64,000 nucleotides of DNA from Kocuria sp. (GTDB taxonomy: Bacteria > Actinomycetota > Actinomycetes > Actinomycetales > Micrococcaceae): contig NZ_JAUNTS010000002.1 of the NCBI RefSeq assembly GCF_030538595.1, positions 62,001-126,000 of the forward strand. Reading direction: 5' to 3'. Of the stretch, positions 1 to 64,000 are shown piece by piece. The notes beneath the pieces are model-generated. The model saw only the letters and a list, made by a program, of their open reading frames with translations. It had not been told where the DNA came from and ran no database searches. Position 1 is the stretch's first letter. Each line of letters begins with the position of its first letter. The translations under genes and the position numbers were made by a program.

Positions 1-822
1 CATGGCGGCAGCCAATACCAGAATGATCAAGGACACTTGTTTCCCCAATCGGTCCAGCTGCCGATTCAGCGGGGTATCCATACTCTCCTGGTCGGCCACC
101 AACTGGGAGATCTTTCCAATCTCCGTGTGGCCACCCGTAGCGACCACCACGCCTGTGGCTGTACCGGTGGTGATCAAGGTGCCGGAGAACAGCATTCCGG
201 ACCGATCACCAAGCTGCGCTTCCACGGATACGGAGCGTTCATCCTTGTCAGTGGCTTCTGATTCACCCGTGAGAGCAGATTCGTCAGCTTTGACATTATT
301 CGCTGCGATGATGCGTAGGTCCGCCGGGATGCGCGCGCCGGGTCCCAGCCGCACTAGGTCACCGGGGACCACTTCCGCCGCATCGACGTGCTCCCACTCC
401 CCATCGCGTTTGACCTGCGCCTCCAGAGATTGCATATCTCGTAGGCTGGCCAGCGCTGAGGCTGCCCGTCCCTCTTGTACGTACCCGATCAGCCCCGTAG
501 CCAGAATGACCACCATGATGACTGTGAAGTCAACCCAATCGCTGGAGACGGCTTTGAGTAGCGCGGCCGCCAACAAGATGTAGATCAATACATCCTGAAA
601 CTGCCGCAAGAATCGACGCCACGCCGGCTCGGACTTCGCCTGCGGGAGCTCGTTGCGTCCGTGGCGTTGTATGCGCTTCTGAACCTGATCGGTTGTCAGG
701 CCACTGTCAGCAGAGTCAAAGGCTTCCAATACTTCGGAGGATGAGGCTGCCCACGGATGCTCAGCTGCGGTTTCAGTACCAGGTGGTGCTGTACCGGGGA
801 CGGGTGGTTCTGTCACGGTCAT
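1..822 (-). CDS. P-type cation-transporting ATPase, N-terminal part (cut by window edge)
   Basis: The minus-strand frame runs without a stop from an ATG at 822 to base 1, so only the first 274 residues are visible. The order fits the calcium/sodium-pump type of P-type ATPase. There is a cation-ATPase N-terminal domain (about residues 22-75), a first membrane pair (about 78-115) and then the actuator domain with the motif LTGES near residue 190, the phosphatase loop of E1-E2 ATPases. Residues 215-240 continue as GDRSGMLFSGT, also typical. The phosphorylation motif DKTGT and the transport helices lie outside the window. The protein would use ATP to move a cation across the membrane; the ion cannot be told from this part. 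The family assignment is strong and the substrate is unknown. It is transcribed away from the ferritin-like gene with a 97-base gap. Confidence 0.9.
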   Translation of the reverse strand, partial: MTVTEPPVPGTAPPGTETAAEHPWAASSSEVLEAFDSADSGLTTDQVQKRIQRHGRNELPQAKSEPAWRRFLRQFQDVLIYILLAAALLKAVSSDWVDFTVIMVVILATGLIGYVQEGRAASALASLRDMQSLEAQVKRDGEWEHVDAAEVVPGDLVRLGPGARIPADLRIIAANNVKADESALTGESEATDKDERSVSVEAQLGDRSGMLFSGTLITTGTATGVVVATGGHTEIGKISQLVADQESMDTPLNRQLDRLGKQVSLIILVLAAAM

Positions 823-919
823 GATCTTCTTCCGTTTCTGGATGGTGGAATGCTTGCAAGGCCATACAGGCCCGGGATTTCACAAAGATGATGGGGATAT
901 GGCGGTGGGTGGGCGGAGA

Positions 920-1708
920 TCACATGGTGACGCCAAGGCGTTTGAAGGCTGATTGAAAGACTGTGAGATCCGTCAGGCCTGGGAGTTTCTGAATCTTCTG
1001 ATCGAGTTTTTCCAGCTCCGGACCTTGACCAGCGAAAAGGTGGGACATCACATGCTGTACTTCTGGTTCCGACATGATCCCCGAGCCCACAGGCTTCCAA
1101 AATCTATTCAGGGCAAAGCGCACGAATGTTCTGGCTTTTTCGGAGGCCTCCAGTCGTTGGCGCGCCTGCGTGGTGTAAAAGGCCACGTGACGGGTCTCCT
1201 GTTGACCGATGCGCCGCAGTAATGCGGACAGCGTAGGGTGCTTGGTCATGGTGGCCAACCGGCGGTAAGCCGCCACTGCGGAAAGTTCATTGGCAGCACC
1301 CCACGTCATATGGACGGCTACAAAGTCCGTTCCGGCCAGGTTGGAGACCACCGAGTGTTTGGCTGGCTGCAGAGCGTGACTCCAGCCAAGCTTCACCCTC
1401 TTGGCTTTCAGCGTGTTGTAGTCCACGGTCACATCGTGTTCAGCCAGAACGGCTGCCAGGGCCTCGCCGTGCCAGAACTCCTCCCGGTTCCACATGGTCA
1501 TGAAGGCGCCGGCGGCTTCCTCCTGATAGGACGGCGTGACCAGGAGGTCGCGCAGATAGCAGGAGGTGTGATACTCGACGTCGCACATGTAGCGCAGGCA
1601 CCGCAACGTCTGGTGATCGAGAGGATCCGTGCGGAAAGTGCGTAGATCAAGGTCATGCCATGTGACACGAGTACTGGTTTCGGCGAATCGTTCAAGGTTA
1701 AAAGCCAA
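920..1708 (-). CDS. Ferritin-like di-iron protein (acyl-ACP desaturase-like fold)
   Basis: The 262-residue protein shows a four-helix di-iron pattern: E45 (DVEYHT), E77-x-x-H80 (REEFWHGEAL), E141 (ANELSA) and E171-x-x-H174 (QQETRHVAFY). This set of four Glu and two His matches the ferritin-like/acyl-ACP desaturase superfamily, so the protein probably binds two irons and activates oxygen. The substrate is unknown. There is no signal peptide or membrane segment, so it is probably cytosolic. I chose the TTG start at 1708 because AGGA lies seven bases upstream and the next in-frame start would cut the first helix. It follows a gene that looks like a degenerate copy of it (1793-2734), 84 bases upstream on the same strand, and a TetR gene is divergent from that pair. 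A role in lipid modification is only an inference. Confidence 0.75.
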   Translation of the reverse strand: MAFNLERFAETSTRVTWHDLDLRTFRTDPLDHQTLRCLRYMCDVEYHTSCYLRDLLVTPSYQEEAAGAFMTMWNREEFWHGEALAAVLAEHDVTVDYNTLKAKRVKLGWSHALQPAKHSVVSNLAGTDFVAVHMTWGAANELSAVAAYRRLATMTKHPTLSALLRRIGQQETRHVAFYTTQARQRLEASEKARTFVRFALNRFWKPVGSGIMSEPEVQHVMSHLFAGQGPELEKLDQKIQKLPGLTDLTVFQSAFKRLGVTM

Positions 1709-1792
1709 AACTACTGTCCTGTCTGGTGGGAAGGGGATGTGTGGGGGCCCAGGTCCGGTCTGAAGCGGTGTCAGGGGTGGGCCGCGTGCGAT

Positions 1793-2734
1793 TCATGACG
1801 CCCGTTCGGAGTGAGGATTCACGTGCCGTCTGACCAGTGCGGTTGCCGGTGAACGGCGAGATCGTAGGTTCTGGGTCACGGAGAGTTCGGCGCGCAGAAG
1901 GTGTCGCCGGGCCTCCTGCGGGCCAAACAGTGCGGTGATGGCCTGGGTTTCGCCGGCGATTGGTAATCCATTGCGCAACAACGGCCGCCAGGGCCAACGC
2001 AGGTGTAGATCCGCCGAGGTGCGTTCGGCACGTGAACGCTGGATACGCGCCGTCGCCTCAGCGGCAAAGAACTGAAAGGCGATCTCTTGGCGATCACAAA
2101 CCTGCTGCAAGGGTGTACGGGCCGCGGTCGGCAGCTGCAGCAGCGCGGAGTGCGTGGCCGTAGTGAGAAGTGCCTGATTCACGGCCATGCGTGCCATGTG
2201 CCCGGCAGTGATGGGTTCACCAACCAGCGTTCCCGTCACGGAGCCCGCAAGCGGCAGGATTCTGGCGTTATAGGCGGAGGCCAAGCGATGCTGCACCGGA
2301 TGGCGCGAAGCAGCAGGTAGTTTCGCTGCCGGAGCGGAGGCCAGTTCCAATAGGTCGCGCAGGGCACGGGTGCTCCAATATCTCTCGACCGCCCAGGTGG
2401 CCAGGAAAGCCGTGATACGGGCTTCGTGACCCGTCCAGGAAGTGAGCATGGCGCGCATGTCGTCCAGTTCGGTGGCCAAAACCTCTCTGAGGTAACGCAA
2501 CATGAGGACCTGTTGAGGGTTCAACACAAGGTCTGGGGCTTCAACGGCGATCGGCTGCGGTTCAGCTTGGGTGTACGCGGCGACGTCGAAATCCGTGGTC
2601 AAGACAGTCAAGTTGTGGCGTGTTGGGCGCAGCTGTTCTGCTGATCGTTCGCGTGGGCGCAAGATGGCCAAGGTGGCTCCCTGGGGCAGTGCCGTGCAGT
2701 TGAGCGGGGATCTGTGTTCGGATACATGTGCCAC
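1793..2734 (-). CDS. Probable ferritin-like paralogue lacking most iron ligands; unknown function
   Basis: About 313 residues, not recognised as a named family. By eye it aligns with the neighbouring di-iron protein: LRYLREVLATELDD corresponds to LRCLRYMCDVEYHT and WAVERYWSTRAL to WNREEFWHGEAL. A later stretch, CDRQEIAFQFF, corresponds to GQQETRHVAFY. Only the first Glu of the six metal ligands is kept; the ExxH of helix 2 becomes RxxS, the helix 3 Glu becomes Gln and the ExxH of helix 4 becomes QxxA. The frame opens at a TTG at 2761, but a minus-strand -10 hexamer TAGAAT lies at 2740-2745, inside that extension. I therefore prefer the GTG at 2734, which would be read from an essentially leaderless message. 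The pairing suggests a non-catalytic partner of the 920-1708 protein, which is inference. Confidence 0.6.
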   Translation of the reverse strand: MAHVSEHRSPLNCTALPQGATLAILRPRERSAEQLRPTRHNLTVLTTDFDVAAYTQAEPQPIAVEAPDLVLNPQQVLMLRYLREVLATELDDMRAMLTSWTGHEARITAFLATWAVERYWSTRALRDLLELASAPAAKLPAASRHPVQHRLASAYNARILPLAGSVTGTLVGEPITAGHMARMAVNQALLTTATHSALLQLPTAARTPLQQVCDRQEIAFQFFAAEATARIQRSRAERTSADLHLRWPWRPLLRNGLPIAGETQAITALFGPQEARRHLLRAELSVTQNLRSRRSPATALVRRHVNPHSERAS

Positions 2735-2736
2735 AA

Positions 2737-2745
2737 TAAATTCTA
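2737..2745. promoter_or_regulatory. Overlapping divergent -10 elements between the ferritin-like paralogue and tetR
   Basis: The plus strand carries TAAATT (2737-2742) and the minus strand TAGAAT (2740-2745). Both fit the actinobacterial TANNNT pattern. They overlap, so the TetR gene and the minus-strand gene would be read from back-to-back promoters. No convincing -35 or perfect operator palindrome was seen. Confidence 0.4.
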
Positions 2746-2779
2746 CAGGTGGTGAATTCAACCGCTGAGTGTCGAGGAA

Positions 2780-3439
2780 GTGGTGATTTCAGTGACAGAC
2801 AGTCCCAAAAGGGCGGGCCGACGGCCTGGCCCTACGCAGACCCGGGAGTTGCTCCTACGGGTGGCTCAGAAACAGTTTGCGGTGCACGGCTACTCCACCA
2901 CTTCCGTGCGGGCCATCACCTCAGAGGCTGGAGTGGATGCGGCCATGGTCAGACATCACTTCGGTGGCAAGAAACAGCTCTATCGTGAGGCCGTTCTGGC
3001 TGAGGTCGAGGCAACAATTGATGCGTTGATTGCTTCCCTCCAAGGCCGGTTGGGCGCGTCACCACGCCCAGCTCTGGAGGTGGTCAGGGGGTATTTCGAC
3101 CTGTGGGAAGCTGCTGATTCTGCGCAGACATTCTCGGCGGTGCTGCGCAGCGCCTGGGAGGACGACGACAGTCGACGCGCCCTGGTGGACCTGCAGGCAA
3201 CCAAGATCAGCGGCGCTTTGGCTTCTTTGGGATGGGATGCTGTTCCCCGCCCCATATTCACCGTGGCCATGTCCCAGTTATTGGGTGTGGCATTGACCCG
3301 CTACGTGATTCAGATGGAGCCCGTGGCTGAGTTGGATCGCACAGCCTTGGACCAGCTGTGTGCCGTGACCATGGAAAGCCTCATCGGGCCGTATCTTTCG
3401 GGCAGTGCTGGCCACCTCAGATCCACCAGCTCCACATGA
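2780..3439 (+). CDS. TetR-family transcriptional regulator
   Basis: The protein of up to 219 residues has an N-terminal TetR DNA-binding domain. Residues about 20-65 read TRELLLRVAQKQFAVHGYSTTSVRAI and then VRHHFGGKKQLY, the usual helix-turn-helix and its FG-x-K-x-x-LY ending. The C-terminal ligand-binding half (about 70-205) has no recognisable specificity. GTG codons at 2780, 2783 and 2792 are all possible starts; GAGGAAG at 2774-2780 gives workable spacing only to the last. The gene is divergent from the ferritin-like pair and its promoter overlaps theirs. It therefore most likely controls that pair and itself, but this is inferred from layout only. Its 3' end overlaps the convergent PAP2-like gene by 23 bases. 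Confidence 0.85.
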   Translation: MVISVTDSPKRAGRRPGPTQTRELLLRVAQKQFAVHGYSTTSVRAITSEAGVDAAMVRHHFGGKKQLYREAVLAEVEATIDALIASLQGRLGASPRPALEVVRGYFDLWEAADSAQTFSAVLRSAWEDDDSRRALVDLQATKISGALASLGWDAVPRPIFTVAMSQLLGVALTRYVIQMEPVAELDRTALDQLCAVTMESLIGPYLSGSAGHLRSTSST

Positions 3440-4082
3440 GGCCGTAGAACCCGCCGATCAGCACACCAATCCAGATTCCCACCACCGTCTGCCAGTAGGT
3501 GTGATCTGCGGTGCGCAGCCGGGACCATGCCACCGCCACCGGGATCACCCAGGTGAAGAACACCAGCCAGCCTCCCAACAGCACGGGGACGGCCACGGCA
3601 AAGGTGGCCGCCATGGCGGTGTGCGCGGAAACCTTCCACACCAGAGTGATCACCATGAGCGTGACCACTCCCAACAGCAAGAACATGGCAGTCAGAGTCA
3701 CGGACAGGGGAATCCCGAGCGCCGAACCGTAGGTCAGTTGCGCCACAAGCACCGCCACGATGAGCACGCATACCCCGCCGTACACCGGAAAACGGTGGGC
3801 CCGATTACGCACATACCGCGAATCCACCACGCCGCGGTGAGACAGATAAATCAACACCGCCATGGGCACCCCCAGCAGGAGCACAGCCGTGCCAGCCGCC
3901 CACCAGAACCCCCAAACACCACTGTCCACGCTGCCTGCCACCACCAGTACCGCACTGGCCAGGATCGACGGAGACAGCACCGCCGCCACCACCCGCGCCA
4001 CCCCGTCCCGACGCCGGGTGTGGGCGCTCGCGGGCTGAGCCGTGTGCGAATCGCTGGAGGTGGTGAGGGCTGCGCCTGTCAT
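3417..4082 (-). CDS. PAP2-like integral membrane protein
   Basis: The 221-residue protein has about six hydrophobic segments after a 30-residue charged N-terminus. It keeps the outline of the PAP2 lipid-phosphatase family. A basic stretch RNRAHRFP sits where the first motif belongs, VSAHT replaces the second motif (PSGH) and [12 protein letters not shown] matches the third motif SRx5Hx3D, except that the final Asp is Gln. The catalytic His pair is therefore kept but the charge-relay Asp is not. It may be a phosphatase of reduced or altered activity, or a transport-type relative. It faces tetR tail-to-tail with a 23-base overlap and is divergent from dtd. Confidence 0.6.
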
Positions 4083-4153
4083 ACCAGGATCGTAGGTACT
4101 TGTTGGCCCCTAATCACCTGCAACGTGCCCGCGAGCATGATGAACTTGCTCCT

Positions 4154-4651
4154 GTGCGTGTTCTTCTTCAGCGAGCCAGCTCCGCCAGCGTCACCGTGAC
4201 CGACCCGGACGGCACTCAGCGGGTCACCGGGAGGCTGAGCCGCCCCGGTCTGGTGGCTTTGGTGGGCGTCACTCACAACGACGACGCCGCCACCGCTCAC
4301 CTTTTGGCCGACAAAACCGCGCGATTGCGCATTCTCAGCGGCATGAATCCCAACGGTGAATGGATCGCGGAGGCATCGTGCGTGGACCTTGCAGCGCCAG
4401 TACTGGTGGTCAGTCAGTTCACGCTGTATGCGGATTGCCGTCGGGGTCGTCGCCCGTCCTGGTCCGCGGCAGCCCCGGGGCCCGTGTCCGAGCCGCTGGT
4501 TGCTGAGTTCGTGAGTGCTTTGAAGGACTTGGGAGTATCCGTGCAGACGGGTGAATTTGGCGCGGACATGCAGGTCAGTTTGGTCAACGATGGTCCCGTG
4601 ACGGTGCTGCTGGATTCTGCGGAGCTCCAGCGTCCGCGGCGTTCCCCGTGA
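4154..4651 (+). CDS. dtd: D-aminoacyl-tRNA deacylase
   Basis: Dtd hydrolyses D-amino acids, and mischarged glycine, from tRNA in the cytosol. The family signatures are clear: the start [15 protein letters not shown], the central [17 protein letters not shown] (from about residue 87) and the C-terminal [16 protein letters not shown] loop. From the GTG at 4154 the protein has 165 residues, slightly longer than the usual 145-155 because of a short C-terminal tail. The open frame extends upstream to a TTG at 4100, but those 18 residues are not family-like. I prefer 4154, although no good ribosome binding site precedes it. The stop codon is followed directly by a two-unit 20-nt repeat. Confidence 0.93.
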
Positions 4652-4655
4652 GTGG

Positions 4656-4695
4656 TGGACGTTCCAGCGAATGACTGGACGTTCTGATTGATCCT
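4656..4695 (+). repeat. Two-unit degenerate 20-nt tandem repeat after dtd
   Basis: Two adjacent 20-nt units both begin TGGACGTTC (4656 and 4676) and start five bases after the dtd stop codon. The second halves of the units differ. The period matches the repeats near 13.7, 15.2, 37.4 and 53.2 kb. Confidence 0.5.
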
Positions 4696-4753
4696 CCTGT
4701 GTGCCAGGAGATTGCTGGATACGCTGTCGGAGGCAACCAGTAGCCTGGAGAGC

Positions 4754-6190
4754 GTGAGCAGTTCCCTTTTTGATGTCTCCCCGGACAATGAATCTTCGGG
4801 TTTCGCCCCGGAAGGCCGTGTGACCACCTCACCGCGGGCCACCGCGCCGCTGGCAGTCCGGATGCGTCCCCGTAGTTTGGATGAGGTGGTGGGCCAGAAG
4901 CATCTGCTCAAAGCAGGCTCCCCGTTACAGGTCTTGGCGGGCGCAGATCGGGGCCCAGCCGGGCCCAGCTCCATCATGTTGTGGGGTCCGCCGGGGACGG
5001 GCAAAACCACCATTGCCCACGTCATCGCCAGGGGCGCTCATCGGAAGTTCGTGGAACTCTCCGCCATCACCGCAGGCGTCAAGGACGTTCGCGCCGTGAT
5101 GGATCAAGCCCTGACGGACCGTGATCTGCACGGGCGGACCACCGTGCTGTTCCTTGATGAAATTCACCGTTTCACCAAGGCACAGCAGGACGCCCTGCTG
5201 CCAGGTGTGGAGAACCGCTGGGTGGTTCTGGTGGCCGCCACCACGGAGAACCCATCGTTTTCCGTGATCGCACCGCTGCTCTCCCGATCTTTGCTGCTGA
5301 CTCTCCAGCCGCTGGAACCGGAAGACATTGGGGAACTGGTGGACCGCGCCGTCGTCGATCCGCGGGGGTTGAACGGGGAGGTGCGGTTGGACCCGCAGGC
5401 CCGGGCGCACCTGCTGGAGCTGTGCGGTGGGGACGCCCGGAAAGCGCTGACCGGTTTGGAGGCAGCCGCGGCAGTTGCACTCTCCGCGGTGGTGGAGGCG
5501 GACGAGTCTGACGGGGACCGTGATTCAGAGGCGGCCGACACCCCGTTGATCACGGTGGAGCACACCACAGAAGCCATGGACCGTGCGGTGTTGCGTTATG
5601 ACCGGGACGGAGACCAGCATTACGACGTCATTTCAGCCTTCATCAAATCCATCCGCGGGTCCGATGTGGATGCTGCACTCCACTACCTGGCCCGCATGAT
5701 CGAGGCCGGGGAGGATCCCCGCTTCATTGCGCGGCGACTGATCATTTCCGCCTCCGAAGACATTGGAACGGCTGATCCCACGGCTCTGCACACCGCTGTG
5801 GCGGCGGCCCAGGCGGTGCAGTTGATCGGGATGCCGGAGGGCCGTATTCCGCTGGCACAGGCAACCACTCTGTTGGCCACGGCCCCCAAGTCCAATGCCT
5901 CCTACAGCGCGATAGACCAGGCCATTGCGGATGTCCGGGCGGGCAAAGCAGGCCCCGTGCCCTTGCATCTGCGCGATGCCCATTACAAGGGTGCGCAGAA
6001 GCTGGGGCACGGCAAAGGCTACGTGTACGCCCATGGCGCTCCCAACGCGGTGGCCCCCCAGCAGTACCCGCCGGATGAGCTGGTGGGCCTGGACTACTAC
6101 CGTCCCACCGCCTACGGGCATGACCGGGAACTGGCCACTCGCGTGGACAAGTTGCGCCAGATTGTGCGCGGCGGCAAGAACAAGAAGTAG
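4754..6190 (+). CDS. rarA: Replication-associated recombination protein A (AAA+ ATPase RarA/MgsA)
   Basis: RarA is a clamp-loader-like AAA+ ATPase that acts at stalled replication forks. From the GTG at 4754 the protein has 478 residues. Features in order: the RarA start [16 protein letters not shown] (about 33-48), Walker [10 protein letters not shown] (about 78), Walker [10 protein letters not shown] (about 132), sensor motif TTENPSF and the C-terminal tetramerisation/MgsA region ending in [20 protein letters not shown]. The frame is open from a TTG at 4688, but the first 22 residues are unlike the family. The GTG at 4754 begins VSSSLFD, a normal actinobacterial start, and has GGAG just upstream. 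An insert rich in Asp and Glu lies between the AAA domain and the lid (about residue 265). Confidence 0.95.
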
Positions 6191-6212
6191 CCGGGGCGCG
6201 GACAAGGGGACG

Positions 6213-7178
6213 TCAAGGGTTGTGGCTGCCCTCGATGTAGCTCACCACCTGCGCTGCGGTACGGTCGTCGATCACCAAATCCGTGACCGCACCGGAGCGC
6301 AGTGCCCCCACAATGCCCCGGACCTTGTGTTGACCGGAGACCACACACAATCGCCGGGGGAGACGGGACAGATCTGACGGAGTGGGACCGGAGGCGCGCC
6401 GGTTGAGCGTGATGTCCGCGTAGCTTCCGTCCTCGCGGATGAAAACCGTGCACATGTCTCCCACCACCCGATTCTGGTTCAAACTGCGTAGCGCCTCCTG
6501 GGTGAGGTGGCCTTCCGAATACACCTGGGAGAGCACTGGACCGTGGAAGGCCCCCACGCTGAACACCGCGATGTCCACCGCCGCGCGTACCGCCAAAATC
6601 CGCCGCACGGAAGACTCCTGCCACAGCAGAGTCCTGGTTTGTTCGTGATCAAAGAATGCCGGTGTGGGGAACGGGTAGAGCTCCGCGTTGAAGGCCCGTG
6701 CCATGGTGGCCAGCACCGGAGTGGAGGAACCCACCCCCGTGGATCGGGGGCCGGCGGCTCCGTTGAGCTGGACCACGGTGACATCGCGCAGATCCATGCG
6801 GTGCAGGTGGGAGGCCATCATGGAGGTGGTGGCACCCCAAGCCACACCCACCACAGACCCGTTGGTCACCCATCCGTTGAGCACATTGGCCGCGTAGCGT
6901 GTTGCAGCCTCCAGCCGTTGAGCCGCGTGGGCTGAGCGCGGTGTTCCGGCAATGTGCGTGGCGACTCCAAAAAGTTCGTTCATGCGGCGTGAGAGTCGGT
7001 CGGATGGTTTGTCCGGCATCCGCAGGGAAACGGTCACAATGCCGCGTTCTTTGGCCTCAGCCAGCATGCGGGAAACCGTTGACCTGGAGACTTGTAAACG
7101 CTCGGCCACCGTTCCCATGGTCATGCCCTGCACAAAGTAGAGCTCTGCTGCCTGGTATAGCACTGAATCGTCGTGCAC
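6213..7178 (-). CDS. SorC/DeoR-type sugar-binding transcriptional regulator
   Basis: The 321-residue protein has an N-terminal helix-turn-helix (about 15-50: QGMTMGTVAERLQVSRSTVSRMLAEA) and a SorC-type sugar-phosphate-binding domain (about 60-315) with the typical VGVAWGATTSMMA and CVVSGQHKVRGIVGALRSG segments. The start is the GTG at 7178, with GGAGAAGG immediately upstream; further upstream codons would run through the promoter. It is divergent from glpD-glpF-glpK and the gap holds a perfect palindrome. It therefore probably controls glycerol metabolism in response to a phosphorylated triose or glycerol derivative. The family call is firm and the target is inferred from position. Its 3' end faces rarA with a 22-base gap. 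Confidence 0.88.
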   Translation of the reverse strand: MHDDSVLYQAAELYFVQGMTMGTVAERLQVSRSTVSRMLAEAKERGIVTVSLRMPDKPSDRLSRRMNELFGVATHIAGTPRSAHAAQRLEAATRYAANVLNGWVTNGSVVGVAWGATTSMMASHLHRMDLRDVTVVQLNGAAGPRSTGVGSSTPVLATMARAFNAELYPFPTPAFFDHEQTRTLLWQESSVRRILAVRAAVDIAVFSVGAFHGPVLSQVYSEGHLTQEALRSLNQNRVVGDMCTVFIREDGSYADITLNRRASGPTPSDLSRLPRRLCVVSGQHKVRGIVGALRSGAVTDLVIDDRTAAQVVSYIEGSHNP

Positions 7179-7194
7179 TGCCTTCTCCCCTCGG

Positions 7195-7230
7195 TGCACG
7201 TTTGTGCATTGAAGTTGAGCATACGTGCAT
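7195..7230. promoter_or_regulatory. Candidate operator of the SorC-type regulator in the divergent glp region
   Basis: A perfect inverted repeat TGCAC-GTTT-GTGCA spans 7195-7208, and a third GTGCAT half-site lies at 7225-7230. They sit between the regulator start (7178) and glpD. A site here could control both directions. Confidence 0.5.
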
Positions 7231-7296
7231 TTGGGCTGCATGGTGTGACGCAGGACGCATTCAAACGGCACAACACGCACAATGATTGAGGCTTTC

Positions 7297-9027
7297 GTGA
7301 GAACCACTGACCTGACACCGCAGACCCGCCAGCACGCTCTGGACCAGATGGCTTCCGGCCAACCGTTGGACATCCTGGTGATCGGCGGCGGTATCACAGG
7401 TGCAGGTATTGCCCTGGACGCAGCCACACGCGGCCTGCGCACGGGCGTGGTTGAGGCGCAGGACTGGGCAGGTGGAACCTCCCGCTGGTCCTCCAAACTG
7501 GTGCACGGCGGGTTGCGCTACCTGCAGCAGCTGGATTTCAAATTGGTGGCAGAAGCCCTCAGCGAGCGCGAACGTTTGCTCTACACCCTGGCCCCACACC
7601 TGGTGAAGCCCGTCCCGTTTCTGTACCCCATCACCCGCCGTGTGTGGGAGCGCCCTTACGTGACCGCTGGCATCGGGCTCTACGACACTTTGGCCCACCT
7701 GGGCTCCAAGGTGGCTTCCATGCCGTTCCACCGGCACTTGAGCCAACGCGGTGTGAGCAAGGCATTTCCCAGCATCAAGCCCGGAGCCATGGTGGGCGCC
7801 GTCAAGTACTGGGACGGTCGAGTGGACGATGCCCGCCTGGTCATGACCTTGATCCGGACCGCTGTGGGGTACGGCGCACTGGCTGCCTCCCGGACGCGGG
7901 TGACCGGGTTGCTGAAAAACGACGACGGCCACGTCACCGGTGCGCAGGTCACCGACCTGGAAACCAACACGTCTTTTGACATCCACGCCAAGAAGGTCAT
8001 CACGGCAACTGGCGTGTGGACCGAACAAACCCAGGACATGGCTCAGACCGATGGCGGTCTGAAGGTCTTGGCCTCCAAGGGAATCCACATTGTGGTCCCG
8101 CGTGAGCGTATCCACGGGGAGGTGGGGCTGATCCTTCAGACGGAAAAATCCGTGCTGTTCGTGATTCCCTGGGAGCACTACTGGATCATCGGAACCACTG
8201 ACACCCCCTACGAGCAGGACATTGCTGCCCCAGTGGCCACAGGTGCTGACATTGATTACGTGATCGAGCACGCCAATGTGGTCCTGGACGAACCGCTGAC
8301 CAGGGACGATGTGATTGGTACCTTTGCCGGCCTGCGGCCTCTGCTGCAACCTGGCGTCAAGAACGGCGCGGAAACGGCTTCCACCAAGGTGTCCCGGGAA
8401 CACACAGTGGCGGAGGTGGTGCCCGGCTTGATCGCCATTGCCGGTGGCAAGCTGACCACGTACCGCGTGATGGCTGAAGATGCCGTGGACTTTGCCCTGG
8501 GAGCGCAACGCGCCAAAGAACTTCCCTCCGTCACGGATCGGACCCTGTTGCAGGGCGCGGACGGCTACCTGCCGCTGACCCGCCAGGTGGGTCAGATAGC
8601 GGCAGCTCACGGCTGGGACGATGACACCGTGACCCATCTTCTGAACCGCTACGGCTCGGGGATCTCGGAGATCGAGGCGCTGGTGGCCGAGCAACCGGAT
8701 CTGGCGCAGCCGTTGACCGGTGCACCCGAGTATCTGCGTGCGGAAGTGGTACAGGCCGCCCGGCATGAAGGTGTGCTGCACCTGGAAGACCTCTTTGAAA
8801 CTCGCACCCGCATGACCTACGACCAGCCAGATCACGGCTTGGCGGCTGTGGAGGAAGTGGCGGACCTGTTGGCCCAGGAATTGGGGTGGGACCCGTCGCG
8901 TCGCACCCGGGAGATCCAGGACTACCGCACACGCTGCGCGGCTGAGGACGCTGCCGCCTTGACCACGGACGACGTCGCAGCGGCAGCGGAGCGGGCCGCG
9001 GCGCCGTCGTTGACCGATCTGGACTGA
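7297..9027 (+). CDS. glpD: Glycerol-3-phosphate dehydrogenase (FAD-dependent)
   Basis: GlpD oxidises sn-glycerol 3-phosphate to dihydroxyacetone phosphate at the membrane, passing electrons to quinone. The protein of about 576 residues has the FAD dinucleotide-binding start DILVIGGGITGAGIALDAATRG and then SRWSSKLVHGGLRYL (about 55-70), a GlpD signature. GGKLTTYRVMAEDAVD lies near 395, followed by the C-terminal GlpD cap domain to residue about 570. The open frame includes an ATG at 7282. I prefer the GTG at 7297 because TTGAGG lies five bases before it, whereas nothing precedes the ATG; the difference is five residues. It is first in glpD-glpF-glpK. Confidence 0.96.
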   Translation: MRTTDLTPQTRQHALDQMASGQPLDILVIGGGITGAGIALDAATRGLRTGVVEAQDWAGGTSRWSSKLVHGGLRYLQQLDFKLVAEALSERERLLYTLAPHLVKPVPFLYPITRRVWERPYVTAGIGLYDTLAHLGSKVASMPFHRHLSQRGVSKAFPSIKPGAMVGAVKYWDGRVDDARLVMTLIRTAVGYGALAASRTRVTGLLKNDDGHVTGAQVTDLETNTSFDIHAKKVITATGVWTEQTQDMAQTDGGLKVLASKGIHIVVPRERIHGEVGLILQTEKSVLFVIPWEHYWIIGTTDTPYEQDIAAPVATGADIDYVIEHANVVLDEPLTRDDVIGTFAGLRPLLQPGVKNGAETASTKVSREHTVAEVVPGLIAIAGGKLTTYRVMAEDAVDFALGAQRAKELPSVTDRTLLQGADGYLPLTRQVGQIAAAHGWDDDTVTHLLNRYGSGISEIEALVAEQPDLAQPLTGAPEYLRAEVVQAARHEGVLHLEDLFETRTRMTYDQPDHGLAAVEEVADLLAQELGWDPSRRTREIQDYRTRCAAEDAAALTTDDVAAAAERAAAPSLTDLD

Positions 9028-9101
9028 TGGACAGCAGCCGGTGGCGGCTGCGCCCAGGACACCCAAGTTTTCCCTACTGATCACACTCAAAGGAGAGATT
9101 C

Positions 9102-9899
9102 ATGATCACTTTGCCCGGGCTGCTGCCCATGGAGACAGCAGCTGATGCGGTGCCGCTGAGCACCGTGTTCGTTTCGGAAGTGCTGGGTACCGGCATGCTC
9201 ACCCTGCTGGGCGTGGGCGTGGTGGCCAACCACCTCCTCGGAAGGACCAAAGGAAACGGCGGCGGCTGGCTGCTGATCAACTTTGGCTGGGGTCTGGCCG
9301 TGTTTGCCGGCGTGTATGTGGGCTGGCAGTCCGGCGCGCATCTGAACCCTGCCGTGACCGTGGGAATCCTGGCCTCCGGCGGTGCGGAATACGCCCCCGG
9401 TGTGGCAGTCAGCCTGGCATCCACCCTGGTCTACTTTGCCGCAGAAATGCTCGGTGCCTTCCTGGGTGCGGTGGTGTGCTGGGTGGCGTACAAGCAGCAC
9501 TACGACGAACCACTGGACCCGGCCGCCAAGCTGGGGACCTTTGCCACGGGCCCGGAGATTCGTTCCTACCCGTGGAACCTGGTGACCGAGGCCATTGCCA
9601 CCTTTGTGCTGGTGTTCGTGATCCTGATGTTCGGCGGCACCCCCTCCGGGCTGGGGCCGCTGGCAGTTGCCCTGCTGGTGGTTGGTATCGGTGCCAGCCT
9701 GGGTGGTCCCACCGGCTACGCCATCAACCCGGCCCGCGACCTTGGGCCGCGTATTGCCCACGCTGTCCTTCCCATCCGCGGGAAGGGCGGCAGCGATTGG
9801 GGCTACGCCTGGGTGCCGGTGGTGGGCCCGCTGATTGGCGCACTGATTGCCGGTGGCATCTTCCAGCTGTACCCGGCCACCAATTTCCCCGCAGGCTGA
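9102..9899 (+). CDS. glpF: Aquaglyceroporin (MIP-family glycerol facilitator)
   Basis: The 265-residue membrane protein of the MIP family lets glycerol diffuse through the cytoplasmic membrane. It has six hydrophobic helices and the two half-helix motifs, GAHLNPAVT (about residue 84) and GYAINPARDLGPR (about 208). The Asp after the second NPAR is the mark of glycerol-conducting members rather than pure water channels. The start ATG at 9102 has AAAGGAGA at good spacing. It lies 74 bases after glpD and 63 before glpK, in line with one operon that imports, phosphorylates and oxidises glycerol. Confidence 0.95.
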   Translation: MITLPGLLPMETAADAVPLSTVFVSEVLGTGMLTLLGVGVVANHLLGRTKGNGGGWLLINFGWGLAVFAGVYVGWQSGAHLNPAVTVGILASGGAEYAPGVAVSLASTLVYFAAEMLGAFLGAVVCWVAYKQHYDEPLDPAAKLGTFATGPEIRSYPWNLVTEAIATFVLVFVILMFGGTPSGLGPLAVALLVVGIGASLGGPTGYAINPARDLGPRIAHAVLPIRGKGGSDWGYAWVPVVGPLIGALIAGGIFQLYPATNFPAG

Positions 9900-9962
9900 T
9901 TGCCCGCCCCGCAACAACCACCCCCAACCGATCCACCACAACGACGTGAGGAGTCGAATCCC

Positions 9963-11528
9963 ATGAGCACCGAATCCCAGACCCAGACCAATCTGGAAAA
10001 CAAGGATCACGATCAAGCCCAGTACGTGATGGCCATTGACCAGGGCACCACCAGTTCCCGGGCCATCATTTTCAACCACGCCGGGGAGATTGTGTCCACG
10101 GGCCAGTTGGAACACGAGCAGATCTTCCCCAAAGCGGGTTGGGTGGAGCACGACCCCCAGGAGATCTGGCGCAACGTGCGCAAGGTGGTGGCTGATGCCC
10201 TGGCAGTGGCCGAGCTGACGGCGGCTGACCTGGCCGCCGTCGGGATCACCAACCAGCGTGAAACAGCTGTGGTGTGGGACAAGAACACCGGCGAGCCGGT
10301 CTACAACGCCATCGTCTGGCAGGACACCCGCACCGCCAAGCTGGCAGAACAGCTGGGCGGGGAGGAAGGCGCTGACAAGTACAAGGACCGTGTGGGTCTG
10401 CCGCTGGCCAGCTACTTCTCCGGCCCCAAGATTTCCTGGATCCTGGACAACGTTGAGGGTGCACGCGAAAAAGCAGAAGCCGGGGACTTGTTGTTCGGCA
10501 ACACCGACTCCTGGCTGGTGTGGAACATGACCGGTGGTGCCAACGGCGGCGTTCACGTCACGGATGTCACCAACGCCTCCCGCACCATGCTGATGAACCT
10601 GGACACCTTGGACTGGAATGCGGAGATCGCTGAGGACATGGGGGTTCCGCTGTCCATGCTTCCGGAGATTCGTTCCTCCTCTGAGGTGTACGGCCACGGC
10701 CGGCAGGCAGGCTTTTTGCGTGATGTTCCCATCTCCGGAATCCTCGGTGATCAGCAAGCCGCCATGTTCGGCCAAGCCTGCTTTGAACCGGGCATGGGCA
10801 AGAACACCTACGGCACGGGCTCCTTTGTGCTGATGAACGTGGGCAATGAGGTGGTCCACTCCGAGCACGGGCTGCTTTCCACCGTGTGCTACAAGCTCGG
10901 CGACCAGGACCCGGTGTACGCCTTGGAGGGCTCCATTGCGGTGACAGGCTCGCTGATCCAGTGGTTGCGGGACAACCTGGGCTTGTTCTCGGACGCTTCC
11001 CAGGTGGAAGCGCTGGCGCAGGAGGTCGAGGACAACGGCGGTGCGTACTTTGTGCCTGCCTTCTCTGGCCTATTTGCACCGTACTGGCGCGACGACGCCC
11101 GCGGCGCCCTGGTTGGGCTGACCCGTTACGTCAACAAGTCCCACATTGCCCGCGCGGCATTGGAGGCAACGGCCTACCAGTCCCGCGAGGTCATCGAGGC
11201 CATGAACAAGGACTCGGATGTTGACATGCAGGAACTCAAGGTGGATGGCGGTATGACTGCCAACGAACTCCTGATGCAGTTCCAGTCGGACCAACTGAGC
11301 ATCCCGGTGATTCGCCCCAAGGTCACGGAAACCACGGCGTTGGGTGCTGCCTACGCTGCGGGGATCGCGGTTGGCTTCTGGAGCGGTACGGAGGATGTTG
11401 CCGCCAACTGGGCGGAGGACACCCGCTGGGAGCCGCAGGAGGAGGCAGAGACCACCGCCAAGTACTTCCGCAACTGGCAGAAGGCCGTGACCAAGACCTT
11501 CGACTGGGTGGACGAGGACGTCGACTGA
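9963..11528 (+). CDS. glpK: Glycerol kinase
   Basis: GlpK phosphorylates glycerol to glycerol 3-phosphate with ATP in the cytosol, trapping it for GlpD. The 521-residue protein has the FGGY-kinase start [14 protein letters not shown] (about 24-37), the substrate segment [12 protein letters not shown], the central [16 protein letters not shown] and [13 protein letters not shown], and the C-terminal [15 protein letters not shown] chose the ATG at 9963, which has GTGAGGAG upstream; the frame is open for 21 more codons but they are not conserved-looking. It is the last gene of the glp operon and is followed after 15 bases by a 29-bp palindrome. Confidence 0.97.
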
Positions 11529-11543
11529 CCCCTCCTTCCTTGA

Positions 11544-11608
11544 CTGCCGAGTGTCCGAGTTTGGTCGTTTCAGTGGGCTTGAAACGACCAAACTCGGACA
11601 CTCGGCAG
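11544..11608. repeat. Palindrome A1: perfect 29-bp inverted repeat between glpK and the DUF559 gene
   Basis: The left arm (11544-11572) begins CTGCCGAGTGTCCGAG and the right arm (11580-11608) is its exact reverse complement, with a 7-base loop. It ends four bases from the stop codon of the minus-strand DUF559 gene and 15 bases from that of glpK, so it could serve as a two-way terminator. There is no T-tract. A closely related copy (A2) lies on the other side of the DUF559 gene. Confidence 0.9.
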
Positions 11609-11612
11609 AGTC

Positions 11613-12578
11613 TTAGGGGCGTAGGAGCCAACGCTCCAGGGCGGCCAGACGCGTGGTGTCCCGTAAGTCATCAACGACGACGAAGCGCACGTCCCATCCG
11701 TCGTCGCGCAAATCTGTAAATCGGCCCATCTCATCACGATATTGACGCCAATTGCGTTGATGGATTTCACCGTTGTACTCCAGGGCCTTTTTGCGGTGAG
11801 GCCAGGCCAAGTCCAGGTAAACCAGCCTTCCGTTACGCAGCACAATCCTGTAGTCGTGGATCGGTTCTTCCACTCCGCAAGACAGAGCGAACAGGCGCAG
11901 TACGGTTTCCATCGGTGAACGCACTCCTGGGCGACTGCGTTCAACAGCCAGATGTAGCCGCGCTTTGCCCCTGGCCCCGTTGGGGATTTTTGCCATGTGA
12001 CGGTCGAGTGTTTCCGGCAGCAGTGGCGCGGGGCGGCCGAACTGGTCCACCACGTTTGAGAGAACGTGGTCGACCGCCACCACGCTGCGCCAGCCCACCA
12101 GCCACTCCTGCAGCATCAGCAGAGTTTCCAGGCCACCGGTCACACATGAATCCCAGGAGCCTTCTTGGTCGTACAGGGCCCGGCGTCGTCTTCTGAGACT
12201 GAGCTCAGTACGTCCCCGGTTGCGAGTGCTCTCAGGTACGGCTAATTGCGGTAGCTGCGGAGTGGGGCGTGCGGCCGAAGATTCGCGCAGAACATCGTCC
12301 AACCAGTGCATTCCAGCCATGAGAGGGATGCCGAACATTTGCGCAGCTGAGATTCCAGCCACCGCAGACCCAGGTCCGAACATAGGTTGTGCCAAGGCTG
12401 CAATCTCCCAGTCGGCAAGATCTGAACGCTGCATCGGTGAGTCGAACCGGGCCCACAGCCCGTGGGCCAGCTGCACCATGTGCGGGTCGCGGGTCATGGC
12501 GTGGGTGGAAGAAGGCCAGTCTGCGGCTCGCAGAACGGTGGGTTGGGCGAATCGAGGTGTTTGGGGCATGAGAAGCAT
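11613..12578 (-). CDS. DUF559-type protein with predicted restriction-endonuclease-like C-terminus (copy A)
   Basis: The 321-residue protein has an N-terminal region with GISAAQMFGIPLM, like the first domain of many actinobacterial DUF559/AbiEi-like proteins. The C-terminal DUF559 (Vsr-like, PD-(D/E)XK fold) domain has candidate active residues D256 (YLDLAW) and E267 (ALEYNG) and then GWDVRFVVVDDL. It is homologous to the gene at 59476-60459: the same domain order, D-x10-E spacing and ending. A -10 TAGCGT lies exactly seven bases before the ATG, so the message is probably leaderless, which fixes the start at 12578. It may be a nuclease linked to the flanking palindromes; that is inference. 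It could instead be a solitary defence or TA-related protein. Function unknown. Confidence 0.78.
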   Translation of the reverse strand: MLLMPQTPRFAQPTVLRAADWPSSTHAMTRDPHMVQLAHGLWARFDSPMQRSDLADWEIAALAQPMFGPGSAVAGISAAQMFGIPLMAGMHWLDDVLRESSAARPTPQLPQLAVPESTRNRGRTELSLRRRRRALYDQEGSWDSCVTGGLETLLMLQEWLVGWRSVVAVDHVLSNVVDQFGRPAPLLPETLDRHMAKIPNGARGKARLHLAVERSRPGVRSPMETVLRLFALSCGVEEPIHDYRIVLRNGRLVYLDLAWPHRKKALEYNGEIHQRNWRQYRDEMGRFTDLRDDGWDVRFVVVDDLRDTTRLAALERWLLRP

Positions 12579-12585
12579 GCTCCGG

Positions 12586-12628
12586 ACGCTAATCGCAGGA
12601 GCCTGGACATCGGGGAGTTATCCACAGG
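12586..12628 (-). promoter_or_regulatory. Shared promoter module of DUF559 copy A (15-nt element plus TAGCGT)
   Basis: On the gene strand CCTGTGGATAACTCC (12628 to 12614) is followed after 22 bases by TAGCGT (12591 to 12586), then seven bases to ATG. Copy B has the same 15-mer, a 21-base gap, TAGCGT and seven bases to its ATG. Read on the plus strand, the element contains TTATCCACA, identical to the classical DnaA box. Confidence 0.65.
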
Positions 12629-12687
12629 CCATCCGGGGTGGACAGGGTAACCAAGAGCACATCACCAAGCTGTGGAGGAACCTACCC

Positions 12688-12752
12688 CTGCCGAGTGTCC
12701 GATTTTGGACGTTTCAAGCTCACTGAAACGACCAAACTCCGACACTCGGCAG
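12688..12752. repeat. Palindrome A2: imperfect 29-bp inverted repeat related to A1
   Basis: Arms at 12688-12716 and 12724-12752 with a 7-base loop. The left arm begins CTGCCGAGTGTCCGA, as in A1; the arms differ from perfect pairing at two positions. It lies about 110 bases upstream of the DUF559 start, so copy A sits between two members of one palindrome family. Confidence 0.85.
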
Positions 12753-13033
12753 TCAGGGGAGGGAGGGGTAGGAGGGGGTGGCCTGGTATGGTTGTGCGGT
12801 CGGTCGGCAAGGACCTCGACTGCGCATGTCCATTTTCGTGAGCCTCAACCACTCATCTGGATGCGTGCAGCTGGGACCTGTAGCTCTGTGGGATTGCGGC
12901 TGATCCCCACCTCTCCGCGTGGACCGAATCCACGTCCCGGAGGCCGAACCGAACAGTTCACGGCGCTCGCCGCCTTGCTCCCGCACCAGCGGTGACAACG
13001 ACGAGCGCCCACCGCATGAAAGGTGACACATCA
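12753..13033 (+). other. rpsD upstream region and leader (no gene)
   Basis: This 281-base stretch between palindrome A2 and rpsD holds no convincing reading frame. An extended -10-like TGGTATGGT lies at 12784-12792 with no clear -35. If used, it gives a leader of about 235 bases. Within it CGTGGA-CCGAA-TCCACG (12918-12934) can form a tight hairpin. A long leader could allow S4 autoregulation, but I recognise no known S4-binding structure. Confidence 0.35.
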
Positions 13034-13669
13034 GTGTCTGACAACGCATTGCGTGCGCGCCGCCAGGTGCGCAAGTCCCGTGCCCTGGGCATCGCCCTGA
13101 CGCCCAAGGCCGAGAAGTACTTTGAGCGCCGTCCCTACGGTCCCGGTGAGCACGGCCGTGCCCGCCGCAAGGCTGATTCGGACTACAAGGTTCGTCTGTT
13201 GGAGAAGCAGCGCCTGCGCGCCCAGTACAACATCCGCGAGAAGCAGATGCACCGCGCCTACGTGGAGGCCAAGCGCCGCGAGGGCCAGACCGGTGAAAAC
13301 CTGATCCAGTTGCTGGAATCCCGCCTGGACGCTTTGGTCCTGCGCGCCGGATTCGCCCGCACCATGGCTCAGGCCCGCCAGATGGTGGTGCACCGTCACA
13401 TCCTGGTCAACGGCCAGCGTGTGGATCGCCCCTCCTACATGGTCAAGCCGGGTCAGATGATCCACGTTCACGAAAAGTCCGAGAAAATGGTCCCCTTCCA
13501 GGTTGCCGCCACCGGCGCGCACCAGGACGTGCTGCCCAAGGTTCCGGCTTACCTGAACGTTGACATCGACAAGCTGCAGGCAACCTACACTCGCCTTCCC
13601 GAGCGCTCCGAGGTCCCCGTGACCTGCGAAGAGCAGCTTGTGGTCGAGTACTACGCCCGTATGGCCTGA
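13034..13669 (+). CDS. rpsD: 30S ribosomal protein S4
   Basis: S4 binds 16S rRNA early in 30S assembly. From the GTG at 13034 the protein has 211 residues. The N-terminal part (about 1-90) ends in YNIREKQ and the S4 RNA-binding domain follows (about 98-160: RLDALVLRAGFARTMAQARQMV, then HRHILVNGQRV). There is no cysteine in the N-terminal region, so this is the zinc-free (C-) form. Start choice: AAAGGTGA ends seven bases before GTG 13034; an upstream ATG in frame at 12992 has no ribosome binding site. It stands alone rather than in the alpha operon, as is usual in actinobacteria, and is followed by a strong palindrome. Confidence 0.97.
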   Translation: MSDNALRARRQVRKSRALGIALTPKAEKYFERRPYGPGEHGRARRKADSDYKVRLLEKQRLRAQYNIREKQMHRAYVEAKRREGQTGENLIQLLESRLDALVLRAGFARTMAQARQMVVHRHILVNGQRVDRPSYMVKPGQMIHVHEKSEKMVPFQVAATGAHQDVLPKVPAYLNVDIDKLQATYTRLPERSEVPVTCEEQLVVEYYARMA

Positions 13670-13737
13670 TCTGCAACGATTGGCCTGATTGCAACAACTG
13701 GCATGGTCTGCAAAGGCTGGCCTGATTGCAATACGAC
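13662..13737 (+). repeat. Degenerate ~19-nt tandem repeat after rpsD
   Basis: TGGCCTGAT recurs at 13662, 13681 and 13719, with a weaker related unit near 13703 (TGGTCTGCAAA). Most units continue with TGCAA. The first unit includes the rpsD stop codon. It resembles the ~20-nt period repeats elsewhere in the window. Confidence 0.5.
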
Positions 13738-13758
13738 GGCGGCCCCCGCCTCCGTGCG

Positions 13759-13844
13759 CCGGGCTCGCCGTTGGCAAACAAGCTACCCCCGTACCGTTCT
13801 CGGTGCGGGGGTAGCTTGTTTGCCAACGGCTCTGATGAGCCCGG
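13759..13844. terminator. Palindrome D: 86-base compound hairpin downstream of rpsD
   Basis: A perfect 25-bp stem (13767-13791 with 13806-13830) has a further ACCG/CGGT pairing inside its loop and an outer CCGGGCTC/GAGCCCGG pairing (13759-13766 with 13837-13844). It probably ends the rpsD transcript, although there is no T-tract. Its size and perfection resemble the palindromes beside the DUF559 genes, but no such gene is near. Confidence 0.7.
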
Positions 13845-13910
13845 TCGGGCTGCCCGGAAGACCGCCCGTGATTCTCCAACGTCCGCGCGGCAAGGGATGT
13901 CAGGAGAATC

Positions 13911-13929
13911 GTGACCAATTGGTTACAGT
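13911..13929. promoter_or_regulatory. 16-bp palindrome overlapping a -10-like site upstream of the DUF948 gene
   Basis: GTGACCAATTGGTTAC (13911-13926) is symmetric at 14 of 16 positions, around AATT. It overlaps TACAGT (13924-13929), a plausible -10. An 8-bp inverted repeat GATTCTCC/GGAGAATC (13870-13877 and 13903-13910) lies just upstream. This suggests an operator; the regulator is unknown. Confidence 0.35.
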
Positions 13930-14066
13930 AGATGCGCATTGACGCGCCCGCTCTAACACCGTCGGTCCCGGACCAACGCAGACGGTCCACTGCGGCAAGC
14001 CCATTGCAGCGCACCGTCCGAACAGCAGTGCGCTGCCCGATCCAGCTACAGGAGCCCTTCAAGCCC

Positions 14067-14819
14067 ATGACCGGTGGAGATATTGCGGGCCTGATCGCCG
14101 CGGGCGTTTTTGCCATCCTGGTGGCGCTGCTGGCCGTTCCGATCATCAAGTTGGGTCGCGTTTTTGACGAGTTGCGCATCTGGATTCGTGATCTCAATGA
14201 CGAAACCGAGCCGCTGATTGATGAAGTGGTGCGCACCGTTGCCACCACCAACTCCCAGTTGGAGAAGGTGGACGGCATCACGGACAACGTTTCAGATGCT
14301 TCCGCCAACGTGTCCGCCATGACCTCCTTGGTTGCCTCCACAGTGGGGCAGCCGATCATCAAGGTGGCCGCGTTCTCCTCGGGTGTTCGCCGCGCGTTCA
14401 GCCCGGAAGCTGCACGCGCCCGGCGTCAGCAGGAGCGAAACATGCGCACCGCCACGGCACCCGCCCACGACGACGTCGCCGGCTTCAGTGCCGCTGAAAC
14501 CGCACCGGAGTCTGGTGCCGCGGATGCTGAGCCAAGATCTGCGGCCAGACCGTGGTGGGAAGGCACGGAGTTCGACACACCTGCGGCTTCTGCAGGAGCC
14601 TCCGAGACCCGGGACAGTGCAGCCACCGAGGGTCACGAGTCCGAGGTTCCCGAGGTGATCGAGCCCGAGATTGTTGAGGGGGACTCAACTCCGGGGTCGG
14701 ATCATGCAGACCAGCCTGTACGGGGCGCCCGGCACCGCGCAGGAGAATCCCATGGGGCTGCCAGGTTGGCCGATGACAATGAGTTCTTGGACGGTGCACA
14801 ACCCGGGGGGAATTCATGA
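14067..14819 (+). CDS. DUF948 domain membrane-anchored protein
   Basis: The 250-residue protein starts with a membrane segment (about 6-28: IAGLIAAGVFAILVALLAVPIIKL). A DUF948-type coiled segment follows (about 30-110) and then a long acidic tail, probably disordered, rich in Ala, Glu, Pro and Ser. The frame is open from 13932, but the ATG at 14067 begins directly with the conserved membrane helix and has AGGAG upstream at a rather long spacing. The next gene overlaps its stop by four bases (ATGA). In Micrococcales such a pair commonly lies between rpsD and alaS. The function is unknown; an envelope-associated role is only suggested by the anchor. Confidence 0.8.
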   Translation: MTGGDIAGLIAAGVFAILVALLAVPIIKLGRVFDELRIWIRDLNDETEPLIDEVVRTVATTNSQLEKVDGITDNVSDASANVSAMTSLVASTVGQPIIKVAAFSSGVRRAFSPEAARARRQQERNMRTATAPAHDDVAGFSAAETAPESGAADAEPRSAARPWWEGTEFDTPAASAGASETRDSAATEGHESEVPEVIEPEIVEGDSTPGSDHADQPVRGARHRAGESHGAARLADDNEFLDGAQPGGNS

Positions 14820-15190
14820 GTGCTTTGGGCAGATTGGCCCTTCTGGCCGCCGGAGCGGCAGCCGGGGCCGTGGCCACACGGTGGGCGGGCTCCGCTGCGG
14901 GCCGTAAGGTGCTTTCCGAGCTGGCGCCGGGATCACGTGAACCCGCCCCCGAGCTCACGGCCGCGGGGGAGTCCTCAGCAGCGCCACACGGTGCGCAGCA
15001 GACAGGCCGGGAGAACAAGCTGGCCAGCCGATTGCTGCGAATAGCGCAGGATGTGCGGGCCGGATCAGCGCAGCGTGAAGACGAACTGCGGCGGCAGCTC
15101 GGGCTACCTGCACCTGATCAGATTCGCCCCAGGCAGGCTCTGCAGCGCGGTCACCAGGACCGTGACGGGGGTCGGTCACAGTTGCCGTGA
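14816..15190 (+). CDS. Small membrane-anchored protein (DUF6167-like)
   Basis: The 124-residue protein has an N-terminal hydrophobic segment (about 4-24: LGRLALLAAGAAAGAVATRW) and a charged tail. The short motif RIAQDVRAGSAQREDELRRQLGL lies near residues 75-97. The position, overlapping the DUF948 gene and preceding alaS, matches the DUF6167 protein of other Micrococcales; that is the main reason for the name. Function unknown. A five-unit 20-nt repeat begins at its stop codon. Confidence 0.65.
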   Translation: MSALGRLALLAAGAAAGAVATRWAGSAAGRKVLSELAPGSREPAPELTAAGESSAAPHGAQQTGRENKLASRLLRIAQDVRAGSAQREDELRRQLGLPAPDQIRPRQALQRGHQDRDGGRSQLP

Positions 15191-15300
15191 CTCGCCACAG
15201 GTAAGCCTGATCCGCCACAGACAAACTCGATCCGCAGCAAACGGGCTGGATTCGTGGCGAACGTGCCAGATGTGCCGCGAACCCGCCAGATGCACTCAGA
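15191..15300 (+). repeat. Five-unit degenerate tandem repeat with exact 20-nt period before alaS
   Basis: Units start at 15191, 15211, 15231, 15251 and 15271, each exactly 20 nt and each ending GA, with a partial sixth at 15291. Examples are TCCGCCACAGACAAACTCGA and TGTGCCGCGAACCCGCCAGA. Identity between neighbours is modest but the period is exact. The array fills the space between the DUF6167-like stop and alaS. Confidence 0.65.
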
Positions 15301-15337
15301 ATTAGACGACCACACCACAAAGGACCAAAAGTCGCCC

Positions 15338-18052
15338 ATGTTGACCCATGAGATCACTGAACGCTGGCTGAGCTATTTCCAGAAGCAGGGTCACACGATT
15401 GTGCCTTCCGCCTCTCTGGTCTCCACCCAGCCCGGGTCCATGTTCACGATTGCCGGCATGGTGCCGTTCATCCCATATTTCCTGGGTCAGGAGCAGGCCC
15501 CCTGGCTGCGGGCCACTTCCGTGCAGAAGTGCATTCGCACGCTGGACATTGATGAAGTGGGCAAAACCGCCCGCCACGGAACGTTTTTCCAGATGGCCGG
15601 CAACTTTTCCTTCGGTGATTACTTCAAGGAAAAGGCCATCCCCATGGCCTGGGAACTGCTGACCTCCGCCACTCAGGACGGTGGTTATGGACTTGAGCCC
15701 GAACGCCTGTGGGTCACCATTTACGAAGGCGATGACGAAGCCCACGATCTGTGGCGCAACACCGTGGGGCTGCCGGAGGAGCGCATCCAGCGCATGCCCA
15801 AGGAGGAAAACTACTGGGACACCGGGCAGCCGGGCCCCGCTGGTCCGGACTCCGAGATCTTCTACGATCGTGGTCCCCGCTACGGCCGTGAGGGCGGCCC
15901 GGCGGTGGATGACGATCGCTACATTGAAATCTGGAACCTGGTGTTCATGCAGTACCAGCGTGGCGAAGGCTCCGGCAAGGATTACGAGATCCTGGGTGAG
16001 TTGCCGCGCAAGAACATTGACACCGGTATGGGCGTGGAGCGTATGGCCATGCTGCTGCAGGGGGTTGAGAACTTTTACGAGACGGATCAGGTCCGCCCGG
16101 TTCTGGACGCAGCCTCCGAACTCTCCGGCAAGACCTACCACGGTGCCGAGCGCGCCGAGGACCGGGGCTATGCCGACGACGTCCGCATGCGCGTGGTGGC
16201 CGACCACATCCGTTCCTCGCTGATGTTGATTGCCGACGGCGTCACGCCCGGCAACGAGGGACGCGGCTACATCTTGCGTCGTCTCTTGCGCCGTGCCATC
16301 CGAGCCATGCGTTTGCTGGGGGTGACCGAACCGTGCCTCAATGTACTGCTGCCGGCCTCCCGCGATGCCATGGGGGAGATGTTCCCCGTGGTGGTGGAGG
16401 ATTTTGAGCGGATTTCCCGGATTGCTTACGCGGAGGAAAAGGCATTCCTGAAGACGATCGAGTCCGGTACCTCCCGACTGGAAGAAGCCGTGACCGCGGC
16501 CAAGGCCCACAGCGGTGCTGTGACCGGCGCGGAGGCATTCGCACTGCATGACACCTACGGTTTCCCCATTGACCTCACGTTGGAGATGGCAGCTGAAGCG
16601 GGGGTGTCCGTGGATGAGGCCGCGTTCCGCTCGTTGATGAATGACCAACGTGAGCGTGCGCGCAAGGACGCCCGGGCCAAGAAGGGCGCCCACGCCGATC
16701 TCTCGGTGCTGCGGGCATTGCAGGAGCAGCGGGATTCGGTGTTCACCGGCTATTCGGAGGTCTCCACCGCCACCACTGTGCGGGCGCTGCTGGTGGATGG
16801 TGCCACTGTTCCTGCCGCCTCCCAGGGTGAGCAGGTTGAGGTGATCTTGGACTCCACCCCGTTCTATGCGGAGGCCGGTGGCCAGGCTGCGGACACCGGC
16901 ACCATTACCGGTCAAGGCTTCGTGCTGACCGTCTCCGATGTGCAGCAGCCGGTCAAAGGTCTGTCAGTGCACCGCGCCACGGTCACCTCCGGGGAAGTGG
17001 TGGCCGGTGCCGAGGCGGTGGCTTCCATTGATGTACGACGTCGTCGTGATGCGGAAATGGCGCACACCGGAACTCACATCGTGCACGCGGCCCTCCACGA
17101 TGTCCTGGGGCCGGAAGCTGTGCAGCGCGGTTCCTTCAACAAGGAGGGCTACCTGCGTTTTGACTTTGCCTGGGGGCAGGGCTTGTCCGAGACCCAAAAG
17201 CAGGAGGTCGAGGGCCTGGCCAACACGATCATTCGTGACGACCATGAGGTGATCACCCGGGAGATGCCCCTGGCTGAAGCCAAGGCGCTGGGTGCCATGA
17301 GTCTGTTCGGTGAAAAGTACGGTGATCAGGTCCGTGTGGTGGAGCTCAACGGCCCCTGGTCCCGTGAGCTGTGCGGCGGCACCCATGTGGCTGACACCGC
17401 CCAGATCGGCTCCCTGTCCCTGCTCACGGAGGGTTCCGTGGGCTCGGGTAACCGCCGCGTGGAAGCGTTGGTGGGACTGAACTCCTTTGAACACCTGGCC
17501 GCTGAGCGCACCTTGGTGAATCAGCTGACGGAACTGCTCAAGGTGCAGCATTCGGCTGAGTTGCCGGCACGCATCCAGGAAACCTTGGAGAAGCTGCGGT
17601 CAACCGAGAAGGAGTTGGCTGCTGCACGGCGGGAGAAGTTGGCCGCGCAGGCGGGGTCTTTGCTGGATTCCGTTCAAGACCTTGGAACCTTCCACGTTCT
17701 GACCCATGACATGGGAGAGGTCTCCGGGGCGGATGATCTGCGGGCCTTGGCTCTGGATCTGCGGGGCCGCCTCGCTCAGCGCCCGGCCGTGGTGGCCGTG
17801 ACGGGCGTGGCCAATGACCGCCCCCTGTTGCTGGTGGCCACCACGGACTCCGCGCGTTCGGCTGGCGCCAAGGCTGGTGCCCTGGTGCGCACAGCGGCGG
17901 GTGTGCTCGGTGGCGGTGGCGGTGGCAAGGACGACGTCGCACAGGGCGGCGGACAGGATGCTTCCAAGACCGGTGCTGCCTTGGAAGCCATCCTGGCCCA
18001 GCTCCGACGTTTTGGGGACCAGGACGCAGCGGCGGGGAGCGGCAATGCCTGA
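15338..18052 (+). CDS. alaS: Alanyl-tRNA synthetase
   Basis: AlaS charges tRNA-Ala. From the ATG at 15338 the protein has 904 residues, normal for the family. It starts MLTHEITERWLSYF with the class II motif region SASLVSTQPGSMFTIAGMVPF (about 20-40). It also has motif 2 (KCIRTLDIDEVGKTARHGTFF), the editing-domain zinc motif HTGTH (about 580) with CGGTHV (about 685), and a C-terminal glycine-rich C-Ala domain. The open frame reaches 15254, but its first 28 codons lie in a tandem repeat, so I reject that start. The last bases overlap ruvX by eight nucleotides. Confidence 0.97.
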   Translation: MLTHEITERWLSYFQKQGHTIVPSASLVSTQPGSMFTIAGMVPFIPYFLGQEQAPWLRATSVQKCIRTLDIDEVGKTARHGTFFQMAGNFSFGDYFKEKAIPMAWELLTSATQDGGYGLEPERLWVTIYEGDDEAHDLWRNTVGLPEERIQRMPKEENYWDTGQPGPAGPDSEIFYDRGPRYGREGGPAVDDDRYIEIWNLVFMQYQRGEGSGKDYEILGELPRKNIDTGMGVERMAMLLQGVENFYETDQVRPVLDAASELSGKTYHGAERAEDRGYADDVRMRVVADHIRSSLMLIADGVTPGNEGRGYILRRLLRRAIRAMRLLGVTEPCLNVLLPASRDAMGEMFPVVVEDFERISRIAYAEEKAFLKTIESGTSRLEEAVTAAKAHSGAVTGAEAFALHDTYGFPIDLTLEMAAEAGVSVDEAAFRSLMNDQRERARKDARAKKGAHADLSVLRALQEQRDSVFTGYSEVSTATTVRALLVDGATVPAASQGEQVEVILDSTPFYAEAGGQAADTGTITGQGFVLTVSDVQQPVKGLSVHRATVTSGEVVAGAEAVASIDVRRRRDAEMAHTGTHIVHAALHDVLGPEAVQRGSFNKEGYLRFDFAWGQGLSETQKQEVEGLANTIIRDDHEVITREMPLAEAKALGAMSLFGEKYGDQVRVVELNGPWSRELCGGTHVADTAQIGSLSLLTEGSVGSGNRRVEALVGLNSFEHLAAERTLVNQLTELLKVQHSAELPARIQETLEKLRSTEKELAAARREKLAAQAGSLLDSVQDLGTFHVLTHDMGEVSGADDLRALALDLRGRLAQRPAVVAVTGVANDRPLLLVATTDSARSAGAKAGALVRTAAGVLGGGGGGKDDVAQGGGQDASKTGAALEAILAQLRRFGDQDAAAGSGNA

Positions 18053-18629
18053 GGTGGTTTCATCACCTCAACCCCTGGATCTCACGGTGCGAGGACGTCG
18101 ACTCGGGGTGGACGTGGGCCAAGTGCGCGTGGGGGTGGCCCTGACAGATCCCGATGCCATTCTGGCCACACCGCTGACCACCCTGGAACGTGACCTCAAA
18201 AAGCACTTTGACGTCAAGATCGCAGCCAAATTGGTCCGCGAACACGGTGTGGTTGAAGTGGTGGTGGGACTTCCGCTGGCCATGTCCGGTGAGCACACCG
18301 ACTCCACCAGGGCAGCCTTGGACTGGGCCCAGCGCCTGGCCGACCGATTGGAGCGGACTGGAGAACCAACACCGGTGCACATGGTGGATGAGCGCTGGAC
18401 CAGCGTGGAGTCCCATCGCATGCTGCACCAGGCCGGGTTGTCCCGCCGTGACCACAAATCCAAAGTGGATCAGCAAGCAGCAGTGACCATTTTGGAAGCT
18501 GCACTTGCCGCTGCGCGCCGCGCCGACAAAGGCCGTGATCCGTCCGTTACACGCGGAGCCGATCAAAATACTGACATGACCATGGACGACTCTGCCTCGT
18601 CCGCCAAGCCGGAGGGAGACCTCACGTGA
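18045..18629 (+). CDS. ruvX: Holliday junction resolvase-like / pre-16S rRNA nuclease YqgF
   Basis: The 194-residue protein of the YqgF family processes the 5' end of 16S rRNA in E. coli and was earlier proposed as a Holliday junction resolvase. RNase H-like motifs are present in order: GRRLGVDVGQVRVGVALTD (about 14-32), VVVGLPLAMSGE (about 72), VDERWTS (about 115) and KVDQQAAVTILE (about 143), with the acidic residues in place. The ATG at 18045 overlaps the alaS stop and has GGGGAG upstream. A 45-residue C-terminal tail beyond the core domain is probably disordered. It is translationally coupled to alaS and mltG. Confidence 0.92.
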   Translation: MPEVVSSPQPLDLTVRGRRLGVDVGQVRVGVALTDPDAILATPLTTLERDLKKHFDVKIAAKLVREHGVVEVVVGLPLAMSGEHTDSTRAALDWAQRLADRLERTGEPTPVHMVDERWTSVESHRMLHQAGLSRRDHKSKVDQQAAVTILEAALAAARRADKGRDPSVTRGADQNTDMTMDDSASSAKPEGDLT

Positions 18630-19795
18630 GCGAGCAGCAGCGCGGTCCTGAAGACCAGGGCCGAAGGCGAACCCGCCGAGAGGGCGGAAAGGGGCTGACC
18701 GGTGCCTTCCAGGTGGAGGAACGCTCCGAAGAACAGCTTGAACGCCTGAAAAAGCGGCACAACCTCTCCTTGATCGGGGCCATTGCCCTGTTCACGGTGG
18801 CGGCAGTGTTCACCATCTCCGTCTTGGGCAACAACTTTGGGTGGTTTGAACGCAAGGACTACCGCGGTGACGGCAATGACGCCGTGAACTTCACCATCCA
18901 AGAGGGCGAAACCATTGAGCAGGTGGGCATCAATCTGACCAATGAAGACATCGTGGCCAACGCCGGCCGTTTCATTGACACGTTCAATGCGGAGTACCAG
19001 GGCCAGTTCATCCAGCCCGGTGACTATGAAATGCGGCGCCAAATGAGTTCCCAGGCCGCGGTCCGGGTGCTGATGGATGAAGGCGACCCCGCGCACTACG
19101 CCGCTGTGGCCAACACCCTGCGCATGGACGACACCTTTGAGATCCTGTCCGACTCCACGGGCATCTCCAAGGACGAATTCGAGAGTGCCGCGCAGGACAC
19201 CTCCAAGTTCGGCATTCCGGAGCAGTTCCCCACCATTGAGGGTTACCTGCATCCCGGTGAGTACCGTTTCCCGCTGGATGCCACCGCAGATGAGATCTTG
19301 CAGGAGATGGTGGACCGCACCAAGGCCACGCTGGAACGCAACAACGTTCCGGAAGATCAGGCTTTCCGTGTTCTCACGGTGGCTTCCCTGGTGGAGTTCG
19401 AAGGCGTCCCCTCCGATTACGCGGATGTGGCCGGAGCGATTTTCAACCGTATTGACCGTCCGGATGATGAAACCAACGGATTCATCCAATCGGATGCCTC
19501 CGTGACCTACGGCCTTGGCCGACGCTCCTACGACTTCTCCGACGAGGAACGCAACGATTCCTCCAATGAATACAACACCTTTGCCAATCCGGGACTACCG
19601 GTGGGCCCCATCGGTTCCCCGGGGGATGCGTCCATTGACGCAACGGCGAATCCCGCACAGAACGACTACTACTACTGGGTGACCGTCAACCTGGACACGG
19701 GCGAAACCAAGTTTGCGGAGAACTTTGCCCAGCACGAAGAAAACGTGGCTGAATACCAGTCGTGGTGCTCTGACAACCCGGGACGTTGTGACTGA
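18626..19795 (+). CDS. mltG: Endolytic transglycosylase MltG (YceG-like)
   Basis: MltG is a membrane-bound lytic transglycosylase thought to cut nascent glycan strands. The 389-residue protein has a charged cytoplasmic start, one membrane segment (about 47-70: LIGAIALFTVAAVFTISVL), a LysM-like segment and the YceG domain (about 120-375). ASLVEFEG (about 254) corresponds to the catalytic-Glu motif and YNTFANPGLPVGPIGSPG (about 320) is the family's C-terminal signature. The GTG start overlaps the ruvX stop (GTGA). The order alaS-ruvX-mltG-aroE is standard in actinobacteria. Confidence 0.93.
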   Translation: MSEQQRGPEDQGRRRTRREGGKGLTGAFQVEERSEEQLERLKKRHNLSLIGAIALFTVAAVFTISVLGNNFGWFERKDYRGDGNDAVNFTIQEGETIEQVGINLTNEDIVANAGRFIDTFNAEYQGQFIQPGDYEMRRQMSSQAAVRVLMDEGDPAHYAAVANTLRMDDTFEILSDSTGISKDEFESAAQDTSKFGIPEQFPTIEGYLHPGEYRFPLDATADEILQEMVDRTKATLERNNVPEDQAFRVLTVASLVEFEGVPSDYADVAGAIFNRIDRPDDETNGFIQSDASVTYGLGRRSYDFSDEERNDSSNEYNTFANPGLPVGPIGSPGDASIDATANPAQNDYYYWVTVNLDTGETKFAENFAQHEENVAEYQSWCSDNPGRCD

Positions 19796-20711
19796 GCACG
19801 GCACATCTTCCGCACAGAGGTTCAGTCCAGAAGCTGCGACCCCCTACGCGGGGGTGGTGGGTCACCCGATCAGCCACTCCCGCTCACCGCAGTTGCACCG
19901 GACGGCCTACGCCCTCTTGGGGGAGCTCCTGGACTACGGTGCCACGGACGTGGAGGAAACCGGGCTGGTTCCGCGGGTGGAGCAGCTGCGCCATGACCCC
20001 CTGTGGCGCGGGCTGTCCGTGACCATGCCGTTGAAGTCTGAGGCAGCAGAAATCGCCGATGAGCTCACGGACCTGGCGGAGGCCGTTGGTGTGGTGAACA
20101 CCCTGGTGCATCACGGTGACGGTCACGTGTTGGGCCACAACACGGATGTTGCGGGCATCATGGGGGCCCTACGTGCAGCCGGGCACATTCCACCTGTTCC
20201 ACGGGCAGCCATTCTGGGCGGTGGCGGAACCGCCACCGCCGCGGTGGCTGCCCTTCAAGGACTTGGGGCCACGTCAGTGGACGCTTGGGTTCGTTCGGAA
20301 GCACGAGCCCACCGCACCGTCACGGCGGCCGAGCACCTGGGCCTACCGCTGCAGCTCAAGCCATGGGAACAGGCTGCGGAGCACGTGGCCGGGTACGACG
20401 TCGTCGTGGCCACCTTGCCGCCGCACGGTTGTGATGATCTGGCGGCTGCGTTTGCCGCAGTGCGGGGGCGCCACACCACGGGTGTGCTGTTGGACGCCGC
20501 CTATGACCCCTGGCCTTCGGCCATTGCACGGGCCTGGACACGCGCCGGTGGACAGGTGGCCCCGGGAATCGACATGCTGATCTTCCAAGCCGTGGACCAG
20601 ATCAAACTGTTCACCAAGCGGCCCCTGGACGTTGACCTGCCCCGTGAGGCAACTGTGATCAACGCCATGTGTGAAGCGGTGGGGCGGCCCGCACTGGCCG
20701 CAGACCGGTAA
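19788..20711 (+). CDS. aroE: Shikimate dehydrogenase
   Basis: AroE reduces 3-dehydroshikimate to shikimate with NADPH. From the GTG at 19788 the protein has 307 residues. Visible motifs are GHPISHSRSPQLHRTAY (about 24-40), LSVTMPLKSEA (about 84) with the catalytic Lys, HNTDVAGI (about 118) and the dinucleotide-binding GGGGTATAAVAAL (about 145). The start overlaps the mltG stop by eight bases; an earlier in-frame ATG would lie well inside mltG. It begins the aromatic-acid genes continued by aroC-aroK-aroB. The cofactor loop was not assigned in detail. Confidence 0.93.
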   Translation: MTEHGTSSAQRFSPEAATPYAGVVGHPISHSRSPQLHRTAYALLGELLDYGATDVEETGLVPRVEQLRHDPLWRGLSVTMPLKSEAAEIADELTDLAEAVGVVNTLVHHGDGHVLGHNTDVAGIMGALRAAGHIPPVPRAAILGGGGTATAAVAALQGLGATSVDAWVRSEARAHRTVTAAEHLGLPLQLKPWEQAAEHVAGYDVVVATLPPHGCDDLAAAFAAVRGRHTTGVLLDAAYDPWPSAIARAWTRAGGQVAPGIDMLIFQAVDQIKLFTKRPLDVDLPREATVINAMCEAVGRPALAADR

Positions 20712-20800
20712 GATCACCCAAGGTTTGTCCGAGCACCTGACACCTGTCAAGCCCTGGCACCATCCAGTACCTGACCCCACCATCTGAGGAGAAATCACTC

Positions 20801-22048
20801 ATGCTCCGTTGGCTCACGGCCGGAGAATCCCACGGCGAGGCCCTGGTGGGCATCATTGAGGGTGTTCCCGCGGGGGTGGAACTGACTTCCGGGGACATCC
20901 AGGAGGCCCTGGCTCGCCGTCGTCTGGGATACGGGCGTGGGGCTCGCATGAAGTTTGAGCAGGACCGAGTGCGTCTGTTGGGCGGTGTTCGTCACGGGAT
21001 CACCCAGGGGGGTCCGGTGGCCATTGAGATCGCCAATACCGAATGGCCCAAGTGGGAGCGGGTGATGAGCGCGGACCCCGTGGACCCCGCAGAGCTGGAG
21101 GGTAAGGCCCGGAACGCGGCACTGACCCGTCCGCGCCCGGGCCACGCCGACTTCACCGGTATGCAAAAGTACGCTCACCGTGAGGCGCGGCCCATTCTGG
21201 AACGTGCCTCCGCCCGAGAAACCGCAACGCGTGTGGCCCTGGGGGTGGTGGCCGCCAAGATGTTGGCTGCCCTGGATATTGGGCTGGTATCGCACACCAC
21301 GGCAGTGGGCGGGGTGGCTGCACCGCTGGATGCCGCACGTCCCACCGCGTCGGATGTGGAGCAGCTGGACGCCGATCCGCTGCGCTGCTTTGACCGGACC
21401 ACCTCCCAGGAGATGGTTGAGGCCGTGGACGTGGCGCACAAGGACGGTGAAACCCTGGGGGGTGTGGTGGAGGTCCTGGCCTACAACCTGCCTCCGGGGC
21501 TGGGGTCCTATGTGCATTGGGACCGCCGCCTGGATGCGCGGTTGGCTGGTGCGTTGATGGGTATTCAAGCCATCAAGGGAGTGGAAGTGGGGGACGGTTT
21601 CCTCACCGCTGCCCGTCCCGGATCGGCCGCGCATGACGAAATCATGATCGGTAATGACGGCCAGGTGCACCGCGTGTCCAACCGCGCCGGCGGCATTGAG
21701 GGTGGCATGTCCATCGGGGACGTTCTGCGGGTTCGCGCCGCCATGAAGCCCATTGCAACCGTTCCCAAGGCCTTGCGCACCGTGGACATCAGCACCCGCG
21801 AAGCCTCCCGGGCACATCACCAACGCTCAGATGTCTGCGCTGTTCCGGCGGCCGGTGTGGTGGCAGAAGCCATGACTGCGTTGGTGCTGGCAGATGCCGT
21901 GATGGAGAAATTTGGCGGGGACAACATTGCAGAGACCGTTCGCAACAAGGACGCTTACCTGGCGGCCATTCCGGACTCCCTGCGTTCCTCCGGCCACCTG
22001 GGTAGCTTTGACGGCATGGAGGCGCCTGCTGAGGAGCGCAACGCATGA
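20801..22048 (+). CDS. aroC: Chorismate synthase
   Basis: AroC makes chorismate from 5-enolpyruvylshikimate 3-phosphate using reduced flavin. The 415-residue protein starts [16 protein letters not shown] and has [39 protein letters not shown], the [21 protein letters not shown] segment and ending blocks typical of the family. The ATG has GAGGAGA at proper spacing. A possible -10 TAAGAT (20709-20714) overlaps the aroE stop, so aroC may have its own promoter. Its stop overlaps the aroK start (ATGA). Confidence 0.97.
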
Positions 22049-22734
22049 GCGCCGGTGCGCAGTTTTCCCCCAAGGATTTTGCCCAGAGCCTGGCGCACTC
22101 GGCCTTGAGCAATCCCGGTGGCAGGGTGGCCGGGGTGGACGGTGATCTGGGTCCGGTTGGTACCCCCGGCGCCACGGCGCTGGTGAGACCCGTGGTTCTG
22201 ATCGGCCCCATGGCTGCTGGAAAATCATTCTTGGCACTGCACATGTCCAAGTTTTTTGGCTACGACTTTGTGGATGCCGATCAGGTCATTGTGCAGCGGC
22301 ACGGGGTGATTGCAGACATCTTCCAGGAGCACGGGGAAAAGTACTTCCGCGACCTGGAGGCGGATGTGATCCAGGAAGTGCTCAGCGATCGAGACCATGC
22401 CAATGCCATCTTCTCCGTGGGCGGGGGTGCACCCATGACGGAGCGCGTGCGCCTGTTGCTGCGCGATGAACTGGTGGCGTATCTGGAAGTGGACGCAGCC
22501 ACGGTGTTCCCGCGGATCAGCGGCAATCGCACGCGTCCCATGCTGCAACCGGATCCGGAGAAACGCTGGAGCGAACTTTTGGCAGCCCGGCGGGACCGCT
22601 ACGAAGGTTTGGCCAAGATCCGGGTGGACGGCACGGGGCAACGGCAGGTGGCCGATATTGCCCAGGACTTGCACAACGACATTCAGCGGTTGAACCCCGG
22701 TGCTGCCGGGGCTTGCGCTGACACGACGCACTGA
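22045..22734 (+). CDS. aroK: Shikimate kinase with N-terminal extension
   Basis: AroK phosphorylates shikimate at the 3-hydroxyl. The kinase core starts near residue 48 with [19 protein letters not shown]; the P-loop GPMAAGKS is a variant of the usual GxxxxGKS. It is followed by DFVDADQVI (substrate Asp), [17 protein letters not shown] and RPML (lid Arg). At 229 residues it is longer than the usual 170-180 because of about 45 extra N-terminal residues. These may be real, as the ATG overlaps the aroC stop, or the start may lie inside (for example the GTG before RPVVLIG). The core call is firm. Confidence 0.93.
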
Positions 22735-22749
22735 GGACAGATTCACGTC

Positions 22750-23838
22750 ATGAGCACCACCACACGCATCCCGGTCACCGGTTCCAAGCCAGAGGAGAAC
22801 TACCAGGTTCTGGTGGGCAACGGCTTGTTGGGCCATCTGGGGGAGGTACTGGGTCCGCGCGTCAAGAAAGTGTTGGTCATCCACCCGCAGGCATTGGAAG
22901 CCAACGGGCAGGTGGTGGTGGAACAGCTGCAAGCGGATGGTTATCAGGTTTTTCAGGCGATCATTCCGGATGCGGAAGAAGGCAAGCGCCTGGAGGTGGC
23001 TGGGTTCTGCTGGCAGGCTCTGGGTCAGGCGGACTTCACGCGCAGTGATGCCATAGTGGCGGTCGGTGGCGGTGCCGTGACCGATCTGGCCGGTTTTGTG
23101 GCTGCCACGTGGTTGCGCGGTATCCGCGTGGTGCACATTCCCACCACGTTTCTGGGCATGGTGGATGCCGCAGTGGGCGGCAAGACCGGGATCAATACGG
23201 CTGAAGGCAAGAACCTGGTGGGCGCTTTCCATCCGCCGGCTGCGGTTCTGTGTGATCTGGACGCGCTGACCACTCTTCCCACGAACGAATTGCTGACGGG
23301 GATGGCGGAGACGGTCAAATGTGGCTTCATTGCCGATCCCAGGATCCTGGACCTGATCGAAGAACACCCGGAGGAGGCCAAGGACCCGACCTCACCGATC
23401 CTGCGGGAACTGGTGGAGCGTTCCGTACGGGTGAAGGCGGAGGTGGTCTCTCAAGACCTCAAAGAATCCGGTCGCCGAGAGTTCCTGAACTACGGGCACA
23501 CGTTGGGCCATGCGATTGAGAACAATGAACGGTATCAATGGCGCCACGGTGCCGCCGTGGCCATTGGCATGGTCTTTGCCGCCGAGCTGGGGCGGACGGC
23601 AGGGACTTTGCCGGATCAGGTGGTCGAGCGGCACTACCGGATCTTGAAGCTGTTGGGATTGCCCACCGAGTATCGGTTCGATCAGTGGCCCAAACTTCTG
23701 GAGGTCATGAAACGGGACAAGAAAACCCGTGGTGGTCTGCTGCGATTTGTGATCTTGGACGACGTCGCCCGCCCTCGCATCCTGGAGGTCCCGGACACCT
23801 CGGTGCTGTTTGCCGTCTACCAAGACGTAGCCCACTAA
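22750..23838 (+). CDS. aroB: 3-dehydroquinate synthase
   Basis: AroB converts DAHP to 3-dehydroquinate with NAD and a divalent metal. The 362-residue protein has the NAD-binding VAVGGGAVTDLAGFVAATWLRG (about 98-119), VPTTFLGMVD-like IPTTFLGMVDAAVGGKTGIN (about 128-147) and the metal ligands of the family: E (MAETVKCGF), H (NYGHTLGHAIE) and a second H in the following helix. The ATG lies 15 bases after the aroK stop. It is followed after two bases by a large palindrome. Confidence 0.96.
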   Translation: MSTTTRIPVTGSKPEENYQVLVGNGLLGHLGEVLGPRVKKVLVIHPQALEANGQVVVEQLQADGYQVFQAIIPDAEEGKRLEVAGFCWQALGQADFTRSDAIVAVGGGAVTDLAGFVAATWLRGIRVVHIPTTFLGMVDAAVGGKTGINTAEGKNLVGAFHPPAAVLCDLDALTTLPTNELLTGMAETVKCGFIADPRILDLIEEHPEEAKDPTSPILRELVERSVRVKAEVVSQDLKESGRREFLNYGHTLGHAIENNERYQWRHGAAVAIGMVFAAELGRTAGTLPDQVVERHYRILKLLGLPTEYRFDQWPKLLEVMKRDKKTRGGLLRFVILDDVARPRILEVPDTSVLFAVYQDVAH

Positions 23839-23840
23839 CC

Positions 23841-23912
23841 AACTCGCCGAGATCATGGAAATGTTGGTCCTGAGCGCCGAAAATCGAACGTTTCCATGAT
23901 CTCGGCGGAGTT
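23841..23912. repeat. Palindrome C: long inverted repeat between aroB and efp
   Basis: The arms are AACTC plus GCCGAGATCATGGAAA (23841-23861) and the matching right arm (23891-23912), with one bulged base and a 29-base loop. It may terminate aroB. The arm shares GCCGAG with palindromes A1 and A2, and the 29-base loop equals that of palindrome B2. No DUF559 gene is adjacent. Confidence 0.75.
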
Positions 23913-23923
23913 GCGGTTCTTGG

Positions 23924-23929
23924 TAGGAT
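23924..23929 (+). promoter_or_regulatory. -10 element of efp
   Basis: TAGGAT with an extended TGG before it, 40 bases upstream of the efp start and just after palindrome C. It fits TANNNT. A -35 is not obvious; its place is taken by the palindrome arm. Confidence 0.45.
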
Positions 23930-23969
23930 GGCCCGCAGTCAAAATCCCGCGAAGACGATAGAGAGCACC

Positions 23970-24533
23970 GTGGCAACCACCAACGACATCAAGAACGGCA
24001 CCGTCCTGAATCTGGACGGCAACCTGTGGAGCGTCATTGAGTTCCAGCACGTCAAGCCCGGCAAGGGTGGTGCTTTTGTGCGGACCAAGCTGCGCAATGT
24101 GACCTCCGGCAAAGTGGTGGACAAGACCTTCAACGCGGGTGCCAAGGTGGACACCGCAACCGTTGATCGCTCCGAGTATCAGTACCTGTACAAAGACGGC
24201 GATGACTTTGTGTTCATGGACAACTCCACCTATGACCAGCTGAACATCCCGGCCTCGGTGGTGGGTGAAGCCGAGAACTTCATGTTGGAGAACACCAATG
24301 CCGTGATCGCCATGCACGAAGGGGCCCCGCTCTACATCGAGCTGCCGCCGTCCGTGGTTCTTGAGATCACCTACACCGAGCCCGGTTTGCAGGGTGATCG
24401 CTCCACCGGCGGTACCAAGCCTGCCACCTTGGAGACCGGCTACCAGATCCAGGTGCCGTTGTTCATCGAGAACAACACCCGCGTGAAGGTTGACACCCGC
24501 TCGGGTGACTACCTGGGTCGCGTCACCGAATGA
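23970..24533 (+). CDS. efp: Elongation factor P
   Basis: EF-P enters the ribosomal E site and relieves stalling at proline runs. The 187-residue protein has the typical start [19 protein letters not shown], the KOW-like loop [17 protein letters not shown] (about 28-44) with Lys at the tip (position of modification in other bacteria), and the C-terminal [21 protein letters not shown]. The GTG at 23970 is the conserved start; the frame is open a further 14 codons to a point inside the promoter. The ATGA overlap with nusB indicates coupling. No efp-modifying enzymes are nearby. Confidence 0.97.
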
Positions 24534-25033
24534 GCGGGGCGCGGACCAAGGCCCGCACCCGGGCCGTGGAAATTCTTTTCGAGGCTGAAGCCCGCAACCA
24601 GGACCCCGTTGAGGTGCTGGAGCGACGCCGGGAAAACTCCCAGCAGCTCTTTGGCGCCTTCACCGAAGAACTGGTGCGCGGCGTTCAGCTGCGCCGCGCG
24701 GAGATTGACGAGGCCATCCAGACCTGGTCACGCGGCTGGACTTTGGAACGCATGCCGGCCGTGGATCGCAACATCTTGCGGTTGGGTGCCTGGGAACTGT
24801 TGTTCAACGACGACGTCCCGGACACGGTGGCGGTGGATGAAGCCGTGAGTTTGGCCAAGACGCTGAGCACGGACGATTCGCCGTCGTTCATCAACGGAGT
24901 GCTGGGACGGTTGCAAACTGTCAAGCCCACCCTGGTGGATGTGGCAGATGACCCGGTGGATGTGGCAGCTGATCCGGTGGACACCACTCCAGCCCCCTCA
25001 TCGGAGCCCGATTCGGTGCCCACCGCAGACTGA
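24530..25033 (+). CDS. nusB: Transcription antitermination factor NusB
   Basis: NusB binds boxA RNA with S10 and supports rRNA antitermination. The 167-residue protein has the NusB start [20 protein letters not shown], then [19 protein letters not shown] (about 75-93), [13 protein letters not shown] and [12 protein letters not shown] (about 122-135). After the core (about 140 residues) there is a short acidic tail with the repeated DDPVDVA / ADPVDTT. It overlaps the efp stop by four bases. It is followed by the pyr operon promoter. Confidence 0.95.
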
Positions 25034-25041
25034 TGCGGTGC

Positions 25042-25107
25042 TAGGGTTTTTGCAGTAGCGCGTCCCTTTAAGTCCGTCCTGTGAGGCGGGGAAGGAAGGC
25101 AGCACCT
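25042..25107 (+). promoter_or_regulatory. pyr operon promoter and PyrR-binding leader overlapping the pyrR ribosome binding site
   Basis: TAGGGT (25042-25047) is a good -10, giving a start near 25054. The 54-base leader holds AGTCCGTCCTGTGAGGCGGG (25071-25090) followed by GAAGGAAGG, matching the conserved core of PyrR-binding loops (a GTCC...GAGG...AAGG pattern). The purine run is also the pyrR ribosome binding site, and no terminator hairpin follows. The layout therefore suggests translational repression by PyrR-UMP, as known in mycobacteria, rather than attenuation. Confidence 0.65.
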
Positions 25108-25731
25108 GTGAGTGAATCATCGCACCCACCGAAACCAGCAGAGGGGCAACCGGACACACGCCGGTTGTTGAACGCCGCGGACATTGACCGCGCTGTGACC
25201 CGTATTGCCCACGAAATCCTGGAGTCCAACCGCGGGGCACAGGATCTGGTGCTCTTGGGTATTCCGCGGCGCGGTTACCCGCTGGCCCAGCGCTTGGCCA
25301 CCAAATTGGCCGCCATAGATTCCTTTGACCCCGCCACCTCTCTGGGGCAGCTGGACGTCACCATGTACCGGGATGACTTGCGGCGCAACCCGTCCAAGGT
25401 GCCGTGGCCCACGGTCTTGCCGCAGCGCGGGATCGACGACGCCACGGTGGTCCTGGTGGACGACGTACTGTATTCGGGACGCACCATTCGTGCCGCACTC
25501 GATGCCCTCACGGAATTGGGACGGCCAGGCATTGTTCGGTTGGCGGTTCTGGTGGATCGCGGGCACCGAGAGTTGCCCATCCGGGCGGACTTTGTGGGCA
25601 AGAACCTTCCCACTGCCACCCGCGAGGTGGTCAAAGTGCGCTTGACGGAAATCGACGCTGTTGCCGCCGCGCCGGGCACCCCCTCTGACGCTGCTGAAGC
25701 CGCCGTGGATGAAGTGGTGATCGTGGGATGA
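25108..25731 (+). CDS. pyrR: Bifunctional pyr operon regulator / uracil phosphoribosyltransferase PyrR
   Basis: PyrR binds pyr mRNA leaders when UMP is abundant and has weak uracil phosphoribosyltransferase activity. The 207-residue protein has the type I PRTase fold: [16 protein letters not shown] (about 50-65), the dimer/RNA loop [11 protein letters not shown] (about 82-92) and the PRPP loop [21 protein letters not shown] (about 112-132). The GTG at 25108 is chosen because GGAAGG precedes it; the frame is open nine codons upstream, but those lie in the regulatory leader. It is the first gene of the pyr operon and overlaps pyrB by four bases. Confidence 0.95.
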
Positions 25732-26705
25732 AACACCTGCTGAGCACCCGCGATCTCACGCGTGAGTCGGCAATTCAGATCTTGGACACCGCAGACCGCA
25801 TGGCCCAAGTGAGCCAGCAGTCGGTCAAAAAATTACCGGCCCTTCGCGGACGAACTGTGGTCAACCTCTTCTTCGAGGACTCCACGCGCACGCGAATTTC
25901 CTTTGAGTCCGCAGCCAAGAGACTGTCTGCCGACGTCATCAATTTTTCCGCCAAAGGTTCCTCCGTCTCCAAGGGTGAGTCTTTGAAGGACACCGCACAA
26001 ACGCTGATGGCCATGGGGGCTGATGCGGTGGTGATCCGCCACGGGTCCTCGGGTGCACCGCAGCAGTTGGCAACGTCTGGCTGGATAGACGCCGCTGTGC
26101 TCAATGCCGGTGATGGGAAACACGAACACCCCACCCAGGCCCTCCTTGATGTGATGACCTTGCGCGAACACCGTGCACAGCTAGCGGGTACTGACACCGC
26201 TGGAACCGGGCTGGATGGACTGCACGTGGTGATCGTGGGGGACATCCTGCATTCTCGGGTGGCCCGCTCCAACATGTGGTTGCTCAACACTTTGGGGGCG
26301 CGGGTCACGTTTGTGGCACCCCCCACGCTGCTGCCCGTGGGGGTGGAGCACTGGCCGGCCCGGATTGTGTTCAACCTGGATGAGGCGCTGGCAGACGATC
26401 CCGATGCCGTCATGCTGCTGCGCGTTCAGCGCGAACGCATGCACGCGGCATTCTTCCCCTCGGAAGCCGAGTATGCGCGCTGGTGGGGTCTGACCCCGGA
26501 ACGCCTCCACGCCCTGGATGCAGCGGGCGCCGCCACCGCCATCATGCACCCCGGGCCCATGAACCGTGGCCTGGAGATTTCCTCCGTGGCCGCAGATTCT
26601 CCCCGCTCCACCGTGCTCCGTCAGGTGTCCAACGGTGTGGCAGTACGGATGGCCAGCCTCTATTTGTTGCTCACCGGTGATGACACCCCGGATGTGACGG
26701 CGTGA
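25728..26705 (+). CDS. pyrB: Aspartate carbamoyltransferase catalytic chain
   Basis: PyrB condenses carbamoyl phosphate with aspartate. The 325-residue protein has the carbamoyl-phosphate loop [13 protein letters not shown] (about 49-61), then [12 protein letters not shown] (about 77-88), the conserved HPTQALLD (about 133) and [11 protein letters not shown] near residue 275. All catalytic blocks are intact. No regulatory chain gene pyrI is present. The start ATG overlaps the pyrR stop, and pyrC follows after 58 bases. Confidence 0.97.
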
Positions 26706-26763
26706 AGACCCAACGCTGGACCACGTCGATGGATGGCCCCAGGACCGAAGACAGGAAGCGATC

Positions 26764-28149
26764 ATGAGCCAGTACGCAGAACCCAACAGCTCCCCGGACA
26801 CCGGCCGCTGGCTCATCACCAACGCCAATGTGCTGGGGGAGACTGTCACTGACATTTTGGTGGTGGACGGGAAGATCGCCGCCATCCAGCCGGGGCTGGC
26901 TGAGCAGCAGGAGCTCTCAGGGCAACCAGATCTTGCTCAAGCTGTGGAATCGGCCACGATCATTGACGCAGCTCATCAGATTGCACTTCCGGGCTTGGTG
27001 GACATCCACACCCACCTGCGCGAACCGGGCCGTGAAGATGCTGAAACGGTGGAAACCGGAACCCGGGCAGCAGCCAAGGGCGGCTACACCGCGGTGTTCG
27101 CCATGGCCAACTCCCATCCCGTGGCGGACACCGCGGGTGTGGTGGAGCAAGTCTGGGGATTGGGACGAACCGCTGGCTGGACCCAGGTCCAGCCCATCGG
27201 AGCGGTGACAGTGGGTCTGGAAGGGCAACGGCTGTCCGAAATTGGTGCCATGGCGGAATCACGCGCTCAAGTCCGGGTGTTTTCGGATGACGGGAAGTGT
27301 GTTCATGACCCCCTGCTGATGCGCCGCGCCCTGGAGTACGTCAAAACCTTTGACGGAGTGGTGGCTCAGCATGCCCAAGAGCCGCGCTTGACCGAGGGCG
27401 CCCAGATGAATGAAGGTTCGGTTTCTGCAGATCTTGGATTGACCGGATGGCCTGCCGTGGCCGAGGAAGCGATCATCGCCCGGGACGTGCTTCTGGCTCA
27501 GCACGTGGGGTCACGGGTTCACATCTGTCATCTGTCCACTCAGGGCTCGGTGGAACTGGTGCGGTGGGCCAAGGAGAAGGGCATAAACGTGACCGCGGAG
27601 GTCACCCCGCACCATCTTCTTCTCACGGACGAATTGGTGCGTAGTTTTGACCCGGTCTACAAGGTCAACCCGCCGCTGCGCACGGATGACGACGTCGCTG
27701 CGGTGCGCGCCGCCGTGGCGGATGGCACGATTGACGTGGTTGGTACGGACCACGCCCCGCATCCCGCGGAAGACAAGCAATGTGAGTGGACCTGCGCGGC
27801 CATGGGCATGACAGGTTTGGAGACCGCGCTGTCTGTGGTGCAGCACACCCTGGTGGACACCGGCATGATCACCTGGCGTGATGTTGCCCGCATCATGTCC
27901 CAAACTCCCGCCCGTATCGGCCGGCTGGAGGACCAAGGCTGTGACCTGGAGGTGGGGGCACCGGCCAACATCGTGCTGTTCGATCCCGCCGCAGAAACTG
28001 TGGTGGACCCGCAGACCCACGCCAGCAAGGGCCGCAACAGCCCCTACAAAGGACTGACCTTGCCCGGTGCCGTCAAGGCCACGTTCTTCCGGGGCTATCC
28101 GGTGCTGCTCGACGGTGTTCTCATGCGCCCACATCCGGCCGCCGGATAA
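26764..28149 (+). CDS. pyrC: Dihydroorotase
   Basis: PyrC cyclises carbamoyl aspartate to dihydroorotate. The 461-residue protein is a type I (long) dihydroorotase. It has the metal motif DIHTHLREPG (about 80-89), the GTRAAAKGGYTAV segment, HVCHLST-like HICHLSTQG, EVTPHHLLLTDE (about 282-293) and GTDHAPHP (about 331) with the catalytic Asp. The ATG has GGAAG just upstream. Its active-site residues are complete, so it is an active enzyme rather than the inactive partner type. Confidence 0.96.
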   Translation: MSQYAEPNSSPDTGRWLITNANVLGETVTDILVVDGKIAAIQPGLAEQQELSGQPDLAQAVESATIIDAAHQIALPGLVDIHTHLREPGREDAETVETGTRAAAKGGYTAVFAMANSHPVADTAGVVEQVWGLGRTAGWTQVQPIGAVTVGLEGQRLSEIGAMAESRAQVRVFSDDGKCVHDPLLMRRALEYVKTFDGVVAQHAQEPRLTEGAQMNEGSVSADLGLTGWPAVAEEAIIARDVLLAQHVGSRVHICHLSTQGSVELVRWAKEKGINVTAEVTPHHLLLTDELVRSFDPVYKVNPPLRTDDDVAAVRAAVADGTIDVVGTDHAPHPAEDKQCEWTCAAMGMTGLETALSVVQHTLVDTGMITWRDVARIMSQTPARIGRLEDQGCDLEVGAPANIVLFDPAAETVVDPQTHASKGRNSPYKGLTLPGAVKATFFRGYPVLLDGVLMRPHPAAG

Positions 28150-28232
28150 TGGCATCTAGTACGTACCTGGCGGGCCGGGGCCGGCGCTCCGCCTCAGATT
28201 TCTCAGACTCAAAGGTGGCATGAGCGGTAATC

Positions 28233-28820
28233 ATGGATGAAAAACTCCTCACAGCCCTGATCCTGGCCGTATTCGTCGTCGTCCTCTTCACCCTGGTGGG
28301 GCGCGCGTGGCTTCGACGCACCCGGGCAGCTGAGGCGGCCGGTGGCCTGCCGGTGCTGCCGGAGGACATCGAATCGCGCGAACCTGTGGCTGTGGTGCCC
28401 GGAATGTACGTGGCCACCGTGGCCCACCAAATCCACCTGGAACGGGTGATGGCTCACAATCTGGGGCTGCGAACCTCCGCCACCGTTTTCACCTACCCGG
28501 ACGGCGTGCTGTTCGACCGCGACGGCGCCGACCCCCTGTGGGTGGCGGCCCAAGACATGGTGGGTCACGGCACCACCAATGGCATGGTGGGGAAGTTTGT
28601 GGAGCGTGACGGCATTGTGGTGCTCTCCTGGCGGTGGAACCAGACCGTGGTGGACACCGGCCTGCGCACCAAAACCCGTGAAGGCAAAGCCGACCTGCTC
28701 AACGCCCTGAGCGCCCTCAACGCCCAAACCACCGAGTACGGAACGGCCACCGAGCCTGAAACGGCCACCCCGAACTCGATTCATCAGACCCGCAATCCGT
28801 CCACCAAGGAGACACCGTGA
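28233..28820 (+). CDS. PH-like domain membrane-anchored protein of the pyr operon
   Basis: The 195-residue protein has one N-terminal membrane helix (about 5-27: [22 protein letters not shown]) and then a compact domain (about 50-165) with the pattern VPGMYVATV...[21 protein letters not shown], like the PH-like proteins found at this place in actinobacterial pyr operons. The tail is Thr/Glu rich. It sits 84 bases after pyrC and overlaps carA by four bases, so it is co-translated with carA. Its role in pyrimidine synthesis, if any, is unknown; conserved position is the only clue. Confidence 0.7.
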
Positions 28821-30015
28821 GCTCGCTGTCCACCACACCCGCCGCACTGGTCCTTGAAGACGGCCGAATTTTCCGCGGCCACGCCTGGGGCGCCACCGGG
28901 GAAGCACTCGGGGAAGCCGTGTTCAGCACCGGTATGACCGGCTACCAGGAAACCATCACGGACCCCTCCTATGCGGGGCAGATCGTGATTCAAACGGCCC
29001 CGCACATTGGCAACACGGGAACCAATACGGAAGATGATGAATCCCGCCGCATCTGGGTAGAGGGCTACGCCGTGCGCGATGCTTCCCGGGTGGCTTCCAA
29101 CTGGCGCAATGAAAAGCCTCTGGATCAGTTGTTGGCCGAACAGGGCATTGTGTCCATCTGCGACATCGACACCCGGGCAGCCACTCGGCACCTGCGGGAC
29201 AAGGGCGCCATGAAGGCGGGAATTTTCTCCGGTGCCGCCCTGACCGATCGTACGGAAACCGAGTTGGTGCGCACCGTGGCAGAGCAGCCGTCCATGGCTG
29301 GGCGGCAACTGGCAGACACGGTCAGTGTGGAAGAGACCTACGTGGTGCAGCCCGCCGACCATGGCTGGGACGGCGAGCCGCGGTTCGACGTCGTTGCCGT
29401 GGACTTGGGTATCAAGGCCATGACCCCGCAGCGGATGGCCGAGCGCGGGTTGCGCGTTCATGTGGTGCCTGCCTCCACCACGTGGGAGCAGATCAGCCAG
29501 ATCAACCCGGACGGTGTGTTCATGTCCAACGGGCCTGGTGATCCGCAAACCGCCGAGCGCCAAATTGAGGTGCTGCGCGCCGTTTTACGCGCCGGGATCC
29601 CGTTCTTCGGCATCTGTTTTGGCAATCAGATGCTAGGGCGTGCCCTGGGCTTTGACACCTACAAGCTGCCTTTCGGCCACCGCGGCATCAACCAGCCCGT
29701 GATGGATCGCCGCACGGGCAAGGTGGAGATCACCGCGCAAAACCACGGATTCGCTGTGGACGCTCCCCTGGACGGCCCGGTGACCGCGCCGGTGGCGGAA
29801 TTCGGGCGGGTGGAGGTATCGCACGTGGGCCTCAACGACGACGTCGTGGAGGGGCTTGCCTGCCTGGACATCCCCGCGTTCTCGGTTCAGTACCATCCGG
29901 AAGCGGCGGCCGGCCCGCACGATGCCGCGTACCTGTTTGATCGTTTTGTGGACGTGCTGGCGGCCAACGCCACCTCTGACTCCACCACCCACCACCAGAC
30001 CGAGGAGCACAACTG

Positions 30016-30016
<1 letters not shown>
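28817..30016 (+). CDS. carA: Carbamoyl-phosphate synthase small chain (glutaminase)
   Basis: CarA releases ammonia from glutamine for CarB. The 399-residue protein has the small-chain start [43 protein letters not shown] (about 236-243) and the class I amidotransferase triad: the nucleophile Cys in [16 protein letters not shown] (about 262-277), and His and Glu in [10 protein letters not shown] (about 356). It starts with a GTG overlapping the previous stop and its own stop shares a base with the carB ATG. The order carA-carB ensures coupled synthesis of both chains. Confidence 0.97.
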
Positions 30017-33319
<3,303 letters not shown>

Positions 33320-33327
<8 letters not shown>

Positions 33328-34273
33328 ACAAGGTGGTGGAGAGCCGACTCCAGCCCAGGATCGGCCAACTCCAGTAGAGCACCGGCCACCTTCAGGTGCG
33401 CGGGATGCGTATGGCGTGCGGTTGGGCCGGGCCATTGCCCAGCGGGGGCCGCTGTGCGTGGGGATTGACGCTCACCCAGCGGTCATGGACGCCTGGGGTC
33501 TGCCGCAGACCCCAGCGGGCTTGTTGCGTTTGTCCATGACGGTCATTGAGGCTGTTGCGGATGGGGTGGCAGCCGTGAAACCGCAGGTGGCCTGGTATGA
33601 GGCCTACGGTTCCTCCGGCATGGCGGTTTTGGAGGAAACCCTGGCTGCGGCGCGGGAGGCCGGAGTGCTTTCCATTGCCGATGCCAAACGCGGGGACATC
33701 GGCTCCACCATGGAGGCTTATGCCCGAACCTGGCTGAGTGATGACTCTGCTCTGGCGGCCGATGCCGTCACTTTGAGCCCGTACCTGGGGGCGGGTTCCT
33801 TGGCTCCGGCCTTTGAACTGGCGGAAGCCACGGGGCGCGGTACCTACGTGCTGGCCTTGACCTCCAATCCGGAGGGGGCCTCCGTTCAACACAAGGGTGA
33901 CCGCGAATCAGTGGCCGCAGAAGTGGTCCGGTCTGTAGAAAATCGAAACACGAGCCTGTCAGACACGACACGCACAGTACGTGATCAAATTGTTATAAAT
34001 CCTCACGGTCTTGTGATCGGCGCCACGGTGGGGTCATCCCCGCTGGAGGTTGGCGTGGATCTGGCAAGTTTCAGCGGTTCCATCCTGGCGCCGGGCTATG
34101 GCGCCCAAGGGGCCACACCGGAGATGCTTGGCCAAGTGTTCGAGCAGGTCAGGGGTAGGGTTCTGGTGAATTCCTCCCGGGGAGTGCTGCGCGCCGGACC
34201 GTCAGTTGTGGCATTGCGTAACGCTGCGAGCGCGGCAACAGCTGAATTGAACGCTGTTCTTGCATCCGCATAA
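33320..34273 (+). CDS. pyrF: Orotidine 5'-phosphate decarboxylase (type 2)
   Basis: PyrF decarboxylates OMP to UMP. From the GTG at 33320 the protein has 317 residues. It belongs to the longer type 2 group used by actinobacteria: [19 protein letters not shown] (about 41-59), the catalytic [15 protein letters not shown] (about 128-142), [11 protein letters not shown] and [12 protein letters not shown] near residue 258. The frame is open back to 33287 inside carB; I chose 33320 because GGAG precedes it and it overlaps the carB stop by eight bases. The first 25 residues look disordered. pyrD and pyrE are not in the window. Confidence 0.93.
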
Positions 34274-34376
34274 GCGCTACTCGGGAGTAGGTTTTATGTC
34301 GGTTCCGGTGCCGTGACGCAGCGCCGTGGTGCAGTCTGGCGGCGGATGTGGCCACCATTTTTCATGTGAATACGCC

Positions 34377-34382
34377 TAAACT
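34377..34382 (+). promoter_or_regulatory. Candidate -10 of mihF
   Basis: TAAACT fits TANNNT and lies 82 bases before the mihF ATG in the 190-base gap after pyrF. A small hairpin CGGTTC/GAACCG lies in the predicted leader. Another AT-rich stretch at about 34289-34301 could also be a promoter. No clear -35. Confidence 0.35.
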
Positions 34383-34463
34383 CGCTAGTGGTAGCGGATC
34401 CATTCGGTTCTGGTCGAACCGTGGGCCCGAGATCCGCATGAACCAGAGAGGGAGAAGAACAAC

Positions 34464-34778
34464 ATGGCACTGCGTATGTTGACCGATGACGAGCGTGCAG
34501 CGGCACGCAAGAAGGCCACGGAGGCTCGGGCAGTTCGTGCCGAAGCCAAAGCGGCGCTGAAGGATCGCAAGATCACGGTGGCCAAGATCTTGGAGCGTGC
34601 TCAGGAGGAGGAGGCGCTGAGCCGCCTCAAGGTTTCTGACCTGTTGGAGTCCGCTCCGGGCATTGGAAAGGTGCGTTCGGCCGCGATCATGGAGGAGATT
34701 GGTATTGCCAAGACCCGCCGTGTGCGGGGCCTGGGTGTGCACCAGCGCAAGGCCTTGATCGAGTACCTGGACAACTGA
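34464..34778 (+). CDS. mihF: Actinobacterial integration host factor
   Basis: The 104-residue small basic nucleoid protein of the actinobacterial IHF (mIHF/sIHF) family is unrelated to the alpha/beta IHF of proteobacteria. Its N-terminal helix is rich in Lys, Arg and Ala (about 9-45). The conserved LLESAPGIGKVRSAAIMEEIGI (about 60-81) is the DNA-binding helix-two-turn-helix-like segment, and the protein ends in LGVHQRKALIEYLDN. A strong ribosome binding site (GAGGGAGAA) precedes the ATG, in line with high expression. It lies between pyrF and gmk as in most actinobacteria and is followed by a terminator-like hairpin. Confidence 0.96.
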   Translation: MALRMLTDDERAAARKKATEARAVRAEAKAALKDRKITVAKILERAQEEEALSRLKVSDLLESAPGIGKVRSAAIMEEIGIAKTRRVRGLGVHQRKALIEYLDN

Positions 34779-34798
34779 TCCACACCAGCGTCACCGAT

Positions 34799-34836
34799 TG
34801 TGGGCGCCCTCCGCAGCGACGCGGAGGGCGCCCACA
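34799..34836 (+). terminator. Hairpin after mihF
   Basis: A perfect 16-bp stem (34799-34814 with 34821-34836, TGTGGGCGCCCTCCGC and its complement) with a 6-base loop starts 20 bases after the mihF stop. There is no T-tract. It probably ends or attenuates transcription before gmk. Confidence 0.7.
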
Positions 34837-34910
34837 GCCGTTCAACCGGTACGCTGAACCGGTATTCCGCCAGACTTCCGCGTTCCACCAGAGTCCCGAA
34901 AGGTCTTCCT

Positions 34911-35525
34911 GTGTCCCAAGCCCACCCAGAACCCGTCACCCAGGAATCCGGTGGTGCCTCCTCGGTCACGGTCTTGGCGGGCCCCACCGCCGTGGGTAAA
35001 GGCACTGTCTCCACCTTTGTGCGGGATCACTACCGCCAGGTGTGGCTCTCGGTCTCGGCCACCACGCGCCATCCGCGGCCCGGGGAGATTGACGGGGTGC
35101 ACTACTACTTTGTGGATGACGCTGAATTCGACCGTCTGGTGCAGGCCGGCGACATGCTGGAATGGGCCGTGGTGCACAACTCCTACCGCTACGGAACACC
35201 GCGGCAAAAGGTGTTGGATGCCGTGGCGCAAGGCCGCAAGGTGCTGTTGGAGATTGACCTCCAGGGAGCCAGGCAGGTGCGCTCCTCCATGCCGGAGGCG
35301 CAGTTCGTGTTCCTGGCGCCACCCACCTGGGATGATTTGGTGTTGCGTCTCACCGGACGGGGTACCGAAACTGCGGAGGAACAGCGGGTGCGCTTGGAAA
35401 CCGCTAAGATAGAACTCGCGGCTGAATCCGAATTCGACCACACCGTGGTTAATGACCGGGTTGAGGCCGCTGCGGCAGCACTGGTTGAACTCATGGGTCT
35501 GGACCCCACTCCCGGTGCATCCTGA
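34911..35525 (+). CDS. gmk: Guanylate kinase
   Basis: Gmk phosphorylates GMP to GDP. From the GTG at 34911 the protein has 204 residues. It has the P-loop [14 protein letters not shown] (about 20-33), the GMP-binding block [26 protein letters not shown] (about 46-71), [16 protein letters not shown] and [13 protein letters not shown] (about 109-121). The start is chosen because GAAAGG precedes it at good spacing; an earlier start would run through the upstream hairpin. The next gene, rpoZ, begins 38 bases after its stop. Confidence 0.95.
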
Positions 35526-35563
35526 AGCCGCTCACAGACATCCACATGGTTGGGAGCAATCTT

Positions 35564-36064
35564 TTGTCCATTCAGAACCAGGGCATCATCGAGCCGCCGG
35601 TTGATCGCCTGCTGGCCAAGTCCGATTCAAAGTACGGCCTGGTCATTTTTGCCGCGCGCCGTGCCCGGCAGATCAATGCCTACTACTCGCAGTTGCACGA
35701 AGGCCTCTTTGAATACGTTGGCCCGCTGGTCAATGTTGATCTCAATGAGAAGTCCCTGTCCGTGTCTCTGCGGGAGATCGACGAGGGTCTGATCCACTCC
35801 AGCGCAGTGGAGACCGCAGGCTTCTCCGAAAACGGCCAGCTGGTGGCGGAGACCGCCGCCGGGTCCACCGATTTTTACGGTGAGGACTTCTTTGGCACGG
35901 ACTCGGACCTGGATTCCTCCATGGTCTTTTCGGACACCACCTTGACGGTTGACGACTCCGCAACGCAGGCCAGCCAGGAGGGTGGCGAATTGCCCGCTGA
36001 AGAGCTGGCTCCGGATGCTGAGGCTGCTGTTGAGCAGGCGGACGTCTCTGACGAAGATCTCTGA
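35564..36064 (+). CDS. rpoZ: RNA polymerase omega subunit with acidic C-terminal tail
   Basis: Omega assists assembly of beta-prime into RNA polymerase. The family core is at the N-terminus: [38 protein letters not shown], then [20 protein letters not shown], which covers about 80 residues. A further 85 residues follow, very rich in Glu, Asp, Ser, Thr and Ala and probably disordered. The total of 166 is about twice the usual size. I chose the TTG at 35564 (SIQNQGII) because GGGAG lies seven bases upstream; an in-frame ATG at 35546 has no such site. Neighbours gmk and coaBC are standard. Confidence 0.92.
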
Positions 36065-36083
36065 GATCGTCTGAACAGTCACC

Positions 36084-37364
36084 ATGCGCATCGTTTTGGG
36101 CGTAGGAGGGGGCATTGCAGCCTACAAAGCTGCAATGCTCCTTCGTCTTTTCTCGGAAGCAGGACACCATGTGGTGCCCATCCCCACCCGCGCAGCATTG
36201 GAGTTTGTGGGGGCTGCCACCTGGGAAGCTCTCTCCGGTGAGACAGTGAGCACTGAGGTCTTTGATCGAGTGCCCACCGTGAATCACGTGGGACAGGGAC
36301 AGGCTGCTGACCTGATCGTGGTGGCTCCGGCCACGGCGGACTTATTGGCGCGGGCTGCCAACGGCCATGCGGATGACCTGTTGAGCACCACGCTGCTGGC
36401 AACCCGGGCTCCCGTGCTGTTTGCCCCTGCCATGCACACCGAAATGTGGTTTAACCCGGCCGTACAGCGCAATGTGGCGGTTCTGCGGGAGCATGGTCAC
36501 ACTGTCCTGGAACCAGCGGAGGGGCGGCTGACGGGCAAAGATTCCGGTCCCGGTCGGCTGCCGGAGCCGGAGACCATTCGGGATGCGGCGCTGGCCCTGG
36601 TGAGTGGTGCATCGGTGAGTGGGCCGCTCAGCGGGGTGACCGCCGTCGTGTCAACGGGCGGAACCCAAGAGCCGTTGGATCCCGTGCGCTTCCTGGGCAA
36701 CCGATCTTCCGGTAAGCAAGGCATTGCGGTGGCGCGGGCCCTTGCCGCGGCCGGTGCCGCGGTGGAGCTGGTGGCTGCCCATGTTGACGTGCCACTACCT
36801 GCTGAGCGAGTAGCTGGGCCCCAGCACCCAGGGTTCACAGTGACTCGTGTTGGTTCGGCTGTGGAGTTGCAAACCGCCATGGAGCAACGGGCGGTGGAAG
36901 CCCACATTGTGGTCATGACAGCAGCCGTTGCCGACTTCCGTCCAGCGCAGGTGGCCACCAGCAAGATCAAGAAAACCGCGGATGAATCAGAGGCACCCGT
37001 GATCCATCTGGTGCGCAATCCGGATATCCTGCGCGGCTTGGTTGAGCAGCGGGAGCAAGCTCAGCCGCGGGAACAGAACGGCGATCAAGGGCAGCGGCGA
37101 ACTCAGGTGATCGTGGGTTTTGCGGCGGAGACCGGTGACGACCACCATGATTCCGTCTCCCTGGGCCAAGCCAAACTGGCTCGCAAGGGCTGTGACCTGC
37201 TGTGCGTCAACCAGGTGGGCACGGATTTGGTGTTCGGACAGGACACCAACGCCGTGACCATTCTGGCCGCGGACGGCACCCCACCGGTCACTGTGGAGGG
37301 TTCCAAGGATCACGTCGCCCGGGAACTGACCGCGCAGATCCGCAGGCTCCTGGGCACCTCCTGA
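36084..37364 (+). CDS. coaBC: Bifunctional phosphopantothenoylcysteine decarboxylase / phosphopantothenate-cysteine ligase
   Basis: CoaBC makes 4'-phosphopantetheine in two steps of coenzyme A synthesis. The 426-residue protein starts with the flavin-binding CoaC half (about 1-190): MRIVLGVGGGIAAYKAA, VNHVGQGQAADLIVVAPATA with the active His, and PAMHTEMW. The CoaB half (about 195-420) has STGGTQEPLDPVRFLGNRSSGKQG, VVMTAAVADFRP and the KIKK lysine segment. Both active sites look intact. The stop codon falls in the first unit of a 20-nt repeat. Confidence 0.95.
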   Translation: MRIVLGVGGGIAAYKAAMLLRLFSEAGHHVVPIPTRAALEFVGAATWEALSGETVSTEVFDRVPTVNHVGQGQAADLIVVAPATADLLARAANGHADDLLSTTLLATRAPVLFAPAMHTEMWFNPAVQRNVAVLREHGHTVLEPAEGRLTGKDSGPGRLPEPETIRDAALALVSGASVSGPLSGVTAVVSTGGTQEPLDPVRFLGNRSSGKQGIAVARALAAAGAAVELVAAHVDVPLPAERVAGPQHPGFTVTRVGSAVELQTAMEQRAVEAHIVVMTAAVADFRPAQVATSKIKKTADESEAPVIHLVRNPDILRGLVEQREQAQPREQNGDQGQRRTQVIVGFAAETGDDHHDSVSLGQAKLARKGCDLLCVNQVGTDLVFGQDTNAVTILAADGTPPVTVEGSKDHVARELTAQIRRLLGTS

Positions 37365-37400
37365 GCTGACCTCTGGCCAACTGAGCTGACTGCTGTCCAA
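37361..37400 (+). repeat. Two-unit 20-nt tandem repeat at the coaBC stop
   Basis: The units CTGAGCTGACCTCTGGCCAA and CTGAGCTGACTGCTGTCCAA agree at 17 of 20 positions. The first includes the coaBC stop codon. Confidence 0.65.
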
Positions 37401-37447
37401 GGCTGCGCCGTGGTGGGCGGCGGGGCTGAACTGTCTGCGGGGTTGGG

Positions 37448-37461
37448 TACCCTGGTGCTCG
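37448..37461 (+). promoter_or_regulatory. -10 of metK placing the transcript start on the GTG (leaderless)
   Basis: TACCCT (37448-37453) is followed by exactly seven bases and then the GTG at 37461, where transcription would start. No ribosome binding site precedes the GTG, in line with a leaderless message. Confidence 0.5.
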
Positions 37462-38708
37462 TGACTTTCAGCCCTGCATCCTCATCCGGTTCAGCCCGCC
37501 AAGCGGAGCTCGCGCCCGGGCGCACCAGCCTGTTCACCTCCGAATCCGTGACGGAGGGCCATCCGGACAAAATCTGTGACCGGATTTCGGACTCGATCCT
37601 GGACGCCTTGCTCACCAGCGACCCCGACTCCTCCGTGGCCGTGGAGACCATGGCCACCACGGGCTTGGTTCACGTGGCCGGTGAGGTGAAGTCCCGGGGC
37701 TACGTGGAGATTCCCTCCATTGTGCGCAAGACCATCCTGGACATCGGGTACAACTCCTCGGTTCAAGGATTTGACGGCAAGTACTGCGGGGTCTCCATCT
37801 CCGTGGGGGAGCAGTCCCCGGAGATTTACGAGGGCGTCTTCACCTCCCTGGAAACCCGAGAAGGCACGGCCAAGGACCCCCTGGACGCCCAAGGTGCCGG
37901 AGACCAGGGCATCATGTTCGGCTACGCCTCCAATGAGACCGAGGCCCTGATGCCGGCCCCCATCCACTGGGCGCACAGGCTGGCCGAACAGCTCACCCGG
38001 GTGCGCAAAGCGGCGGTCCTGGAGGATCTGCGTCCCGACGGCAAAACTCAGGTGACATTGCGCTATGACGGCCTGACACCGGTGGCCGTTGACACCGTGG
38101 TGGTCTCCTCCCAACATGTGGAGCGTTATGCCCTGGAGCAGCTGCGCCATGACCTCCGCGAATCCGTGATTGTGCCGGTGCTGGAAGAAACCGGGCTGGA
38201 TCTGACCGATGTCAAGGTGATCATCAATCCGGCCGGGAACTTCATCACGGGTGGACCGGTGGGGGATGCGGGCCTGACCGGGCGCAAGATCATTGTGGAC
38301 ACCTACGGCGGCATGGCCCGCCACGGCGGCGGTGCGTTTTCCGGCAAAGATCCCTCCAAGGTGGACCGCTCTGCGGCCTACGCCATGCGGTGGGTGGCCA
38401 AGAACGTGGTGGCGGCAGGTTTGGCAGACCGGGCAGAGGCTCAGGTGGCTTACGCCATTGGCAAGGCGCGACCCGTAGGCGTATACGTGGACACCTTCGG
38501 CACGGAAAAAGTTGACCCGGCCTCCATTGAGCGGGCCGTGCTGGATGTTTTTGATCTACGCCCGTTGGCCATCATTGAGGATCTGGATCTCAAACGACCC
38601 ATCTACGCCAAGACTGCCGCCGGAGGCCACTTTGGCCGCACCGATCCCGATTTCACGTGGGAGCGCACGGACCGCGCTGAGGCGCTGCGCGCAGCTGTGA
38701 ATGCCTGA
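37461..38708 (+). CDS. metK: S-adenosylmethionine synthase
   Basis: MetK makes S-adenosylmethionine from methionine and ATP. From the GTG at 37461 the protein has 415 residues. It has the N-terminal [27 protein letters not shown] (about 22-48), [22 protein letters not shown] (about 147-168), [29 protein letters not shown], and the P-loop-like [19 protein letters not shown] (about 291-309). The frame is open 17 codons further upstream, but those run through the promoter. The priA ATG overlaps its end by eight bases. Confidence 0.97.
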
Positions 38709-41118
38709 ACCCTTGCCCCAGGATTCCACTGACTCCGTCCCGGAAACCGGGGCGGAACAGTTGGAGCTGCTGGATCTTCCGGGTCCACGGAGGGGCGATT
38801 CCGGTACCGCTCGTGCTGGAAGTAAGAGTGGACAGGCGACTGCCCGCGGGGGAAACGCCGCTGCCCGTAGCGGACAGGCCGCTGCCCGCCGGGGACAGGC
38901 CAAAGCCGCGGGACACGATCACACCCCGGCCTATCTGGCCGAGGAGTTACCGGTTGCACGTGTGATCTTGGAAAGCCACGTCCCACATCTGGACCGTAGT
39001 TTTGACTACGGGGTGCCACGAGATCTGGCGGATCAGGCGCAGCCCGGTACACGAGTGAGAGTTCGCTTTGGCGGCCAGCAAATGATGGGTTGGCTCATTG
39101 AACGTGCAGTAGATTCGGAGGTTTCCAGGGATCGGTTGCAGCCTTTGCAGCGCGTCATTTCCGCATGTCCCGTGCTGACCCCGGAAACTCTGGAGGTGGC
39201 ACGGCTGGTGGCTGCACGCACGGCGGGGTTGGTCCCGGATGTCTTGCGGGCGGCCATTCCGCCCCGCGTGGCCGCCGTGGAGAAAGCCGCAGCCAAACCG
39301 GCGTCGTCTGATCAGCAGAAGACCACCGGTGAACTCACGGGGACCGGGGAACTTCTGGCCGCTGAGGAGCTGGAGTCCGGGGATGGCACCACAGCACGGG
39401 AGGCCACCGCAGCACGGGATGCCACCGGCCCGGACCCGGTAGGGGCTTTCGAGGACGTGGCCGAGCAAGAGGCCGCGGCACTGCGTTGGGCCGATTACCA
39501 CAACGGCACGGAGGTGTGGGACCACCTCAACGCGGACACCTCCGGTGCGGAAGCAGCACATCCTCCGGTGCGGGCTGTTCTGCAAGCCATGCCAGGGCAG
39601 CCAAAACACTCGTACCTGGACCTGGTGGCTCAGGCGATGGCGGCCACCCACCTCAGAGGACAGGGTGCGGTGGCCGTGGTCCCGGATGCCAAGACCCTGG
39701 ACCGTCTGCAGAGCGCTGTCCAGGCGTTGGTGAGCCCAGATGCGGTTGCGCGGTTGCACAGCGATGACAAACCAACACCGCGCTACCGGGCCTTCATGCA
39801 GGTCTTGCACGGACAACGGACCGTGGTTCTGGGCACAAGACCTGCGGTGTGGGCACCGGTACACAATCTCGGTTTGATCGTGGTGGTCAATGACTCGGAC
39901 TCGAACTTGGTGGAGCAGCGTGCCCCGTACCATCACGCGCGCGACGTTGCGCTGCTGCGCAGCGAGCACCAGGGCGTGGGGTTGATGTTCGCCTCCCACA
40001 CCGTGACCCCGGAGGCGCAACGCCTGGTGGACACAGGGTGGGCCACCGCGGTGTACCCCCACCGTGACGCCCTGCGGCGCAGGATGCCGCGCATTGTGGC
40101 CACCGCTGACTCCTGGTATGCCGGACGGGACTCCCTGGCTGGTCGGGCCCGTCTTCCGGAAACCGCCTTTCGCATTGCGCGCGAAGCCCTGGAACGTGGT
40201 CCCGTACTGGTGCAGGTGGCGCGTGCGGGCTACGTGCCCAGCATCGCTTGCGACCGCTGCCGGGCACCAGCGCGGTGCAGCGTGTGTGAAGGGCCGCTCA
40301 AAATCACCAACCACGGCGGGCTTCCGGTGTGTGGCTGGTGTTCTCGGGAGGCCTTGGCCTGGTCCTGCGCGGTGTGCTCGGGTACCCGCTGGCGCACAAC
40401 TGCGGTGGGCACTCACCGTACAGCGGAGGAACTGGGCAGGGCCTTTCCTCAGATCCCGGTGATCGCATCCTCCGGGGACCATGTTCGCCGCACGGTCACC
40501 TCCGAGCCGGCTCTGGTGGTGGCCACCCCGGGGGCCGAACCGTGGGCTGAGCGTGGCTACGCTGCCGCCTTGCTGCTGGATGGCGACCGCATGCTCTCGC
40601 GTCCCGGCTTGCGGGCTGAGGAAGAGACCCTGCACCGGTGGTTTGAGGCTTCCGCCTTGGTGCAGTCGGGCGCCACGGGCGGCACCGTGGTGGTCACTTC
40701 TGAACACGTTCAGGCGGTCAACACGCTCATCCGCTGGGATCCAGCCGGCCACGCCGTGCGTGAGCTGGGGGAGCGGCGTGCCCTGCAACTACCGCCCGCC
40801 GTGCGCTGTGCAGCCCTCACGGGCCCGGCGGCCGCACTGGGAGAGTTCATGCAACTGCTGAACGTGGAGCAACTGCAGCACGACGGCACCGAACGCGGCA
40901 TCCGGGTCATCGGCCCCGCCCCCCTGGGGGACAGCGGGGTGGGAGACAGCGGGATGGGGAACAGCGGGACCGAGCAGGATCATCGCACCCTGCTGTTCTT
41001 TCCCTATGCACTGGCCGCGGAGGTGACCGGGAGGCTGCGCTCAGCGCGCGCGGAAGCCTCTGCACTGCGGCGTTTTGCCCCGGTCAACGTGCGCTGTGAT
41101 GTAGCGGATCTCCTGTGA
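38701..41118 (+). CDS. priA: Primosomal protein N' (PriA), helicase motifs degenerate
   Basis: PriA recognises forked DNA to restart replication. The 805-residue protein has a low-complexity Ala/Gly/Gln/Arg start (about 35-75). The PriA DNA-binding domain follows (about 80-190: [21 protein letters not shown]). In the helicase region, the Walker A position reads [13 protein letters not shown] with no GKT, and the DEEH box is [25 protein letters not shown]. Eight cysteines (CDRC, CSVC, CGWC, CAVC, about 517-562) keep the zinc sites. Loss of the ATPase motifs is the known actinobacterial condition, so the protein is probably a fork-binding loader without helicase activity. A GDSG/GNSG repeat lies near residue 745. 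Confidence 0.9.
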
Positions 41119-41125
41119 GGCGCCG

Positions 41126-42271
41126 CTATTTTTGGGCGCGGAGGCGGTGGTGGCGCACGGCGTCCACCGCGGCCAGCAGCTCCCGCGCGGAGGCCTCCCA
41201 GGACGAGCGCCGAGCCACGACCAAGCCCCGTTGGATCATGCCCCAACTGACGTTGGGGTCCTCCAACTCTCGAACCGCAGCGGCAAACCCCGGTGCGTCC
41301 CCCACCTGAACGTAGCGGGCGGCATCACCTGCCACTTCGCGGAAAATTTCCGTATCGGAACAGACCACCGGGGTGCCGGCGCTGAGGGCTTCCATCAGGG
41401 GTAGCCCGTAACCCTCAGCCCTGGAGGCATGTACCAAAGCGGTGGCTTCGCCGAGCAAACGACGGTAGGTGGGGTCATCCACGCCGTCGTGAAAAATCAC
41501 CCGTGCTGACGGTGCCAGGGCACTCAGTTGGCGACGGCGCTCGGGGGTGATCCGGGAGGCCAGATGCAGTGTGTGATCAGGTAGCAGCGCTGCCATGCGC
41601 AGCAGAGTCTCCACGTCCTTGTACGGCATGAAGGACCCCATGTAGAGCAGGTTGCGCTCGGCGGACTGACTGCGCTCTTGAAAGCGTTGCCGGGCCATCT
41701 CGATGGAGAGAACTTCCGCGGCATCCGCAGCATTGGGCACCACGTGAACCGGCCGCTTGGTCAGCCTGCGTTCACGGATGAGCCGGGCGGAGGTTTCTGA
41801 GACCGTGGCCACGGCATCCGCACGGTTGAGGGCCAGTTGCTGGGGCAGCACGCTCTTGTGAAAAAGTCGCCATCCCGCCCGTACAGGCGCCGGCAGATCG
41901 GCGGGCGGGGTGGGGTGGTCATAGTAAATGAGATCGTGCAAGGTCAAGATCAAACCGAACCGGCGCCGGAGGGCACCCATGGTTTGCATGGGGGAGAACA
42001 CCACGTCCGGTCTCTGTCGATTCAACACCTGACCGGTCACCACCTCCTTGACAGACACCGGATCTGGCCCCAGGAACCACGGCCACTGCGGCAGTTTGTC
42101 CAGTTGCCGGGGGTCGGAGACCATCAACCGCACTTCCAGGTCTGGCCGGGAATCCGCAATGGCAGCCAATCCGTGACTGAGGCCGGTGATGTAGCGGGAA
42201 ATACCGTCGTGTGCTCCCACCCGTACGTACCGGGCATCAAGCACCAAACGCGTGAAATCGGTGGCGGCCAC
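41126..42271 (-). CDS. GT-B fold glycosyltransferase (group 1 / GT4 type)
   Basis: The 381-residue protein has the GT4 layout. An N-terminal half holds VLDARYVRVGAHDGISRYITGL and LTLHDLIYYDHP. A C-terminal half has VPNAADAAEV, LLYMGSFMPYKDVETLLRMAALL (about 210-233), VIFHDGVDDPTYRRLLGEATALVHASRAEGYGLPLMEALSAGTPVVCSD (about 265-315). The E-x7-E motif of retaining transferases reads EGYGLPLMEA. The donor and acceptor are unknown; sugar transfer to a lipid or cell-wall glycan is plausible. It follows the alpha/beta hydrolase by five bases, so both are co-transcribed, and it meets priA tail-to-tail. Confidence 0.88.
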   Translation of the reverse strand: MAATDFTRLVLDARYVRVGAHDGISRYITGLSHGLAAIADSRPDLEVRLMVSDPRQLDKLPQWPWFLGPDPVSVKEVVTGQVLNRQRPDVVFSPMQTMGALRRRFGLILTLHDLIYYDHPTPPADLPAPVRAGWRLFHKSVLPQQLALNRADAVATVSETSARLIRERRLTKRPVHVVPNAADAAEVLSIEMARQRFQERSQSAERNLLYMGSFMPYKDVETLLRMAALLPDHTLHLASRITPERRRQLSALAPSARVIFHDGVDDPTYRRLLGEATALVHASRAEGYGLPLMEALSAGTPVVCSDTEIFREVAGDAARYVQVGDAPGFAAAVRELEDPNVSWGMIQRGLVVARRSSWEASARELLAAVDAVRHHRLRAQK

Positions 42272-42276
42272 CGGGT

Positions 42277-43296
42277 TCAGTGTCCTTTCCGGCGTTTGAC
42301 CACGGGTAGCAACTGAGTCAGCTGGGACGTATTGGGTGTGGCGGTGTCCAGGCTGGGCAGATGATCGTGAATCTCCACGGGCTCCGGTGCAGGCCCGGTC
42401 AAGAAGTCATCCACCAGATGCGCTACTTCAGTGGCTTTTTCGTAGTGAATCAGGTGACCTGTCTCCGGGAAGTCTTCGTGGCGACGTCGTGGAATCCAGG
42501 CGGCCATTCGCCGCTGAGATTCGGGGGAGCCCATGGGGTCCTTACCGCCGGTGATCATCAGCACGGGCATGGACAGAACGGGAGCCACCTCAGCCACGGT
42601 GCCCTCCGTGGAGGCCCGGTAGGCCTCCTGGATCACGCGATTCTGCGCGTAACTGCCAAAATAGGCGCGGTGTTGCAGCAGGATGTATTCACGAATGTCC
42701 GGGTCATCCGTGGTGGTCATTTCCCGGCTCATCACATCCGTGGCGGCATTGCTGCGCAGCAGCTTGTCTCCCAACCCGAACGGCAATTTGGCCCCCAGCG
42801 AGTAATACGCGTCTGCGATGGAGGAAGCCACGGCGTTGTCCGAGGTCAGCGCCGGTTGGCTGATGGGATTGATCAGAATCAACCGCTGCACCATGTGCGG
42901 GTGCTCAGCGGCCAGGTGTGCGGCAATCACGGAGCCAAAGGAGTGGCCCAGTAGGGCAAGGCCGTGATCGGCCTGCGGGTTCACCGCACCGTCCGTCAAC
43001 CGTTCAATGAACTGGCGCAGGAACCGAACATAGTTGTTCACATTGTGCAGGCTGTCCGTCCCATGACCTTCCGGAAAAGGTTCCGAAAGCCCAAATCCGG
43101 GCAGATCAGGAATGACCACGTGATAACGGTCACGTAAAGCATCCGCTATCAATTGCAGCCCGTGGTGATCACCGCGGAAACCGTGGACCATGACCAGTAG
43201 GGGCTTGCGGCGGGTGTCGACGTCGTAAAACCAGTACCGGACCTTGTAGCCGTCCAGGCGCATACTGCGGCGTTCGGCTCGCGGATTCTCCAGCAT
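42277..43296 (-). CDS. Alpha/beta hydrolase
   Basis: The 339-residue protein has a complete alpha/beta-hydrolase core: the oxyanion segment MVHGFRGDHHGLQ (about 36), VVIPDLPGFGLSEP, the nucleophile elbow LLGHSFGSVIAAHLA (Ser about 120), the acid GGKDPMGSP and the catalytic His in ETGHLIHYEKA (about 283). No signal peptide is seen, so it is probably cytosolic. The substrate is unknown. The last 45 residues look unstructured. It is first in a two-gene operon with the glycosyltransferase, and a -10 TAAACT (minus strand, 43361-43366) gives a leader of about 58 bases. Confidence 0.88.
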   Translation of the reverse strand: MLENPRAERRSMRLDGYKVRYWFYDVDTRRKPLLVMVHGFRGDHHGLQLIADALRDRYHVVIPDLPGFGLSEPFPEGHGTDSLHNVNNYVRFLRQFIERLTDGAVNPQADHGLALLGHSFGSVIAAHLAAEHPHMVQRLILINPISQPALTSDNAVASSIADAYYSLGAKLPFGLGDKLLRSNAATDVMSREMTTTDDPDIREYILLQHRAYFGSYAQNRVIQEAYRASTEGTVAEVAPVLSMPVLMITGGKDPMGSPESQRRMAAWIPRRRHEDFPETGHLIHYEKATEVAHLVDDFLTGPAPEPVEIHDHLPSLDTATPNTSQLTQLLPVVKRRKGH

Positions 43297-43360
43297 GGAT
43301 TCCTTTCACGTTCACGTGGCGTATGAGTCCGCCCGTCCTGATGGGCAGGCGGTCAATCAC

Positions 43361-43366
43361 AGTTTA
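43361..43366 (-). promoter_or_regulatory. -10 element of the hydrolase-glycosyltransferase operon
   Basis: TAAACT on the minus strand, 65 bases before the hydrolase ATG, in the divergent gap with leuS. No clear -35. Confidence 0.4.
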
Positions 43367-43421
43367 GGGACGCGGGCTGAATGGGTGCTGGGCGCGGGCC
43401 ATGGCGTGGGCGTGTCCGGGC

Positions 43422-43427
43422 TAGAAT
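43422..43427 (+). promoter_or_regulatory. -10 element of leuS
   Basis: TAGAAT fits TANNNT well and gives a start near 43434 and a leader of about 33 bases before the GTG. This is too short for a T-box riboswitch. Confidence 0.5.
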
Positions 43428-43466
43428 GGCGCGGTCTGAACAACGCACAGCTTGAAGGCGAGGCAC

Positions 43467-45983
43467 GTGAGCACGCAGCAGGAGACCACCGGTACCGATT
43501 CCACCGCGGCGGAGACCCCCCAGGTGTGGAACGCCTCCGAGCTTGAAACGCGATGGGCCGGGTGGTGGGAGCGCCAGGGGGTGTTCCGTCCCGTGGATGA
43601 TGGCTCCAAGCCGCGGCGCTACGTGCTGGACATGTTCCCCTACCCCTCCGGTGACCTGCACATGGGGCATGCGGAAGCATTTGCCATGGGAGATGTGGTG
43701 GCCCGCTACTGGCACCTGCGCGGATTTGACGTCCTCCATCCCATCGGCTGGGACTCATTCGGTCTGCCCGCAGAAAATGCTGCCATCAAGCGCAACGTCC
43801 ACCCCGCGGAGTGGACCTACAAAAACATTGAAACGCAGAAGGCTTCCTTCAAGCGTTACGGCATTGCCGTGGACTGGGATCGTGAACTGCACACCTCAGA
43901 TCCGCAGTATTACCGCTGGACCCAGTGGCTCTTCTTGCAGTTTTACAAACGGGGCCTGGCCTACCGCAAGAATTCCCCGGTGAATTGGTGCCCCAAAGAT
44001 CAGACGGTTCTTGCCAATGAACAAGTGGTGGACGGCGCCTGCGAACGCTGCCACACACCCGTGACCAAAAAGGCACTGAATCAGTGGTATTTCCGCATCA
44101 CGGATTACGCGGATCGTCTCCTGGAAGACATGGGCCAGTTGGAGGGCAAATGGCCCGAGCGTGTTCTGGCCATGCAGCGCAACTGGATCGGCCGGTCTCA
44201 GGGTGCTCACGTGACCTTTGCCATCGACGACGCCCCGGGCTCGGCCGGAGCGCGCGATGTCACCGTGTTCACCACCCGCCCGGACACCCTGTACGGCGCC
44301 ACGTTTTTTGTGGTGGCCGCTGATTCTGATCTGGCTCAAGAGCTGGTCACGCCGGAGCAATCCGATCAACTGCGCGATTATCGGGAACAGGTCAAGGCGC
44401 TGTCCGATATTGAGCGGCAATCCACGGACCGGGAAAAGACCGGCGTGTTCCTGGGCCGCCATGCCGTGAACCCGTTGAACGGGGAGAAGCTGCCCGTGTG
44501 GGCTGCTGACTATGTTTTGGCGGATTACGGCACGGGCGCCATCATGGCCGTGCCGGCTCATGATCAACGCGACTTGGATTTTGCACGCACGTTCAACATC
44601 CCAGTGCGCGCGGTGCTGGACACCGGAGAAGATGATCCCGCCGTCAGTGGTGTGGCCACCAGCGGTGAGGGCACGCTGATCAACTCCGGGCCGCTGGATG
44701 GATTGGCCAAGGCTGAGGCCATCACCAAAGCCATTGAGTTGATTGAACAGGCCGGTACGGGAGAAGCCACGATCAATTACCGCCTGCGGGACTGGTTGCT
44801 CTCCCGGCAGCGGTTCTGGGGCGCCCCCATCCCCGTCATTCACTGCCCGGAATGCGGTGAGGTTCCCGTCCCGGAGGACCAGTTGCCGGTGCGTCTGCCG
44901 GATGACTTGCGCGGTGAGCAACTGGCGCCCAAGGGCCAGTCCCCGCTGGCTGCTGCCACGGACTGGGTCAATGTGAGCTGCCCCTCCTGCGGCGGTGCGG
45001 CCACCCGGGACACGGACACCATGGACACGTTCGTGGATTCCTCCTGGTATTTCCTGCGCTACGTGTCACCCCAGGACGATGATGCGGCCTTTGACCCGGA
45101 GGCAATCCGCCGGTGGGGTCAGGTGGATCAGTACGTGGGTGGTGTGGAACATGCCATCCTGCACCTGCTCTACGCACGGTTCTTCACCAAAGTGCTCTTT
45201 GACCTCGGTTTGATCGACCACACGGAGCCCTTTGAGCGATTGCTCAATCAGGGCCAGGTGCTCAACGGCGGCAAAGCCATGTCCAAATCCTTGGGCAACG
45301 GAGTTGACCTTGGTGAACAGCTGGATGAGTTCGGTGTTGACGCCGTACGGCTCACCATGGTTTTTGCCTCCCCGCCGGAGGACGACGTCGACTGGGCCGA
45401 TGTTTCCCCCGCTGGTGCCCAGAAGTTCTTGGCGCGGGCGTGGCGTCTGGCGCAGGACGTCACCTCGGCCCCCGGTACGGATGCCACCACCGGCGCGGTG
45501 GACGTGCGGCAGGCCACGCACCGTGCGGTGGCGGACGCGGCGTCGTCGTTGGAGAACCACAAATTCAATGTGGTGATCGCCAAGACCATGGAGCTGGTCA
45601 ATGTGTTGCGCAAGGCCATTGACTCCGGTGCCGGGCCCGCTGATCCAGCGGTACGGGAAGGGGTGGAGGCTGTGGCCATTCTGCTCTCCCTGGTGGCCCC
45701 CTATACTGCGGAGGACATGTGGCACAGCCTGGGACATGACGACGCCGTGCTGCGGGCGGGGTGGCCCGCGGTGGAGGAGGCCCTGCTGGTGGATGACACC
45801 ATCACGGCCGTGGTGCAGATCAAGGGCAAGGTCAAAGATCGCCTTGAAGTTCCCGTGGACATCACCGAAGTAGAACTGGAACAGCGCGCGCTGGCCTCTC
45901 CCGTGATTCAGGATCTGATCGGGGACGCTCCCGTTCGCAAGGTGATCGTTCGCGCCCCCAAACTGGTCAACCTTGTGATCTGA
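43467..45983 (+). CDS. leuS: Leucyl-tRNA synthetase
   Basis: LeuS charges tRNA-Leu. The 838-residue class I enzyme has the HIGH motif as [15 protein letters not shown] (about 56-70), a zinc-type segment with [23 protein letters not shown], and the CP1 editing domain with [17 protein letters not shown] (about 264). A second Cys pair (CPECG and CPSCGG, about 455-510) precedes the KMSKS motif as [12 protein letters not shown] (about 605). It ends [14 protein letters not shown] as expected. The GTG at 43467 is preceded by GAAGGCGAGG; a start five codons earlier is possible but overlaps that site. It is divergent from the hydrolase gene. Confidence 0.97.
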
Positions 45984-45992
45984 GGTGCCGGC

Positions 45993-46979
45993 ATGAGGCA
46001 GTCTGGGGCACGGCCGAGCGGCGGTGATGGGATGCGGCGAATTGCCGTGGTCACTGACGACGCCGCCGCCTTGCCCCCGGAATGGCTCTCCGATGATCCC
46101 ACCGGTGCCACGTCACCATCTGGCCTGACTGTGGTCGGCATGCCGGTTGTGGTGGACGATCAAATCTTTGCTCCCGTGGCCAACTCACGGGAACCGGATC
46201 TGTCCCGGTCCCTCCTGGTGGCTCTGGCGGAGGGACGCCGGGTCAGTACCTCCCGGCCATCACCGGGGCAGTTCCGGCGGGCCTATCAGGACTTGGCAGA
46301 TGAGGGCTATGAAGGCATTGTCTCTGTGCACCTCTCCGCCGAACTGTCCGGAACAGTGTCCTCGGCGCGGATAGCGCGGCAGGGCATCCCCATCCCGGTC
46401 ACGGTGGTTGACACCCGCACGGTGGCCATGGCGCAGGGCTACGCGGTGATGGCTGCCTGGGCCGCGGCAGGTGAGGGCGGCGACATGGCTGCTGTGGCAG
46501 CTGCGGCCCATCAGGCGGGTGCGCATCACGTGTTTTTGTATGTGCCGTCACTGGACCAGCTCAAACGGGGCGGGCGGCTGGCGCCGTCGGTGGCGCGTCT
46601 GGGTTCCATGCTGCAGATCAAGCCACTGTTGACGGTTCAGGACGGACGATTGACGGTGGCTGAAATGCCGCGTACCGCTGTCAAGGCTGTGGCTCGCTTC
46701 AGGGCGCTGGTGGGTGGGTCTCTGGAGCAGGCCATGGCTGCGCCTGTGTTCGCAGCGGAGACCCATGAGGGTGGATCGGGCCAGCCCGATCTGGTGGTGC
46801 ATCATTTGGCGGACCCAGATTCGGCCCACGATCTGGCTGAGCACCTGATCGAGCGTTATGCACCGCAAGCCACAGCCCGGGTGGTGGAGATCCCGCCCGT
46901 TCTGGCAGCACACGTGGGCATAGGGGTGCGAGCAGCCGTGGTCCGTCACCGCGCCGCGGTGCCTCCACAGCCGCGCTGA
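45993..46979 (+). CDS. DegV family fatty-acid-binding protein
   Basis: The 328-residue protein is of the DegV (FakB-like) family, which binds fatty acids for phosphorylation by FakA kinases. Features are the start RIAVVTDDAAALPPEW, VSTSRPSPGQF (about 88-98, the conserved TSxPSxxxF), the SVHLSAELSGTVSSARIA block (about 114-131), VDTRTVAMAQGY and LKRGGRLAPSVARLGSMLQIKPLL (about 190-213). The ATG at 45993 has GAGGTG upstream; the ATG at 46032 nearer the conserved core is an alternative. No fakA kinase gene is adjacent, so the partner is unknown. It follows leuS by nine bases. Confidence 0.9.
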   Translation: MRQSGARPSGGDGMRRIAVVTDDAAALPPEWLSDDPTGATSPSGLTVVGMPVVVDDQIFAPVANSREPDLSRSLLVALAEGRRVSTSRPSPGQFRRAYQDLADEGYEGIVSVHLSAELSGTVSSARIARQGIPIPVTVVDTRTVAMAQGYAVMAAWAAAGEGGDMAAVAAAAHQAGAHHVFLYVPSLDQLKRGGRLAPSVARLGSMLQIKPLLTVQDGRLTVAEMPRTAVKAVARFRALVGGSLEQAMAAPVFAAETHEGGSGQPDLVVHHLADPDSAHDLAEHLIERYAPQATARVVEIPPVLAAHVGIGVRAAVVRHRAAVPPQPR

Positions 46980-47060
46980 CATTCCGGTGAGGCGGGAGAC
47001 GGCATCCACAACGTGAGTTTGACCTGCTGAGAGCTGGCGGCGTGGTGCAACGCTTGCGCC

Positions 47061-48002
47061 ATGAGCCCTGTGAGCCATCGCGGTAGACGTCGTTTGGACC
47101 CGGATGAACCGGTGGAGCGGCTGCGTGGGCTCCTGGAGGCTGAAGCTGCGGAAACAGGAGAGGAACCGGCGCAGCCCCCCTCACAAGACCACTCTGCCTG
47201 GCGGGCCCCGGTGCGGTGGCGACTTCCGTGGGCGGCTGTGGTCTTGGTGGTGGTGGCCATGGGGGCGGTGGCGTTGAGTGTGCTGTGGCCAAACTCTGAA
47301 GGGGCCACGGACCACAATTCCGCCGCGGTGGCCTCCGTGGGGGTGGGCTCGCCGGGCGACTCCCAGAGTGGTTCTGCTGTGGGTTCAGTCACTGAATCCT
47401 CCGCAGATCCACCGCAGTCAGGCCCAGCACAGTCAGACCGCGTGCAGGAGCACGGCGCCGCCTCCGGTGGGGCTTCCACCACCCCGGAAACAGTGTTTGT
47501 GCACGTGGTGGGCCAGGTTCAGCGGCCCGGGGTGGTTTCCGTTCCCGGGGACGGTCGGGTTCAGGACGCCGTTGAAGCCGCGGGCGGCCTGACCCCCGGC
47601 GCAGTGGTGGATCACGTGAACTTGGCAGCGCCGGTCTCTGACGGTGCCCAGATACTGATTCCCGACGCCGAAGGTGACCGCCAACTGGCCCAGTCCGGAC
47701 CGGGACCAGGGCAGCCGGTCACGCCCGCAGACAGTCCGGTCAATTCGGCACAGGCTGGTGCAGGACGAGGAAGCCCTGACGGCGGGGGCAGTGCAGGTGT
47801 TGCAGGGACCGGTCTGATCAACCTGAACACCGCCACGGTCACCGAATTGCAGACCTTGCCCCGGGTGGGCCCGGTGATGGCGCAGCGGATCATTGACCAC
47901 AGGGAGCAGGTTGGTGGCTTCCGCAGCGTGGCTGAATTGGATGATGTCCCAGGTATTGGGCCCGCCATGCTCTCCGCGTTGACACCGTTGGTCACGGTAT
48001 GA
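47061..48002 (+). CDS. comEA: ComEA-like DNA-binding competence protein
   Basis: The 313-residue membrane-anchored protein probably binds incoming DNA outside the membrane. It has a charged start, one membrane helix (about 54-76: LPWAAVVLVVVAMGAVALSVLW), a long Ser/Gly-rich linker, an SLBB domain (about 145-205: VFVHVVGQVQRPGVVSVPGDGRVQDAVEAAGG) and a C-terminal helix-hairpin-helix pair (about 252-312: INLNTATVTELQTLPRVGPVMAQRIIDHR). It overlaps comEC by four bases (ATGA). No pilin genes are in the window, so natural competence is not proven. Confidence 0.93.
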   Translation: MSPVSHRGRRRLDPDEPVERLRGLLEAEAAETGEEPAQPPSQDHSAWRAPVRWRLPWAAVVLVVVAMGAVALSVLWPNSEGATDHNSAAVASVGVGSPGDSQSGSAVGSVTESSADPPQSGPAQSDRVQEHGAASGGASTTPETVFVHVVGQVQRPGVVSVPGDGRVQDAVEAAGGLTPGAVVDHVNLAAPVSDGAQILIPDAEGDRQLAQSGPGPGQPVTPADSPVNSAQAGAGRGSPDGGGSAGVAGTGLINLNTATVTELQTLPRVGPVMAQRIIDHREQVGGFRSVAELDDVPGIGPAMLSALTPLVTV

Positions 48003-50755
48003 GCCGGGCGGGTACGCGGACGCTGGAGGCGGAACACCTCCGGGCGGCGCCGCGACCCACCCTGGACCTACGATTGGTGCCTGCTGCCCTGACCGCGTGG
48101 GGAAGCTCGTTGGTCCTGACTGCGGGCTGGGTTGGTCCGAATCCGCAGGCACCAGATCTGACGGGGCGGATGCTGGTCACGGTGGTTCTGGTGGTGCTCG
48201 GCCTGGGTTGTTCCGGTGCACTGGTGGGACTCGTCCTGGGCGTTCTGAGCACAAGACTGCGGCGTGGACGGCACAGGCACATCTGGCGGCAGCTGATCAC
48301 CGGAGCAGTGGTGTGCGGGTCTGTGGCAACGGGCGTTGGTGCCGTGAGTGTTCATCGGCAGGCCGAGGCAGCTCACGCCGTGGCACAGCTGGTGGGAACA
48401 CCTGCCAGCGACCGCAGCGGCCATGAGCCAATGGCTAATGGTGGCTCCGCGGAGGGGACCGCTGACGGGAGGATGGCTCGGCTCGAAGTGGAGATTGTGG
48501 ACCGGCCCGTGGTGTGGACTGCCTCGGCGAACACCACCCCTGGTTCCAACCGTGGCACGAGCTCCGGTGACGGTGGGGCCACCCCCGAGTGGGTGCAAGA
48601 TCGGGGCGAGGCCGACGGCGGAGTGGTGGTGCCCGTACGGACCCGCGATGGGTTACCCGCCACCGTCTTTGCTCGGGACACCGGGTGGCGTGCGCTCCGC
48701 CCGGGTGATGTGGCGACCGCCGTGGTCACGGTGGTGACCGGGCCGGGAGGCGAGGTGAAGTTCCGAGCCGGCAGCCCACCGCAGGTGATCGGCTCCGTGG
48801 AACGGGGCGGGTTGATGTCCTGGTTGGAGGTCTCCAAGCGGCGTTTCATGGCGGGCAGCTCCTCATTGGGAGCGGATGCCGCCAGTTTGTTGCCGGGGAT
48901 GACCTACGGGGATCGTTCCGGCTTTGATCCAGCGCTGGAGCAGGCCATGAAGGACACGGGTTTGACGCACCTCACGGCGGTGTCCGGTTCAAACTGCGCG
49001 TTGGTCATGATCCTCATGGGGCATCTGGTGCTGGCTCTGGGCGGCAGCAGGCGCCTCTGTGTCCTGGCGGGGCTGCTGGCTCTGGTGTTGTTCGTGACGC
49101 TGGTGGGGCCGGACCCTTCCGTGGTCCGGGCCGCAGTCATGGGTGGCGTGGCCGCAGCGGGCATTCTGACAGGGCGGGGCGGAACCTCCCTGGCAGCCCT
49201 CAGCGTTGCGGTCTGTGGCCTACTGGTGGTGGATCCTGGGTGGGGGCGCGATTTCGGTTTTGCGCTGTCCGTGTGTGCCACCGCGGGCATCATCATCACG
49301 GCCCGGCCCCTCATCCGGATTCTCACCACAGCCATGCCGCAGCTTGTGGCCACCATGATTGCGGTTCCCGTGGTGGCGCAGCTGTGGTGCGCTGCGGTCC
49401 TGACGCTGCTCACGCCCACCGTTGCGCTCTGGTCGGTTCCAGCCAACGCCGTGGTGGCACCGGTGGTACCCGTGATCACCGTCATCGGTTTGATCGCGCT
49501 GCTGTGCTGTGGACAGCCCTGGGCCTTCGGTCATCTGGTGGGAGAGATTTTCTTGGGTGTGGGGCAGTGGCCCGTGTGGTTTGTGGGGTCCACGGCCAGA
49601 TTCTTTGCCGGGCTACCTGCGGCCGTCCTGCCGTGGTGGGAGCCCCCGTTGGGACCGATGGCCATGGCTCTGATGTGCGCCGTGGCCATCCTGGTGATTC
49701 ACAGAGTGGATGCTCGGCTGTCACGCCGGATCTCGGCGGGAACCCTCCAGTCGGCATCACGTGAAGAATCTGCCACAGGCACAGGCACAGGCACAGGCAC
49801 TGCCACCGGCAGCACGCAGCACGGCCACACCACACGCTCTCCCCGCGGTGGGCATCCGGCTTTGTTGTACCGCCGTTGGCCCAGAGTGTTGGCTGCCGCC
49901 GTTGTGATGGGCACGGTGGCGGTCCTGGCCATTGGATTCTGGTGGAAACCTGCGCCTCGAACGGACTGGGTGGCCGTGATGTGCGACGTCGGACAAGGCG
50001 ATGCCTTGTTGCTGCGCGGCACCTCCGGCGGGGAATCCACCACGGTGTTGATCGACGCCGGCCCGGACCCCGCAGCTGTTCGGAAGTGTTTACGGCAGGC
50101 TCACGTCACGGCTGTGGACCTGTTGATCCTGACCCACAATCATGCCGATCACGTGGCTGGTGCGGCTGGCCTGAACCAGTACGTGGACATCGGTCAGGTG
50201 TGGTGGTCCTCCGGAACTGGTCGAGCACCCCATGAAATCGCCGGGTGGGCAGTGGCTGACCAACGGCCCGCTCCAGGTGCCGAATTCACGGGGGAGGGCC
50301 TTCGGGTGGAGGTGCTGGGACCATCGGGCCAGCCGGCCGCCGCCGTGGATTCCTCCGGGGAGAACAATGCGTCCCTTGCCATCCGGGTGGAGGTGCAGGG
50401 ACCCCCAGATTTTCCCACCACCACGGTCCTGGCCGCGGGGGACTTGGAAAACGACGGCGCTCGCACCCTCCTGCGCACCCACGGCGCAGGTCAGGGCACT
50501 GCCCTGGATGTGGATGTTCTGAAGGTCTCTCACCACGGCGCCCGCAATGGCGGCACGGAGATCGTGGACGCAGCCTCCCCGGCCTTGGCCATGATCTCCG
50601 TGGGGGCCCGCAACACCTACGGGCATCCCCATCCGGTGATCACCGATCACCTGGCGCAGCGGGGGACAGCGGTGGTGCGAACGGATCAGATGGGAACCTT
50701 TGGACTTTATCCGCAGCCAGAGTCCACGGCACTGGAGATTGTGCCTGTCCCATGA
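47999..50755 (+). CDS. comEC: ComEC/Rec2 DNA-uptake channel protein
   Basis: ComEC is a polytopic protein that forms the DNA channel in competence. The 918-residue protein has N-terminal membrane helices (about 18-125), an extracellular OB-like domain and the Competence membrane domain (from about 305: LLPGMTYGDRSGFD...GLTHLTAVSGSNCALVM) with about ten helices. A C-terminal metallo-beta-lactamase-like domain (about 655-915) has MCDVGQGDALLLR and HNHADH (about 712). About residue 597 lies a Gly-Thr run encoded by a hexanucleotide repeat. It is followed by holA, as in many actinobacteria. Confidence 0.94.
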   Translation: MSRAGTRTLEAEHLRAAPRPTLDLRLVPAALTAWGSSLVLTAGWVGPNPQAPDLTGRMLVTVVLVVLGLGCSGALVGLVLGVLSTRLRRGRHRHIWRQLITGAVVCGSVATGVGAVSVHRQAEAAHAVAQLVGTPASDRSGHEPMANGGSAEGTADGRMARLEVEIVDRPVVWTASANTTPGSNRGTSSGDGGATPEWVQDRGEADGGVVVPVRTRDGLPATVFARDTGWRALRPGDVATAVVTVVTGPGGEVKFRAGSPPQVIGSVERGGLMSWLEVSKRRFMAGSSSLGADAASLLPGMTYGDRSGFDPALEQAMKDTGLTHLTAVSGSNCALVMILMGHLVLALGGSRRLCVLAGLLALVLFVTLVGPDPSVVRAAVMGGVAAAGILTGRGGTSLAALSVAVCGLLVVDPGWGRDFGFALSVCATAGIIITARPLIRILTTAMPQLVATMIAVPVVAQLWCAAVLTLLTPTVALWSVPANAVVAPVVPVITVIGLIALLCCGQPWAFGHLVGEIFLGVGQWPVWFVGSTARFFAGLPAAVLPWWEPPLGPMAMALMCAVAILVIHRVDARLSRRISAGTLQSASREESATGTGTGTGTATGSTQHGHTTRSPRGGHPALLYRRWPRVLAAAVVMGTVAVLAIGFWWKPAPRTDWVAVMCDVGQGDALLLRGTSGGESTTVLIDAGPDPAAVRKCLRQAHVTAVDLLILTHNHADHVAGAAGLNQYVDIGQVWWSSGTGRAPHEIAGWAVADQRPAPGAEFTGEGLRVEVLGPSGQPAAAVDSSGENNASLAIRVEVQGPPDFPTTTVLAAGDLENDGARTLLRTHGAGQGTALDVDVLKVSHHGARNGGTEIVDAASPALAMISVGARNTYGHPHPVITDHLAQRGTAVVRTDQMGTFGLYPQPESTALEIVPVP
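49778..49801 (+). repeat. Hexanucleotide microsatellite inside comEC
   Basis: Four tandem copies of ACAGGC/GGCACA encode a Gly-Thr run. Copy-number change would keep the frame. Confidence 0.7.
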
Positions 50756-50844
50756 CCGCTTTGTTGTCTTGCGTCGTGGGGTGACTTCGAGTGCTTTCAG
50801 ACGGTTGAGTCTGCTCTGTCTGAGCGGTGTGGGATTCTAGATTC

Positions 50845-51852
50845 ATGCCCCCACGCAAACGTGCAGCCACCCAGCCCAGCGGCCCCAGCTGGCGTGACGT
50901 TGACCCCGCGCCGCTGATCCTGCTCACGGGCAAGGAAGACTATCTGGCTGCCCGCGCTGTGGACCGTGTCCGCGCTGAGGTCAAACGGGACCGCGGTCCG
51001 GTGGAATTCACACGACTGGATGCCGCCACCTACGGTGCCGGACAGCTTGCCGTGCTGGCCAGCCCGTCACTTTTTGACGATGCCAAGGTCATTGTGATTG
51101 AAGATCTGGCCCAGATGAACGATGACCTTTTGACGGACGCATTGGCTTACGTGCAGGCCCCGGACCCGGAGGTCGTCGTCGTATTTGCGCACAGCGGGGG
51201 CACGCGCGGGAAAAAACTACTGGATGCGCTGAAAGCAACTGCCGTGGTGGTGGAATGCACCCCGCTGAAGAATGACCGTGACAAAGTGGATTTTGTCCGC
51301 CATGAGTTCCGGGTGCACAACCGTGGCATTGAACCGGATGCCGCCCGGGCACTGACAGAGGCGGTGGGCTCCTCCACCTCCGAACTGGCGGCAGCTTGCG
51401 CCCAGTTGCTGTCGGACGGCCCGGAGCATGTGACGTATGACGATGTTGAGACCTACTACGGCGGTCGGGTGGAAGCCACGGCCTTCAAGGTGGCAGACGC
51501 CGCGCTGGCTGGGCGTTCGGAGATTGCGCTGAAACTGTGGCGCCAAGCCCTGGACACAGGCACCGATCCGGTACCCATGGTGGCGGCGCTGGCTGCCAAG
51601 CTCCGGTTGGTGGCAGCGGTCCATGGCGTGCGGGGCTCGGCGCACCAACTGGCCGGCAAAGTGGGTGCTGCTCCGTGGCAGATCGAAAGAGCCCAGCAGG
51701 AAACCCGCCGGTTCGAGCAACGGGACCTGGTGGCGGCGCTGCGCGCGGTAGCAGATGCCGATGCTCAGGTCAAGGGCGAGTCCAGGGACGCCGCCTACGC
51801 CGTGGAGCGAGCCATCACCACCATCGCGCTCTCCGGACGCCACGCCATCTAG
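50845..51852 (+). CDS. holA: DNA polymerase III delta subunit
   Basis: HolA (delta) opens the sliding clamp in the clamp-loader complex. From the ATG at 50845 the protein has 335 residues. It starts PLILLTGKEDYLAARAVDRV, has the delta-type core VIVIEDLAQMNDDLLTDALAYV and DKVDFVRHEFRVHNRGIEPDAARALTEAVG, and the C-terminal collar helices KLWRQALDTGTDPVPMVAALAAKLR (about 230-255). The frame is open six codons upstream. GATTCT (50833-50838) lies six bases before the ATG and there is no ribosome binding site, so it may be leaderless. It faces rpsT tail-to-tail, which is the usual actinobacterial order. Confidence 0.92.
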   Translation: MPPRKRAATQPSGPSWRDVDPAPLILLTGKEDYLAARAVDRVRAEVKRDRGPVEFTRLDAATYGAGQLAVLASPSLFDDAKVIVIEDLAQMNDDLLTDALAYVQAPDPEVVVVFAHSGGTRGKKLLDALKATAVVVECTPLKNDRDKVDFVRHEFRVHNRGIEPDAARALTEAVGSSTSELAAACAQLLSDGPEHVTYDDVETYYGGRVEATAFKVADAALAGRSEIALKLWRQALDTGTDPVPMVAALAAKLRLVAAVHGVRGSAHQLAGKVGAAPWQIERAQQETRRFEQRDLVAALRAVADADAQVKGESRDAAYAVERAITTIALSGRHAI

Positions 51853-52046
51853 CCCCCGGTATCCACTCCGGGCCGCCTGCCTGGGCCCCTCCCGACTCCG
51901 TTGCGGCACCGTCCCGCCGCCCGCACGTCGACTTCCCCTCTGACTGCGAGATCACCGGCTATAGCGTGGGATCTCGACGTATATGTGGGAGCTCGGCGCC
52001 AGGACGGGAAGTGCCACGGGGCCAGCATGCGTACATGGCGCCGGAA
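51853..52046. other. holA-rpsT convergent gap with weak ~19-nt repetition
   Basis: There is no gene here. GTGGGATCTCGACG (from 51966) and GTGGGAGCTCGGCG (from 51985) repeat 19 bases apart, with a weaker unit GCGAGATCACC near 51948. Confidence 0.35.
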
Positions 52047-52088
52047 CGGTTTGAGCCCCGCACCCTGATGGGTGCGGGGCTCAAACCG
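52047..52088 (-). terminator. Terminator hairpin of rpsT
   Basis: A perfect 19-bp stem (52047-52065 with 52070-52088, CGGTTTGAGCCCCGCACCC and complement) with loop TGAT starts 19 bases after the rpsT stop. It is symmetric, so it may also end holA transcription. There is only a short T run. Confidence 0.8.
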
Positions 52089-52107
52089 ACGTGCGGGACC
52101 TGAAAAC

Positions 52108-52371
52108 TCAGGCCATGGCGTTGACGCGGGCTGCCAGGCCGGACTTCTTGTTGGCGGCGTTGTTCTTGTGCAGAACACCCTTGGAAACGGCCTTGTCGTA
52201 CTTGCGGGAAACATCACGCAGTGCGGTGGAGGCAGCGTCCTTGTCGCCAGCGGCGATGGCGTCATCCAAGCGGCGGACGTAGGTCTTCAGCTCGGACTTG
52301 TACGCGTTGTTGCGCAGACGGGCCTTTTCATTGGTCAGAATGCGCTTCTTCTGGGACTTGATATTTGCCAC
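52108..52371 (-). CDS. rpsT: 30S ribosomal protein S20
   Basis: S20 binds 16S rRNA in the 30S subunit. The 87-residue basic helical protein has the family pattern: [32 protein letters not shown] (about 2-33), then [20 protein letters not shown] (about 63-82). The start is a GTG with AAAGGAG six bases upstream. Its likely promoter (-10 TAGAGT, minus strand, 52510-52515) leaves a leader of about 130 bases, which is long enough for autoregulation. Confidence 0.97.
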
Positions 52372-52539
52372 AGATGACTCCTTTGAGTGAGCGGTGATCG
52401 GTCAGTGAGGGCAAACGGACGGTGTCACCGACTGAGACGTGAGAGTGGGGATGCTCGTGTGGTGTCCTACCCGCAGTGCCCGGCGATCAGCGCGGACACA
52501 CAGCCGAAAACTCTAGCAGAAACCCGCCTGTTCGTGGGG
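52372..52539 (-). promoter_or_regulatory. rpsT promoter and leader
   Basis: The minus-strand extended -10 TGCTAGAGT (hexamer at 52510-52515) predicts a start near 52503 and a leader of about 130 bases. No known S20-binding structure was recognised. Confidence 0.45.
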
Positions 52540-53154
52540 TCACCGGGACTGAAGTCCTTGGATCACGGCGTTAAATCGGTCACGTCCCAGCACGGCACCG
52601 TCGCGGCGAATGTCTGCTTCCAGAACTTGAAGGACTCGATCCACACGCACCTCGGACGGCCGACCCGCACGGTCCCAGTCGCCGGTACCTATGTCCACAA
52701 AGTGATCATCGTGGGTGCGCGCGTTGTTGTGGTCCTTGGAGGTGAGCATCAAGGCCAAAAGGTACTGACCGTTGCGTCCCACGATCAGCACCGGGCGATC
52801 CTTACCGCGGGAATGATCCTCCTGATACGGCACCCAGGTCCACACGATCTCACCGGGGTCGGCCTTGCCGTCCGGGTGGGGGTCGTAGCTGGCCCGTACT
52901 TGACCACGGTAATCACCCGGGTAGGGCTGGGACAGCTGGTGATCGCCGCCCCCGGCAGCGGTGGTCGCAGCACCGCCACCACGGTGCTCCGTTCTGGAGC
53001 CGGCTCCGGAAGAGTTCACGGTGGAGGTGGCTTGGGGTGGCTGCCCGTTTCCTGTCCGGGACGACGCCGAACGGCCCTGTTGTCGTTGAAACTGCCGGTA
53101 GATCGACAGCCCGGTCCGCAAGAGTCGGGTGAAGTTCACATTCATGGTGGTCAT
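52540..53154 (-). CDS. PemK/MazF-like protein without adjacent antitoxin
   Basis: The 204-residue protein has a PemK/MazF-like domain from about residue 78 to 200: GDYRGQVRASYDPHPDGKADPGEIVWTWVPYQ, then GKDRPVLIVGRNG (about 122-134), the usual fold of this RNase family. The first 75 residues are low in order, rich in Ser, Gly, Thr and Gln, with a short hydrophobic-basic start. No small antitoxin gene lies next to it on either strand. Such long single PemK-like proteins are common in actinobacteria and may not be toxins. Two ATGs (53154 and 53145) are possible starts. A seven-unit repeat lies just upstream. Confidence 0.75.
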   Translation of the reverse strand: MTTMNVNFTRLLRTGLSIYRQFQRQQGRSASSRTGNGQPPQATSTVNSSGAGSRTEHRGGGAATTAAGGGDHQLSQPYPGDYRGQVRASYDPHPDGKADPGEIVWTWVPYQEDHSRGKDRPVLIVGRNGQYLLALMLTSKDHNNARTHDDHFVDIGTGDWDRAGRPSEVRVDRVLQVLEADIRRDGAVLGRDRFNAVIQGLQSR

Positions 53155-53155
53155 T

Positions 53156-53300
53156 CAACCAGGTGTGGCAGGTGATCCATCAGTCCGGTAGCTGTTCCAC
53201 CAGGTGCGGCAGCTGTTCAACCACCGGGAGCAGTTGTTAAACCACGGAGGGCCGCTGTGCAACCACGGAGAGCAGTTACTTCACCAGGCACAGGTTTGTG
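53156..53300. repeat. Seven-unit degenerate tandem repeat, period 20-21 nt
   Basis: Units start at 53156, 53177, 53197, 53218, 53239, 53260 and 53281. Most read about CAACCACGGAGAGCAGTT or CCACCAGGTGCGGCAGCTGT, with substitutions. The array fills nearly all of the gap between the PemK-like gene and marR. Confidence 0.7.
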
Positions 53301-53343
53301 TCATTGACCTGCCCCGATCCGGTGCAGGTTTCCGGTTGGCGTT

Positions 53344-53356
53344 TATGATCTGCACA
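53344..53356 (+). promoter_or_regulatory. -10 of the marR gene; transcript start on the ATG (leaderless)
   Basis: TATGAT (53344-53349) is followed by six bases and then the ATG at 53356, with no ribosome binding site. The -35 is weak. Confidence 0.55.
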
Positions 53357-54039
53357 TGACCCCCTCGCGTGAGAACCAACCCACGTCTTGGCCCGGGCAG
53401 CCTTCCGCAACAGCATCCGGTGAGGCCCAGACGGCCTCTGGCCGTCCCTCCCGTGCCCAGCCGGAGGGTGATGCCGGAGCTGGCTCAGGTGCAGGAGTCG
53501 GTTCTGACACCGAGCAAACATCTGCGACACCGCCACTGGAAGCGGCTCCGGGTGAGGGCACGTTCACCGCAAGTTTGCACCGTGAACTCATGCTGGCGTT
53601 GCAGGATTTCACCACGGAATCTTCGCGCTATGCCGACGGTGTGCGGCGTTCCTACGGACTGGCGCATTCGGATGTTCATGCCTTGGCTGAGGTGATGGCG
53701 GGGCAGCGCCGCGGTCTTCCTTTGCGTGCGGGGGACATTGCGCGGCGATTGGTGATTTCCGCATCGGCGGCCACGGCTGTGATTGATCGCTTGGTCAACC
53801 GCGGTCATTTGGTGCGCCACCATGACCACAAGGACCGCCGCGAAGTCGTGCTCAATGCCACCCCCAGCGCTGCCGCCACGGGTAAAGCCATGTTCGCGGC
53901 GCTGGAGCGTGAACTCGGCGATGAACTGGCCGGGTGGTCCGCGGAGGAGATCGAGGTGCTGCGCCGCCGCATGCCCGAGCTCACGGAGGCCGTGCGCCGA
54001 GCCCAAGATGTCACGCCGCCCCCGCCCTCGGATGTATGA
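53356..54039 (+). CDS. MarR-family regulator, probable carotenoid-operon repressor (CrtR-like)
   Basis: The 227-residue protein has a disordered start of about 70 residues and then a MarR winged helix. LHRELMLALQDFTTESSRYADGVRRSYGL (about 75-103) is followed by the recognition helix region LRAGDIARRLVISASAATAVIDRLVNRGHLVRHHDHKDRREVVL (about 116-160). It lies 42 bases upstream of crtE in the same direction. In Corynebacterium glutamicum a MarR protein, CrtR, next to crtE represses the C50-carotenoid operon. By position and family this is probably its counterpart, though there the gene is divergent. The assignment of target is inference. Confidence 0.82.
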   Translation: MTPSRENQPTSWPGQPSATASGEAQTASGRPSRAQPEGDAGAGSGAGVGSDTEQTSATPPLEAAPGEGTFTASLHRELMLALQDFTTESSRYADGVRRSYGLAHSDVHALAEVMAGQRRGLPLRAGDIARRLVISASAATAVIDRLVNRGHLVRHHDHKDRREVVLNATPSAAATGKAMFAALERELGDELAGWSAEEIEVLRRRMPELTEAVRRAQDVTPPPPSDV

Positions 54040-54081
54040 ACCTTTATTTCGATTCTTGAAACAGTGTGATGAAATGGGGCA
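54040..54081 (+). promoter_or_regulatory. AT-rich crtE upstream site, possible MarR operator
   Basis: The 42-base gap is far richer in A and T than its surroundings. It holds TTTCGATTCTTGAAA (54047-54061), with symmetric TTTC/GAAA ends, and a further GAAA to its right. It may hold a promoter and operator for the crt genes. Confidence 0.35.
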
Positions 54082-55242
54082 GTGACTTCATCTGATCGTC
54101 CACTTCCCGGCCCACCGAGTACCGCGGTTCCGGCAGCTCAGGAGACATCCTCCGTGGTCCTCCGGGGCCTGAGTTCCACCGTTGCCGATCAGGTGTTGAC
54201 ACAGGTGCTCGCCGATTCCACGCGGCGTGCGGTTGAAATTTCCCCCAGCTTTGCGCAGCTCTGGGCGGAGATCGAACGGCTCACCCAGGGTGGGAAACGC
54301 TTTCGTCCGGCACTGGTGGCGCTGACCGCCCAGGCTTATGCGCAGGCGGACACAGGCGCGAGCGCAGCGATTACCCGCAACGGTGCCGGACGCACCGTTG
54401 CCACCGTGGGAGCGGCCTTTGAGCTGTTGCACAGCGCGCTGATCATTCACGACGACGTCATTGACCGCGACCCTCGCCGTCGTCACGGACCCACCTTGCA
54501 TCAAGCTGCGCGCGACCGTGCCGTGGCCGGTGGGACCACCGTGGAGCGGGCCGATCACTACGGGTACAGCGTGGGCATCATTGCCGGTGATCTGGCCTTG
54601 GCCGCCGCCCACCGAGTGACTGCCACCGCGGGTCTGTCGCGGGAGAAATTGAATCGGGTCCTGGATCTGCTCGATTACGCCGTTTTCGCCTCCGCTGCTG
54701 GTGAACTGATGGACATTGATCACGCCCTTCCGGGGGCACGGCCCAGCGTGGAAGCCGTGCTGGAAGCCACGCGACTCAAAACATCCGTGTACTCCTTTGA
54801 AGCCCCCTTACAAGCTGGAGCCGTCATTGCAGGCGCCCCGGAGGCCCACATTCAAGCCCTGCGGGAGATCGGACGGAATCTGGGGTTGGCCTTCCAGCTG
54901 GCGGATGACCTTCTGGGGGTGTTCGGCAGCGATCAACAGACTGGCAAGCCAACAGACGGAGATCTGCGGGAAGGTAAGCACACCCTGCTGATTGCCGAAG
55001 CTGCAGGACAGGTCAATGCGGATGACGTGTTGGCTCTGGTGGGCCGCCATGATCTGACGGCGGAGGAGGCCGCACGCATCCGGGAGCATCTGGAGGCAGG
55101 GGGTGCCCGGAGCGCCGTCGAACAGCAAGCCCGTGCTGCAGCGGCGCGCGCAGTGGAGGTCGCCGAGTCAGCGCAACTGCCCGAGGGCCTGACCGGTGCG
55201 TTGGCCGCAGTGGCTCAGGATGCCGTGGAGCGCATCCGATGA
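54082..55242 (+). CDS. crtE: Geranylgeranyl diphosphate synthase
   Basis: CrtE makes the C20 precursor of carotenoids by adding isopentenyl units. The 386-residue protein has GGKRFRPALVALTAQA (about 70-85), the first Asp-rich motif IIHDDVIDRDPRRRHG (about 121-136) and the second, FQLADDLLGVFG (about 271-282). The downstream segment TGKPTDGDLREGKHTLLI replaces the family's GKxxGxDLxxGKxTL. The start is a GTG with GGGG just upstream. The first 30 residues look unstructured. It begins the crt operon, in which all following genes overlap by four bases. Confidence 0.93.
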   Translation: MTSSDRPLPGPPSTAVPAAQETSSVVLRGLSSTVADQVLTQVLADSTRRAVEISPSFAQLWAEIERLTQGGKRFRPALVALTAQAYAQADTGASAAITRNGAGRTVATVGAAFELLHSALIIHDDVIDRDPRRRHGPTLHQAARDRAVAGGTTVERADHYGYSVGIIAGDLALAAAHRVTATAGLSREKLNRVLDLLDYAVFASAAGELMDIDHALPGARPSVEAVLEATRLKTSVYSFEAPLQAGAVIAGAPEAHIQALREIGRNLGLAFQLADDLLGVFGSDQQTGKPTDGDLREGKHTLLIAEAAGQVNADDVLALVGRHDLTAEEAARIREHLEAGGARSAVEQQARAAAARAVEVAESAQLPEGLTGALAAVAQDAVERIR

Positions 55243-56189
55243 CCCCGGGGCAACCGCAGAGTGCCGTTGACCCGGCAGACCGAGCTGCCGCCGAGCGTTA
55301 CGACCGCAGCGCCCAAGCTGCTGCTGCCACCGTGATCAGCCGGTATTCGACGTCGTTCGGATTGGCCTGCCGCTTACTGGGCTCCAGCGTGCGCACTCAC
55401 GTGCGTTCGGTGTACGCGCTGGTCCGGGTGGCCGATGAGATCGTGGACGGTGCCAGTGCGGGTTCGGGAGTGGCACCGCATGAGGCGCAGCAGTTGTTGG
55501 ACGATCTGGAGGTCGAGACGCTGGCCGCGATAGATCGCGGTTTTTCCACCAACCTTGTGGTGCACGCGTTTGCGTTGGCCGCCCGGGAAGGGGACATCGG
55601 TGCGGATCTGATCACCCCGTTTTTTGCTTCCATGCGAGCAGATCTGGGGGTGGACACCCACTCAGATGCCTCCCTTCAGGAATACGTGTACGGATCTGCT
55701 GAAGTGGTGGGCTTGATGTGCCTGCAACTCTTTCTGGCAGCGGACCCGGTGGATGCTGACACCCGCTCGGAACTCACGGCCGGCGCCAGACAGCTGGGGG
55801 CGGCCTTCCAAAAGGTCAATTTCCTGCGCGACCTCTCTGAGGACTACCAGAGCTTGGGGCGGGTCTACCTTCCCGGTGCGGACCCGCAAGCATTGAGCCA
55901 GGCATCCAAAGATGATTTCCTGGATCAGATTGATGCCGATCTGGCGGCTGCTCGCGCTGTCATCCCACAGCTGCCGGCCAACGGTCGCACCGCGGTGTTG
56001 GTCGCTCACGATCTCTTTGCCGAACTGGCCCTCAGACTGCGGCACACCCCGGCAGCTGATCTGCTGACCAGCCGGGTTCGCATCCCGGACACTCGCAAAC
56101 TGGTGCTGGTGGCCCGCGCCATGGTCAGCGCCAACACGCCAACGGCACGTGGGGTGGCGCGTTTGCAGGGAAGGAATGGGAGCGCATGA
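55239..56189 (+). CDS. crtB: Phytoene synthase
   Basis: CrtB joins two GGPP molecules head-to-head into phytoene. The 316-residue protein has SRYSTSFGLACRLL (about 27-40), the first Asp motif VRVADEIVDG (about 62-71), the EYVYGSAEVVGLMCLQLF block (about 148-165) and the second Asp motif FQKVNFLRDLSEDYQSLGRVYLP (about 191-213). It overlaps crtE and crtI by four bases each (ATGA), so the operon is tightly coupled. Confidence 0.94.
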   Translation: MTPGQPQSAVDPADRAAAERYDRSAQAAAATVISRYSTSFGLACRLLGSSVRTHVRSVYALVRVADEIVDGASAGSGVAPHEAQQLLDDLEVETLAAIDRGFSTNLVVHAFALAAREGDIGADLITPFFASMRADLGVDTHSDASLQEYVYGSAEVVGLMCLQLFLAADPVDADTRSELTAGARQLGAAFQKVNFLRDLSEDYQSLGRVYLPGADPQALSQASKDDFLDQIDADLAAARAVIPQLPANGRTAVLVAHDLFAELALRLRHTPAADLLTSRVRIPDTRKLVLVARAMVSANTPTARGVARLQGRNGSA

Positions 56190-57811
56190 CACACGACGTC
56201 GTCGTGATTGGGGCCGGGATCACTGGCCTGGCCACCGCAGCTCTGTTGGCCAAGGACGGGCACCGTGTGACCGTTCTGGAACGCGGAAGCCGCACGGGTG
56301 GGCGGGTGGGGCGCTACGAGCGTGACGGTTTTGTTTTTGACACGGGACCGTCCTGGTATTTGATGCCGGAAGTCTTTGAGCATTTTTTCCGGCTCCTGGG
56401 CACCTCCGCTGAGCGGGAGCTGCAGCTTGAACGCTTGGATCCGGCCTACCGGGTCTTTGGGGAGAACTATGCCGAGCCGCTGGATCTGCGCTCAGATCTT
56501 GACGACACGGCACGGGTTTTCGAGTCCCAGGAGACCGGAGCGGGACAGCGAATCCGGGAATACGTGGCTTCGGCGGACCTGACCTACCGCCTGGCCGTAC
56601 AGCATTTTCTCTACACGTCCTTTCACTCGCCTGTCAGTTTTGCGCGCCTGGTGAAGCCGGAGGTGGTGCGGCATCTTCCGCGGTTGGGGCGGCACCTTCT
56701 GGGCTCGCTGCACGGCTTCACCCATCGCCACTTCACGGACACCCGCCTGCGGCAGGTTCTGGGGTATCCCGCCGTGTTTTTGGCCTCCCGGCCGCGCGAT
56801 ACGCCGTCCATGTACCACCTGATGTCCCGCATGGACCTGGCCGATTCGGTCCAATATCCCGGTGGTGGGGTTTTCACCATCATCCAAGCTGTGGAGCGAT
56901 TGGCCCGCCAGCACGGTGTCCGGGTGGAACTCAACGCGGAGGTGGAGCAGGTACTCACCACCCCGGCTGCGGCAAACGCTCGATTCCCTCGACGACGACG
57001 CCCCCGGGTTGACGGGGTGCAATGGCGCGATGTTCAGGGGGAGACCCACGTGTTGAAAGCCGATCGCGTGGTGTCGTCAGGGGACCTGCATCATCTGGAA
57101 ACCAGGATGGTGCAGCCCGAACTGCAGACCTACCCCGCCAGCCGATGGGAGAAGCAGCAGACGGGGCCGGGTGCCGTGCTGGTGTTGCTGGGAGTGCGCG
57201 GCACATTGCCGCAGCTGACCCACCACAACTTGCTGTTCACCGAAGACTGGGATGCCAATTTCTCCGCAATCTTTGATCACCCCACGCGGATTCCGGATCC
57301 AGCTTCCATCTACGTGTGCAAACCATCAGAAACCGATCCCACCGTGGCTCCCCCGGGGGACGAGAACCTGTTTGTGCTGGTTCCCGTTCCAGCGGAGGTG
57401 AGCATTGGCAGCGGGGGTGATGATCGCAGCGGCTCGAAACAAGTCGAAGCGGTGGCGGACCGGGTGATCGAACAGATCGCGCAATGGGCGGGGGTCCCCG
57501 ATCTTGCCGAGCGCATTGTGGTACGCAAGACCATTGGGCCGGCCGACTTTGCGCGGGATTACCACGCGTGGCGGGGCAATGTACTGGGCCCCGCCCACAC
57601 GCTGCGGCAGTCCGCGTTCTTACGAGGACGCATGCGCAGCCGCAAGATTGCGGGTCTGCACTACTGCGGGTCCACCACCATCCCCGGAATTGGGCTGCCC
57701 ATGTGCTTGATCAGCGCGGAGAATGTACTGAAGGATTTTCGCGGTGACACCTCTGTGGGCCCTCTACCGGAAACCAACGATCACACAAGATTCGGCGGCG
57801 GGAGTTCATGA
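56186..57811 (+). CDS. crtI: Phytoene desaturase
   Basis: CrtI introduces the double bonds that turn phytoene into lycopene. The 541-residue FAD protein starts HDVVVIGAGITGLATAALL with the following RTGGRVGRYERDGFVFDTGPSWYL (about 36-60). It ends with the carotenoid-oxidase signature LHYCGSTTIPGIGLPMCLISAENV (about 490-515). It overlaps crtB and crtYe by four bases. The lycopene it makes is the substrate for the next two gene products. Confidence 0.95.
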   Translation: MTHDVVVIGAGITGLATAALLAKDGHRVTVLERGSRTGGRVGRYERDGFVFDTGPSWYLMPEVFEHFFRLLGTSAERELQLERLDPAYRVFGENYAEPLDLRSDLDDTARVFESQETGAGQRIREYVASADLTYRLAVQHFLYTSFHSPVSFARLVKPEVVRHLPRLGRHLLGSLHGFTHRHFTDTRLRQVLGYPAVFLASRPRDTPSMYHLMSRMDLADSVQYPGGGVFTIIQAVERLARQHGVRVELNAEVEQVLTTPAAANARFPRRRRPRVDGVQWRDVQGETHVLKADRVVSSGDLHHLETRMVQPELQTYPASRWEKQQTGPGAVLVLLGVRGTLPQLTHHNLLFTEDWDANFSAIFDHPTRIPDPASIYVCKPSETDPTVAPPGDENLFVLVPVPAEVSIGSGGDDRSGSKQVEAVADRVIEQIAQWAGVPDLAERIVVRKTIGPADFARDYHAWRGNVLGPAHTLRQSAFLRGRMRSRKIAGLHYCGSTTIPGIGLPMCLISAENVLKDFRGDTSVGPLPETNDHTRFGGGSS

Positions 57812-58173
57812 GTCTGCTCAACTTTGCCCATTTGGGATTCCTGCTCTTCAGCATGGCGGGCATGGTCATTGTGGATGCTCGGGAAAAGTTGTTCTTTTTT
57901 CGTTCGCCCTGGCGCGCAGCGGTGGTCACAGTCACGGGAGTCGCCTTCTTCCTGCTGTGGGACATTGCGGGCATTGTGCACGGAATCTTCCTGCACGGAA
58001 GCTCTGAGCTGGATTCTGGGATTCTCTTGGGTCCGGAGATGCCGCTGGAAGAAGTGGTTTTCCTGACCTTCCTGTGTTATCTGACCATGAACCTTGTGGT
58101 TCTGGTGGAAAGGCTTTTTGCGTATCTGGCGCGTCAACGTGGTGGGAATGCCCGGGAGGTGAACCAGCCGTGA
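57808..58173 (+). CDS. crtYe: C50 carotenoid cyclase subunit (CrtYe type)
   Basis: The 121-residue membrane protein has three hydrophobic helices (about 5-25, 35-57, 75-100). It carries the PxE(D/E) motif of heterodimeric lycopene-type cyclases in EMPLEEVVFLTFL (about 77-89). In C50-carotenoid producers such a protein pairs with CrtYf to cyclise the elongated lycopene ends. Whether the rings are epsilon (decaprenoxanthin) or gamma (sarcinaxanthin) cannot be read from the sequence. It overlaps crtI by four bases and the fused next gene by four bases (GTGA). Confidence 0.88.
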   Translation: MSLLNFAHLGFLLFSMAGMVIVDAREKLFFFRSPWRAAVVTVTGVAFFLLWDIAGIVHGIFLHGSSELDSGILLGPEMPLEEVVFLTFLCYLTMNLVVLVERLFAYLARQRGGNAREVNQP

Positions 58174-59342
58174 CCTACTGGGAACTCATCGTGATTTTCT
58201 GTGCGCTGGCCGCCGTACCCTTGGCCTTTCTGGTGGGCTCTGGAATCTCGGAGATCAAGCGCAAGGTGGCCACGGTCGGCGTCGTTCTGGGGATTCTGGT
58301 GGTGCTGACCATCATCTTTGATTCGCTGATCATCATGGCCGGATTCGTGGAATACGGGCAGTCCACGCTCAGCGGAATCGTGTTGTGGAACGCGCCGATC
58401 GAGGATTTGTCCTACGTGGTGGCAGGCGTGCTGCTGCTATCTGCCCTGTGGTGGGCACTGCAGCGCCCAGGCCATGTCAAGCAGCAGCTCAGCACCTGGT
58501 TCACCACCAGTCGGCCCATTTCCTGGGTGAATACGGCCTATCCCTTTGCCGCGGCGTATTTCCTGAGCACGGGCCGCGTGGATGACCTATTGGTGATCGG
58601 CAGCCTGTTCTTTTTGATCCCGTACAACCTCATGATGTACGGGATCAACGATGTTTTTGATTACGAGTCCGATCTTCGCAATCCGCGCAAAGGCGGAGTG
58701 GAAGGCGCGGTGGTGCCCCGGGCTCAGCATCGCGGCATTCTGGTGGCCTCTTTGCTGACCAGTCTCCCGTTCGTGATCTATCTGCTGGTGGCAGGATCAG
58801 TTGCCTCCGCGCTGGTTCTGGCAGTGAGCTTGGGTGCAGTGGTGGCCTACAGCCTCAAAGGCCTGCGGTTCAAGGAAATTCCGTTCCTGGATTCGGCCAC
58901 CTCCGCAACGCATTTTGTGTCCCCCATGGTTTTCGGCCTGGTGCTGGCGGATGCCACGTGGAGCTGGAGCTTGGTGGCCGTGACGGTGGCCTTTTTCCTG
59001 TGGGGTATGGCCTCCCAGGCTTTCGGCGCGGTTCAGGATGTCACGGCAGACCGGGAAGGGGGGCTGGCCTCCATAGCCACGGTTCTTGGCGCCCGCAGCA
59101 CGGTGTGGGTGGCCGCCCTGATGTATCTCGGCGCGGGAGCACTACTGCTGTTCACGGCGTGGCCGGGGCCGGTGGCTGCCCTGTTCGTTCTGCCTTACCT
59201 TGCCAACGTGATTCCCTTCCTGGGCCTCAACGACGCCGACTCTCACCGAGCTCATCTGGGGTGGAAACGCTTTTTGTGGATCAACTACCTGGTGGGCTTT
59301 GCCGTCACCATGCTGTTGATCTACACCCGCATGGCCGCTTGA
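58170..59342 (+). CDS. Fused C50 carotenoid cyclase subunit and lycopene elongase (CrtYf-CrtEb)
   Basis: A single open frame of 390 residues holds two parts that are separate genes in Corynebacterium glutamicum. Residues about 1-105 are a CrtYf-like cyclase subunit with three helices and the motif NAPIEDLSYVV (about 74-84). Residues about 113-388 are a UbiA-type prenyltransferase (CrtEb) with GINDVFDYESDLRN (about 157-170) and DVTADREGGLASIATVLGAR (about 289-308), the two Asp-rich motifs. The prenyltransferase adds C5 units to lycopene. No stop, frameshift or internal ribosome binding site is visible at the joint (WALQRPGHVKQQLSTWF). The GTG overlaps the crtYe stop; the frame opens further upstream, but inside crtYe. 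Confidence 0.9.
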   Translation: MTYWELIVIFCALAAVPLAFLVGSGISEIKRKVATVGVVLGILVVLTIIFDSLIIMAGFVEYGQSTLSGIVLWNAPIEDLSYVVAGVLLLSALWWALQRPGHVKQQLSTWFTTSRPISWVNTAYPFAAAYFLSTGRVDDLLVIGSLFFLIPYNLMMYGINDVFDYESDLRNPRKGGVEGAVVPRAQHRGILVASLLTSLPFVIYLLVAGSVASALVLAVSLGAVVAYSLKGLRFKEIPFLDSATSATHFVSPMVFGLVLADATWSWSLVAVTVAFFLWGMASQAFGAVQDVTADREGGLASIATVLGARSTVWVAALMYLGAGALLLFTAWPGPVAALFVLPYLANVIPFLGLNDADSHRAHLGWKRFLWINYLVGFAVTMLLIYTRMAA

Positions 59343-59381
59343 TCCGCTGTGCCCGCTGGCCGGTACGCATCTGGCCAGCAA

Positions 59382-59432
59382 CGGTACGCAAATCGCCCAT
59401 GTGGTGGCCTTTTTGTGGCGATTTGCGTACCG
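59382..59432. repeat. Palindrome B1 downstream of the crt operon and DUF559 copy B
   Basis: Perfect 16-bp arms CGGTACGCAAATCGCC (59382-59397) and complement (59417-59432) with a 19-base loop. An extra GGTACGCA lies at 59362. It may end both the crt operon and the convergent DUF559 gene. Its core recurs in palindrome B2. Confidence 0.85.
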
Positions 59433-59475
59433 CAGGCGGCTGCCGGAGGTCTCTCCCATCAAGTGGGCCCACGGT

Positions 59476-60459
59476 TTACAGAAGCCTGTGGGCCAGCCAC
59501 TCCAACCAGCCTTGAGCCCGAACCGGGTTTCGCATGTCCTCAGCCACCAGAACTCGAATGTCCCAACCGTGGTCGCGGAACAGTTCCAGGCGGTGCATTT
59601 CATCGCCGTAGGTGTCACGATCCGAGCCGTGGACGGCACCGTTGTATTCAACTCCCACCTTCTGTTCCTCCCAACCGGCGTCCAGATGAGCTTTCCGGAC
59701 CCGACCGTTGTCATTGAGCAGGACCGGGAGATTCATGGTGGGGGTGGGTAAGCCGAAACTCACAGCCATGAGGCGGACCATGGTTTCCATGGGTGACCAG
59801 GTCCGTGCGCAGGCCAATGGCAAGAGCCGCTGCAATCTGGCAGCCCCGGAACTGCGCATGGCGTTCAACGCCGTGTGGACTTGTTCCAACCGCCAGGGCC
59901 GATAACGGGTGCGACCAGGCTGGGTCTCGATCCCCAACAGGTGATCCAGACAGGCCACCGCTCGCCAGTCGGACAGATACGGCTCAATGGCCACCAAGGA
60001 CTCGACTGCGCTGACGATTTGTGAGTCCCACAAGCCCTGCAGAGCTGGTCCGGGGCTACCGGCTGTGACCAGGAGGCCGTCGTGTCTATGGTGTCCTCGC
60101 TTTTCGGTCCAGACCAGGTGCGGGGTATTCATGGCCGCCGCCAGGTCTTGTGCACGTACAGCGGGTTCAATGTCGAGTGCATCGCGGACCCACACCGGGG
60201 TGTGGCCGATCGGGAAACCGTACATGTGCGCGGCAGAGAATCCCGCCACCTTGAAGTTTGGACCAAAATGCGTCTGGCACAGGGCCGCAATTTCCTCGGG
60301 TTTCAGAGGCGCCAGTCCCGGCAGACCGTGTGCCCAGAGCCCGTGTGCCACCTTGGCGTAGTCCGAAGATCTGGCCATCAACCGGCTGCGCTTGCCGAGC
60401 GCGCCGGTGGTGGCCAAGATGGGGCGCGGCTGGCGGGGTTGGTAGTTGAATCGGGGCAT
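59476..60459 (-). CDS. DUF559-type protein with predicted restriction-endonuclease-like C-terminus (copy B)
   Basis: The 327-residue protein is a clear homologue of the gene at 11613-12578. It shares KVAHGLWAHGL, VAGFSAAHMYGFPIG (about residue 70), a middle SPMETMVRLMAVSFGL and the C-terminal DUF559 domain. D260 (HLDAGW) and E271 (GVEYNG) are candidate active residues, followed by GWDIRVLVAEDM. The frame is open up to 60684. I choose the ATG at 60459 because TAGCGT lies exactly seven bases before it, as in copy A. Both flanks carry palindromes with the core GGTACGCAAA. It is probably a nuclease-fold protein; its target and function are unknown. It is not part of the crt operon, being on the other strand. 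Confidence 0.78.
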   Translation of the reverse strand: MPRFNYQPRQPRPILATTGALGKRSRLMARSSDYAKVAHGLWAHGLPGLAPLKPEEIAALCQTHFGPNFKVAGFSAAHMYGFPIGHTPVWVRDALDIEPAVRAQDLAAAMNTPHLVWTEKRGHHRHDGLLVTAGSPGPALQGLWDSQIVSAVESLVAIEPYLSDWRAVACLDHLLGIETQPGRTRYRPWRLEQVHTALNAMRSSGAARLQRLLPLACARTWSPMETMVRLMAVSFGLPTPTMNLPVLLNDNGRVRKAHLDAGWEEQKVGVEYNGAVHGSDRDTYGDEMHRLELFRDHGWDIRVLVAEDMRNPVRAQGWLEWLAHRLL

Positions 60460-60466
60460 GCGTTCC

Positions 60467-60508
60467 ACGCTAGGCATGGTTACGCGCGCTTCAGGAGTTA
60501 TCCACAGG
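60467..60508 (-). promoter_or_regulatory. Shared promoter module of DUF559 copy B
   Basis: On the gene strand CCTGTGGATAACTCC (60508 to 60494), 21 bases, TAGCGT (60472 to 60467), seven bases, ATG. It is the same arrangement as copy A. The plus strand again reads TTATCCACA. Confidence 0.65.
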
Positions 60509-60556
60509 GCTGATTCCGGGAGCGTGGATGATGAACTCCAACTCGGCTGGCATGAC

Positions 60557-60609
60557 TTGGTACGCAAATGGCCACTGATCGAGGCGGTTCTTGGTGTTTT
60601 GCGTACCAA
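60557..60609. repeat. Palindrome B2 upstream of DUF559 copy B
   Basis: 12-bp arms TTGGTACGCAAA (60557-60568) and complement (60598-60609) with a 29-base loop. It shares the core GGTACGCAAA with B1. Confidence 0.75.
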
Positions 60610-60806
60610 TTGAGGGCGAATGCGGACCGCAGGTGGAGGCACGACGACGGGGCGGGTGCTCCGCCACGGCAGCATCCCACCCAAGGCTCATGAGACACTG
60701 TGTGATTGATCCTTCCGGGCGCAGGGTGCGGCGTCGTCGTCGTGGTTGCTGACTGGCGTGAGCTGAAGCATCCCCCGGAACTACCAACCGTCATGAAAGG
60801 CCCGCT

Positions 60807-62660
<1,854 letters not shown>

Positions 62661-62691
62661 GGCTTGGCCCGGCAGTTAAGGAGACCTGAGC

Positions 62692-63936
62692 GTGCCCGCT
62701 CTGCCTGACGGCGATCCCGCACCCGTGGATGGCCTGCTACCTCCCTCAGCCTTCACCACATCGGAGGAACGTGGGCTGAGTCTTTACGTTCACGTCCCCT
62801 TTTGTTCGGTGCGCTGCGGTTATTGCGATTTCAACACCTACACCGCTCTGGAGTTGGGGCGGGAGGTTTCCCAAGATTCCTATTTTCTGGATGCGCAACG
62901 CGAGATTCGGTTTGCCGGTTCCGTCCTGAAAGCGTCTGGTGGAGTGCAACGTGCCTTGTCCACGGTCTTTTTTGGTGGTGGAACGCCCACCCGTCTGGCA
63001 GCCACGGACTTGACCGCCATCCTGGCCACCGCGCGGGAGGTCTTTGGCGTCCACCCCACGGCGGAGGTCACCACGGAGGCCAACCCGGACTCCGTTTCCG
63101 CTGAAGATCTGCGTGAGCTGGCTCGGGGAGGCTTCACCCGCGTGTCCTTTGGCATGCAGTCCGCGGTTGCCCACGTACTGCGCACCCTGGACCGCACGCA
63201 CAACCCCGCCAACGTGGGCAAAGCTGTGCAATGGGCCAAGGACGCGGGGCTCTCCGTGAGCGTGGACCTGATCTATGGCACACCGGGGGAGTCACTGGCC
63301 GATTGGGAGACCTCCGTGCGGGAAGCCATCTCTTACCAGCCTGATCACATCAGCGCGTATTCGCTGATCGTGGAGGATGGCACCAAGATGGCTGCTGCCG
63401 TCCGCCGTGGGGACATCCCGCCCGTGGACCCGGACGACCAGGCGGACAAATACGAACTGGCAGATGACCTCCTGGCTCAGGCCGGCTACCAGTGGTATGA
63501 AATTTCCAACTGGTCCCGGGCTGCACACGGGCGCAGCGCCGTCGAAAATCGCTCCGCCCACAATCTTGCCTATTGGCACAATCAGGACTGGTGGGGGATC
63601 GGGCCCGGTGCCCACAGCCATGTGGGCGGCGTGCGGTGGTGGAACCGCAAGCACCCCGTGCCCTACACCAATGCTGTGCGAGCAGGTCAGTCGCCCGCCG
63701 CCGGACGTGAAACCCTGGCCGTGGACACGCAGCAGTTTGAACGCATCATGCTGGAAACGCGCACGGTTGACGGGTTACCGATCAGTGCGTTGGACGCCCC
63801 GGCACGCCAGGAAGTGGCGGGCCTGGTGGCGGAAGGGCTGATTGACGGGAAGCAGGCCATCCGCGGGCGAGTGGTGTTGACCCGCCCTGGGCGACTGCTG
63901 GGGGACGCAGTGGTGAGGCGATTACTGCCGCAGTGA
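62692..63936 (+). CDS. hemW: Radical SAM haem chaperone HemW
   Basis: HemW binds haem and a 4Fe-4S cluster; it resembles, but is not, the oxygen-independent coproporphyrinogen oxidase HemN. The 414-residue protein has the radical-SAM motif HVPFCSVRCGYCDFNTY (about 31-47), the FFGGGTPTRL loop (about 99), TEANPDS (about 127), RVSFGMQS and YEISNWSR, as in HemW. The Cys motif is CxxxCxYC without the fourth Cys of HemN. The GTG start has AAGGAG upstream. The region after its stop is a short 16-nt repeat. Confidence 0.94.
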   Translation: MPALPDGDPAPVDGLLPPSAFTTSEERGLSLYVHVPFCSVRCGYCDFNTYTALELGREVSQDSYFLDAQREIRFAGSVLKASGGVQRALSTVFFGGGTPTRLAATDLTAILATAREVFGVHPTAEVTTEANPDSVSAEDLRELARGGFTRVSFGMQSAVAHVLRTLDRTHNPANVGKAVQWAKDAGLSVSVDLIYGTPGESLADWETSVREAISYQPDHISAYSLIVEDGTKMAAAVRRGDIPPVDPDDQADKYELADDLLAQAGYQWYEISNWSRAAHGRSAVENRSAHNLAYWHNQDWWGIGPGAHSHVGGVRWWNRKHPVPYTNAVRAGQSPAAGRETLAVDTQQFERIMLETRTVDGLPISALDAPARQEVAGLVAEGLIDGKQAIRGRVVLTRPGRLLGDAVVRRLLPQ

Positions 63937-63941
63937 CGCCG

Positions 63942-63973
63942 CTGCGCTCCAGGATCACTGCGCTCCAGGGTCA
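63942..63973 (+). repeat. Two-unit 16-nt tandem repeat after hemW
   Basis: CTGCGCTCCAGGATCA and CTGCGCTCCAGGGTCA agree at 15 of 16 positions and begin six bases after the hemW stop. Confidence 0.6.
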
Positions 63974-64000
63974 CTGATCCTTGGGCCGCACGCTGACAAT

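What the first reader, a model, noticed from the sequence alone, without database searches (positions are those of the whole stretch)
11544..12752. DUF559-type nuclease gene bracketed by two related 29-bp palindromes (locus A)
Seen: a perfect 29-bp palindrome ends four bases from the stop of a predicted PD-(D/E)XK-fold protein, and a near copy lies about 110 bases before its start. The two share CTGCCGAGTGTCCGA and the GAAACGACCAAACTC arm. Known: REP hairpins flank RAYT (HUH) transposases and are their targets. Inference: this may be an analogous hairpin-plus-nuclease unit in which the Vsr-like protein recognises or spreads the palindrome, or a selfish or defence unit using it. The second copy at 59.4-60.6 kb has the same layout with a different palindrome core, which argues against chance terminators.
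Basis: partly seen in the sequence, partly recalled or inferred. Interest (0 to 1): 0.82.

Follow-up and report, generated by a model that had tools for sequence, protein, structure and literature searches.

The report
Nuclease genes bracketed by their own palindromes
In many actinobacteria, single genes for a probable DNA-cutting enzyme sit between two copies of a roughly 60-base mirror-image repeat private to that gene, and in the best-studied cases further copies lie elsewhere in the genome, which suggests an undescribed partnership of enzyme and repeat.

Summary
In this Kocuria genome 9 of 10 paralogues of the nuclease (AbiEi-like N-terminus, Vsr/EDxHD-like C-terminus; "DUF559/MTES_1575") have matching flanks, eight of them hairpins, each with its own core. 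Matching flanks occur in 98 of 124 non-redundant order-level loci (about 1.2 expected) and 44 of 62 outside the order. Within genomes, flanks match at the same locus in 84 of 104 cases, across loci in 7 of 352. The locus-A core occurs at 29 places in this genome. K. coralli has 10 copies of its own version, 2 beside its orthologue; 23 other Kocuria (22 with an empty site, one undecided) have none by that pattern. At several orthologous sites sister species carry a hairpin with a different core. Matched pairs also bracket unrelated genes. Best reading: a REP/RAYT-like partnership run by a Vsr-like nuclease instead of an HUH transposase. Recognition, cutting and copying are inferred, not shown. 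Ten literature searches found no prior report.

The parts
11544..11608 (.). Palindrome of family A, downstream copy (29-nt perfect arms, 7-nt loop)
   Evidence: one of 26 copies compared
11613..12578 (-). Nuclease gene A (321 aa): N-terminal half AbiEi-like by family, C-terminal part Vsr/EDxHD-like by family profile; E224, D256, H273, D282 invariant in 23 relatives
12688..12752 (.). Palindrome of family A, upstream copy (29-nt arms, 90% complementary), loop inverted relative to the other copy
59382..59432 (.). Palindrome of family B, downstream copy (core GGTACGCAAA...TTTGCGTACC)
59476..60480 (-). Nuclease gene B (about 328-334 aa; start approximate, ORF open to 60684); 32% identical to gene A
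60559..60607 (.). Palindrome of family B, upstream copy (imperfect)
23845..23907 (.). Orphan palindrome resembling the family that brackets the paralogue at contig C15:108 kb (CGCCGAGATCATGG)
   Evidence: I6; L039

Best explanation
A nuclease-linked palindromic repeat system that works like a REPtron but with a different enzyme. SHOWN: a single-gene unit, palindrome - nuclease gene - same palindrome, with a core private to each paralogue. SHOWN for families A, B, C18:24 and C19:109 in the own genome and for the locus-A family in K. coralli: further copies of that core elsewhere in the genome. SHOWN for family A: arms change in a paired way more often than in shuffles. SHOWN at several sites of two regions: sister species hold a palindrome at the same intergenic site but with another core. 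INFERRED: the AbiEi-like N-terminal part binds the cognate palindrome, probably as a dimer, one subunit per arm. INFERRED: the Vsr/EDxHD-like domain nicks or cuts it, at the loop or when it is extruded as a hairpin. INFERRED: repair of the cut from another copy replaces, duplicates or inserts palindromes, sometimes with DNA lying between two copies. INFERRED: the nuclease changes specificity over time, its repeats are renewed to match, and old copies decay in place.
For: Flank match in 98 of 124 order-level loci and 44 of 62 outside the order, against the 99th percentile of mismatched pairs; 3.0% of 2,665 random 1-kb-spaced positions. Locus-specific: 84 of 104 same-locus against 7 of 352 cross-locus in the same genome, 31 genomes. 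Matching segments are palindromic: mean arm score 16.8 and 16.3 against 8.4 shuffled. Family A, 26 copies compared: arms conserved, 9-nt loop variable, 21 double-change cells in the arms against 6.3 shuffled, 0 of 500. K. coralli's A-orthologue carries another inner core and its genome has 10 copies of that version; own has 12 of the own version by the same strict pattern; the other 23 Kocuria (22 with an empty locus-A site, one undecided) have none. Hairpin similarity rises with protein identity: Mantel r 0.32 over 80 loci, best of 2,000 permutations 0.075. At locus A the nuclease is 46-52% identical between four species while the glycerol-kinase-like protein is 89-92% and S4 93-98%; dN/dS in close nuclease pairs 0.11-0.33, so the gene changes fast but is under selection. 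The nuclease domain of an 81-member profile matches 3hrl (E 2.2e-5), 3r3p (0.0019; 'mobile intron protein', I-Bth0305I by recall), PvuRts1I (0.0026) and Vsr (0.14). I-Bth0305I dimerises on a target of nearly 60 bp (PMC3943268, passages), about the size of these palindromes.
Against: No binding, cutting or movement was observed. No two strains of one species could be compared, so no clean insertion with a target duplication was seen. 26 of 124 and 18 of 62 loci show no matching flanks, among them own paralogue C23:90 kb; locus B passes only just (17.0 against a threshold of 16.5). Only 59 of the 98 matches have a hairpin (arm score 11 or more; the best of all shuffles reached 17) on both sides and 78 on at least one; the rest include repeat pairs such as GTGATCATGCA. 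Random positions in other species' loci matched more often than in the own genome (about 45 of 565 against 34 of 2,100, from the fractions). The number of further pair types in family A does not exceed shuffles (276 of 500). K. subflava's core was found by strict pattern only beside its own gene; one looser orphan turned up by synteny. No B core lies within the 4 kb around K. subflava's locus-B orthologue. The core-protein correlation is also what simple common descent of the unit would give. Six of seven close A pairs bracket genes other than the nuclease.
Confidence: 0.58

Rival explanations
1. The palindromes are general landing or recombination sites (cassette ends). Any gene can come to lie between two matched copies, by integration of a circle carrying one copy or by copying of a bracketed segment, and the nuclease is one passenger among others.
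For: Seven family-A pairs lie less than 2 kb apart and six bracket other genes: a Gp49-like plus helix-turn-helix pair (toxin-antitoxin-like), a small gene without Pfam match, a DUF3500 gene, an NAD-binding gene plus a small gene, a PRD/CAT_RBD antiterminator-like gene and a sodium/hydrogen exchanger. Paired copies are closer to each other than random (5.1 against 10.9 differences, 0 of 20,000 permutations). The exchanger segment is bracketed in own, while at that site K. subflava has one hairpin and K. coralli none.
Against: It does not explain why this one gene family has matching private flanks in 79% of loci, against 3% for random positions.
Confidence: 0.13
2. The palindromes are operators and two-way transcription terminators of the nuclease gene; orphans spread passively because terminators at gene ends are useful.
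For: AbiEi-family proteins are antitoxin-type DNA binders (recalled; family match). Several orphans lie just after stop codons.
Against: No T-tract terminator at either family-A palindrome. A downstream operator is odd. Orphans keep the private core of one nuclease and were not found in the 23 Kocuria not known to hold the locus-A unit.
Confidence: 0.12
3. An HUH/Y1 (RAYT or IS200/IS605) transposase elsewhere in the genome moves the palindromes, and the nuclease is only linked, for example as a regulator or a parasite of the repeats.
For: Palindromic repeats are known substrates of HUH enzymes (PMC8266576 and PMC3733652, passages).
Against: None of 81 members has an HUH match in Pfam at E<=0.001. 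Each core is private to one nuclease gene. No conserved GTAG in the A or B copies. Whether this genome holds an HUH transposase was not tested.
Confidence: 0.1
4. A defence or genome-conflict unit: the nuclease restricts incoming DNA, and the palindromes are self tags or its promoter-operator elements.
For: AbiEi-like N-terminus in 54 of 81 by PADLOC models; fast change of the protein.
Against: The units at A and B have room for one gene of this size, and the outer neighbours are an FGGY kinase, ribosomal protein S4, a UbiA-type protein and LepA; no search for an AbiEii-like partner was run. Rare on phages and plasmids: 0 records for protein A in both collections, 3 plasmids and 1 phage for the C19 paralogue. 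Stable place at locus A in four species.
Confidence: 0.07

Closest known systems
REPtrons: REP palindromes with TnpA-REP (RAYT)
   Same: Enzyme gene flanked by the palindrome, many extragenic copies often near gene ends, repeat-specific units in one genome, enzyme gene that behaves more like a housekeeping gene than a transposase gene, flanks sometimes plain terminal inverted repeats (TIRtrons); PMC3733652 and PMC8266576, passages read.
   Different: The enzyme is a Vsr/EDxHD-like nuclease with an AbiEi-like part, not an HUH/Y1 transposase. Palindromes at A and B are about 50-65 bp with no conserved GTAG tag. At locus A the core differs between orthologues at the same place.
EDxHD homing endonucleases (I-Bth0305I) and Vsr
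   Same: C-terminal nuclease domain by profile (3r3p E 0.0019, Vsr 0.14); long target near 60 bp for I-Bth0305I (PMC3943268, passages).
   Different: Here the gene is not in an intron and does not interrupt its presumed target; two copies flank it.
AbiEi antitoxins of AbiE type IV systems
   Same: N-terminal part matches AbiEi models in 54 of 81 members.
   Different: The unit holds a single gene with a nuclease domain at its C-terminus; the locus-A protein itself matches no AbiEi model. A toxin partner was not searched for.
Miniature inverted-repeat elements and REPINs
   Same: Short dispersed palindromic sequences without genes (recalled; PMC3116915 seen as a listing).
   Different: Each family is tied to one nuclease gene; transposase ends and target duplications could not be tested.

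Membership tests
REPtron / RAYT | Y1 HUH transposase | tested here: not met
   81 members scanned against Pfam: only MTES_1575, DUF559, AbiEi_1, AbiEi_4 at E<=0.001
REPtron / RAYT | Enzyme gene flanked by its own palindrome | tested here: met
   98 of 124 and 44 of 62 loci with matching flanks; 84 of 104 against 7 of 352; hairpins on both sides in 59 of the 98
REPtron / RAYT | Dispersed extragenic copies of the palindrome | tested here: met
   Families A, B, C18:24 and C19:109 in own genome, K. coralli; K. subflava's core strict pattern only at its gene; not tested genome-wide for most families
REPtron / RAYT | GTAG tetranucleotide at the foot | tested here: not met
   Not in the consensus of 26 family-A copies or in the arms of the 14 family-B copies; two A copies happen to have it just outside
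EDxHD homing endonuclease | EDxHD/Vsr-type catalytic domain | tested here: inconclusive
EDxHD homing endonuclease | Gene lies inside an intron, intein or its own cut target | tested here: not met
   Gene stands between two palindromes
EDxHD homing endonuclease | Sequence-specific cutting that drives copying | not testable with these tools
   Needs protein and strains
AbiE type IV toxin-antitoxin | AbiEi-like DNA-binding protein | tested here: met
   54 of 81 members match at E<=0.001; the locus-A protein itself does not
AbiE type IV toxin-antitoxin | Adjacent AbiEii nucleotidyltransferase toxin | tested here: inconclusive
   At A and B the neighbours are FGGY kinase, S4, UbiA-type and LepA proteins; no AbiEii profile search was run at any locus
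Intrinsic terminator | Stem followed by a T tract | tested here: not met
   No such site at either family-A palindrome; no Rfam match in the window
MITE | Target-site duplication and ends shared with an autonomous transposon | not tested
   No near-identical strains were available; intergenic regions of sister species too diverged to place borders

The most novel reading that the evidence does not exclude
A class of actinobacterial drive-like elements: a Vsr-like nuclease recognises and cuts its own family of dispersed ~60-bp palindromes, repair spreads and homogenises them, and the pair repeatedly switches specificity in place (new core beside the gene, new copies at old sites, decaying relics), while the palindromes serve as landing sites that carry ordinary genes as bracketed cassettes.
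Probability: 0.38. Interest if true: 0.92.

Novelty: categorically new. Interest (0 to 1): 0.8.

Why it matters
Proteins of this profile occur in 54 of 79 genomes sampled across the class, and I found no described role for them. Tying them to private palindromes gives each one a predicted DNA target that can be tested at once. If the nuclease moves or converts its repeats, it is a second, unrelated solution to the REP/RAYT problem, and it offers a natural experiment in how a DNA-binding specificity and its many sites change together. It could also explain a class of hairpin repeats and bracketed gene cassettes in high-GC genomes.

Tried and rejected
Chance terminators: rejected as the whole story, because cores are private and repeated and no T tract is present. 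Chance inverted repeats in high-GC DNA: rejected by mismatched-pair and random-position controls. Known RNA element: no Rfam match in the window. A jumping gene: at locus A the gene stays put in four species, so frequent transposition of the gene itself is not supported. A defence island: not supported by the neighbours at A and B. Simple operator: not favoured because of the downstream copy and the orphans.

Weak points met on the way. The first ORF chooser picked wrong frames and was replaced by a profile search. Rows dropped before the counts: of 142 order-level loci 2 gave no gene, 13 were over 90% identical to another and 3 had too short flanks, leaving 124. Of 66 class-level loci 62 remained after the same filters. 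Mismatched pairs with more than 40% protein identity were left out of the null; its largest value was 129.5. The within-genome count was first made on 76 loci in 17 genomes grouped by hand (65 of 76 against 6 of 324) and then on all 104 loci in 31 genomes with two or more (84 of 104 against 7 of 352). Three of 29 family-A places were not compared (two at contig ends, one not fetched). In one search only 40 of 139 candidates were scored, so its counts are lower bounds. One search used a strict pattern. One search failed after printing its background result; the rest was done. The two regions for the site comparison were chosen because they hold many hairpins.

Literature: ten searches listed no paper linking DUF559, MTES_1575, AbiEi or Vsr-like nucleases to dispersed palindromes, as far as titles and abstract starts show. 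Seen: passages of PMC3733652, PMC8266576 and PMC3943268; all other papers only as search listings. The library lacks most subscription journals and holds no bioRxiv collection.

Full report
1. The observation. The palindrome 11544-11608 (29-nt perfect arms) and its near copy 12688-12752 bracket the minus-strand gene 11613-12578 as described, 4 and 110 bases away. The second locus at 59.4-60.6 kb has the same layout with the core GGTACGCAAA. Both family-A copies and the downstream B copy fold far better than shuffled sequence; the upstream B copy is weaker (z -4.1; 1 of 200 shuffles folds as well). The genus is Kocuria: the 11 nearest named homologues are all Kocuria, and handles of the same genus share contig lengths with them. 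The species was not identified.

2. The own genome. The locus-A core has 26+22 hits with up to three mismatches and none for the reversed control; by my count these are 29 places, of which 26 were compared as 65-base sequences. The locus-B pattern has 14 places against 0. A joined query of six other families found 26 places for the C19:109 family and 9 for the C18:24 family, my count of its rows and lower bounds because only 40 of 139 candidates were scored. Ten paralogues of the nuclease were found; an eleventh, weak match inside a 1,420-aa frame (C12:186 kb, L004) was left out. Nine of the ten have matching flanks above the threshold; the exception is C23:90 kb, and locus B passes only just (17.0 against 16.5). 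Eight of the nine are hairpins; C3:228 kb is an inverted repeat without hairpins. The cores differ from paralogue to paralogue.

3. Is it general? Nuclease genes were collected by protein similarity, not by hairpins, and fetched with flanks. For each, 650 bases around the start were aligned with 430 bases around and after the stop. In 98 of 124 non-redundant order-level loci the own pair exceeds the 99th percentile of 14,216 mismatched pairs, and in 89 the 99.9th; the own downstream flank is the single best partner in 76 of 124. Outside the order it is 44 and 38 of 62, against 3,478 mismatched pairs. Random positions with a 1-kb spacing exceed the threshold in 3.0% of 2,665 cases: 1.6% of 2,100 in own stretches, which had been chosen around hairpins, and so about 8% of the 565 in other species' loci. 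Within the 31 genomes with two or more loci the flanks match at the same locus in 84 of 104 cases and across loci in 7 of 352. The matching segments are often palindromic: mean arm scores 16.8 and 16.3 against 8.4 for shuffles (largest shuffle 17); 59 of 98 have arm scores of 11 or more on both sides, 78 on at least one; 53 pairs are direct and 45 inverted. Some loci have non-hairpin repeat pairs instead, for example GTGATCATGCA motifs.

4. The protein. The family profile of 81 members matches 3hrl (E 2.2e-5), 3r3p (0.0019; listed as mobile intron protein, which I recall as the EDxHD homing endonuclease I-Bth0305I), PvuRts1I (0.0026) and, weakly, Vsr (0.14). A profile of 23 members gave only 3r3p at E 1.6. 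E224, D256, H273 and D282 are invariant in 23 members; in 81 members E224 is invariant and D256 nearly so, while H273 and D282 are not in that list. 54 of 81 match an AbiEi model in PADLOC, 43 match MTES_1575 and 23 DUF559 in Pfam. The locus-A protein alone has no Pfam, NCBIfam or PADLOC match. The layout suggests DNA binding at the N-terminus and a nuclease at the C-terminus; the functions are inferred. Close pairs show dN/dS of 0.11-0.33, so the genes are under selection.

5. Locus A across the genus. In 27 Kocuria genomes the interval between the FGGY-kinase gene (glycerol kinase by recall) and the ribosomal S4 gene holds a gene-sized insert in own and in three others, is about 86-290 bases between alignment ends in 22, and is undecided in one fragmented genome. 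The nuclease is 46-52% identical among the four, the kinase 89-92%, S4 93-98%. Each has its own palindrome core: own GAGTGTCCGAGTTTGGTCG, coralli GAGTGTCCGATTGCGTRCCG, soli GAGACCTCCGTTACGGCCC, subflava GAGACCGAGGTTTCTGCCCG. Own and coralli share the outer part. With a pattern of that outer part, own has 12 copies, all with an own-type inner part; coralli has 10 with its own type (2 of them beside the gene); soli has 2 and subflava 1 degenerate own-type copies; the other 23 genomes have none. K. subflava's core by strict pattern is only beside its gene.

6. Same sites, other cores. Two own regions chosen for their many hairpins were aligned to the three species; of 13 own hairpins in them, some could be compared on one side only or not at all. 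At C13:45160 and C13:48927 own has family-A palindromes, soli has decayed own-type ones, subflava has a GAGACCTCCGTTTCAGCCC palindrome (like the core beside soli's gene), coralli none at the first and an unrelated inverted repeat at the second. At C13:169817/171625 own has two family-A copies around a sodium/hydrogen-exchanger gene; subflava has one palindrome with the core found beside its own A-orthologue; soli has one of another family (CGAACCCTCGCG) next to the left flank, its right side not being fetched; coralli has none. At C13:49902 own has one, soli and coralli none, and in subflava a contig ends there. At C13:41808 a palindrome lies next to the left flank in all four, with a shared centre CATCAG..CTGATG or similar and different outer arms. 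At C13:53982 own and subflava have related but different cores and soli none. At C13:168402 (terminator-like) soli also has an inverted repeat. At C13:179479/180848 coralli, the only species with matches, has about 6.2 kb between the flanks and no palindrome beside them. Thus position is often kept while the core changes. This fits conversion or replacement at existing palindromes, but a preference of new copies for the same gene ends, or selection for a structure there, could give the same picture.

7. Bracketed genes. Seven pairs of family-A copies lie less than 2 kb apart. The two copies of a pair differ at 5.1 positions on average against 10.9 for random pairs (0 of 20,000 permutations reach this), and five pairs are mutual or near-mutual nearest copies. 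One pair brackets the nuclease. The others bracket a Gp49-like plus helix-turn-helix pair (toxin-antitoxin-like), a small gene without a Pfam match, a DUF3500 gene, an NAD-binding gene plus a small gene, a PRD/CAT_RBD antiterminator-like gene and a sodium/hydrogen exchanger. The last two pairs are not close copies of each other. So bracketing by matched copies is not confined to the nuclease, although among the genes I tested only the nuclease family is bracketed as a rule.

8. Palindromy. In 26 family-A copies 21 cells show changes on both sides of a pair, against 6.3 in shuffles (0 of 500), at 8 pairs against 4.1 (2 of 500); the number of further pair types does not exceed shuffles (276 of 500); sliding the pairing removes most of the signal. 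Copies are related, which the shuffles do not allow for. The loop is free to vary.

9. Mobility. The locus-A protein has no relative in 72,556 plasmid or 50,697 phage records at E<=1e-5; the C19 paralogue has 3 plasmid and 1 phage relatives. The unit behaves like a chromosomal resident, as is described for TnpA-REP genes (PMC8266576, passages).

10. Judgement. The anatomy and the private link between gene and repeats are well established here. That the protein acts on its repeats is the simplest account of the link, of orphans that match the local nuclease in own and in K. coralli, and of the change of core beside a fast-changing protein; it is not proven. It is not a RAYT: the HUH domain and the GTAG tag were tested and not met. 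It is not a classical homing endonuclease gene: it does not interrupt its target. I therefore call it a new kind of system that works like a REPtron, with the caution that the library of papers is incomplete.

Noticed in passing
own contigs C4:1, C6:37, C12:44, C19:465, C20:130555, C23:62, C24:1, C25:196, C27:95: Several palindrome copies lie at or near contig ends, so these repeats may break short-read assemblies and copy numbers may be underestimates.
   Followed up: no
own contig C13 (200,996 bases): 11 of the 26 compared family-A copies lie on this one contig, an uneven spread.
   Followed up: no
L203, L206, L224, L227, L233, L242 (other families of the order): Nuclease genes flanked not by clear hairpins but by GTGATCATGCA-like motifs, in several cases repeated directly within a flank and inverted across the gene; possibly a second style of the same system.
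   Followed up: partly
G002:C132:6373-7346, G009:C3:143224-144215, G023:C143:805-1742: Nuclease homologues split over two matches, one with stops: probably decayed copies in other Kocuria.
   Followed up: no
L043:2290-3111 (own C3:228 kb): The paralogue with inverted, non-hairpin flanks lies beside a phage-integrase-family (tyrosine recombinase) gene.
   Followed up: no
window 13767-13830: A 30-nt inverted repeat (97%) after the S4 gene; K. subflava and K. soli have a hairpin near the same place with different sequence. Possibly a terminator.
   Followed up: no
families C18:144 (L042), C19:109 (L044) and L208, L212, L222, L236, L241: Several palindromes of one protein subgroup share a central CATCAG/CTGATG-like motif while outer arms differ, which may separate a common from a specific recognition part.
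   Followed up: no
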